Of a stretch of DNA of 36,401 nt, positions 1 through 36,401 are shown piece by piece. Origin of the DNA: a virus. The notes beneath the pieces are model-generated. The model was not told the DNA's origin and searched no databases. It was given only the letters and a program-made list of their open reading frames with translations. The stretch is taken from IMG/VR virus record IMGVR_UViG_3300010885_014407, positions 1-36,401 of that record; one strand, written 5' to 3'. Position 1 is the first letter of the stretch. The number at the start of each line of letters is the position of its first letter. The position numbers were made by a program, and so were the translations under genes.

Positions 1-36
1 GTAAACTTTAACCAATCTGGTATGGTTTCCCTATAA
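1..36 (+). CDS. 3' end of an upstream gene, perhaps coat protein (partial)
   Basis: Frame 1 is open from the first base to a TAA at 34-36 and would encode a C-terminus ending NQSGMVSL. The next gene starts 16 bases later on the same strand, which fits a tightly packed late operon. In P22-like phages the gene before the gp4-type adaptor is usually the coat protein or a small head protein, so that identity is a guess from position only. Eleven codons cannot identify a product. Confidence 0.35.
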   Translation, partial: VNFNQSGMVSL

Positions 37-52
37 GTTAAGGTTAGGTCAC

Positions 53-973
53 ATGACCACGAGCGGAACAACGGCATATAATCCTTCGCTTGGCGATCTT
101 ACGCTTTATGCTTTTAACCTTTGTGGTGTGCGTAACACCGCAATAGCGCAAGAGCATATGTATTCTGCCCGTACTGCCACCAACTTAATGCTATCCAGTT
201 GGGCAAATCGGGGCGTAAATCTTTGGAAAGTTGAATTGGTAACGGTCCCGTTGGCTCAGACGCCAACAACATTGACCGCGTCTGGCGATGGCACAACGGT
301 TACTCTAACATATGATTCTACAAATGCTCCAATTTATTCAGTTGGAACATCAATTACGGTCTCTGGCGTTACGCCAACGGGTTATAATGGCACTTACACG
401 GTTACAGCATCGTCTACTGGCTCAGTATCATACGCAAACGCCACAACTGGGGCGCAAACGGTTTCTGGGACGATTACGGGCGCAAATTATGCTACCACCT
501 ATAGCGTTGATCCAAGCGTCGTCATGGTTTTGGACACTTATGTAACTACAATGAGTGGTTCTGTAAGCACTGACCGAATCATTTTGCCAGTTAGCCGCAC
601 AGAATATGCGTCGTATCCTAATAAGCAGACGCAAGGATTTCCGACAATTTATTGGTTTGATCGGTTGATTAACCCGACCATTACAATTTGGCCTGTGCCG
701 GCAACATCATCGGGCATTTCTACGTTCTCGTATTACGCAGTGCAGCAAGTTCAGGACAGTAATTTTACGGCTGGCCAAACAGTGGACATTCCTTACCGTT
801 GGCTGGAAGCGTTTGCTACAGGCTTGGCTGAACGGTTATCCATGATTTGGAACCCTCAATTGCTTCAAATGCTTAAACCAGCGGCGGATGAGGCATATAA
901 TATTGCGGCGCAACAGGATACAGAGTATGTTTCCATGTATATTTCACCGCAGGTGTCCGGCTATTACAGGTAA
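53..973 (+). CDS. P22 gp4-like head-tail adaptor with an inserted beta domain
   Basis: Structural protein of 306 aa, likely the ring joining the portal to the tail (tail accessory factor, P22 gp4 type). The N-terminal helical part (about 8-68, ending LVTVPLAQ) and the rest (about 146-306: VVMVLD, the SRTEYASYPNK segment, YWFDR and a helical end with WLEAFATGLAERL) match the family pattern. P22 gp4 is about 166 aa. Much of the excess is residues 69-145, rich in Thr, Gly, Ser and Val, which look like an Ig-like or fibre-type beta domain dropped into a beta-hairpin; similar stretches occur in two nearby virion genes. ATG follows a weak purine-rich site. Family call is from pattern recognition; the role follows from the family and from its place before other tail genes. 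Confidence 0.7.
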   Translation: MTTSGTTAYNPSLGDLTLYAFNLCGVRNTAIAQEHMYSARTATNLMLSSWANRGVNLWKVELVTVPLAQTPTTLTASGDGTTVTLTYDSTNAPIYSVGTSITVSGVTPTGYNGTYTVTASSTGSVSYANATTGAQTVSGTITGANYATTYSVDPSVVMVLDTYVTTMSGSVSTDRIILPVSRTEYASYPNKQTQGFPTIYWFDRLINPTITIWPVPATSSGISTFSYYAVQQVQDSNFTAGQTVDIPYRWLEAFATGLAERLSMIWNPQLLQMLKPAADEAYNIAAQQDTEYVSMYISPQVSGYYR

Positions 974-993
974 TTTAAAAAGGAGGCTTAACA

Positions 994-1731
994 ATGGCGT
1001 TTGCTTCCTTATCAGGACGGGCAAGAACCAGTTCTAGAAACCCGCAGGCCCACGCTATATGCGACAGGTGCGGATTTCGGTATAATCACATTAATTTACG
1101 GTGGCAGTTTGATTGGGCTGGGGCCAGCTTAATCAATAAGCGGTTTCTGGTATGCGATCCTTGCTATGATACGCCGCAAAATCAGTTACGGGCTATTATT
1201 TTGCCTACTGATCCAATGCCAATTATGAATCCTCGCACGGAACAATTTGCACAGGATGAAACTGATTATGTTGTTGAGAACGGCACTAATTCGGTTGATC
1301 CAATAACGGGTCTTACGATTTACAATTCTGTTGGCATCGTTACGCAGGACGGTGTAAATGTTACGTTACAAGTCAATGGTCGGCCAGTTGGCTTGGATCA
1401 GAACGCTGTTATGCCTTTATTTGGCACAGAAGCCTACAGAGTAACGCTTAATCCTCTATCTGTAGCGTCTCAAACTGGAACAAGCACAATTACGGTGACG
1501 TTCTCGTCTCCGCATGGGTTAAATACCAATGATCAAATTGCTGTTCAGGGGCTGTCCAATAATCTTGCAGATGGAACTTACAGCGTTACTGTTACAACAG
1601 CTACAGCATTCACATATCAAGTAAATAGTGCTATACCAGCAGGAGGGTTGCTCCAAGGTAGCACTTTGATGGTGACTGCTCTTGTTGGATTGCCTTATGA
1701 TTATAATCAGATACCGCTTACTGGGGTTTAA
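994..1731 (+). CDS. Virion protein with zinc-knuckle N-terminus and C-terminal beta domain
   Basis: Unnamed 245-aa protein of a type often seen next to adaptor and fibre genes in podoviruses. Residues 23-57 carry two CxxC pairs (C23/C26 and C54/C57) in a basic, aromatic context, so a structural zinc site is likely. The middle is polar. Residues about 158-231 (TSTITVTFSS, then DGTYSVTV and FTYQV) resemble an Ig-like accessory domain, and the last 14 residues return to a conserved-looking tail with PYDYNQIPL. A strong AAGGAGG site sits 8 bases before ATG. Two bases separate it from the next gene, so the two are probably co-translated. Likely a tail or baseplate accessory part; exact role unknown. 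Confidence 0.55.
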   Translation: MAFASLSGRARTSSRNPQAHAICDRCGFRYNHINLRWQFDWAGASLINKRFLVCDPCYDTPQNQLRAIILPTDPMPIMNPRTEQFAQDETDYVVENGTNSVDPITGLTIYNSVGIVTQDGVNVTLQVNGRPVGLDQNAVMPLFGTEAYRVTLNPLSVASQTGTSTITVTFSSPHGLNTNDQIAVQGLSNNLADGTYSVTVTTATAFTYQVNSAIPAGGLLQGSTLMVTALVGLPYDYNQIPLTGV

Positions 1732-1733
1732 GA

Positions 1734-4307
1734 ATGGCAAATACGACTTTAACCAATCTTCCTACAGTAACAAACCTCAATGGCACTGAGCCTCTTTTGG
1801 GTGTTCAGTCTGGGTCATCTGTTCAAATTACAACGGGTCAGATCGTTAGTCTTGCCACTGGCGGCGGCGGCATTAGTCCATTGCCTGTTATTGCTGGTGG
1901 TACGGGTGATACAACACTTACTCAATATGGTCTATTATACGGCAATGGCACTTCACCTGTAAGCGCACTTTCGCCGCCAGCAGGTTCTAACTATGTTTTG
2001 GTTGGTTCAGCAGGAACGGCCCCATCATGGCAACCAACGATTCCTGTAACAGCAGGTGTTGATAGTGTTGCTTTTGGAACGACAGGTCTTACTCCAGTAG
2101 CTGCTACTTCTGGTGTTGTTTCAATTGCATTTGGCTCTGTTCCAACTGCGGCTGGTATTTATAGCCCCAATACAAACCAAATTGCGCTTAGCACGAATAG
2201 CGTGCAACGGTTTTTAATTGATGCAACGGGCAATTCTACCTTTAGCGGTACAACAACTGCACCATTTTTTATTGCCAACGGGACAATTACTGGGTCGTTA
2301 TCCCAAGGTGCGTATGCCTATGGTACGCTACCTTATACGGATACCAATATATTTGCCTCTTACCAAACAAGCGTAAACAGCTACGCTCAAATGGTATTCC
2401 ATAATAGTAGCAGTGGGACGGCGGCATCGACTGATATTATTGTAGGAAACAATAATACGACCGCCTCAACGTATTTTGGCGACTTTGGCATGAACTCTTC
2501 CGGTTTCACCGGAACTGGGTCGCTAAATGCCGCAAACAACGTATTTTTAACGTCTACTACGGCTGATTTGGTTATTGGAACAACAACGGCGAATGCGATT
2601 CGGTTTGTTGTTAACGGGGCAACAACGGATACGATTACGCTTCCGTCTACGGGCAACCTATTCCAAGCAGATTTTAGCAATGCTACGTTGACAAGCCGCC
2701 TTGCGTTTCAAACTAACACTACTAATAGCACCACGGGCATTTATGCGTTGCCTAACGGATCATCTACGGCGGCTTCATGGCAAGCAGCTAACGCATCTGA
2801 CCCGACCAATGCACAAAAAATTCTTATTGCAACTAACGGAACCACGGATGTTCAATTGGTGTCGGGCGCAAACGGCACTGGGACAAGTTCTTATTTGCCA
2901 CTTGCTTTTTATAACGGCGGGTTAGGTCGGTTTGTTATTGGAACAGCAGGTCAATTTGGCGTTGGGCCAACTGCAACTGTTTCTTATGGAACTTCTGGCC
3001 AAACATTTATTTCTGGCGGCGCGGCTGCTGCACCATCATGGGGTATTTTAGGAGTTTCTGGTGGCGGTACAGGACAATCATCAAATTGGACGCAATATGG
3101 CGCTATTTATGCATCAACGACTGGCGTTTTAGCTTCAACTGCGGCGGGGACAACAGGTCAGCCCCTTCTTGCTAATACGACAAGTGGGCCAGCATTTGGT
3201 AACTTGGCACTTGGCACGGCTAATACTAACGTCAGCGGCACATTGACGGTTACTAATGGCGGGACTGGGGCTGCGACATTTACTACCAATGGCGTCATTT
3301 ATGGCAATACAACAAGTGCATTGGGTGTTACGGCAGCGGGCACTACAGGACAAGTTCTTGTAGGCAATACAGGTGCTGCGCCATCATGGTCAAGCACTCC
3401 AAGTTTTGGTGCTTTAACCATTACATCTACTTCAGCCAACGCTTTGGCTGTCGGCCCCGCTGGAACGACGAACCCAACCTTTAACGTAGACGCTTCCACT
3501 GCTTCGGCGGCTACTGGATTTAACGTTAAGTCGGCGGCTGCTGGCGGCGGCGTTGCTCTTTCCGCCATTTCCTCCGGCACGAACGAAAATTTAACAATTA
3601 ATGCCAAGGGTACTGGTACAATCACCATTGGGGGTGTGTCTACGGGCGCGGTGATTGCAACAACTGCTATCACATTTAACACCACCACCAATAACCAATC
3701 ATATACGACAACGGGAGCAGGAACTATTACCATATCGTCAGGTACGCTTGGTACAGTAGACAATATGACCATTGGCGGCACAACCCGTGCTGCGGGTACA
3801 TTCACGACCGTTACGGCTCCTACGGTCGCAGGTGGTACAACTGCTTCTTCTACTTTGACGCTTGAATCTACATCGGGCGCTGGTACTACGGATTCAATAC
3901 AATTTTTAGTAGCTTCTCAGGCAGAAGCTGCACGTTATGACACTTCTGGCGCTTATTTCTTTAAAAGGGTTGCTAACGCAGTAAACGCTACTACAACTTT
4001 AACCGTTGCCCAACTTAGAGGTGGAATCATTACATCTACGACTGCTGCAACAGTCACAATGACCATGCCCACGGGTACAGTACTTGATACGGCTGGTACG
4101 GGTTTAGCGGCTACGACATTGCCAACTAACGCTACGATTCAATTTACAATTAAAAATACAGGCGCAACTAACGCTATTACGGTGGCTGTTGCTACGGGTG
4201 TAACTAACGGCGGTGTAGCTGCCGATCTTACAATTGCTGCAAGTGCTACCGCAACGTATCAATTGACCAAAACTGCGACAAACACGTTTGTTCTTTACAA
4301 ACAATAA
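1734..4307 (+). CDS. Tail fibre / receptor-binding-type protein with NGGTG repeats
   Basis: An 857-aa protein almost entirely of Thr, Ser, Gly, Ala, Asn and Val, with recurring units such as VxxGGTGxTTxTxxGxxxGNxTS and TAAGTTGQxLxGNTxxAPSW. This is the usual composition of trimeric beta-structured phage tail fibres. The N-terminus (TTLTNLPTV, then GTEPLLGVQSG) is typical of fibre proteins that attach to the tail. The C-terminus (about 760-857, ending TATYQLTKTATNTFVLYKQ) looks like a compact beta-sandwich and has no S74 chaperone. It lies upstream of a second fibre gene built from the same kind of repeat. Host receptor binding is inferred from the family. Confidence 0.75.
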   Translation: MANTTLTNLPTVTNLNGTEPLLGVQSGSSVQITTGQIVSLATGGGGISPLPVIAGGTGDTTLTQYGLLYGNGTSPVSALSPPAGSNYVLVGSAGTAPSWQPTIPVTAGVDSVAFGTTGLTPVAATSGVVSIAFGSVPTAAGIYSPNTNQIALSTNSVQRFLIDATGNSTFSGTTTAPFFIANGTITGSLSQGAYAYGTLPYTDTNIFASYQTSVNSYAQMVFHNSSSGTAASTDIIVGNNNTTASTYFGDFGMNSSGFTGTGSLNAANNVFLTSTTADLVIGTTTANAIRFVVNGATTDTITLPSTGNLFQADFSNATLTSRLAFQTNTTNSTTGIYALPNGSSTAASWQAANASDPTNAQKILIATNGTTDVQLVSGANGTGTSSYLPLAFYNGGLGRFVIGTAGQFGVGPTATVSYGTSGQTFISGGAAAAPSWGILGVSGGGTGQSSNWTQYGAIYASTTGVLASTAAGTTGQPLLANTTSGPAFGNLALGTANTNVSGTLTVTNGGTGAATFTTNGVIYGNTTSALGVTAAGTTGQVLVGNTGAAPSWSSTPSFGALTITSTSANALAVGPAGTTNPTFNVDASTASAATGFNVKSAAAGGGVALSAISSGTNENLTINAKGTGTITIGGVSTGAVIATTAITFNTTTNNQSYTTTGAGTITISSGTLGTVDNMTIGGTTRAAGTFTTVTAPTVAGGTTASSTLTLESTSGAGTTDSIQFLVASQAEAARYDTSGAYFFKRVANAVNATTTLTVAQLRGGIITSTTAATVTMTMPTGTVLDTAGTGLAATTLPTNATIQFTIKNTGATNAITVAVATGVTNGGVAADLTIAASATATYQLTKTATNTFVLYKQ

Positions 4308-4316
4308 GAGAATAAC

Positions 4317-4643
4317 ATGGCAAATACATATACTTGGACTGTTAACAACATGGTTTCATATCCTCAAGCTGAAGGGTATACGGATGTTGTTGTCACAATA
4401 AATTGGTCTTGCAATGGTACTGATGGTACTTACTATGGTGCACTTGTTGGAACAACTGATGTTAAGTTGAACCCAAATGCACCTTATACGCCATATGCCA
4501 ATTTAACTGAGGAACAAGTGGTCAGTTGGGTTTGGGAAACAATTGGACCTAATCAAGTTACAGCAACTCAAAATGCTGTTGCTCAGCAGATTGCTAACAA
4601 TTATTATACACCTACCATACTACCTAATCCTTGGAGTGCGTGA
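4317..4643 (+). CDS. Small conserved phage protein (DUF7936-like)
   Basis: A 108-aa protein starting MANTYTWTVNNM, with a central segment VVVTINWSCNGTDGTYYGALVGTT and a C-terminal helix rich in Gln and Ala. The pattern of a short beta domain with W-x-CNGTDGTY is one I associate with a widespread small phage family (DUF7936); the label is from memory. It lies between two fibre genes, so a fibre-associated or assembly role is possible. Its stop overlaps the next start (TGATG), implying translational coupling. Confidence 0.6.
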   Translation: MANTYTWTVNNMVSYPQAEGYTDVVVTINWSCNGTDGTYYGALVGTTDVKLNPNAPYTPYANLTEEQVVSWVWETIGPNQVTATQNAVAQQIANNYYTPTILPNPWSA

Positions 4644-4909
4644 TGGACTTTCAAACCCTAACAAATATCGGATTAACATCTCTGATAACGATATTTATCG
4701 GGGTTTTTGGCTATTTGTACCGCCAAAAAGATGATGCAATCAAAGATACGCAATGGCAAATTAATGAATTGCGGGTTGCAATTGCTCAAAAAGAAACAGC
4801 AATGGTTGAAAAATACGTTGCTAAAGATGATTTGGCAGCGCACTTAAATCGCATAGAAAATATGCTGATTAAAATTTTTGATAAATTAGACAATAAGGTG
4901 GATAAGTAA
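4643..4909 (+). CDS. Small membrane-anchored coiled-coil protein
   Basis: 88 aa from the ATG that overlaps the previous stop in TGATG; a TTG 12 bases upstream is a less likely start. Residues about 8-28 form one hydrophobic segment (LTSLITIFIGVFGYLY), followed by charged heptad-like sequence to the end. One N-terminal membrane anchor plus a coiled coil is the layout of inner-membrane spanins and of several small phage membrane proteins. It is separated from the holin and lysozyme by the second fibre gene, so a lysis role is possible but unproven. No outer-membrane spanin partner was recognised nearby. Confidence 0.5.
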   Translation: MDFQTLTNIGLTSLITIFIGVFGYLYRQKDDAIKDTQWQINELRVAIAQKETAMVEKYVAKDDLAAHLNRIENMLIKIFDKLDNKVDK

Positions 4910-4914
4910 TTGCC

Positions 4915-7155
4915 ATGACAACAAACAATTTTACTTTAAATCAACCCGGTTATGGTTCCTCATCACCAACATGGGATCAGCCACTAAACGCTAATGCGTC
5001 ACTTATTGATCAAGCATTGGGTTATACCACCAATCTTACGGTTACGGGCGGTATTACTGTTATTTCTGCCCCAAGCACATCTGCGTCAAGTTCTGGTGTT
5101 ACAAACATAGCTACTACGTCCCAGTGCATGAGGTTTTATGTCAATGGAACATTAACATCTAATGCAACTATTCTTTTGCCATATAATTCATCTGCTACGC
5201 CAACTGCCTCTGGTGTTGCTGGTATGTGGATTATTAGCAATAATACAACGGGTTCTTATACACTAACAGTTGGCGTTTCTAACAGTGGTGGTACTGCTGC
5301 GGCAGGCGCAACTGTTGTTGTTGCTCAGGGTAGCAGCAATAGCGTTAATACTCTTGTTTATAGCGATGGTGTAAACGTATATCGGGCAGACAGTGTTTCT
5401 GGCGGAGTCACCACATTTAGTGCAGGTTCAACGGGTCTAACGCCAAATAGTGCGACAAGTGGCGCTATTACGTTGGCTGGAACACTTAGCGCAGCCAATG
5501 GTGGTACAGGTCTTGCATCGCCGGGTGCAAACGGAAACGTGCTGACATCTAATGGAACAACGTGGGTATCTTCTGCTGGCGGCGGGTCTTCTGGTGTTTC
5601 ATCATTCTCTGTTGGCACTACAGGTCTAACAACAGGTGGTGTTACAACTGGCCCGCTTACTTTGGCGGGTACTCTTATTGCTGCCAACGGTGGTACTGGA
5701 CTTTCTTCAGCAGGAACATCAGGAAACGTATTAACCTCTAACGGGTCAGGTTGGGCTTCTTCACCTGTAGTTTCTTCATTAAGTGCTGGCTTAACAGGTT
5801 TAACGGTATCATCGTCAACGGGCGCTGTTAGCTTGGGCGGTAAATTAGCCGTTGGATATGGTGGCACAGGTTCATCGGCTACGCCAGTAAATGGTCAAAT
5901 TCTTATTGGTAATACATCAACATCGGGATTTTCACTTGCCACACTTACGGCGGGAACTGGTGTGACAATTACAAATGGTGCTGGTTCTATTACCATTGCT
6001 GCATCTGGCGGTTCGGGCACGGTTACAAGTGTTAGTGGTTCAGGCGGCACAACAGGTTTAACACTTTCGGGTGGCCCCATTACAACGTCAGGTACTTTGA
6101 CACTTGGTGGGACGTTAAATATTGCTAATGGTGGAACAGGATTATCCACTACACCATCAAATGGATATTTATTAATTGGTAACGGCACAAATTATACATC
6201 TACGACGTTAACCGCAGGGTCTGGTATTTCAATTACAAATGGTGCTGGTTCTATTACAATCGCTGCATCTGGCGGTTCGGGGACGGTTACAAGTGTTAGT
6301 TTAACTGCCCCCGGAATATTTACTGTTACAGGTTCGCCAGTTACCACTAGCGGAACATTGGCTTTTTCTTATGCTACTACCCCTTTAAATGGTTATTTAT
6401 TAATTGGTAACGGATCAGGTTATACACCTGCGACGTTAACAGCCGGAACTGGAGTGACTGTTACAAACGGTTCTGGTTCTATTAGTCTTGCAATTGGTCA
6501 ATCTGTAGCAACAAGTGCATCGCCATCATTCACGGCGATTACTGCTTCATCCGGTAATATTACCGCAACATCAGGTAACATTGTTGCATCTGCTGGGAGT
6601 ATAACTGCTAATACTTCTATCACAGCAACATCAGGCGACATTACCGCGACGGCAGGTAAAGTCATTGCTGGTAATGCTAATCATTATTTAGATTATGCGT
6701 CTGGGTTCCCAGCGTGGCAGGTAACGAGTGCAGCATCAATTTATTATCAAGTATCTGCTAATAAATATTTTTTCAATCCGTCGGGAACAAATGGCGTATT
6801 AACTCTTACAAATACGGCATTTACTTCTAATACGACTAACTATGCCAATGCGACTTCATGGACGTTAATTTCTGATATTTCGGAAAAAACAAACATCAGT
6901 CCAATAGCAGATGCATCAAACAGAATCGCAAATTTGAAACCTGTTAATTTTACATGGATAAATTCAGGTAAAAATGACGCAGGTTTTATTGCACAAGACT
7001 TTGAACAAGTTTATCCTCAAAATGTAAACTTCAATGACGGAAAAAAACATATAACTTTAAATATGAACTTTTATGCGGACATCATATCTACTATACAGGG
7101 TTTGCAACAACAAATCACTGAGTTGCAAAATCGTTTAGCAGCACACAACTTGTAA
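4915..7155 (+). CDS. Tail fibre with C-terminal S74 self-cleaving chaperone
   Basis: A 746-aa fibre. The N-terminus contains FTLNQPGYGSSSPTWDQPLN, a common tail-attachment pattern. The body has repeated units of LAxxNGGTGLSS and GNVLTSNG type. The last 95 residues are a peptidase S74 intramolecular chaperone: Ser653-Asp starts the domain, Lys658 lies five residues on (the Ser-Lys dyad spacing of the family), then KPVNFTWI, AGFIAQDFEQVYP and a C-terminal coiled coil (IQGLQQQITELQNRL). By family knowledge the domain trimerises the fibre and then cuts itself off before Asp654. It is probably the main or second receptor-binding fibre. Start is the ATG at 4915, five bases after the preceding stop. 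Confidence 0.85.
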   Translation: MTTNNFTLNQPGYGSSSPTWDQPLNANASLIDQALGYTTNLTVTGGITVISAPSTSASSSGVTNIATTSQCMRFYVNGTLTSNATILLPYNSSATPTASGVAGMWIISNNTTGSYTLTVGVSNSGGTAAAGATVVVAQGSSNSVNTLVYSDGVNVYRADSVSGGVTTFSAGSTGLTPNSATSGAITLAGTLSAANGGTGLASPGANGNVLTSNGTTWVSSAGGGSSGVSSFSVGTTGLTTGGVTTGPLTLAGTLIAANGGTGLSSAGTSGNVLTSNGSGWASSPVVSSLSAGLTGLTVSSSTGAVSLGGKLAVGYGGTGSSATPVNGQILIGNTSTSGFSLATLTAGTGVTITNGAGSITIAASGGSGTVTSVSGSGGTTGLTLSGGPITTSGTLTLGGTLNIANGGTGLSTTPSNGYLLIGNGTNYTSTTLTAGSGISITNGAGSITIAASGGSGTVTSVSLTAPGIFTVTGSPVTTSGTLAFSYATTPLNGYLLIGNGSGYTPATLTAGTGVTVTNGSGSISLAIGQSVATSASPSFTAITASSGNITATSGNIVASAGSITANTSITATSGDITATAGKVIAGNANHYLDYASGFPAWQVTSAASIYYQVSANKYFFNPSGTNGVLTLTNTAFTSNTTNYANATSWTLISDISEKTNISPIADASNRIANLKPVNFTWINSGKNDAGFIAQDFEQVYPQNVNFNDGKKHITLNMNFYADIISTIQGLQQQITELQNRLAAHNL
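5967..6300 (+). repeat. Pair of near-identical 70-bp repeats inside the second fibre gene
   Basis: Bases 5967-6036 and 6231-6300 match with about three differences, in frame, 264 bases apart. They encode the same peptide (ITNGAGSITIAASGGSGTVT). This is strong enough for recombination to add or remove a fibre repeat. Confidence 0.8.
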
Positions 7156-7164
7156 GAGGGAAAA

Positions 7165-7368
7165 ATGGACAATCTTGAACTAAATTTAAAATTAACTGTT
7201 GCTCACATTAATACAATTTTGGCCCATTTAGCCAAAGGTGCATATGCTGATGTGGCTGATCTGATCACTCATCTACACACGCAAGCAAAGCCACAAGTGG
7301 AAGCCGCAACATCTCAAGCCCCCGCTTCTGTGGCGGCGCAAGATGCAGAAACATCTTCTGTGAATTAA
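7165..7368 (+). CDS. Small protein of unknown function between fibre and holin
   Basis: A 67-aa protein. The first 45 residues look helical (LELNLKLTVAHINTILAHLAKG, then ADVADLITHLHTQ); the last 20 are a disordered Ala/Ser/Gln tail. A good GAGGG site precedes ATG. It sits 9 bases after the S74 fibre and 1 base before the holin, so it belongs to the same transcript. I have seen similar short helical proteins beside fibres in other phages but cannot assign a role. Confidence 0.55.
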   Translation: MDNLELNLKLTVAHINTILAHLAKGAYADVADLITHLHTQAKPQVEAATSQAPASVAAQDAETSSVN

Positions 7369-7369
7369 C

Positions 7370-7900
7370 ATGGATATTCTCAAAACTTTTGGGCCACTGA
7401 TCGGTTCGGTTGCGCCTACCATTGCTACCGCCCTTGGTGGCCCAGTCGCTGGAATGGCGGTTAGGGCCATCTCTACTGCTTTGTTTGGTCATCAAGACGG
7501 GTCAGAAGATGACATCATGGCGGCCCTTGCCAATCCAAATGGCGATCAATTGGCCGCTTTGAAAAAAATTGACGCCGATTTCAAAATTCAAATGAAGTCA
7601 TTGGATATTGATTTGGAGCGCATTGCAGCAGGCGACAGAGATTCTGCCCGTCAAATGCAAATGACAACAAGAGACTGGATTCCACGGGTCTTGGCTGTTG
7701 GGGTGACTTTAGGTTTTTTTGGAATCGTGGCCTACATTCTTCATTATGGGCTTCCACCCACTGGCGGCGAAGCACTTCTGATGTTGATCGGTACACTTGG
7801 CACGGCTTGGACTGGCGTTATGGGTTTTTATTTTGGTAGCAGTGCAGGCTCCAAACAAAAGACCGATGCGCTTACAGCAGCTTTAAAGAGCGAAAAGTGA
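7370..7900 (+). CDS. Holin, GTA 3TM family
   Basis: A 176-aa membrane protein matching the three-segment holin family first named for gene-transfer-agent release (GTA_holin_3TM type). A Gly/Ala-rich amphipathic or membrane segment lies at about 8-39. Next comes a soluble helical part (45-103) with the DRDSARQMQ pattern common in the family. Two strong membrane helices follow at about 106-127 and 134-157, with a short charged tail. It would permeabilise the inner membrane and release the lysozyme encoded next. The last codons overlap that gene's GTG start (GTGA), the classic holin-endolysin coupling. Confidence 0.8.
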   Translation: MDILKTFGPLIGSVAPTIATALGGPVAGMAVRAISTALFGHQDGSEDDIMAALANPNGDQLAALKKIDADFKIQMKSLDIDLERIAAGDRDSARQMQMTTRDWIPRVLAVGVTLGFFGIVAYILHYGLPPTGGEALLMLIGTLGTAWTGVMGFYFGSSAGSKQKTDALTAALKSEK

Positions 7901-8409
7901 AGAATAATTGGGAACAATGTTTTGCCTTGGTTCTTAAAAACGAAGGCGGGTATGTTGACAATTCAAAAGACCCCGGCGGAGCCACCAATCTTGGCTGCAC
8001 CAAGGCTACTTGGGAGGCTTGGGTTGGGCATGAAGTTACCAAAGACAATATTAAGGCATTAACACCAATTGATGTTATGCCTTTATATAAATTTAAATAC
8101 TGGGATACCGTCAAAGGGGATGATCTTCCTATGGGTGTAGATTATGCCGTCTTTGATTTTGCCATCAATTCAGGACCATTTCGTGCCGCTAAAACTTTGC
8201 AGTCAGTGCTTAAAGTGAGTGCGGACGGACAAATTGGACCAGTCACGCTTAAGGCTCTTGAAACGGCAAATTCCCGCGATGTTGCTACATCAGTTTGCGA
8301 AGCCCGATTAGCCTTTTTGCAAAGTTTGTCTACTTATGGTACTTTCGGAAAAGGCTGGTCACGGCGTGTTTCTGAAGTAGAACATACGGCTTTCAAAATG
8401 GTTGAATAA
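7897..8409 (+). CDS. Endolysin, glycoside hydrolase family 108 lysozyme
   Basis: A 170-aa muramidase that would cut peptidoglycan at the end of infection. The N-terminal signature is ALVLKNEGGYVDNSKDPGG, with the catalytic Glu at residue 16, followed by ATNLGCTKATW. A peptidoglycan-binding-3-like C-terminal half is seen (AVFDFAINSG, then VLKVSADGQIGPVTLKALE). Length fits the family. GTG start at 7897 overlaps the holin stop by four bases. No signal peptide or membrane anchor is visible, so export should depend on the holin. Confidence 0.88.
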   Translation: MKNNWEQCFALVLKNEGGYVDNSKDPGGATNLGCTKATWEAWVGHEVTKDNIKALTPIDVMPLYKFKYWDTVKGDDLPMGVDYAVFDFAINSGPFRAAKTLQSVLKVSADGQIGPVTLKALETANSRDVATSVCEARLAFLQSLSTYGTFGKGWSRRVSEVEHTAFKMVE

Positions 8410-8420
8410 GGAATTTTGGG

Positions 8421-9221
8421 ATGACCACTGCAACAACTGCCCTTTCTTACAATCTATATGTTACTCAGATTGCAACAATGGCTGTTTTGCAGCAGACACT
8501 GGTGACAACGGGAACTTACCCAAATAGCCTTGTCACATCATCTGATCCCAATTTTCAAGCAATTATTCCGCAGATGCTTAATTATGCAGAATTGCGGATT
8601 CAACGCGAATTAGACTTTTTGTCGTCTCAAAATGCTCAGACTTACTTTCTGGCGGCGAACAATAATTCTCTTTCTATCCCAACCAGCGCGTTTGTTACCA
8701 TTCAGACAGTAGCTGTTCTTGATAGCACAGGAAATCTGAATGCTTTAACTCCAGTAACAAAAGAATTTATTCGAAATGTTTATGGATCATCGGCTGGTGC
8801 AGGTATACCGCAATTTTTTTCTGTTTATGGCGGTGATTTGGCTACTGGTGGTCAAGCAAACCAGAACATTGTGTTTGGACCTTGGGCAGACAATAATAGT
8901 TATACCTTGACCATAACGGGTACGACCCGACAGCCAACATTGAATAATTATGCTACGGCTACCAATAGTGCGGCTGATATATCATACACATTTATAAGCG
9001 AGAATTTGCCTGATTTATTGTTAATGGCGTCAATGATTTATATTTCAGCATATCAACGGAACTTTGGCCGCCAGTCAGATGATCCGCAGATGGCTCAAAG
9101 CTATGAAAATCAATATACTGCGCTTCTAAAAGGTGCAATGGTGGAAGAAGCACGGAAAAAATTTCAAGGCAGTGCTTGGACTGCTTATTCTACTTCTCCT
9201 GTGGCGACCCCAACGAGGTAA
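8421..9221 (+). CDS. Second adaptor-like virion protein
   Basis: A 266-aa protein similar in plan to phage adaptor proteins. It has an N-terminal helical part (about 40-70, IIPQMLNYAELRIQRELDF), a central beta region with INxIxSV-like segments and YTLTITGTTRQP, and a C-terminal helical part (LPDLLLMASMIYISAYQRNF, then YENQYTALLKGAMVEEARK). It lies directly before the gp10-like hub, where the adaptor usually sits. With the gene at 53 this gives two adaptor-type genes; they may form successive rings of the neck. AAGGA lies before ATG. Specific role inferred. Confidence 0.6.
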   Translation: MTTATTALSYNLYVTQIATMAVLQQTLVTTGTYPNSLVTSSDPNFQAIIPQMLNYAELRIQRELDFLSSQNAQTYFLAANNNSLSIPTSAFVTIQTVAVLDSTGNLNALTPVTKEFIRNVYGSSAGAGIPQFFSVYGGDLATGGQANQNIVFGPWADNNSYTLTITGTTRQPTLNNYATATNSAADISYTFISENLPDLLLMASMIYISAYQRNFGRQSDDPQMAQSYENQYTALLKGAMVEEARKKFQGSAWTAYSTSPVATPTR

Positions 9222-9224
9222 ATT

Positions 9225-11864
9225 ATGCCACACGCAGCTATGAAATTAATACCGGGGATCAATACAAGTAAAACCCCCGCGTTAAATGAAGCATCATTTT
9301 CTTCATCGCAACTTATTCGTATTATTGCGGATAAATCAGGTGTTGGTCTTGTTCAAAAAATAGGCGGCTGGGTTAGTTGGTATGGCACTGGATTAGGTGA
9401 ATCTCCCATACCCAATATAACTGAACTCCATGCTTGGGAAGATTTGAATGCCGTAGCAAGGTTAGCTGTTGGGGCTAATTCAAGTTTATCTTATATTGCT
9501 GGCGCAAATGGAACAAATATCCCTATTACGCCTCAATCAACTTCTGTTGATTTAACTGTTAATCCGTCTCAAACGGTAACTATTACGATTGCAAGTCCCG
9601 CAGTTATAACGGCGGCTGTTGCTCCTCCAGTTGGAACTCCGGTTGTTTTTACAACCACGGGTGCACTTCCAACGGGATTAACGGCTGGAACTATTTATAC
9701 AGTTTTTACTCAACCAACGCTTACAACATTCACTGTTACATCTAATGGCAGTTCTGCAATCAATACAAGTGGCACTCAAAGTGGTGTGCAAACATTAATC
9801 ATACCAACAGTTTCCACCACGAGTGGCTCGTCTACTATTACAATCGTAGATACTGTTTCGGGCACTCAACCATCAGTCTCTTTTACCAATGCTTCGCCTA
9901 CGGTTATAACTGGAACAACAGCGCCTATCGCTAATACACCTGTTGTATTTTATGGAAATTCTTTGCCAACGGGTATCACGCAAGGAACAACTTATTATGC
10001 TCAACCTTTAACAGCTACAACTTTTAATTTAACAAACAATCTTAATACAGGTTCATATTCTTATATTAATACAACTAGCACTGGAACAGGTGCCATGTAT
10101 GTTCCTAATCAAATTCAAAATGGTTACAGCGTTTATATCAAAACACCAATAAGCATATCAAATTTAATTTTGTCTGGCGTATATGCTGTGCAGTCATTCA
10201 ATTCTAATGCGTATTATAGTGTTTATACTATTAAATCGTCATCAAACGCTACATCTACAACATATTTAGCGACAGTTCCTTTATTTACACCAACAAGTGG
10301 GTTAGCAACTGTAACTGTTACGCAAGCAAATCATTCATATCAAACGGGTTCTACGGTAACATTTCTTGTATCAACAAGTAATTTTGGAATTACAGTTTAT
10401 GGTAGTTATAACGTAACCTACATTTCTGCAACTCAGTATCAAATAACAGTTTCATCTGCTGCAACAGCGTCTACTGCATTTTACATGGATTCTTTAAGCG
10501 CAAATCCATCTATTCCCCGCATAAATTTTCAATATTTTTATAATATTCCAGCAAATTACTCAGCCAGCGGATTTGGCACGGGTGCATTTGGTACGGGTGG
10601 ATTTGGGGCCAGTGCAACACAATCTTCTGTCGTTCCTGCTGCTACCATTACATCAACAGATTGGACCATCAATAATTTTGGTCAAATTTTGGTTGCATGT
10701 CCTGAAAATGGGCCAATTTATTATTGGGATCCGTCGCAATCATCGCCTACAGCACGGTTAGTAAACAATGCTCCAACTCAAAATTTAGGCATATTTATAG
10801 CCATGCCTGCCCGTCAAGTTGTGGCCTATGGATCAACAAGGACGGGTATTCAAGACCCGCTTCTGGTAACTTGGTCAGATGCTGCCGACGCTACGGTTTG
10901 GTTGCCGTCAGCCAATAACCAAGCAGGTTCATATCGTATTCCAGAGGGTAGTCGTATTGTCGGTGCATTCCAAACGATCCAACAAGCATTTATCTGGACA
11001 GATATATCTATGTGGGCAATGCAGTACATTGGACTGCCTAACGTCTATGGATTTACAAAAGTTGGCGATGGCGTTGGTATGATTGCTAAAAAAGCAGTCG
11101 GATCGTTAAACAACGTCACTTATTGGATGTCGCAACAGAACTTTAATATGTATTCCAATGGTGGACCGCAAAGTATCGTTTGCCCAGTGTGGGATAATGT
11201 TTTTCAAAACATAAATACCAATTATTATTCTTCCATACGGTGCGCCACTAATACAATTTTTAACGAAGTAACGTGGTTTTACCCGTCTATTGCATCCACT
11301 ACAGGCATTAATGATTCTTACGTTAAATATAACACTGCCACGCAAGCATGGGATTACGGCACATTAAACAGAACGGCGTGGATTGATCAATCTGTGCTTG
11401 GGCCACCCATCGGTGCATCTTCCAATGGCATCATTTATCAGCATGAAATTGGTTATAATAATGATGGATCAAGCATAGTTTCGTCATTTCAAACAGGCTA
11501 TATGCAGCTAAGTGATGCAGATGATATGGTATTTGTTGATCAGGTTTGGCCTGATTTTAAATGGACTACGGTGGGTGGCGGGACTGGCGGGCTAACTACG
11601 CCTGCAAGTGGGACAAATGCTTCTGGCGGCGCAACAACTATGTACGTTACTTTTTATGGGACAAACTACCCCGGCGATACTCCGACGGTGTATGGACCCT
11701 ACGCTGTAACGCAGGGAACGGAATATATCAGTACCCGTATTCGCAATAGGTTATTGGCAATTGGCATATCTACCGCTGATCAAAATGGTAATAATGCTCA
11801 ATTAAATTCATTCTTTCGTATTGGTGCATTGCGGTATCGGTATCAAACTGACGGGAAATTCTAA
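9225..11864 (+). CDS. P22 gp10-like tail hub / DNA stabilisation protein with inserted beta domains
   Basis: An 879-aa protein. The N-terminus (about 5-100: KLIPGINTSKTPALNEASF, then LVQKIGGWVSW and ELHAWED) and the part after about 425 (FGTGAFGTGGFG, then PIYYWDP, NQAGSYRIPEGSRIVGAFQT and MSQQNFNMYSNGGPQ) fit the packaged-DNA stabilisation hub of P22 (gp10), which forms the tail below the adaptor. Between them lie at least three beta modules. Residues 123-183 and 223-288 are recognisable copies of each other (both contain LPTGxTxGTxY and TTFxxT), and another is near 355-415. P22 gp10 is about 470 aa, so the extra length is largely these modules. Four bases separate it from the upstream adaptor. 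Confidence 0.75.
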   Translation: MPHAAMKLIPGINTSKTPALNEASFSSSQLIRIIADKSGVGLVQKIGGWVSWYGTGLGESPIPNITELHAWEDLNAVARLAVGANSSLSYIAGANGTNIPITPQSTSVDLTVNPSQTVTITIASPAVITAAVAPPVGTPVVFTTTGALPTGLTAGTIYTVFTQPTLTTFTVTSNGSSAINTSGTQSGVQTLIIPTVSTTSGSSTITIVDTVSGTQPSVSFTNASPTVITGTTAPIANTPVVFYGNSLPTGITQGTTYYAQPLTATTFNLTNNLNTGSYSYINTTSTGTGAMYVPNQIQNGYSVYIKTPISISNLILSGVYAVQSFNSNAYYSVYTIKSSSNATSTTYLATVPLFTPTSGLATVTVTQANHSYQTGSTVTFLVSTSNFGITVYGSYNVTYISATQYQITVSSAATASTAFYMDSLSANPSIPRINFQYFYNIPANYSASGFGTGAFGTGGFGASATQSSVVPAATITSTDWTINNFGQILVACPENGPIYYWDPSQSSPTARLVNNAPTQNLGIFIAMPARQVVAYGSTRTGIQDPLLVTWSDAADATVWLPSANNQAGSYRIPEGSRIVGAFQTIQQAFIWTDISMWAMQYIGLPNVYGFTKVGDGVGMIAKKAVGSLNNVTYWMSQQNFNMYSNGGPQSIVCPVWDNVFQNINTNYYSSIRCATNTIFNEVTWFYPSIASTTGINDSYVKYNTATQAWDYGTLNRTAWIDQSVLGPPIGASSNGIIYQHEIGYNNDGSSIVSSFQTGYMQLSDADDMVFVDQVWPDFKWTTVGGGTGGLTTPASGTNASGGATTMYVTFYGTNYPGDTPTVYGPYAVTQGTEYISTRIRNRLLAIGISTADQNGNNAQLNSFFRIGALRYRYQTDGKF

Positions 11865-11866
11865 TT

Positions 11867-12217
11867 ATGGCATCGCCTGACGATTTTTTAACTACACAGA
11901 AAAACGGTGTTCAAGCCATCAACGGCTACACTAATTCGCTCAACACCCACGCGGGAACCAATAACGTATTGGAAGTTCCGGCTGCTTCTACTCAGCTAAT
12001 CAAAAGCACGTCTGGTTGGTTAGCCACGGTTAGCGTTATTGTTGCGGGGTCAACGCAAGGCTATTTCTATGATAGCAATAACGTCAACCAGTTAACTGGA
12101 ACTAGAATATATGCTATACCCAATACAGTTGGAATTTATCAAATTCAATTTCCGTTTGCCAATGGGTTGATTGTTGTAACTGGAACTGGGTCTATTGTTT
12201 CTGTCGGATATACATGA
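11867..12217 (+). CDS. Small virion-associated protein, unknown
   Basis: A 116-aa protein starting two bases after the hub gene. The N-terminal 25 residues are polar; the rest alternates strands (WLATVSVIVAG, GYFYDSNNV, IYAIPNTVGIYQIQFPF, GLIVVTGTGSIVSVGYT) and looks like a compact beta-barrel or jelly roll. Such proteins recur downstream of the tail hub in related phages and are probably decoration or tail-tip parts. No catalytic motif seen. Confidence 0.55.
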   Translation: MASPDDFLTTQKNGVQAINGYTNSLNTHAGTNNVLEVPAASTQLIKSTSGWLATVSVIVAGSTQGYFYDSNNVNQLTGTRIYAIPNTVGIYQIQFPFANGLIVVTGTGSIVSVGYT

Positions 12218-12224
12218 GGTTAAA

Positions 12225-12833
12225 ATGCCCTTGCATCACGGTACGTCCCAGAAAACAATTAGTTCTAATATAAGTGAGATGATTCACGCGGGTCATCCTC
12301 ACGATCAAGCTATTGCGGCTGCATTAAATGTAGCGCGTAAGTCGCGCCATGCTTCCGGTGGGATGCCTCAACCCTTACGCAATTCGGACGTTATTGATCG
12401 TGCAGCCAAGGATATTCGGGCGCATGTTGGGCCTATTCACGCGCCAGTGGCGGGTCGCACAGACCATCTAAATATGCATGTCCCAGCAGGTAGCTATGTC
12501 ATACCCGCAGATATTGTTTCATCGTTTGGTGAGGGCAATACCGACGCAGGGTTTGATGTATTTGACGATCTAGCCCACGACCATAAAGACACGCCAGAAG
12601 CAAGCATGGGTCATAACGGTGGCCCATCAATGGATGATGGCTATGCACATAAGGCTTCTTTGGCTCCAATTGTTGCAGCAGGGGGCGAATATGTTATTCC
12701 TCCCAGTGTCGTTAAATCCCTTGGCGGCGGCGATATGGATAGCGGCCATAACCTTCTTGATGGATTTGTTGTCTTAGCTAGAAAAGAACTTATTAAAACT
12801 TTAAAAAAACTTCCACCGCCTAAAAAGGACTAA
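12225..12833 (+). CDS. Conserved phage protein with duplicated AGxYVIP motif
   Basis: 202 aa from the ATG at 12225, which has GAGGT six bases upstream; an in-frame ATG 30 bases earlier lies inside the previous gene and lacks a good site. The N-terminus (HHGTSQKTISSNISEMIHAGHPHDQAIAAAL) is a short helical motif common in phage structural clusters. Residues 87-115 and 151-179 are two copies of the pattern AGxYVIPxxVVxSxGxGxxDxG, ending in Asp. A basic tail closes the protein. Function unknown; its place before a GNAT gene and the ejection proteins suggests a virion or assembly factor. Confidence 0.55.
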   Translation: MPLHHGTSQKTISSNISEMIHAGHPHDQAIAAALNVARKSRHASGGMPQPLRNSDVIDRAAKDIRAHVGPIHAPVAGRTDHLNMHVPAGSYVIPADIVSSFGEGNTDAGFDVFDDLAHDHKDTPEASMGHNGGPSMDDGYAHKASLAPIVAAGGEYVIPPSVVKSLGGGDMDSGHNLLDGFVVLARKELIKTLKKLPPPKKD

Positions 12834-12835
12834 TA

Positions 12836-13381
12836 ATGCTTCAGACAGAAACAAAAAAACGCATTCGGTTATCAAAGAGCCAAAGGAAAGCCCGTGGCCC
12901 AGCACAAGTTATAGAAACACCGTGCCATGTCAGGGTCGCCACAAGAGACGATTTAATTGATATTTTAGCTTTGGCTAAGATGGTTCATAATGAAATCGGT
13001 TTCTTTGATTTGAATGAGATTAAATTTGCTGAAGCTATTTGGCCGCAATTGACGCAAAATAATGGTATTATTGGCGTTATTGGCAAAAAAGGTAGCTTGG
13101 AAGGCGCAATTATATTAAGAATATCATCATATTGGTATTCTGATAGGCAATTTTTGGAAGAAATATGCGTTTTTGTGCATCCTGATTATCGGAGTGCCAA
13201 AGATTCAAGAATCCAGAAATTGATTGGTTTTTCTAAAAAGGTAGCATTGGACCTTGATTTGCCTCTGACAATTTCAATTTTGTCAAACAACACAACTAAT
13301 GCTAAGATAGAAACGTACAGGCGAAATTTTGGAGAACCAGTTGGGGCATTTTTCCTTTGGAATGCAAAAACTGATTCTTGA
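12836..13381 (+). CDS. GNAT-family N-acetyltransferase
   Basis: A 181-aa protein with a basic N-terminal extension (about 1-27), then a GNAT fold: VRVATRDDLIDILALAKMVHNE (strand 1 and helix 1), GVIGKKGSLEGAIILRI (strands 3-4), EEICVFVHPDYRS (strand 4 and the start of the acetyl-CoA loop), DSRIQKLIGFSKKVALDL and a C-terminal SILSNNTTNAKIETYRRNFG. The acetyl-CoA loop is less canonical than R/QxxGxG/A, having RSAKDSR. Single GNAT genes inside podovirus structural blocks are common and their substrates unknown. Candidates are a virion protein or a host factor. ATG follows two bases after the previous stop. Confidence 0.7.
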   Translation: MLQTETKKRIRLSKSQRKARGPAQVIETPCHVRVATRDDLIDILALAKMVHNEIGFFDLNEIKFAEAIWPQLTQNNGIIGVIGKKGSLEGAIILRISSYWYSDRQFLEEICVFVHPDYRSAKDSRIQKLIGFSKKVALDLDLPLTISILSNNTTNAKIETYRRNFGEPVGAFFLWNAKTDS

Positions 13382-13409
13382 TCTAGTTTATAGGGCATAG
13401 GGGTCCAAT

Positions 13410-16400
13410 ATGGCTGACGCAACGACTACCTCAACACAGACTCCTAACCAGCAGTTAACTGAAAATTACGGCTATCTTTCAGATCAGGCAAAGGCACTTC
13501 AACAACAAGGTCATGTTCCTTACACGGGTGAATTGGTTCCTGAACTAAATCAGGGCCAAAAAGACGCAATTCAACAAATTTCAGATAATTCAAATGCCGC
13601 GGCGGTTGGTTATGCAACAGCGCAGGGAACAACAACTGGTGCAATTAACGATATAAACGCCAATAAAAATGTGTATCAACCTTATTTTAATAGTGCTTTA
13701 AGTGCGACAAACAATGCTTTAAACCAAGCAACTACCAATGCTAATCTAGCGCAATCTGGATATAATACGGCGCAAGGCAATACGGCGAATGCTTACGCTA
13801 ATACGTTGGCAAATGCTAATTTGGCTCAACCGGGGTATAATACAGCACAAGGAACAACTACAAGCGCATTAAATGCAAATCAAAATGCTGCTAATTTAGG
13901 ATTGTCTGGATATAATACGGCGCAAGGCAATACGGCGAATGCTTACGCTAATACTTTGGCAAACGCTAATGCAGCGCAACCCGGCTATCAAACTGCTTTT
14001 GGTTCGGCAGATGCGGCAGGTAATATAATTGCTGCGGGTAAAAATGTTGCTCAACCTTACATGGCTTCGGCACAAAATATGGCAAATGCTGCCATGCCGG
14101 GATATGGCGAAGCAGCCAGTGCTGCAACGGCAGGCATGACTCCTTTGGAGCAGGCAACTTACGCCGCGCAGCCAGCATATCAACACGCAATGGCGGGCAC
14201 AGACGCTGCGTCTCAGGGTTATAACGCCGCTAATTATCAATCAGGCATACAGGGATATTTAAGCCCATATTTGCAAAGTGTCGTTAACGCTACTGCGGCA
14301 CAAATGCAAAACATCAATCAGCAACAACAACAGCAAATGCTGGGGTCTGCTATCGGTTCCGGTGCTTTTGGTGGCGATAGAGCCAATATTGGATTAGGTG
14401 CATTACAAAACCAACAAAACCTTGCATTAGGCCAAACTATTGGCGGTCTTTTGCAGTCTGGTTATCAAAACGCTGCTCAAAATTATATGACTGGTTTACA
14501 GCAGCAGGGTGTGCTGGCGAATCAATATGGCCAATTGGGTGGTCAGGCTCAGCAGGCTTTAATTAATGCCGGATTAGCGCGGGAACAGGGCGCAGCTAAC
14601 ATTGCCAATATTGCAGGCCAAAGAATGACTGGCGCAACGCAATACGGCGCACTTGGTACGGCGGCGCAAAATGCTGCATTGCAAGGGGCTGGACTAGAGC
14701 AGGCTAATGCTGCCCTTTATGGACAACTTGCTACGGGTAAACAAAATGCATTAATGCAGGCATCTGCACAACAAGCTAATATTGCCAATCAACAGGCAGC
14801 ACAAGCTAATGCACAACAATTAGCAGCACAACAAAGTGCAGCATTAACTGGTCAATTAGGAGCACAACAAGGTAGTCTTGCTGGCGCACAACAAACTGCC
14901 GCCTTACAGGGCGCGTTGCAACAAGCTAATATTGCTAATCAGCAGGGGACTCTTGCGGGTCAACAGCAAACGGCGGCAATGGAAGCCGCTAAAGTAGAAG
15001 GTGCGCTTGGGTCGCAATATGGAACATTAGGAAGTGCGGCTCAAAATGCTGCGTTGGCTGCTCCAACACTTGGATTACAGGCTGGGGCGCAACAAGGTTC
15101 TCTTGCTGGCACGGCTCAGGCTTCATCTATTGCAGGTGCTAACGCTGCATTAGGTGCAAATACTGTTGCCCTTGATCAAAAGCAAAAAATAGACGCTGCC
15201 AATTATGCACAAAAAATGGCTGAACAAGCCTATCCAATTCAAATGTTAAATGAAGCTGCTGGTATTATGTATGGTGCGCCTAATATGGGCTCCACAAGCA
15301 CTACAACTACTCCAGTTGGTAACGATATTAGTTCTCTGCTTGGCTTTGGAACAACAGCATTAGGTTTATTAAGTGCATCTGATGAGCGTTTAAAAGACAA
15401 CATGCATCCAATTGGTAAATCTTTTGATGGTCAAACCATTTATCGGTTTAACTACAAAGGCGACCCACGGACTCAAGTTGGCTTAAGCGCACAAGAAGTT
15501 GAAAAGCATCATCCGTCTTCAGTTTATAAAACTAAAGAAGGCATTCGTTTGGTTGATTACGATCAAGCAACGCATCATGCGGCTGAACGGGGCCACTTCC
15601 ATCTTGGCGGCAGCGCATCTATGGGCGGCCTTGTTCCAGAAAGCATGGAACGGCATCATTATTTAAAAGGTGGAGAAATCGGCGCAATGCCATACATTGA
15701 TGATCCATTAATGGACTCAATGCTTGAAAAATCTGGGCTTGGTTTAGCGTCATATATTCCAAAGCATGACAAGTTTAAGTCGGATTCATATGAACTTGTT
15801 TCACCGCCTAATAAATATACTCCTGAAAAAATGGATTTGTCAGGCGTTGGCGGGTTTTTAAATGCAGGTAAAAATTTCTTTGCTCCTTCTACATCTCGCG
15901 GAATTATTGCGGGGGACAACCCTAATCTTTATAGCGCACCTATTGGTCCTATGCCTGCATATGCCGACGGCGGTATGGTTCCGCGCACATATCACGCAGA
16001 CGGTGAAGATACGCCTACGGATGACAGGAAAACGGTTTCCGCTGATACATTTGGCGGTTTAGGCGGTATTATTCCGGCTGTTTTTAACAAGGGCCAACCA
16101 TTATCTGACGATGCCAGAATGTCCATCTTGGCTGCTGGATTAGGCATGATGGGTGGCACGTCGCCTAATGCTATGGTCAATATCGGTCAGGGTGGTTTGA
16201 CTGGTTTAAACACCTACGCCAATCAAAAGAAGATGCAATATGATTACCAGAAGGCTCAGGCGGAGCAAGATATTGGCCGTCGCCGTGTGGCCGTAGAAGA
16301 AGCTGGTATTCCGCTTCGGGCATCAGAAGTTGCTAGTTCATTGCAAACTCAAAAACTTGCAACCTTGGCTGCATTGCAACAAAAGGCTAAATCTTATCTT

Positions 16401-17927
16401 ACTGGCCCTAATGGGCGTGTTCCTGATGATCTACAGCGGTCAATTGATAACATTCTTATTGAATTGCAAAGAGGAAGCCCAATTGTTCCGGGTGTTAAAT
16501 ATCCTGACACGTTGTCTTCAGGAACTAAAGTTGGGCCTCAATCGTTATTGCGTTCAGGTTCGTCAGACGGGATTGAACTTACGTCTTCTTCTCCTGCCAA
16601 TGTTGTGCCAAAAGGCATGAAAATTCCGGGAGAAGACAATGTTTCGCTTGCGGATTTAGGGGATAAAAAAGCTGTTCCTGCATCTGCAAAACAAGAAGCA
16701 GAACAAAATGGCTTTACATTGCCAGTGTCTTTAGATCCTGACATTTTATTGCAAGATGCAGAAAATGCAGCAAATGCTGGATATGGCGATATTGCTTCAG
16801 AAAAGCAAAAACGTGCTTTAGATATTACTAATGAAATCACTCATAGTGGTGGATTAATGATTCATGGTCAGTTTGCCCCGCTTCCTAATTATGCAGAACA
16901 GATGGCTGCTCGTAAGGCTATGGAAACAAAAGCAACTGAAGAAACCAAATCAGGTTTTGAATTGGTTGATATACAGCTTCCTGATGGAACAACTGTCCAA
17001 ATTCCTAAGTCGGAAGCCCTTAAGCGTGGGTACATTACAAAAAGCATTTCTCCTGCTGAAATTGAACGGCAAAAAGAAAATGTTAAGTCAGGATTTGAAT
17101 TGGTTGATGTAATGCAACCCGATGGCTCAACAATTAAAATGCCAAAATCAGAAGTTCTTAAGGCCGGACAAATTACATCAAGTTTGCCAGCAGCAACAAT
17201 TGAAGGTCAAAAATTGACTGCTACCGAAAATGCAAAACGAAATGTTGAGGCAGGTCAATTTATAACTGAATTGCCAGCCGTTCAGCAGATTCAAGATGGT
17301 TTGATTAATGCCTATACAAAAATTGATATGAACCGTTCTACGCCCTTGCAGGCTGATGTAATAGGTACAATTAAATCATTCCCTGCTTTGGATAACACAT
17401 TAAAAAGAATGGGCATTGACGTTGACAAGAATGGTTTCCAAGGCATGGCTGACGCTGCCGCCAAGGATGCAATTACTGATGCGTTTAGACAATTGGCAGC
17501 AACTGCTTCGGCTAGAACAACAAATATGCAGTTGAAAGAAACTTTGATGTCTGTTGCAGAGCCTACCAAGGCACCTGCGGCAAAATATCAGGTTATTACT
17601 CAACAAAAAGCCAGACTAATGCAGCAAGAAGATATGTATCGCGATTGGAATAAAGTTTCCAAAAATGAAAATTGGAACCAATTTATTGATCGTTGGTCTT
17701 CTGATCCTCAGCATTCCCCTGATGTTTATATGCAAAAGGCTGTTGATAAAATTCCATATTTTAAAGGCATGGGTGATGCCGATATTGGAAATTTACAATT
17801 CAAACGAGAAGGAAGTGCAGGGGATTCATCTGCAAAAACCGTTCTTCGCACTGGCAAAGTTACATCTGGGCAAAACGCTGGTAAAACAGTAATTGAATAT
17901 TCTGATGGAACGCGGGAGTACAGATAA
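13410..17927 (+). CDS. Giant putative ejection / internal virion protein with internal S74-type domain
   Basis: A 1505-aa protein. Residues 1-640 are Gln/Ala/Asn-rich, helical and repetitive (repeats of GYNTAQGNTANAYANTLANAN type, many QQANIANQQ). Such sequence is typical of DNA-ejection proteins that leave the capsid and line a channel across the envelope. Residues 657-730 form a peptidase S74-like unit: Ser657-Asp-Glu-Arg-Leu-Lys662, then TIYRFNYKGDP, VGLSAQEVEKHHP and a closing VDYDQAT. If active it would cut before Asp658, giving parts of about 657 and 848 aa. The remainder is helical and contains two LVD-DG-KSE repeats near 1185 and 1228. Tail-fibre origin of the S74 unit is possible. 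The stop overlaps the next ATG (TAATG). Confidence 0.65.
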   Translation: MADATTTSTQTPNQQLTENYGYLSDQAKALQQQGHVPYTGELVPELNQGQKDAIQQISDNSNAAAVGYATAQGTTTGAINDINANKNVYQPYFNSALSATNNALNQATTNANLAQSGYNTAQGNTANAYANTLANANLAQPGYNTAQGTTTSALNANQNAANLGLSGYNTAQGNTANAYANTLANANAAQPGYQTAFGSADAAGNIIAAGKNVAQPYMASAQNMANAAMPGYGEAASAATAGMTPLEQATYAAQPAYQHAMAGTDAASQGYNAANYQSGIQGYLSPYLQSVVNATAAQMQNINQQQQQQMLGSAIGSGAFGGDRANIGLGALQNQQNLALGQTIGGLLQSGYQNAAQNYMTGLQQQGVLANQYGQLGGQAQQALINAGLAREQGAANIANIAGQRMTGATQYGALGTAAQNAALQGAGLEQANAALYGQLATGKQNALMQASAQQANIANQQAAQANAQQLAAQQSAALTGQLGAQQGSLAGAQQTAALQGALQQANIANQQGTLAGQQQTAAMEAAKVEGALGSQYGTLGSAAQNAALAAPTLGLQAGAQQGSLAGTAQASSIAGANAALGANTVALDQKQKIDAANYAQKMAEQAYPIQMLNEAAGIMYGAPNMGSTSTTTTPVGNDISSLLGFGTTALGLLSASDERLKDNMHPIGKSFDGQTIYRFNYKGDPRTQVGLSAQEVEKHHPSSVYKTKEGIRLVDYDQATHHAAERGHFHLGGSASMGGLVPESMERHHYLKGGEIGAMPYIDDPLMDSMLEKSGLGLASYIPKHDKFKSDSYELVSPPNKYTPEKMDLSGVGGFLNAGKNFFAPSTSRGIIAGDNPNLYSAPIGPMPAYADGGMVPRTYHADGEDTPTDDRKTVSADTFGGLGGIIPAVFNKGQPLSDDARMSILAAGLGMMGGTSPNAMVNIGQGGLTGLNTYANQKKMQYDYQKAQAEQDIGRRRVAVEEAGIPLRASEVASSLQTQKLATLAALQQKAKSYLTGPNGRVPDDLQRSIDNILIELQRGSPIVPGVKYPDTLSSGTKVGPQSLLRSGSSDGIELTSSSPANVVPKGMKIPGEDNVSLADLGDKKAVPASAKQEAEQNGFTLPVSLDPDILLQDAENAANAGYGDIASEKQKRALDITNEITHSGGLMIHGQFAPLPNYAEQMAARKAMETKATEETKSGFELVDIQLPDGTTVQIPKSEALKRGYITKSISPAEIERQKENVKSGFELVDVMQPDGSTIKMPKSEVLKAGQITSSLPAATIEGQKLTATENAKRNVEAGQFITELPAVQQIQDGLINAYTKIDMNRSTPLQADVIGTIKSFPALDNTLKRMGIDVDKNGFQGMADAAAKDAITDAFRQLAATASARTTNMQLKETLMSVAEPTKAPAAKYQVITQQKARLMQQEDMYRDWNKVSKNENWNQFIDRWSSDPQHSPDVYMQKAVDKIPYFKGMGDADIGNLQFKREGSAGDSSAKTVLRTGKVTSGQNAGKTVIEYSDGTREYR
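13755..13954 (+). repeat. 50-bp exact direct repeat, 150-bp period
   Basis: Bases 13755-13804 and 13905-13954 are identical over 50 positions, in frame within the ejection-protein gene, and similarity continues for another 16 bases on the right. The 150-base period equals 50 codons, so loss or gain of a unit would keep the frame. It points to recent expansion of the Gln/Ala/Asn-rich region. Confidence 0.85.
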
Positions 17928-20167
17928 TGGCTGACGAAAATATAAAATGGGATCAGCCATCATCACCTGAAGAAACAATTCAATGGGCGCTTCCGACTGC
18001 TGAAGAAGAGCATCAGGGGCGCGTTGAAAAGTATCAGCCGTCAGCTACAGAGATGGCGAAATCAAGCGGATTTGGTTCTGCTTTATCGGGTAATATTAAA
18101 AATTTACCAATTGTTGGACCATTGTTTGAAAAAGGAATAGCCTACGGCGCTGCTGCAACAGGTCTTCCAATTGTTGAAGGTGATACAACAGAAGAGCGTT
18201 ACCGCAATATTTTGGCTAAAAATGAGGCACGAGACAAAGCCTTACAAGAAGCATATCCCATTACGAGTAAAATTGGTTCTGCAACAGATATTGCTGCAAG
18301 TGTTATGGCGACACCAGCACTTGGAACTGAAGCGGCAATTGCAAAATCTGCTCCTGCATTAAAGTCAGTTGCTCCATTTTTGGGTAAGACAATTGAAGGT
18401 GCTGGGTATGCCTCAGCATCTGCTGCGGCAGAAGGGCCGCCCGGTGAAACTTTAGAGGAAAAAATAAAAAGAATTGGCCCGCAAGCCGCAATTGGTGCTG
18501 CTGCGCCTCATTTGGTTCAAGGTATTTTGGGATCAAGTGCGTGGGCAACTGGTAAAGTTAAAAATCTTGTTTCTGATGTGTTTAATCCAGAAGGCGCAGA
18601 AATTCGTACATTGGCAAAAGAAGCAATTAAAACGCCGGGTAAATCATCAGCAGCAGGATTAACGCCAGAAGAGTATGCCGCCGCTGTCGCTCGTGGTGAA
18701 GATGTTTCATTGCTTGATTTGCAAGGTGCAAAAGGGCGGGTTGCCCATGCTGCTGAACGTCTTCCAGAAAATGAAAATATTTCTAAAATTAATACTGATT
18801 TAGGTCAGCGATTCAGTGAATCTTCTGAACGGCTAGGTAAAGATATTGATACAGCTTTTGGCAAATCAATTGATGCTGCGGCAATACGCGATCAAGCGGT
18901 TAAAGAAGCAAGATTAAATAACAAACCATTATATGAAACTGCTTACGCAACACCGATTGATTATGCGTCTTCAAATGGCAGAAATATTGAAGATATAATC
19001 AATACACGAGTTCCAGCAGCCGCCTTAAAACGTGCCAATGAAATTATGAGGTTAGAAGGAAAGCAATCTAATCAAATATTAGCAGATATTGCTGATAATG
19101 GAGCCGTTACGTTTAAACGTATGCCGGATACCATGCAGGTTGATTATATTACACGCGCCTTGAACGACATGGCTAAGTCTGGCGAAGGCGCTGGGGCTAT
19201 GGGCGGTCAAACACAACTTGGTTCAGCTTATCAGTCTCTTGCGCGGGATTTGCGCGATAATTTAAAAACGGCTGTACCCGAATATGGGGCGGCAGTTGAT
19301 GGCGCTGGGCGTTATATAAAGCAGAACAATGCTTTTGATGCTGGCGTTGAGTTCTTTAATTTGGCAAATGTTGGGGCAAAAACATCTGATCCAAAGTTAA
19401 TCGGGCAGCAACTGAATAATTTTAATAAAGTTTATTCAGACGTTGAAAAAGAAACAATGGCGCAGGGTTTAGCTTCTTATATTAAAGAAAATCCATATGA
19501 GGCTGCCAAAGTTTTTGCAAAAAACGATAAGATAACGATGGATCGTTACAAAACAGTTTTGGGTGATGATCGGTTTAATCAAATTGATGATGCATTGCGT
19601 TTAAACCGACTTGCGGCAATGACCAAAGAAATTGGCAATGCAAGTCAGTCAAGAAATTTGTTTGGTCCTGTCGCGGCTGGAATTGGCCTTGGCACTGGCG
19701 CTGTTTACGCAATTGAAAATTCACCACAGATTTTTGAACACGTCAAAGATAACCCTGTGGCGGCAGGCGGCGTTCTAACATTTTTAGCATTAGCAGGTGC
19801 AGGTAAATCGGGAATTAGCGCCCAAGGAAATCGTAGGGCAGCGGCTCTTCTTTCATTAGCTGCATCTGATAATCCTAAAATATCAGAAAAAATATTAGCG
19901 GCGGCACAAAAAGATGCTCGTGTTCGTGAAGCATTGAAGAATTTAGAAGGCCAAGTTGCAAGAACTTATGCATCTATGAACGCTATGCAACCCTCAGATC
20001 AAAATCGTGAAGGCCGTAAATCTGGCGGTCGCGTTGGCGTTCTTACACCGCAGGCATTATTATCTGATTTGAAACGTCGCAAAATTAAATTGGCCAACAA
20101 GACTGAGCATATGCTGTCATTGCCAGATGATGCGGTCGTTCAGGCTTTAGATGCAGCCAAGAGGTAA
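17927..20167 (+). CDS. Large putative ejection (internal virion) protein
   Basis: A 746-aa, mostly helical, Ala-rich protein following the giant ejection protein with a one-base overlap. The N-terminus (IKWDQP, then ETIQWALPTAEEE) resembles a motif repeated at the start of many phage ejection and tape proteins. Gly/Ala-rich hydrophobic stretches occur at about 110-200 and 575-640 (GPVAAGIGLGTGAVYAI, VAAGGVLTFLALAGAGKSG). They could insert in the host membrane during DNA entry. The C-terminus is basic with a Lys/Arg-rich end. In the P22 layout ejection genes follow the tail genes, matching this order. No lytic transglycosylase or protease motif was found. Confidence 0.6.
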   Translation: MADENIKWDQPSSPEETIQWALPTAEEEHQGRVEKYQPSATEMAKSSGFGSALSGNIKNLPIVGPLFEKGIAYGAAATGLPIVEGDTTEERYRNILAKNEARDKALQEAYPITSKIGSATDIAASVMATPALGTEAAIAKSAPALKSVAPFLGKTIEGAGYASASAAAEGPPGETLEEKIKRIGPQAAIGAAAPHLVQGILGSSAWATGKVKNLVSDVFNPEGAEIRTLAKEAIKTPGKSSAAGLTPEEYAAAVARGEDVSLLDLQGAKGRVAHAAERLPENENISKINTDLGQRFSESSERLGKDIDTAFGKSIDAAAIRDQAVKEARLNNKPLYETAYATPIDYASSNGRNIEDIINTRVPAAALKRANEIMRLEGKQSNQILADIADNGAVTFKRMPDTMQVDYITRALNDMAKSGEGAGAMGGQTQLGSAYQSLARDLRDNLKTAVPEYGAAVDGAGRYIKQNNAFDAGVEFFNLANVGAKTSDPKLIGQQLNNFNKVYSDVEKETMAQGLASYIKENPYEAAKVFAKNDKITMDRYKTVLGDDRFNQIDDALRLNRLAAMTKEIGNASQSRNLFGPVAAGIGLGTGAVYAIENSPQIFEHVKDNPVAAGGVLTFLALAGAGKSGISAQGNRRAAALLSLAASDNPKISEKILAAAQKDARVREALKNLEGQVARTYASMNAMQPSDQNREGRKSGGRVGVLTPQALLSDLKRRKIKLANKTEHMLSLPDDAVVQALDAAKR

Positions 20168-20174
20168 TTTGGTA

Positions 20175-20202
20175 CAGGGAAGACCCACTTTGGCCTCCCC
20201 TG
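20175..20202. terminator. Hairpin between convergent operons, possible terminator
   Basis: Eleven-base arms at 20175-20185 and 20192-20202 pair with two A·C mismatches around a six-base loop. They lie in the 46-base gap where the late (+) and recombination (-) operons meet tail to tail. Position favours a bidirectional terminator, but no run of T follows on either strand, so the call is weak. Confidence 0.35.
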
Positions 20203-20213
20203 CTCCATTGCAG

Positions 20214-20570
20214 TTATTTTACTTCACCAACCGCCAGCACATTAGCTAAATCTGACATCACACGCAGATCAGCCAAACTCTTTGTGGGACTGCCAACTAA
20301 GTGACCAGCATACGCGGCGCTGGTAATCACGTCGCGGTAGTTGTCCTGCCGCCCGTGGTTTTCACTGACCTTCGCAATTGCCATAGCCATAGACATCATT
20401 GCCATGTCATGGGCGGACACCTGTTTATCAAGCATAGCAGTGGCCACCAGAGCCGCCTTTTCTAAAAGCACTACTGGGTCAGCAGTTTTTATTGCATCAG
20501 CCTCAGCGCCCTTCCTTGTGCTTTCTATAAGCTGGCTCCAATTTGGGATAGCCTGTTTTAATTCAACCAT
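20214..20570 (-). CDS. DUF6378-like phage protein
   Basis: A 118-aa protein, last gene of the leftward operon. The segment AHDMAMMSMAMAIAKVSENHGRQDNYRDVITSAAYAGHLVG fits a family pattern (helix, K-A/V-S/A, then a D-xYxDxxxYAA-like helix) seen in many phage replication/recombination clusters, which I recall as DUF6378. Function is unknown in the family. The N-terminal 45 residues are helical and specific to this protein. AAGGA lies nine bases before the ATG. It ends close to the convergent late operon. Confidence 0.5.
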   Translation of the reverse strand: MVELKQAIPNWSQLIESTRKGAEADAIKTADPVVLLEKAALVATAMLDKQVSAHDMAMMSMAMAIAKVSENHGRQDNYRDVITSAAYAGHLVGSPTKSLADLRVMSDLANVLAVGEVK

Positions 20571-20585
20571 TTCAATTTCCTTTTG

Positions 20586-20945
20586 TTAATTTCTGCGTAC
20601 AATAGTTCCGTCCATTTTCTTTTTAAATTTTGATCCTTTCCCAAATGGCAGTGGGTTTTTTGACTGTTTTAAACCAAGAGATACAACCTTCTGGCGTTTA
20701 GCCTTGGCTGCTGTTGAGTGATCCACTTTAGTTTTTTCAGTAGCGCATGGTTTGCAAGTCAAACGAATGTTGTCATCGGTATCGGTTCCGCCCAATTCCA
20801 AGGCACGAACATGCTCATAAATGAAGCCACCAGTGATAAGTTTAATTCCGCACAACATGCAGAACCCTTTTTCACGTTCCCATATTGTCAGTTTCCGTCT
20901 GACAGATAACGATCCCCGTTTTGTTGTGCTAACATCTTCAATCAT
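20586..20945 (-). CDS. HNH endonuclease-like protein
   Basis: A 119-aa protein with an HNH core: WEREKGFCMLCG (Cys29, Cys32), then FIYEHVRALELGGTDTDDNIRLTCKPC with Glu44-His45, Asn59, Cys64 and Cys67, and EKTKVD. The Cys pairs would hold a structural zinc. The position that in many relatives carries the last His (CxxCH) is Ala68 here, so either a variant active site or reduced activity should be considered. The Lys/Arg-rich C-terminus (about 78-119) would bind DNA. It starts inside the end of the upstream gene (8-base overlap). In such operons HNH proteins may take part in recombination or packaging. Confidence 0.75.
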   Translation of the reverse strand: MIEDVSTTKRGSLSVRRKLTIWEREKGFCMLCGIKLITGGFIYEHVRALELGGTDTDDNIRLTCKPCATEKTKVDHSTAAKAKRQKVVSLGLKQSKNPLPFGKGSKFKKKMDGTIVRRN

Positions 20946-21387
20946 GGCTTATTAACTCTGATTGAGGGACAAAGAACGCTGGTCTTCCGGGTGCGCCATT
21001 TCGCCACCACTTTTCTTGTTTTCCGTCTTTGGCCTTAAGGAATCCCCGTATTTGATAAATTCCGTTAACGCCTGTCACAAGCCAATATATTTTTTCATCC
21101 TCATCTTTAGGGTGAAGGATCAAATCAGCATCGTCTCGTTGAGATGTCCTAACTTGGTAAATGCCCGCATCATCGCCACGCATTTTACCTTTTCCATGCC
21201 AAAAGACGCCCAAGTATTTTGCCAAAACAAATTCGCCCATAGCCCCTTCAATATCAAGTTGCCAGTCATTTTGGTTTCCAGCACCGTAAGAAGGTTTGAC
21301 ACCTTTTTTAATATTTTCAATGTGTCTCATAATGCCAGCATTGGCGGCCAACATCATTTCAGCACCATCAAGAACAATCTGCGTCAT
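20938..21387 (-). CDS. Conserved phage protein, possible restriction-endonuclease-like fold
   Basis: 149 aa from the ATG at 21387, chosen because it forms ATGA with the preceding stop and has GGGAG upstream; a longer in-frame form would run 45 bases into the neighbour. The sequence has IEGAMGEFVLAKYLG (Glu47, Glu52), then GDDAGIYQVRTSQRDDADLILHPKD and YWLVTGVNGIYQIRGFL. The order E…E, D, QxR, D is reminiscent of PD-(D/E)XK proteins with a degenerate ExK position (Gln78-Val-Arg80). That fold is an inference; no homologue of known function is recognised. Next to HNH, ERF and Gp157-like genes, a DNA-processing role is reasonable. Confidence 0.5.
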   Translation of the reverse strand: MTQIVLDGAEMMLAANAGIMRHIENIKKGVKPSYGAGNQNDWQLDIEGAMGEFVLAKYLGVFWHGKGKMRGDDAGIYQVRTSQRDDADLILHPKDEDEKIYWLVTGVNGIYQIRGFLKAKDGKQEKWWRNGAPGRPAFFVPQSELISHD

Positions 21388-21737
21388 TGAAACTTGCTCC
21401 CAGCACGGTGAGAAGCCTGTTCTGTCCGCCAAGCCTCAATGATAGCATCACACTTATTGCGCTGCGACCTATGCCACTCATCGGTTTCTATGGCGGCCAC
21501 TTCTTCATTACACGCAATGGCGTAATCCCTGTGTGCTTCCGCCCACGCATCACGCATTGCTACGGATGATTCGGGAGAACTAAGGACAAGCCTTGCCCGT
21601 GTTTGTTTTCGGTTAAATTCCGCCCGTACACGATTGGCACGGGCGGCTGCTGTTTGGTCAGAGGCGGTTGCTAAATAATTCAACGCCTCTTCAATCCATT
21701 CATCACTGATCAATCTCGTTAGTTGCATTCCGTTCAA
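21384..21737 (-). CDS. Conserved helical phage protein, unknown
   Basis: A 117-aa, nearly all-helical protein with an Arg/Ala-rich core (ARANRVRAEFNRKQTRARLVL) and a second helix ending CDAIIEAWRTEQASHRAG. The pattern is one I recall from many phage recombination clusters, always without a known role. The basic helices could contact DNA or a partner nuclease. The ATG at 21737 lies 35 bases inside the upstream gene; the in-frame ATG at 21728 is an alternative. The stop overlaps the next start (ATGA). Confidence 0.55.
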   Translation of the reverse strand: MNGMQLTRLISDEWIEEALNYLATASDQTAAARANRVRAEFNRKQTRARLVLSSPESSVAMRDAWAEAHRDYAIACNEEVAAIETDEWHRSQRNKCDAIIEAWRTEQASHRAGSKFQ

Positions 21738-22149
21738 TCCTTGGTTTGAGTGTTATCCAACACTCTATGTTATGGTTTGGCATTGGAATGGCATCTAAGA
21801 GAACAAGAATTTCGCCATCTTCTAACCACCCGCTGCCAATAATTAATTTACGAGTTGCATTTGATTTATCTGTTTTATACGTCAAAACAGTCCAGTTTTC
21901 CGCAAATTCAGGGTCAATCTGCACATAATTTGCGGGGCGAAGAATCACCCGACAAAAGTTGTCCGAATCAGCAATTGGGATTGCATCAAACTGAATGTTG
22001 ATGGTGTCCTTTCGGGTTGAGAACCCGCGCCCGATCACAATTTCACGCGGATTAGACGTAATTGGATCGGGGCGGTAAGAAACGGCAATCCAATCAAACC
22101 GCCAGTGTTGATCGGTATTTGTTGAATGCATCATTCTTGGAACTTTCAT
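21703..22149 (-). CDS. Tandem-duplicated small beta-domain protein, unknown
   Basis: A 148-aa protein made of two similar halves, residues about 20-72 and 86-136. Both follow the order of a strand with Tyr, a basic residue, I-I/V-I-G-x-G-F/W, a charged turn, I-x-V/I-x-L/F-DAIP, Cys and L-x-P. Single-copy proteins with the ending LDAxPxxGRIxLR are common on plasmids and phages. This one looks like a fused pair, which is an inference. It lies between a helical protein and the small SSB-tipped protein, so a nucleic-acid role would be in keeping. The start site is weak; the in-frame ATG at 22134 is possible. Confidence 0.5.
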   Translation of the reverse strand: MKVPRMMHSTNTDQHWRFDWIAVSYRPDPITSNPREIVIGRGFSTRKDTINIQFDAIPIADSDNFCRVILRPANYVQIDPEFAENWTVLTYKTDKSNATRKLIIGSGWLEDGEILVLLDAIPMPNHNIECWITLKPRIERNATNEIDQ

Positions 22150-22179
22150 TTTTTATGCCGTTCTTGGTTATTTCTCATA

Positions 22180-22416
22180 TCAAAAAGGAATACTGTCATC
22201 TAATTCTTCTGTATCATTGTATGGTATTGCTTTAGGAACTTCATCTTTCAATGAAAATTTAATTGAATAGTACGGGCCATTGCTATTGGTTTTTTGCCAT
22301 CCCGCTATCCGCATTTCCTTGCCATCAATTGTTGCCGTGCCTGTTATATCTGGTTGTTTGTCCATTTTTTTAAACTTGTTTTTGGAAATCATTCCCATCA
22401 TTTCATAACCAGCCAT
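22180..22416 (-). CDS. Small DNA-metabolism protein with an SSB-type acidic C-terminal tip
   Basis: 78 aa from ATG 22416, which follows AAGGAG and lies just after the ERF stop. The N-terminal part (NKFKKMDKQPDITGTATIDGKEMRIAGWQKTNSNGPYYSIKFSL) is a short beta domain of a type widespread in phages and plasmids (DUF736-like in pattern). The protein ends LDDSIPF, nearly the acidic tip DDDIPF by which bacterial SSB recruits partner enzymes. I infer either a single-stranded-DNA-binding role or mimicry of that tip. Transcribed together with ERF, which anneals single strands. Confidence 0.55.
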   Translation of the reverse strand: MAGYEMMGMISKNKFKKMDKQPDITGTATIDGKEMRIAGWQKTNSNGPYYSIKFSLKDEVPKAIPYNDTEELDDSIPF

Positions 22417-22417
22417 C

Positions 22418-23170
22418 TTATTTTGCTCCTTTGTTAAATTCTGCAATCCGATTGGTGCAGGTTTCTGCCATTGCTGTGTATTCTTCATTGTTTACATTAA
22501 TCGCCATCAGCGACCTATTTTTAGCCTCTTGTCTCCAGAACTCACGAACTTCTTTTTCCGTGCTGGCAAAAGACAAGGCGCTGTTAAACAGGGCGACATA
22601 CTTATCCACGTCCTCCCCGCTTGGTGTAAACCCATCCGCGTACTTAATCGGCTGAGGTCCACTCTTTGGCTTGGGTTTGTTCGTTTCTGCCAATTTCTTA
22701 TCGTTAGATGGGGTAGTGTTATTCTTTGTAGTTTGTACCGCGTCTTGCGCTGGCGGCGCGGCCTCATCTTTCTCTGGATCATCACCCGTCTCAATCTGGA
22801 ACAGTTTAAACAGAAGGTATTTGTTAGCGCCTGTAAGGGCTTTGTAAACGCCTTTGTCGCCAACACTGCCCGACTTGGACCTGTCGTTGCCGCAGCCAAC
22901 AGCAACAATCTTATCGGGCCAGATTTCACCGGAAGTATGCGCCAACGTGTACTCCACTGTCAGCATCGTGTTGCCATGCTGATCAATCGGACTGACATTT
23001 CCCACACTGGGAATTAGGGTCAAGCCGTGTTTGATCATGGCAGGACGCAGGCTTTCCAGAAGGGATGCTTCGCTGGCGTACTTGTAGTTGTGGAACTCAT
23101 TCTTGGACGATTTTTGGACGTAAGAAACGTCCTTCATGATGTTGTTCAGTGCTTGGATTATATGTTTCAT
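22418..23170 (-). CDS. erf: ERF-family single-strand annealing protein
   Basis: A 250-aa recombinase of the P22 Erf superfamily. The core at about 1-130 shows YVQKSSKNEFHNYKYASEASLLESLRPAMIKHGLTLIP, then VEYTLAHTSGE and GDKGVYKALTGANKYLLFKLFQIETGDDPE, all typical. A disordered linker (133-175, rich in Pro, Lys, Asn and Thr) leads to a helical C-terminal domain (186-250). It would pair complementary strands during phage recombination or concatemer formation. Neighbours (Gp157-like, SSB-tipped protein, HNH; RusA across the divergent promoter) form a complete recombination set. Confidence 0.88.
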   Translation of the reverse strand: MKHIIQALNNIMKDVSYVQKSSKNEFHNYKYASEASLLESLRPAMIKHGLTLIPSVGNVSPIDQHGNTMLTVEYTLAHTSGEIWPDKIVAVGCGNDRSKSGSVGDKGVYKALTGANKYLLFKLFQIETGDDPEKDEAAPPAQDAVQTTKNNTTPSNDKKLAETNKPKPKSGPQPIKYADGFTPSGEDVDKYVALFNSALSFASTEKEVREFWRQEAKNRSLMAINVNNEEYTAMAETCTNRIAEFNKGAK

Positions 23171-23178
23171 TTTTTGCC

Positions 23179-23700
23179 TTATCGGATTGTTAGCGTTTCA
23201 CCGCCGTTTGATAGTTGTGCGCCGGGAACGTCTTCGCCAGCCTTTAGCCTTTCACCGATCAACGTCTTGTTCGGTGATTTGGTAATACGGAAGAACTCAT
23301 CGGGAAGCAACCCCTCATCCACAATTTCCACACTTTGCGGTTTTGACGTGAGAGAAGCCGTGCCATTTGGGACATTAATTTTCCGCAATTCTGCGGCCTC
23401 CAAAAGGCGACGAATAATGCTGCGGATAACTTCCTGACGCCCCTTGAGTTTTTTTTCTCGCTGCTCTATTCGCGCCCGCGTTAATTTAATACTATCTATA
23501 TAAGATTCAGTAAATATTAGATCAAATAATAATCTATCTATTATTTCTAATAGATCGGTACTACCTTCTAATACATCTGATTTAAAATCATCATCTAATT
23601 TTAACTCTGGATTAGATTCATAGAGCGCAGCCAGTAGATTAGTAATTTCTTGTTCTATTACAGGTAGGGTAATTTTAATTCTATGTAAATCTGTTTTCAT
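23179..23700 (-). CDS. Gp157-family protein
   Basis: 173 aa from ATG 23700, preferred over an in-frame ATG 42 bases upstream because AGAGG lies at the right distance and the extra residues overlap the promoter region. A long helical N-terminal two-thirds carries repeated Leu/Ile and charged residues (to about 120). The C-terminal segment KINVPNGTASLTSKPQSVEIVDEGLLPDEFF, then LKAGEDVPGAQLSNGGETLTIR, matches the phage Gp157 family. Members are reported with phage resistance in streptococci and are frequently beside ssDNA annealing proteins. First gene of the leftward operon. A local AT-rich stretch (23490-23620) with repeated TCTA-like words is noticeable. Confidence 0.8.
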   Translation of the reverse strand: MKTDLHRIKITLPVIEQEITNLLAALYESNPELKLDDDFKSDVLEGSTDLLEIIDRLLFDLIFTESYIDSIKLTRARIEQREKKLKGRQEVIRSIIRRLLEAAELRKINVPNGTASLTSKPQSVEIVDEGLLPDEFFRITKSPNKTLIGERLKAGEDVPGAQLSNGGETLTIR

Positions 23701-23709
23701 TTTTGCCTC

Positions 23710-23738
23710 TTGACGTTTGTTTGCGATGAACGTAAATT
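23710..23738 (+). promoter_or_regulatory. Rightward sigma70-like promoter candidate
   Basis: TTGACG at 23710-23715 and TAAATT at 23733-23738 are separated by 17 bases. A start near 23745 would leave about 18 bases before the ATG at 23763. Would drive the replication operon. Confidence 0.55.
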
Positions 23739-23753
23739 GCATTCAACGTAAAT
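23729..23753. promoter_or_regulatory. Operator-like direct repeats AACGTAAAT
   Basis: AACGTAAAT occurs at 23729-23737 and 23745-23753, 16 bases apart start to start. The first copy covers the -10 regions of both divergent promoter candidates. The small HTH protein at 23993 is a plausible ligand, by position only. Confidence 0.5.
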
Positions 23754-23762
23754 GGATGTCAA
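23734..23762 (-). promoter_or_regulatory. Leftward promoter candidate for the recombination operon
   Basis: On the minus strand TTGACA occupies 23762-23757. After 17 bases the -10 position reads CAATTT (23739-23734), a poor match. The -35 is perfect and the -10 overlaps that of the rightward promoter, suggesting the two compete or need an activator. Confidence 0.4.
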
Positions 23763-23996
23763 ATGATAAATCGCTTAGACCCACCGCTACCTGTAGTGAC
23801 ACCCAAGGGGTCGGCTATGGCTCATTTTCTGTTAGATTACGGGTTTGAGCATCATTTGATGTGGATATGTTTTCAAGATGAAACAGGGGAATGTTGGACA
23901 TGGGAGAATCCGCAAGTGCGATTGCAACCCAACCACACGGCGAATCGGCTATCTCGTTCGTTGATTGGCGGGGAAAAGGATCGGGCCATCCCATGA
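23763..23996 (+). CDS. Small conserved phage protein, unknown
   Basis: A 77-aa protein starting MINRLDPPLPVVTPKGSAMAHFLLDYGFEHHLMWICFQDETGECWTWENPQVRLQPN. I recall this pattern (LDPPLP, TPKG, AHFLxDYxxEHxLxW, then NPxVRxQxN) from many phage genomes, often near replication genes, with no known role. It is compact, with aromatic residues and acidic turns. It begins about 18 bases after the predicted transcription start and its stop overlaps the HTH gene's ATG (ATGA). First gene of the rightward operon. Confidence 0.6.
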   Translation: MINRLDPPLPVVTPKGSAMAHFLLDYGFEHHLMWICFQDETGECWTWENPQVRLQPNHTANRLSRSLIGGEKDRAIP

Positions 23997-24181
23997 AGCA
24001 ATGGCGGCTGGCGTTTCAAATCACGTTGGATGATATTTCTTTTTTAACCGGACTTTCGGTGGCATCTTTGTCGCGCATTGAACGGTACAAACAAACGCCG
24101 CTAATTGGTGCGGCGCAAAAAATCATCAAGATCAGTAACGGTTCTTTAACGCCAGCGGATTTTTTCAATGATCCAAATTGA
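23993..24181 (+). CDS. XRE/Cro-like helix-turn-helix regulator
   Basis: 62 aa from ATG 23993, which forms ATGA with the previous stop; longer in-frame forms would lie inside the neighbouring gene. Residues 1-50 are a single HTH domain: QWRLAFQITLDDISFLTGLS, then ASLSRIERYKQTPL and IIKISNGSLTPADFF, matching the XRE fold with a recognition helix around SVASLSRIE. It has no further domain, like a Cro-type repressor. It probably controls the divergent region 150-280 bases upstream with the AACGTAAAT repeats (inference). Overlaps RusA by 14 bases. Confidence 0.7.
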   Translation: MKQWRLAFQITLDDISFLTGLSVASLSRIERYKQTPLIGAAQKIIKISNGSLTPADFFNDPN

Positions 24182-24542
24182 ATTACCTTTAGCGCCATCA
24201 GTCAATGCATTGTGGCGCATCTCTGGCAAGCGCATGTATCGTACCAAGCAGTACAAAGATTGGCTTGAAGAAGCTGGTTGGATGGTACGTCAACAGACAA
24301 GAAAGACCGTAGATGGCGAATATGCCTTACACATTAAGGCGGTTCGTTCCAACAAAAGGAGGGACTTGGATAACATACTAAAAGCTACGTCAGATTTATT
24401 AGTCGGACTTAAAATTGTGGAAGACGATTCGCAGTGTGTGGCACTGGCTGCGGAGTGGGCCGAAAAATCATCAGCGCCAATGATTGTAACGATTATTCCA
24501 ATAGGCGAAACAAATGAAACAAGAGCAATGGACCTACAGTGA
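24168..24542 (+). CDS. rusA: RusA-family Holliday junction resolvase
   Basis: A 124-aa endonuclease cutting four-way junctions made in phage recombination. Signature residues are Asp66 and Asp68 in RRDLDN, then LKATSDLLVGLKIVEDD with Asp86/Asp87, corresponding to the three metal-binding aspartates of E. coli RusA. The N-terminal ELPLAPSVNALWR is also typical. Length fits the family. It overlaps the HTH gene and the following DnaA-like gene, so it is in one operon. It complements ERF on the opposite strand. Confidence 0.88.
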   Translation: MIQIELPLAPSVNALWRISGKRMYRTKQYKDWLEEAGWMVRQQTRKTVDGEYALHIKAVRSNKRRDLDNILKATSDLLVGLKIVEDDSQCVALAAEWAEKSSAPMIVTIIPIGETNETRAMDLQ

Positions 24543-24936
24543 ACTAAAAGCGCATTATGTTGCAGTGCGGAAACGTCTGGGTGGATTAGGTGAATCTGCC
24601 GGATTGGTTCCAATTACTGCTACACCAGCTATTCAACCCCTTCCTGAGCCGACACCACCACCGAAAGTAAATTGCTGGGAAATTAACAATATCCCTAACA
24701 ATGCTTTCAAACGGTATTTGATTGAGTGGGCGTGGAAGAAAGAAATTGATCCAAATATTTTAGTGTCTCACAACCGTGCAAGAACGATTGTGCCTTTGCG
24801 CCAAGAGTTTTTTCATGATGCAATGCGTGATTTGGAATATTCAAATAGTCAAATAGCGCGATTCATGAACCGCGACCATACAACTGTTCTTTACGCCATT
24901 AAAATGTGGAAAGAGAAAAACAATGCCAGCGCATGA
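24514..24936 (+). CDS. DnaA domain IV-like DNA-binding protein
   Basis: A 140-aa protein. Residues 1-35 are helical, 36-55 are a Pro-rich linker and 75-135 resemble the C-terminal double-stranded-DNA-binding domain of bacterial DnaA: ILVSHNRARTIVPLRQEFFHDAMRDL (helices with Arg88 and Arg90), SNSQIARFMNRDHTTVLYAIKMWK with the hallmark DHTTV at 121-125. There is no AAA+ domain. By family knowledge this part reads DnaA boxes, so the protein may mark a phage origin or compete with host DnaA (inference). Placed just before helicase and primase genes. Confidence 0.75.
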   Translation: MKQEQWTYSELKAHYVAVRKRLGGLGESAGLVPITATPAIQPLPEPTPPPKVNCWEINNIPNNAFKRYLIEWAWKKEIDPNILVSHNRARTIVPLRQEFFHDAMRDLEYSNSQIARFMNRDHTTVLYAIKMWKEKNNASA

Positions 24937-26431
24937 ACTGAGGGATTACCAAAAAGAGGCAATTGCTGCCCTGCGTAAGTCCATCCGTTCTGGCAAGCGC
25001 AGGCCCGTATTGCAGATGCCCACTGGAGCGGGAAAGACTGCAACGGCGGGTGCCATCATCAACATGGCGCAGGAAAAGGGTAACAAGGTTATATTCTGTG
25101 TTCCTGCTATTTCCTTGGTGAACCAGACGGTTGAATCGTTTGAACGGGATGGCATCTTTGAAATTGGCGTTATGCAGGCTTTCCATGAACGGACGGACCA
25201 CACAGCCCCGATTCAAGTGGCAAGCATCCAGACGCTAATGCGTCGGAACATCCCAGAGGCTTCATTGGTCATCGTGGACGAATGCCACGTTTCGTTTAAA
25301 TTTTTGGACAAATGGTTCAAGGAACTGGACGAGAAGAAGGTGCCAGTTATTGGCCTGACCGCCACCCCTTGGGCTAGGGGTATGGGCAAGTTGTATGATG
25401 ATTTGATCATCGGGACGACTACTCAAGAACTGATTGACAATGGATATTTGTCTAAGTTTCGGGTATTTGCGCCAGCGCATCCCGACCTTACAGGCGTCAA
25501 GATTGTTAAGGGTGACTACGATACCAAGGGGCTTTCCCGCGCTATGCAGCAAGGTACGCTGGTAGCGGATATTGTATCCACATGGCTTGAAAAGGGCGAG
25601 GATCGGTCAACGCTATGTTTTGCAGTGGATCGTGCCCACGCCAAGAAATTGCAGCAGCAGTTTGAAGAAGCAGGCGTAAATTGCGGTTACATGGATGCGT
25701 TTACAGATATTCAAGAACGCGAAATGATCGCCAAACAATTTGCGGACGGCGATTTACGGGTAGTTTGCAATGTCGGTGTACTGACGACAGGCATTGATTG
25801 GGATGTGCGCTGCATCATTTTGGCACGGCCTACACGGTCGGAAATATTGTATACACAAATTATCGGTCGCGGTTTACGGACGGCTAAAGGCAAAGAAGAT
25901 TGCTTAATTTTGGATCATTCCGATACGACGTTACGCCTTGGATTTGTTACGGATATACACCATGAGAAGCTGCATTCTGGTGAAAAGAACGCCAATACAG
26001 GTGAAAAGAAAGTCAAGTTACCACGGGCCTGCCCTAAGTGTGCATACATTAAACCAGCGGGAACACGGGAGTGCCCTGCCTGCGGGTTTGCTGCCGTTGT
26101 CACATCGAAGGTTGAAACGGAAGCGGGAGAACTTCTGGAACTCACGAGCAAAAAAGAACAGTTAAGCAAAAAATGGACTAGGCAAGTTAAAGAAAACTTT
26201 TATGCTGAATTGTTAGGGTATGCACGGCAGAAAGGTTATAAGGAGGGATGGGCTTATCATGCTTATAAGCAACGTATTGGGGTGGGACCACCAAGTCATC
26301 CAATACCGCTTGCGCCTTCTCCGGCCACCCTTTCGTGGATACGTCACTTGAACATTGCCAGAGCGAAACAAAGAGAAAAACAAAATGGATTTTCAAACGG
26401 CTCACAATCAGGCTCAAGGGAAATGGCATGA
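24923..26431 (+). CDS. SF2 DEAD/DEAH helicase, RadD-like
   Basis: A 502-aa DNA helicase. ATP-site motifs: Q-motif-like LRDYQKEAI, Walker A PTGAGKT (33-39), DECH (119-122), TATP (146-149) and motif VI QIIGRGLR (312-319). The C-terminal region has a four-Cys zinc ribbon (CPKC 370-373, CPAC 384-387) and a segment with GWAYHAYKQRIG, as in RadD-type phage helicases. It likely unwinds forks or remodels recombination intermediates. No replicative DnaB-type helicase is present, so this may be the main phage helicase, or the host DnaB is recruited. It overlaps the upstream gene by 14 bases and the primase start by 47. Confidence 0.85.
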   Translation: MPAHELRDYQKEAIAALRKSIRSGKRRPVLQMPTGAGKTATAGAIINMAQEKGNKVIFCVPAISLVNQTVESFERDGIFEIGVMQAFHERTDHTAPIQVASIQTLMRRNIPEASLVIVDECHVSFKFLDKWFKELDEKKVPVIGLTATPWARGMGKLYDDLIIGTTTQELIDNGYLSKFRVFAPAHPDLTGVKIVKGDYDTKGLSRAMQQGTLVADIVSTWLEKGEDRSTLCFAVDRAHAKKLQQQFEEAGVNCGYMDAFTDIQEREMIAKQFADGDLRVVCNVGVLTTGIDWDVRCIILARPTRSEILYTQIIGRGLRTAKGKEDCLILDHSDTTLRLGFVTDIHHEKLHSGEKNANTGEKKVKLPRACPKCAYIKPAGTRECPACGFAAVVTSKVETEAGELLELTSKKEQLSKKWTRQVKENFYAELLGYARQKGYKEGWAYHAYKQRIGVGPPSHPIPLAPSPATLSWIRHLNIARAKQREKQNGFSNGSQSGSREMA

Positions 26432-27299
26432 CATTTTGCCGCGACTTGGAATTGCGAATCAGTATCTAACAGGAAAGCATGGCCCTTGCCCGATATGCGC
26501 GGGTAAGGATCGGTTTCGGTTTGATGATCGCAATGGCAAGGGCGGTTGGATTTGCAATGAATGCGGCGCTGGGGATGGGTTTTCCCTAGTTGCCAAGGTC
26601 CGTAAGATAGACATGGTTACTGCCAAGATGATGGTGACACCACTCCTTGGTAGCGCAACCAAGCAGGATTACCGTAAAACAAATAATCCGACATCATTAC
26701 GGACAGCCGCAGAACGCTTCTGGCGAAGCACTGGGGCGGTTATGGAAGATACCCCAGTGGGTCTGTACTTAAAGAAGCGATTAGGCTGTTTTAAGCCCAA
26801 GGGAATGATTCGTCAGGGGCAAGCAATGCACCCATCGGATCGTGGACAAAATTACTTTGTAATGGCAGCCAAGATCAATGGCCCTGATGGTAAGGGTGTG
26901 TCGGTACACAAGACGTACATACTGACAGACGGCAACAAGGCTCCGCTTAGCCCAAATAAGGTTATGATGCCGGGGCCATTGGTTCAGGGTGCGTCAATAT
27001 GGCTCAGTGATCCACAGGAGCACCTTGGGATAGCTGAAGGGATTGAGACAGCTATGTCAGCCACGCTTTTGCATAAAATACCTACATGGGCTGCCATCAG
27101 TGCAACCATGATGAAAACATTTGAACCGCCAGATGTTTGCAAAAAATTAACAATTTTCGCGGATAACGATAGCAACTATGTTGGTCAGGCTGCTGCTTAT
27201 GAGTTAGCCCGGCGACTGGTTGCAATGCGACAAATTGAGGTGCAGGTTGCAATACCTGACCAAATTGGAGACTGGAATGATGTCCTTCAAAGACGATGA
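26385..27299 (+). CDS. Primase: P4-type zinc ribbon plus TOPRIM domain
   Basis: 304 aa from ATG 26385; the in-frame ATG 30 bases earlier is less likely. Zinc ribbon at 35-60 (CPIC, then WICNEC) followed by GDGFSLV is the P4 alpha-type primase zinc-binding domain. A middle region (110-200) is followed by a TOPRIM_3-type core with Glu218 (IAEGIETAMSA) and Asp260-Asn-Asp262 (IFADND). It would make primers at the phage origin. There is no helicase domain, unlike P4 alpha; helicase function would come from the adjacent SF2 gene or the host. Confidence 0.85.
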   Translation: MDFQTAHNQAQGKWHDILPRLGIANQYLTGKHGPCPICAGKDRFRFDDRNGKGGWICNECGAGDGFSLVAKVRKIDMVTAKMMVTPLLGSATKQDYRKTNNPTSLRTAAERFWRSTGAVMEDTPVGLYLKKRLGCFKPKGMIRQGQAMHPSDRGQNYFVMAAKINGPDGKGVSVHKTYILTDGNKAPLSPNKVMMPGPLVQGASIWLSDPQEHLGIAEGIETAMSATLLHKIPTWAAISATMMKTFEPPDVCKKLTIFADNDSNYVGQAAAYELARRLVAMRQIEVQVAIPDQIGDWNDVLQRR

Positions 27300-27507
27300 A
27301 ATCACTAATAAACTGAGAATAAAATATGAAAACGAAAACCAATTTACGGTGTACTGCGATAGTAAAGACATTGCATGGTGCCAATGGTCGCCAGTTTGGG
27401 AGATGTGGCGGGTATTGATGTTAGATGATAAGCGCATTCATCATCTGGCAAATTTAAAAAGTATTTTTTCTTTGTGTGCGGATGAAATTGGTGTTGACAT
27501 CATATAA
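27277..27507 (+). CDS. Small protein of unknown function
   Basis: 76 aa from ATG 27277 (another ATG follows at once); GGAG lies eight bases upstream and the start overlaps the primase end. Compact and rich in aromatics: YENENQFTVYCDSKDIAWCQW, then EMWRVLMLDDK. Its last codons overlap the -35 box of the first copy of a duplicated promoter module. No family recognised. Confidence 0.45.
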   Translation: MMSFKDDEITNKLRIKYENENQFTVYCDSKDIAWCQWSPVWEMWRVLMLDDKRIHHLANLKSIFSLCADEIGVDII

Positions 27508-27522
27508 AGACTGCCGTAAAAC
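27494..27522 (+). promoter_or_regulatory. Promoter module, copy 1
   Basis: TTGACA (27494-27499), 17 bases, TAAAAC (27517-27522). The downstream sequence CATCAACAACGG (27528-27539) and a GGGCC/GGCCC hairpin (27538-27549) follow. A second copy lies exactly 827 bases downstream with the same spacing. Confidence 0.7.
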
Positions 27523-27567
27523 AGAGACATCAACAACGGGCCACGGCCCAACCAACGGAGAATGACA

Positions 27568-27780
27568 ATGTACTACATCGTTGACAAGAACTTCCACTTG
27601 TTTGATACAAATTTTTTTGAAGTTGAATCCTTACAAGAAGCCAAAAATCTCGCAGAACAATTTAAGGTTAGATTGGGCAAGCAATACAACATCTATCGGG
27701 TTGAGACCGTTTACACCACCCAGTCCGTTGACGAAGCACACCTCGCGTCATTCGACATCCCTCACATGGCTCGCGATTAA
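27568..27780 (+). CDS. Small protein of unknown function
   Basis: 70 aa from ATG 27568; the ATG at 27562 is too close to the GGAG at 27557-27560. It begins MYYIVDKNFHLFDTNFFEVESLQEAKNLAEQF, an alpha/beta pattern, and ends with a polar stretch. Probably the first gene read from promoter copy 1. No family recognised. Confidence 0.5.
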   Translation: MYYIVDKNFHLFDTNFFEVESLQEAKNLAEQFKVRLGKQYNIYRVETVYTTQSVDEAHLASFDIPHMARD

Positions 27781-27786
27781 TTAACA

Positions 27787-27802
27787 GGGGGCTTCGGCCC
27801 CC
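27787..27802 (+). other. Perfect UUCG-tetraloop hairpin in an intergenic leader
   Basis: GGGGGC (27787-27792), loop UUCG, GCCCCC (27797-27802): six perfect pairs with the classic C(UUCG)G closing. No T-run follows (ACCCTATC), so it is a poor intrinsic terminator. It may act as an mRNA stabiliser, pause or processing signal between two small genes. Confidence 0.7.
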
Positions 27803-27827
27803 ACCCTATCACTCACAGGAGATTAAA

Positions 27828-28127
27828 ATGCACCCTTTAGCCGCACAAGATGAATTTACAATGTTCGTAGACCGCGTTGAAATTGAATATCGCGGTACAA
27901 CCTTGGAAGTAGATGCTGAATTGTTGGTTGAGTTTGGCAGCGAAGATGACGAGCCAATTTGGGAAATCGCTGATGTTGATTTGAGATCAGTGACATTTCC
28001 AAATGGTGATGATGTTGACTTGTCATATACTCAAGTGGAAGAAGTTGTTCAATTATTTAAACTGGCAGAAAACCAATATCAAACGCATATTTGGTCTGAA
28101 GTCACTGACCGTATGCAAGGGGAGTAA
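27828..28127 (+). CDS. Acidic small protein of unknown function
   Basis: A 99-aa, strongly acidic protein (about a quarter Asp and Glu), with ribosome site AGGAG eight bases before ATG. Pattern VDRVEIEYRGTTLEVDAELLVEFGSEDDEPIWEIADVDLRSVTF suggests a beta-rich fold, then a helix with VEEVVQLFKLAENQYQ. It lies after the UUCG hairpin. A DNA-mimic or partner-binding role is only suggested by charge. Confidence 0.5.
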   Translation: MHPLAAQDEFTMFVDRVEIEYRGTTLEVDAELLVEFGSEDDEPIWEIADVDLRSVTFPNGDDVDLSYTQVEEVVQLFKLAENQYQTHIWSEVTDRMQGE

Positions 28128-28132
28128 TGACA

Positions 28133-28324
28133 ATGGAAAACTTTTTAAAAATTAAAGATTTGAAGCCGGAGCAAATTGAGGAATTGGAAACCTTCCTATC
28201 GGAGATGTATATTGAGTTGGAGGACAAGGCAGACGCAGACTTGGATGATGACCGCTTTGTGCCAAACAAAGCAATGCGAAAAAAATGCAAGTTAGATGAA
28301 ATTTTTAATTTAAGATGGTGTTGA
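28133..28324 (+). CDS. Acidic small helical protein of unknown function
   Basis: 63 aa from ATG 28133, nine bases after GGGGAG; ATG 28127 is three bases from it and overlaps the previous stop. Helical and rich in Asp/Glu (LKPEQIEELETFLSEMYIELEDKADADLDDDRF), ending FNLRWC. Its stop codon lies inside the -35 box of promoter copy 2. No family recognised. Confidence 0.5.
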   Translation: MENFLKIKDLKPEQIEELETFLSEMYIELEDKADADLDDDRFVPNKAMRKKCKLDEIFNLRWC

Positions 28325-28349
28325 CATCTAATAAAGACTGCCATAAAGA
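28321..28349 (+). promoter_or_regulatory. Promoter module, copy 2
   Basis: TTGACA (28321-28326), 17 bases, TAAAGA (28344-28349), then CATCAACAACGG (28355-28366) and a GCGC-TGAG-GCGC hairpin (28366-28377). Over 49 bases 39 match copy 1 with no gap. The seven bases after the conserved TAAA differ. Confidence 0.7.
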
Positions 28350-28394
28350 TAGTGCATCAACAACGGCGCTGAGGCGCAATCAAAGGAGACGACC

Positions 28395-28700
28395 ATGAGC
28401 AACGCAACTGATTTTACCGCAATGACCACCGCAGAAGTTGTGGACGCAGCCGCCTACCTCAAGGCGCAGATCAAAGAATTAGAGGCTCAGTTTGCCTCCG
28501 CTGAGAAGGTAATTCGCGACCGCGCAACCACCAAGGAATTGCATGGCAATATCTTTAAGGCGGTATTTGCTGAGGGTTCAGTACGTTGGAACATTGATAC
28601 CGACAAAGTTAAGCAAGAGATGGGCGAAGATTGGTGGATAGCGCATTGCAAGGTGTCCACGCCTAAGCCATCTCTTTCCTTCAAGATTAATGTACAATGA
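28395..28700 (+). CDS. Small coiled-coil protein of unknown function
   Basis: A 101-aa protein with AAGGAG upstream of ATG. Residues about 12-50 form a helix with heptad-like spacing (AEVVDAAAYLKAQIKELEAQFASAEKVI). Residues 51-101 read GNIFKAVFAEGSVRWNIDTDKVKQEMGEDWWIAHCKVSTPKPSLSFKI, a small beta domain. The combination recalls other phage early proteins with N-terminal coils, but no named family. Likely first gene from promoter copy 2; the stop overlaps the next ATG. Confidence 0.55.
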   Translation: MSNATDFTAMTTAEVVDAAAYLKAQIKELEAQFASAEKVIRDRATTKELHGNIFKAVFAEGSVRWNIDTDKVKQEMGEDWWIAHCKVSTPKPSLSFKINVQ

Positions 28701-28906
28701 TATTTGATTTGTTCAAAAAGAAGCGCGTGGTTCCAACTGGCCCACGCGCCAAAATTTGGATGATGATACCGGAAGTAAAAGTTGTTTCAGTTGATAATGT
28801 TTTATCAGTTATTCAAATTCCAAAGGGATACATGAACGATGTTAACCAAACAGAAGCGAGGCTTCGCGCTATTAAGTCCAGAGGAAAGGACAGCAATGGC
28901 CCGTAA
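28697..28906 (+). CDS. Small basic protein of unknown function
   Basis: A 69-aa protein starting in ATGA with the previous stop. Basic N-terminus (FDLFKKKRVVPTGPRAKIW), then VVSVDNVLSVIQIPKGY. Its last 68 bases overlap the next gene in another frame, a long overlap for this genome, so either the end of this frame or the start of the next may be misjudged. Confidence 0.4.
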   Translation: MIFDLFKKKRVVPTGPRAKIWMMIPEVKVVSVDNVLSVIQIPKGYMNDVNQTEARLRAIKSRGKDSNGP

Positions 28907-29045
28907 AGCGGCTCTGGCAGTAAGGAACCGATATAAGATACCAAAAGAGAAGCAGGCCGCTGGTGGCCGTATTAGTGGCAAGACAAAGAACCCCAACAAA
29001 GGGTTTGGGACAACTAAATTAAATGGAAAGGTTGAGCAGTTATGA
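28839..29045 (+). CDS. Small basic phage protein
   Basis: A 68-aa protein (net strongly basic): LSPEERTAMARKAALAVRNRY, then KEKQAAGGRISGKTKNPNKGFGT. A short (S/P)EER-MARKAA helix plus a Gly-rich basic stretch is a recurrent phage pattern, perhaps DNA- or RNA-binding. AAGGGA lies ten bases before ATG 28839. A shorter start at ATG 28896 would remove most of the overlap with the previous gene. The stop overlaps the next ATG (ATGA). Confidence 0.5.
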   Translation: MLTKQKRGFALLSPEERTAMARKAALAVRNRYKIPKEKQAAGGRISGKTKNPNKGFGTTKLNGKVEQL

Positions 29046-29497
29046 CGACAGTAACAGAAAAACTTGAAAAAATTGCCAATTTTGATTCTTATTTTAAAGT
29101 ATGGATCAACGCTAGTCGGCAGGAAGGCGCGACAGACCAGCAAATCATTGATGATTTGAAGCGTATTGTTAAAATAGTAGAAGAAGTAAAACCTGAACCC
29201 GATAATTGGCGAAATGTGAATAAGATTGATTTTGAAGAAATTCAAAAAGCAATTGGATTAGGATTTGGGAAATCTAGCTATTCAAGAGTGGAGCGTTTAT
29301 GTTTTAATAGTTGGTACACCAATTTAGGTGAATTATATGATGATGGCCCAGAAATTTGGGCATTGGAGCCATATATTGGTTTAAAAGCAATCAACTGCGC
29401 TTCCAGCATTATTAATTATTTCGCTGGAAAAGAAATGATACCAATGTTTCAATCAATGAAAGCAGCGCGTAATTTTGTACCAGAGGCGATGGAATGA
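29042..29497 (+). CDS. Phage protein of unknown function
   Basis: A 151-aa, largely helical protein. N-terminus TEKLEKIANFDSYFKVWINASRQEGATDQQIIDDLKRIVKIVEE; later an aromatic region (SSYSRVERLCFNSWYTNLGELYDDGPEIWALEPYIGL). ATGA overlaps at both ends put it in a tightly coupled run. No family recognised. Confidence 0.5.
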   Translation: MTTVTEKLEKIANFDSYFKVWINASRQEGATDQQIIDDLKRIVKIVEEVKPEPDNWRNVNKIDFEEIQKAIGLGFGKSSYSRVERLCFNSWYTNLGELYDDGPEIWALEPYIGLKAINCASSIINYFAGKEMIPMFQSMKAARNFVPEAME

Positions 29498-29916
29498 CAC
29501 GAGAAATCAAATGGCTTGGTCCATACATACGCAACAATTCTCAGATTGATACGGAGAAAAACATGACAGTGATTAGCATTGATAAAAAGTATCGCACCCG
29601 TGATGGCCGTGAAGTGCGAATTTATGCAATGGATGGCGATTCGCGGGAACCAATACACGGAGCCTTGAGGGATTACAGTGGAAATTGGAATCATTCGGCA
29701 TGGTTTAGAACGGGCGAAAATATATATAAAATTAAAGATGCCGATCTCGTTGAAGTGAAGCCACGCATTAAACAGACATATTGGTATAATGTTTATTCAA
29801 ATCCAAAAGATTGTAACATTGCTACTACAAAAAAAGAAGCTGACGAAAAGGCTTATTATAACCGCCTTGCATGCGTAAAAGTTGAGATAGATTGCGAAGA
29901 GGGAGAAGGGCTATGA
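29494..29916 (+). CDS. Protein with a TRDGR small beta domain
   Basis: 140 aa from ATG 29494 (ATGA junction). A second start at ATG 29563 has a better site (GGAG at seven bases) and would give 117 aa. The segment KKYRTRDGREVRIYAMDGDSREPIHGALRDYSGNW…ADLVEV is a small beta domain often found as a lone phage protein (TRDGR-x-VRI, then DLVEV). The C-terminal part (WYNVYSNPKDCNIATTKKEADEKA) is less familiar. Function unknown; the two start signals may give two products. Confidence 0.5.
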   Translation: MTREIKWLGPYIRNNSQIDTEKNMTVISIDKKYRTRDGREVRIYAMDGDSREPIHGALRDYSGNWNHSAWFRTGENIYKIKDADLVEVKPRIKQTYWYNVYSNPKDCNIATTKKEADEKAYYNRLACVKVEIDCEEGEGL

Positions 29917-30113
29917 CCGTAATTAAGATGCCGCCACCAAAGAAGAAAGAGCCAGAATTTGTGCCGTCTCCATTTGATATAAGCAAGGAGATGCACAAGA
30001 TGCAGCAACGCATGATTGCATTAGAAGATATGCTGGCGACTGTGATCATGTTTGCAGAAAGCGCAACCACGGCAGATATGACTGAGGCACGCAAAGTGCT
30101 GAATGGGGAATGA
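29913..30113 (+). CDS. Small helical protein of unknown function
   Basis: 66 aa from ATG 29913, which makes ATGA with the prior stop and follows GGGAGAAGGG. A Pro/Lys-rich N-terminus (MPPPKKKEPEFVPSPFD), then a helix with heptad-like pattern (KMQQRMIALEDMLATVIMFAESA). No family recognised. Confidence 0.45.
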   Translation: MTVIKMPPPKKKEPEFVPSPFDISKEMHKMQQRMIALEDMLATVIMFAESATTADMTEARKVLNGE

Positions 30114-30114
30114 T

Positions 30115-30336
30115 ATGATCAACGACACTGAATTTGACGATCTTGAACATGAAATTGAAATGTACCGCTATGTTTTATCATGGCTGATATTGTACGGTGA
30201 TTTGAATAATGAAGCTGCATTTTATACGGCTAAAGATGCACTCAAGAAATTACATCATTCATATAAAAAGAATGACGATTTTGTTCGTATCCAAATTAAA
30301 AGGGCAATAGAAGAAGAATGGGAAGAGCCAAAATGA
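30115..30336 (+). CDS. Small acidic helical protein of unknown function
   Basis: 73 aa from ATG 30115, one base after the previous stop, with GGGGA upstream; an ATG 12 bases earlier is possible. Predicted two helices (EFDDLEHEIEMYRYVLSWLILYG and a basic one HHSYKKNDDFVRIQIKRAIEEEW). Last gene before the terminase control region. Confidence 0.45.
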   Translation: MINDTEFDDLEHEIEMYRYVLSWLILYGDLNNEAAFYTAKDALKKLHHSYKKNDDFVRIQIKRAIEEEWEEPK

Positions 30337-30476
30337 ACCGGATTTGAGTTCATTATAATGTGGTATCAGGATACCGCAAAAAAAGGGAAAAATCGTTGGG
30401 GTTAAATCTTGCATTCAATGAAATTTTCCAAAGTGTTATGTTATAACATTACATATTGAAATTAATCGGTGAAGAA
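30337..30476. promoter_or_regulatory. Non-coding region before terminase with two palindromes
   Basis: 140 bases without a gene. Contents: TATAAT (30354-30359) without a matching -35; GGTATC-AG-GATACC (30362-30375); a run of seven A; and ATGTTATAACAT (30438-30449), the core of a 20-base dyad (30434-30453) with nine of ten pairs. The last overlaps a possible -10 (TATAAC) and ends 24 bases before the terS start. Candidate late-promoter or operator site; a packaging (pac) site could also lie here or in terS. Confidence 0.45.
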
Positions 30477-30956
30477 ATGGCTAAAAAAAAGGCAGGCAGA
30501 CCACCGCATCAGGCTAATGGTGCTACAAAGAAAGCCGTAGAAATTATGGCTGCTGCTGGCTTATGGAATTACCAAATAGCCAAACAAATGAAGATAGATG
30601 AAGATACTCTGGTTAAGTATTATTCTCATGAACTGGCAACGGGCTGGTCTACAACAATGGCCGCTGCTGCCAACGTGGTTGTGACTGAAATGCTTTCCAA
30701 TACTGATAAATCACTGGATGCTGCGAAGTTCTTCTTAAAAAGCCGTGGCAAAGGATTGTGGTCTGAAACCAAGCAGGTGGAAGTAACTGGCAAGGGCGGC
30801 GGTCCTATCCAAACTGAGTCAATCAACATAGATGCATTGGACTATGACGAGCAGGAGCAGCTTGAGAGTATGCTGACAGCGGTATTGGCATTACCATCAT
30901 CTAATGATGAAGTTGAAGATGCTGACTTTGTTGAAATAGATGATCACAATGCTTGA
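30477..30956 (+). CDS. terS: Terminase small subunit
   Basis: 159 aa from ATG 30477 (an in-frame TTG upstream lies in the palindromic leader). The basic start AKKKAGRPPHQANGATKKAVEIMAAAGLWNYQIAKQMKIDEDTLVKYYSHEL is a helix-turn-helix that would recognise the packaging site. A helical oligomerisation part follows (AAAANVVVTEMLSNTDKSLDAAKFFLKSRGKGLW), then a flexible acidic tail. Its last 17 bases overlap the large subunit, as is usual. Confidence 0.8.
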   Translation: MAKKKAGRPPHQANGATKKAVEIMAAAGLWNYQIAKQMKIDEDTLVKYYSHELATGWSTTMAAAANVVVTEMLSNTDKSLDAAKFFLKSRGKGLWSETKQVEVTGKGGGPIQTESINIDALDYDEQEQLESMLTAVLALPSSNDEVEDADFVEIDDHNA

Positions 30957-32658
30957 TATGCCAATTACAAAAAAGCACATGCTTAACCGCGCACAAGCGG
31001 AAGCATTGCGTTTCAATCTTAATAAGAAACGTTTACAGCGCAATCTATACGACTTTGCAGCAGAGGCTTGGTCAGTGATTGATCCTGCTGAGTTCGTCGG
31101 TGGTGGCTTTGCTATGCAGGCTGTATGCGATCATCTACAGGCTTGCGCTGATGGTCACATACGCAATTTGATTATCAACATTCCACCACGCTTTTCTAAA
31201 TCTACGTTGGTTGGTACGTTGTTCCCGGCTTGGTGCTGGGCGCAAGACGAACTATCGCCAACGTCTGGCAATGGTGTGCAGTTTCTGTTTGCTTCATATA
31301 GTCAGTCGCTATCATTGCAAGACAGTTTGAAATGCAGACGCTTGGTTGAAAGCGATTGGTATCAGTCACGCTGGGGCGATAAGGTGCAGCTACAAGCCGA
31401 TCAAAACACCAAGAGCCAGTTCGATCTAATATCTGGCGGCAGGCGGCAAACCACGTCGGTTGGCGGCTCCACGACTGGTATGGGTGGAACGTATCTAATA
31501 GCGGACGATCCTAATAATAGCCGTGAAGCCAATTCGGAAGCCATTATCTACAGCACCAATGAGTGGTGGGATCAGGCTTGGTCTACCCGTCTGAACGATA
31601 GCAAACGAGGCTGTCGTATTGTGATTCAGCAGCGCCTTAATTCACGGGACATCACTGGGCATATCTTGACGAAAGACGTAGGTTCATGGACGCACCTGAT
31701 GCTGCCAATGCGGTTTGAGCCTGAGCGTCGCATTTATACGGTTCTTGTGCCAGCCGCAGCCAATGATGGTGTAAATGATGTGGTGTGGACTGATCCACGG
31801 GAAACGGAAGGCGAATTACTTTGGCCGGAACGGTTTGGCGAGGAAGAAGTTAACCTTTTAGAAAAAGACCTTGGACCTTATGGTGCGGCTGGTCAGTTAC
31901 AGCAACGACCTGCGCCTGCTGGCGGCGGCATTATCAAACGGACTTGGTGGCAACCTTGGTCTGCTACTGCGTTCCCAGATATGGAAATCAACATAGGCAG
32001 TTTGGACTTGGCGTATACGACCAAGAAGGAGAACGACTTCAGCGCCATGACGTGTTGGGGGGTGTGGCAAGACGGTGGCGAATCAACGGCTATTGTCAAT
32101 CGGGATCATCAGGGCAATGTGGTGTCGCGCATCCAGAAGAGCACGCAAGGCGGTGAAGTGCCAAAGATCATGATGACCAATGCTTGGAAAGCGCGACTGG
32201 AGTTCCATGAATTGGTTGATAAAATCATCAAGACGGCACGGGAAAGCAAGATTGACATCCTGCTGGTGGAAGCCAAGGGACCGGGCATATCGGTAGCGCA
32301 GGAAATCAGGCGTTTGGTTGGCATTGAAGAGTTTAGCGTCAGAGAAGTTAATCCACTGGATTTGGATAAGACAGCGCGTTTATATGCAGTGCAACATCTG
32401 TTTGCTGAAGGATTGGTTTACGCACCAACCAAGGTAGGTGACCCTGACTTATTTAGAATATGGGCAGACATGGTTGTCACTGAAGTGGAGGAGTTTCCCA
32501 AAGGCGTTCATGATGACTTGGTTGACACTGTTTCACAGGCAATCACGTTTATGCGTAAGACTGGCATGATTAGCCGTGGCGTTGAACGGACGTTTGAATT
32601 AACAGAAAGTCAAAAATTCGTTGGGAATAATTCAAATATGCCATTGTATCCAGTTTAA
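30940..32658 (+). CDS. terL: Terminase large subunit (ATPase-nuclease)
   Basis: A 572-aa packaging motor. ATPase: Walker A variant PPRFSKS (82-88), Walker B YLIADD (185-190). Nuclease (RNase H-like): Asp356 in GSLDLAY, Asp366, Glu444 in LLVEAKGPG and Asp525-Asp526 in VHDDLVD. These fit podovirus terminases that package by headful or concatemer cutting. Start ambiguous: ATG at 30940, 30949 or 30958, none with a strong site; 30940 gives overlap with terS. Portal and coat genes would usually follow, but here a modification module does. Confidence 0.92.
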   Translation: MITMLDMPITKKHMLNRAQAEALRFNLNKKRLQRNLYDFAAEAWSVIDPAEFVGGGFAMQAVCDHLQACADGHIRNLIINIPPRFSKSTLVGTLFPAWCWAQDELSPTSGNGVQFLFASYSQSLSLQDSLKCRRLVESDWYQSRWGDKVQLQADQNTKSQFDLISGGRRQTTSVGGSTTGMGGTYLIADDPNNSREANSEAIIYSTNEWWDQAWSTRLNDSKRGCRIVIQQRLNSRDITGHILTKDVGSWTHLMLPMRFEPERRIYTVLVPAAANDGVNDVVWTDPRETEGELLWPERFGEEEVNLLEKDLGPYGAAGQLQQRPAPAGGGIIKRTWWQPWSATAFPDMEINIGSLDLAYTTKKENDFSAMTCWGVWQDGGESTAIVNRDHQGNVVSRIQKSTQGGEVPKIMMTNAWKARLEFHELVDKIIKTARESKIDILLVEAKGPGISVAQEIRRLVGIEEFSVREVNPLDLDKTARLYAVQHLFAEGLVYAPTKVGDPDLFRIWADMVVTEVEEFPKGVHDDLVDTVSQAITFMRKTGMISRGVERTFELTESQKFVGNNSNMPLYPV

Positions 32659-32678
32659 TTAAAATTTAATTATAATGA

Positions 32679-33359
32679 ATGATACATTATCACGGTGCAG
32701 ATATTAATCCAATTGCGGCATTATATGAAATGGCTGGACGCCATTTTTGTGTTTCATTTTTATATCAATCTCATGTTGCAAGGGTGCATTCTATTGGACA
32801 AAGTGTAATGCTTGACAATGGGGCATTTACTGCTTGGCGCAAAGGCACAAATATTGATTGGAATAAATATTATGCATGGGTTGATAAGTGGTTAGATTGC
32901 CCAACAACATGGGCAGTTATACCAGATGTTGTTGAAGGTGGACCGGAACAACAAGATGAATTAATAGCAAAATGGCCGCATGGTCAAAAAGGCGCACCTG
33001 TTTGGCATATGCATGAACCAATTGATCGGCTGGTTCAATTAACTGAGTTTTGGCCTAAAGTATGCGTTGGTTCATCAGCCGAATATAGTTCTGTTCTATC
33101 TGATTCATGGTGTCATCGGATGGATGTGGCATGGAATGCTATTTCAAAAAAGCATAAAAGATTACCTTGGATTCATATGCTGAGAGGAATGGCCTGCTCT
33201 GGCAAGCGTTGGCCGTTTTCTAGTGTTGACAGCACTGATATTGCGAGGAACCACCACCTTCCCCACAAAAACCCAAGGGGTATGGCAACTAAATGGGATG
33301 GGCAACAATGCCCATTTACATGGGCAATTCAACCTGAACAAATGGAGTTATTGAAATGA
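32679..33359 (+). CDS. dpdA: DpdA-like DNA 7-deazaguanine transglycosylase
   Basis: A 226-aa protein with the TIM-barrel pattern of tRNA-guanine transglycosylases and their DNA-acting DpdA relatives. Motifs: MIHYHG start; Asp46 in LDNGAF (like the TGT Asp in DSGGF); Asp83 in IPDVVEGG; PVWHMHE (106-113); VCVGSSAEY (128-136); HMLRGM (166-171); Asp184/Asp187 in SVDSTD, where TGT has its nucleophile-bearing DxxxPTR strand. By family knowledge it would swap guanine in DNA for preQ0 or a relative. It lacks a TGT zinc site and is shorter than TGT (about 375 aa). It overlaps the next gene (ATGA), a precursor transporter, strongly supporting the reading. No good ribosome site precedes the ATG. Confidence 0.75.
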   Translation: MIHYHGADINPIAALYEMAGRHFCVSFLYQSHVARVHSIGQSVMLDNGAFTAWRKGTNIDWNKYYAWVDKWLDCPTTWAVIPDVVEGGPEQQDELIAKWPHGQKGAPVWHMHEPIDRLVQLTEFWPKVCVGSSAEYSSVLSDSWCHRMDVAWNAISKKHKRLPWIHMLRGMACSGKRWPFSSVDSTDIARNHHLPHKNPRGMATKWDGQQCPFTWAIQPEQMELLK

Positions 33360-33904
33360 AATGGATATTGCTTATTGCGTATGCTGCGTGTGTCCCATTT
33401 GCTAATTGGATGATTAGTAATGTGGGAGAATGCATTCCAAATGGCCCATGTTTATTGCCAATGGGATTTGGCTTGTCGGCTCCGTCAGGTGTTCTTATTA
33501 TTGGCGCAGCTTTAATGTTGCGAGATGCCATTCAAATGGTTGCCGGGTGGCGTTGGGGATTAATTGCAATTGGTATTGGTGCAGTTATTTCATATTTGTT
33601 TGCTTCGCCATTTATTGTTGTGGCAAGTGTAATATCTTTTGTGTTGTCTGAACTGGCAGATTTTGCTGTTTATACGCCATTAGCAAAAAAACGTCTTACT
33701 TTGGCTTTGGTTGCATCTGGAATTGTTGGAGCAATCATTGATAGCGCAGCGTTTCTTTTGATTGCTTTTGGCTCAATAGATTACATTGGCGGACAAATTA
33801 TTGGTAAAATTTATGCGGTAATTTTTGCATCGGTTGCTATACCATTAATAAGAAAAATGTTATTAAATGGGAATAACTTTAAAATTCCATTGCATCTAGT
33901 TTGA
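33356..33904 (+). CDS. VUT/YhhQ-family queuosine (7-deazaguanine) precursor transporter
   Basis: A 182-aa membrane protein with about five or six helices (around 3-20, 44-54, 66-82, 85-99, 116-134 and 153-166). Family features: LMLRDAIQ (Arg56, Asp57), ISYLFASPFIVVASVISFVLSELADFAVYTPL (Ser98-Glu99-Leu, Asp102, Tyr106), Asp129 in IIDSAAFLLIAFGS and GQIIGKIYA. This is the VUT family whose E. coli member YhhQ imports preQ0/preQ1. Shorter than YhhQ (about 221). It starts in ATGA with dpdA, so both are made together in the inner membrane and cytoplasm of the infected cell, respectively. Role in phage DNA modification is inferred from this pairing. Confidence 0.82.
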   Translation: MKWILLIAYAACVPFANWMISNVGECIPNGPCLLPMGFGLSAPSGVLIIGAALMLRDAIQMVAGWRWGLIAIGIGAVISYLFASPFIVVASVISFVLSELADFAVYTPLAKKRLTLALVASGIVGAIIDSAAFLLIAFGSIDYIGGQIIGKIYAVIFASVAIPLIRKMLLNGNNFKIPLHLV

Positions 33905-33942
33905 TGGTTAGTTAAATTGAAATTGTTAAAGGAGAAATAACA

Positions 33943-34182
33943 ATGGCAATCAAATATAAAGTAGATACTAAAATACCAATGCCCACGTTTAAAACACGGG
34001 CATCATCACGTTATCCATTTGGTGATATGGAAGTTGGTGATAGTTTCCATGTGCCACTGATGGACGTTGCATCTGGCAAATCATTGCGTCAAACCAGCTA
34101 CGCAGCCAATAGGAAGCACATAGGAAAAGTATTCCGCGTGGCTGACACGGATGGCGGCTTTCGGGTATTTCGTGTGAAGTAA
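33943..34182 (+). CDS. Small conserved phage protein, unknown
   Basis: A 79-aa protein with AAAGGAG before ATG. Core RYPFGDMEVGDSFHVPLMD, then SYAANRKHIGKVFRVADTDGGFRVFRVK. The pattern (YPFxxMEVGDSF…R…GK.F…G.RVWRV) is a common small phage protein of basic beta type, possibly DNA- or RNA-binding. Function unknown. Followed by a structured leader. Confidence 0.55.
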   Translation: MAIKYKVDTKIPMPTFKTRASSRYPFGDMEVGDSFHVPLMDVASGKSLRQTSYAANRKHIGKVFRVADTDGGFRVFRVK

Positions 34183-34319
34183 TTCCTCCTCTGTTCCTTA
34201 TCATGGGGGAAGGTCTTAGGTGCATAAGGTGCTACTACGCTGGGCGGGGGCGTAGTTTAAGATAATGGTAAGTGGAAGCTGCGAACCATAACCCGCTCTA
34301 ACGCTCTAAGGAGAACACA
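34183..34319 (+). promoter_or_regulatory. Structured leader with possible pseudoknot and tandem repeat
   Basis: No gene in these 137 bases. ACTACGC (34234-34240) pairs with GCGTAGT (34250-34256). The nine-base loop contains GCGGG (34244-34248), which can pair with CCCGC (34292-34296), giving a pseudoknot. ATGGT (34265-34269) pairs with ACCAT (34285-34289). CGCTCTAA is repeated head-to-tail at 34294-34309, right before AAGGAG. Some of it looks like a tRNA-Gly 5' half, but no full cloverleaf forms. Confidence 0.45.
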
Positions 34320-34562
34320 ATGGACATTGTTGATGAAGTAAAAGCGATCTTTGATGATAAAAACGGCATCATCGAACAGCTTAGGAAAGATATTCACAGC
34401 CTAAAGATTGCCAATAGGGATTTGCTGGATTGGTACGATTCATCGCGGGAGGACGCGGCGCGTTTGCGGGAAGCGTTGAAAGAAATACTGACACATGAAA
34501 CAGATTATGAACCTTACGATTGTATTGAAATTGCCCGCGCCGCACTGAAGGAGGGTGAGTGA
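34320..34562 (+). CDS. Coiled-coil early protein, MDIV/AALK paralogue 1
   Basis: An 80-aa helical protein: MDIVDEVKAIFDD, a coiled coil (IIEQLRKDIHSLKIANRDLLDWYDSSREDAARLREALKEIL) and the C-terminal IARAALKEGE. The N-terminus and C-terminal AALK motif recur in the proteins at 35364 and 35606. AAGGAG is six bases from ATG. The layout (Ead/Ea22-like coiled coil with ARxAL end) is common in phage accessory regions. Role unknown. Confidence 0.55.
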   Translation: MDIVDEVKAIFDDKNGIIEQLRKDIHSLKIANRDLLDWYDSSREDAARLREALKEILTHETDYEPYDCIEIARAALKEGE

Positions 34563-34786
34563 TGAAGGGAACACCAGAGATTAGCCCGGTTATTTGGCTG
34601 GAACAAAAAGTTCAAGAACAAGACAACGAGATTAGAAAGCTGGAGTCTGATCTTCTGGCGGCAGAAATGCGGGAACAATTTTACGCTAAAACATTAGCAC
34701 ATTATGTTAAACGAATTAAGGAATTGGAAGACAATGCCAAAAGAAAAGAAAATGACGGAAGAACAGAAGCGTCTGTTGAAGATTGA
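34562..34786 (+). CDS. Small coiled-coil protein
   Basis: 74 aa from ATG 34562, overlapping the previous stop (TGATG) and seven bases after GGAGG. A nearly continuous helix with heptad-like charge (EQKVQEQDNEIRKLESDLLAAEMREQ, HYVKRIKELEDNAKRKEN). No known family. Confidence 0.5.
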   Translation: MKGTPEISPVIWLEQKVQEQDNEIRKLESDLLAAEMREQFYAKTLAHYVKRIKELEDNAKRKENDGRTEASVED

Positions 34787-34901
34787 AATAGCCAAGCGTG
34801 AAGCCCGAATACAATCCATCAGAAAAACACAAGGTGGGGAAGGCGTAAAACCAACGGTTACATTGCCTAAGTTTTCATGGGATAAGAAAGACGAAGCATG
34901 A
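34734..34901 (+). CDS. Small basic coiled-coil protein
   Basis: 55 aa from ATG 34734, in another frame overlapping the previous gene by 53 bases; AAGGA lies about ten bases upstream. Basic helix (EEQKRLLKIEIAKREARIQSIRKTQ), then VTLPKFSWDKKDEA. The stop overlaps the next ATG (ATGA). The long overlap lowers confidence. Confidence 0.4.
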   Translation: MPKEKKMTEEQKRLLKIEIAKREARIQSIRKTQGGEGVKPTVTLPKFSWDKKDEA

Positions 34902-35080
34902 CTAATAAAGTTGGGCAGCATGTTGGCAAATGGACAGAGGAGCGAATTAAAATTGCTTTGGATCATTTGCACAATGGCTTGTCCTTAACGCAAGCCGCCA
35001 AGGAAATGGATATTAGCCGCATGGCTCTTACAAAGGCATTAGAGCGACACGGCGTTAAACCAAGGAGAATATGGATATGA
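34898..35080 (+). CDS. Small helix-turn-helix DNA-binding protein
   Basis: A 60-aa protein that is one HTH: WTEERIKIALDHLHNGLSLTQAAKEMDISRMALTKALERHGVKPRR, followed by a short tail. The pattern resembles GcrA/Fis-like and sigma-type HTHs (a W-start helix, then SLTQAAKEMDISR). A GcrA-like relation would suit an alphaproteobacterial host, but that is speculative. ATGA junctions on both sides. Confidence 0.6.
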   Translation: MTNKVGQHVGKWTEERIKIALDHLHNGLSLTQAAKEMDISRMALTKALERHGVKPRRIWI

Positions 35081-35364
35081 CTAACAATTTGCATTACGTG
35101 ACGCCTGATGAGGCGATTAAAAAAATATGTCCGTTAAAAGCAACATCGGACGTGGATGACGTCAGTGGTCAGTGCGTTTCGCATGAATGCATGGCTTGGC
35201 GGTGGGTAGATGAAACCAGCAAAACTTATATTTGGGCAGCTACGGACTCTGACCCAAAACCACGGGAAAATTGGATTGCTATTGAAGAATATGAAATTCT
35301 TGGCAGAAAGGCAGGAATGTTCAAAGAAGGCCCGACCCACGGTTATTGCGGGATGGTGCGGTAA
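35077..35364 (+). CDS. Cysteine-rich conserved phage protein
   Basis: 95 aa from ATG 35077 (GGAG nine bases upstream; the earlier ATG at 35071 is too near it). Starts TPDEAIKKICPL, then CVSHECMAWRWVDE and ends GYCGMVR. The Cys arrangement (CP, CxxxxC, GYCG) fits a small metal-binding family I recall in phages (CxxxxCMAWRW … GYCG); zinc or Fe-S is unproven. The stop overlaps the next ATG (TAATG). Confidence 0.55.
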   Translation: MTNNLHYVTPDEAIKKICPLKATSDVDDVSGQCVSHECMAWRWVDETSKTYIWAATDSDPKPRENWIAIEEYEILGRKAGMFKEGPTHGYCGMVR

Positions 35365-35606
35365 TGGATATTGTTGAACGGTTGCGAGAGTTTGTAGGGC
35401 AATACCTCGGCGATGCGGATTTGGACGACGAATTGACCGAAGCCGCCGATGAGATTGTGCAGATGCGAGAAGACATGGTGGAAATAATGTGGTTGCTAAC
35501 GCGAGGCCCGAACCGCACACGAGATATTATGGCTATCATAAATCCGTGGATACTTAAACACGCTACGTACCTTAACGCCCGCGCCGCATTGAAAGAGAGT
35601 GAGTGA
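35364..35606 (+). CDS. MDIV/AALK paralogue 2
   Basis: 80 aa from ATG 35364, overlapping the previous stop. MDIVERLREFVGQYL, an acidic helical body and a C-terminal NARAALKESE. Similar to the proteins at 34320 and 35606 at both ends. Same role unknown. Confidence 0.5.
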   Translation: MDIVERLREFVGQYLGDADLDDELTEAADEIVQMREDMVEIMWLLTRGPNRTRDIMAIINPWILKHATYLNARAALKESE

Positions 35607-35827
35607 TGGATATTGTTGAGCGGTTAGATGAGCATTTGCGGTTTAATGGCAAAGACCAGTTATCGCGTGATGCAAAAAATTATATTGAGCAGTTGCGGGA
35701 GGCGTTAAACGCGGACAATCAAACAATCCGTCTGCATCTTGGTGAAATGACACAGCAAGAAATGAGAACGGTAAAAGCAGCGTTTGCATGGGTTCTTTCC
35801 CGCGCCGCATTGAAAAATGGTAAGTGA
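35606..35827 (+). CDS. MDIV/AALK paralogue 3
   Basis: 73 aa from ATG 35606, overlapping the previous stop. MDIVERLDEHLRF, a helix (RDAKNYIEQLREALNADNQTIRL) and C-terminal LSRAALKNGK. Its first seven codons match those of paralogue 2 almost exactly, and the end codes CCCGCGCCGCA as in the other two copies. Helical; role unknown. Confidence 0.5.
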   Translation: MDIVERLDEHLRFNGKDQLSRDAKNYIEQLREALNADNQTIRLHLGEMTQQEMRTVKAAFAWVLSRAALKNGK

Positions 35828-35834
35828 CGCACTG

Positions 35835-35859
35835 CCCTACAAATTTTTAATTTGTAGGG
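35835..35859 (+). other. Perfect 10-bp hairpin after paralogue 3
   Basis: CCCTACAAAT (35835-35844), loop TTTTA, ATTTGTAGGG (35850-35859). No T-run follows, so it may be an operator or factor-dependent terminator. The gap 35828-36002 also holds TTACC-GTTT-GGTAA (35906-35919) and TCATCAA-T-TTGATGA (35945-35959). Confidence 0.6.
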
Positions 35860-36002
35860 TGCCAAGGGAAGTCCTTCTCAATCGGTTCGTTCAGCGTGGG
35901 TCACGTTACCGTTTGGTAAGAGACCTGTGGTCACACCGCCTCTGTCATCAATTTGATGAATTGGTTTTCTATGATGGTTTTGCCTTTTAACAGGAGATTC
36001 AA

Positions 36003-36401
36003 ATGTCTTTTAAAGTTCAAACCCTGACCGCCAGTTTTACCTTGGGCATGGAGCCAAAGGCGGAATTTAGCGCGGATGTTTACACCATAGGAGCCAAACC
36101 CATGTCTTGGAACTACCGCATTGTTCTGGAGCCAAAGAACGAAACTGAAAAGTTTTCGGAAAATTTCTACACCATCCGTGAAGTGTTTTACGACGAAGAC
36201 GGTGAGATCACCTTCTGGTCAGATGATGGCGCTTGCACGGAAGGTACGACCTACGCAGAGATAACGGAAGATTTTAAATTGCAAGGCGAAGCGTTTGATC
36301 GTCCTGCCCTTAAAATTGAAAAAGACGAGGAAGGCAATGACTGCCTTGTTGAATTTGAAATTGAAGACGAAGACGCAGAATCATCGGAAGATGAAGATGA
36401 A
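36003..36401 (+). CDS. Conserved small phage protein with very acidic tail (3' end outside)
   Basis: Open from ATG 36003 to the window end (133 codons, no stop seen), with AGGAG six bases upstream. Residues about 35-110 read MSWNYRIVLEP, then YTIREVFYDEDGEITFWSDDGA, TTYAEITEDFKLQGEAFDRPALKIE. I recall this pattern (WNYRV … IHEVYYDEDGK … GET.EEL..DL) from phages and bacterial chromosomes. From about 111 it is almost all Asp and Glu. Cytosolic; function unknown. The acidic tail could mimic DNA or bind a basic partner. Confidence 0.65.
   Translation, partial: MSFKVQTLTASFTLGMEPKAEFSADVYTIGAKPMSWNYRIVLEPKNETEKFSENFYTIREVFYDEDGEITFWSDDGACTEGTTYAEITEDFKLQGEAFDRPALKIEKDEEGNDCLVEFEIEDEDAESSEDEDE

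Follow-up and report, generated by a model that had tools for sequence, protein, structure and literature searches.

A phage gene pair of a DpdA-like enzyme and a YhhQ-type transporter as a probable salvage-type 7-deazaguanine cassette

Introduction

Directly behind the large terminase gene of a virus record in IMG/VR (IMGVR_UViG_3300010885_014407), two short overlapping genes raise the question of how a phage whose record shows no genes for making a 7-deazaguanine base might still place one in DNA. The window, meaning the whole stretch of 36,401 nucleotides that was analysed (positions 1 to 36,401 of the record), had been interpreted in a first-pass annotation as containing a compact DNA-modification module of a transglycosylase and a precursor transporter. 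Both halves were known before, and uptake of the base was suggested in 2019 (PMC6884629). The same survey found YhhQ homologues in some phages with no correlation to any group (Hutinet et al. 2019, PMC6884629), and it left the modification status open for the largest group of DpdA-bearing phages, which has no preQ0-synthesis genes (PMC6884629).

Layout of the locus

The first reading frame, of 226 amino acids, starts 20 bases past the terL stop and shares a 4-base overlap (ATGA) with the second, of 182 amino acids (Table 1). The two overlapping genes described after terL in the first-pass annotation were thus confirmed, and the motifs quoted from the enzyme (LDNGAF, IPDVVEGG, HMLRGM and SVDSTD) were all found in the 226-aa protein; the wording "fused" has to be dropped, as the genes overlap translationally and form no fusion. 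Compared with three relatives, dN/dS was 0.035–0.062 for the dpdA-like gene and 0.07–0.13 for the yhhQ-like gene, which indicates purifying selection, strong on the first and somewhat weaker on the second, so that both look like functional genes. Neither a preQ1 riboswitch or other RNA family nor a tRNA gene was found in the window, and promoter-like sites around terL and dpdA were not above chance.

Table 1. Coordinates of the locus and of related features (positions in the window unless a locus is named)
Feature	Position	Strand	Evidence
terS-like gene (small terminase), context, precedes terL	30456–30956	+	PHROG 309, 2.7e-9
terL (large terminase), upstream neighbour; insertion neighbourhood, outside the module	30940–32658	+	PHROG 38, 1.9e-76
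38-nt imperfect direct repeat, copy 1, 3' tail of terL	32622–32659	+	Repeat search, 79%
dpdA-like gene, 226 aa, predicted TGT/DpdA-superfamily base-exchange enzyme	32679–33359	+	PHROG 887, 9g DpdA profile, MED16 identity, AlphaFold, conservation
Mobile unit, 1170 bp	32680–33849	+	Common to L007/L045 (93%) and L048/L049 (84%) in different surroundings; identical blastn boundaries in both comparisons
yhhQ/QPTR-like gene, 182 aa, six predicted helices, putative importer of a 7-deazaguanine base (preQ0 or preQ1)	33356–33904	+	Vut_1, TIGR00697 below cut-off, YhhQ profile, AlphaFold
38-nt repeat, copy 2, last yhhQ codons (GNNFKIPLHLV*)	33868–33905	+	Repeat search and shuffle test
32-nt junction sequence GCCCGCGCCGCACTGAAGGAGGGTGAGTGATG	34533–34564, 35577–35608, 35798–35829		
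PHROG 15826 examples	L041:4515–5126, L053:2557–3153, L108:4431–5066 and others		

The enzyme

The 226-aa protein falls into PHROG 887, annotated as queuine tRNA-ribosyltransferase (E 1.7e-49), and has homologues covering 80% or more of its sequence in 100 phage records. A profile of its family, built from 128 relatives, matched the DpdA of phage 9g over 156 columns (hhalign, 99.2%, E 1.2e-19), which points to a homologous barrel in a Nonagvirus with a complete dG+ pathway; unlike the window, 9g carries its own precursor synthesis genes, and its DpdA is longer (317 aa versus 226 aa). The Pfam and NCBIfam models gave no match to the window enzyme, no Pfam family, including TGT (PF01702), was matched in 24 members, and when the family profile was compared with one made from 30 bacterial TGTs, the two did not match. 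Because that profile match is absent, the case for TGT kinship is made by way of 9g DpdA and of the HHpred match of MED16 DpdA to the TGT of Thermotoga maritima published by the MED16 authors (PMC8306585). On these sequence comparisons, the assignment of the window protein as DpdA/TGT-like is well supported.

The AlphaFold model of the enzyme (pLDDT 82.7, pTM 0.83) retrieved generic TIM barrels from the solved structures in Foldseek, none below E 0.001, with no TGT among the best 50. The best matches among viral models include phage proteins named queuine tRNA-ribosyltransferases (E about 1e-7, TM 0.66). A sequence search of solved structures gave nothing beyond chance matches to polynucleotide kinase.

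H5, D46, D83, H110, H166, D184 and S185 vary little or not at all among the 128 relatives, D46 lying within DNGAF and D83 within IPDV. The pairs D46/D72, H166/H196 and D184/D215 are aligned between the window enzyme and 9g DpdA. D187, the second aspartate of SVDSTD, is Asn in most family members, and D184 is therefore the better candidate and the likely nucleophile; judged from its position, it probably corresponds to D264 of E. coli TGT. D46, at the position of E. coli TGT D89, would then be the general acid/base. The zinc motif CXCXXC...H occurs in none of the 128 members, whereas the same strict pattern was found in 17 of 30 bacterial TGTs, and the earlier statement that the TGT zinc site is missing stands. 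DpdA2 (nt-1 type) is reported to lack a histidine at 9g position 196 and to be missed by a 9g DpdA query (PMC6884629); since H166 aligns with H196 of 9g and the match to 9g DpdA is strong, the window enzyme is not a DpdA2. Nor does the protein appear to be a short and perhaps minimal subtype, as had been proposed: 226 aa is usual in this family (median aligned length 225), and short DpdAs have been published from phages MED16, SEN1 and SW9.

The transporter

The second protein scores 35.2 bits (E 2e-8) with Pfam Vut_1 (PF02592), above the cut-off of 27.2. The NCBIfam model for queuosine precursor transporters, TIGR00697, reached 30.3 bits (3.4e-7), below its cut-off of 50.95, so the protein is filed in the Vut_1 family and not as a TIGR00697 equivalog. 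E. coli YhhQ matched the profile of the phage transporters at 94.6% (E 6.9e-8). The AlphaFold model (pLDDT 85.2) has six long helices; its top TM-scores among solved structures, 0.52–0.54, were to ECF S-components, that for biotin among them, with E-values that were not significant. E. coli YhhQ/QPTR (COG1738, PF02592) and the window transporter have the Vut_1 family, the six helices and conserved positions in common. They differ in that the phage protein, of 182 aa, belongs to a distinct phage subfamily, PHROG 4899, for which no function is annotated, and stays below the TIGR00697 cut-off. Kinship to YhhQ/QPTR is well supported by these matches. E. coli YhhQ is a preQ0 transporter (PMC5372724); the most likely substrate of the phage protein would be preQ0.

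Source of the base

Searches of the record, which is linear, of fragment type and may be incomplete, gave no match to the QueC, QueD/PTPS, FolE, QueF or radical-SAM (QueE) families. The first-pass annotation had reported FolE, QueD, QueE, QueC and QueF as missing from the window, and this was borne out across the whole record, possibly a fragment. With no synthesis genes in the record, the phage would depend on an imported or host-made base, and the presence of a YhhQ-type transporter supports the earlier proposal of import instead of synthesis.

The hosts point in the same direction. Across 46 bacterial genomes carrying loci of the PHROG 887-type enzyme (family I), several of which are MAGs, a transporter lies beside the enzyme in 6 of 8 hosts without QueC and in 9 of 38 with it (Fisher p = 0.01, uncorrected for kinship). 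Within the Alphaproteobacteria, the figures are 5/5 without and 7/21 with QueC (p = 0.012). A kinship-corrected comparison of independent pairs went in the same direction with too few pairs to test, and for this reason, and because several hosts are MAGs, the association is treated as suggestive of a transporter that supports import where host synthesis is missing.

In three of the genomes (G006, G028 and G046, behind loci L114, L136 and L188), the sole QueC match is shorter and lower-scoring (E 1e-52 to 1e-55 against TIGR00364). All three have the transporter beside dpdA.

DNA or tRNA as the target

A measured relative is available in Pantoea phage MED16, the DNA of which contains dADG at about 0.13% of G (PMC8306585), with dpdA as the only pathway gene and the preQ0-synthesis genes absent (PMC8306585). 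MED16 DpdA, a phage DpdA of the singleton group without preQ0-synthesis genes (PMC6884629) and of cluster DpdA/TGT_1 (PMC8306585), belongs to the same PHROG 887 family, shares 41% identity with the window enzyme over 197 columns and is of similar size (261 aa versus 226 aa). The catalytic aspartates are common to both, as is the DpdA histidine, and neither is accompanied by synthesis genes. They differ in that the window dpdA is overlapped by a dedicated transporter gene, whereas no yhhQ lies within the 10.6 kb of MED16 examined. The dADG of MED16 supports DNA as the target of the window-enzyme family, and by this kinship DNA rather than tRNA would be the substrate of the window enzyme. A point against comes from Mycobacterium phage Orion, as cited in PMC8306585 from PMC6884629, which has a DpdA, a host without preQ0 synthesis and unmodified DNA.

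The first-pass annotation had linked the modification to blocking of restriction, and for this subfamily that idea is unsupported. As only about 0.13% of G is modified in MED16 and its DNA is still cut by most restriction enzymes tested (PMC8306585), a broad protection by the window cassette seems doubtful. The same data speak for a sparse, site-specific DNA modification that would serve a purpose other than bulk restriction protection, such as marking, regulation or evasion of one specific nuclease. This is a serious candidate, to which we give somewhat less than an even chance; it is compatible with the salvage of an imported base, so that the probabilities assigned to the two overlap. Against it, the level comes from one phage only, in which host precursor supply may have been limiting, and a transporter would raise that supply.

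A phage TGT that modifies tRNA with imported preQ0, preQ1 or queuine, and so tunes translation in the infected cell, would fit the TGT superfamily and the annotation of PHROG 887, the tRNA queuosine salvage served by bacterial QPTR transporters (PMC5372724) and the precursor pool expected from QueC in most host genomes with relatives. We consider it unlikely, since the zinc site is absent and the DpdA-type H166 is present, 44 of the 46 hosts already have a TGT of their own, and the MED16 homologue accompanies dADG in DNA (PMC8306585).

Mobility and the position behind terL

The neighbours of the pair change from phage to phage. The order terL-dpdA-yhhQ of the window recurs in the close relative L008. 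L007/L045 carry the 1170-bp module in a different context with no terL nearby, L048/L049 have no terL match within 3.3 kb upstream of it, and in L047 terL lies downstream with genes between. In named phages, the cassette is located among replication or recombination genes. The cassette is widespread and is traded between phages as a unit. Its pieces also recombine separately, as indicated by L007, in which the dpdA part is 98.8% and the yhhQ part 85.1% identical to the window.

The arrangement in the window carries a mark of its own. The terL tail, GNNSNMPLYPV, resembles the end of the window yhhQ, GNNFKIPLHLV, and the underlying 38-nt repeat is also present in L008; in both, the alignment scores beat all 2000 shuffles. 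The second copy replaces the yhhQ tail IPFIRAALKE of relatives, and yhhQ ends in IPF(I/V)RAALK in L007, L046 and L047. The simplest reading is that the cassette was inserted behind terL with duplication of the terL tail, which remains as an insertion scar.

From the junction to terminase it had been concluded that the genome is modified before or at packaging. This is unsupported because in close relatives terL is not next to the cassette, and the terL-tail repeat marks an insertion; with the gene order of the window and L008 as the only point in its favour, an action of these genes at the packaging step is very improbable.

A further repeated element was seen in this region. The 32-nt sequence GCCCGCGCCGCACTGAAGGAGGGTGAGTGATG occurs three times in the window (Table 1) and also immediately behind yhhQ in L007 (7172) and L047. 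It lies where small genes end and, in relatives, where yhhQ itself ends, and has the look of a recombination seam at which small gene cassettes are shuffled.

Pairing across phages

An IMG/VR scan seeded with the transporter only yielded 65 phage loci, which form 32 clusters at 85% identity. In 61 of the 65 loci and 29 of the 32 clusters, the same strand carries a DpdA-like gene no more than 1.5 kb away. Of the exceptions, L101 and L102 have their DpdA-like neighbour on the opposite strand, L107 is close to the end of its contig, and L105 is the one locus with no DpdA-like gene in reach. The partner across all 57 YhhQ clusters is family I (PHROG 887 type) in 32, family II (PHROG 15826) in 16 and family III (PHROG 1279) in 6, and the pairs occur in both gene orders. 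The profiles of families I and II match at 94.5% (E 7e-8); the match of family I to family III, for which the profile was built from hand-trimmed sequences, is weaker (68.9%). The YhhQ tree, in which many inner branches are weakly supported, implies at least 8 switches of partner family and 15 of arrangement. A long frame in L091, which seemed to connect the PHROG 1279-type family with DNA cytosine methylases, was judged spurious and is not counted as a genuine fusion.

Starting from the enzyme, the picture is different. Family-I genes have an adjacent yhhQ in 6/18 viral and 17/62 genome clusters and lack one in 12/18 and 45/62. As most of them stand without it, the transporter is optional for the enzyme: almost every transporter gene has a DpdA-like gene linked to it, and the enzyme can do without the transporter.

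Named phages illustrate the range of arrangements. Rhizobium phage RHph_N3_2 has the same pairing as the window with overlapping genes, Pseudanabaena phage Pam5 has one gene between the two, and in Rhizobium phage RHph_X2_30 the transporter comes first, whereas the enzyme does so in the window. Sinorhizobium phage phiLM21 and Mycobacterium phage GreaseLightnin (gp54-gp55) have overlapping pairs like the window, but with a family III (PHROG 1279) and a family II (PHROG 15826) partner, respectively.

The linkage in 61 of 65 loci argues that the window pair is a salvage-type 7-deazaguanine cassette. It also upholds the earlier view of a DpdA/TGT-like enzyme and a YhhQ-type transporter as one functional module, and their functional coupling is well supported. 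That the two genes are unrelated morons which met behind terL by chance can practically be dismissed, since DpdA-like genes of three families and in both orders neighbour the transporter in 61/65 loci, even if the terL-tail repeat and the repeated junction sequences tell of small phage cassettes being shuffled in the region.

Several related loci are recorded here in their own right. PHROG 15826 comprises unannotated proteins of about 200 aa with the motifs DNGCF, PDVVGD, HMGRVNS and CDSADGT, distant DpdA homologues that are frequent neighbours of YhhQ, in many metagenomic phages as well as in GreaseLightnin. Locus L009 contains two diverged DpdA-like genes close together on a single viral contig (4547–5236 and 5977–6675); identity to the window protein is 63% for one of them and 47% for the other. 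In L005 (4705–5726, Caulobacter phage DMCA), a DpdA-like gene overlaps one annotated as 6-carboxytetrahydropterin synthase (QueD-type), so that a synthesis enzyme takes the place of the transporter in this alternative pairing.

Proposed mechanism and implications

The window pair is probably a salvage-type cassette: preQ0 would enter through the transporter and replace guanine in DNA by the action of the enzyme, and the host may convert it afterwards. The cassette, which arrived whole and was placed behind terL, would supply a YhhQ/QPTR-like membrane protein through which a free 7-deazaguanine base enters the infected cell, preQ0 being the most likely one. Selected guanines in DNA would then be exchanged for the imported base by the DpdA-like (beta/alpha) barrel in a TGT-type transglycosylation, in which D184 is the likely nucleophile and D46 would act as general acid/base. 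A further conversion of dPreQ0 by enzymes of the host is possible; in MED16, for instance, the product is dADG. The order of these steps and the benefit to the phage are what we infer from the predicted activities.

Whether this extends to a general phage salvage cassette, in which one YhhQ-like importer was repeatedly and independently joined to any of three DpdA-like families, including PHROG 15826 as a previously unrecognised DpdA-like family, and which enables DNA modification in hosts unable to make preQ0, is in our judgement an evenly balanced matter. In the searchable literature, no description was found of one importer family being coupled tightly and repeatedly to three DpdA-like families, with the unannotated PHROG 15826 among them; parts of this may already be in print.

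The linkage gives part of the DpdA phage group without synthesis genes a likely source of precursor, and it suggests a function for PHROG 15826. It also leads to the prediction that modification depends on base from outside and on the transporter of the phage, and that this is clearest in hosts without QueC.
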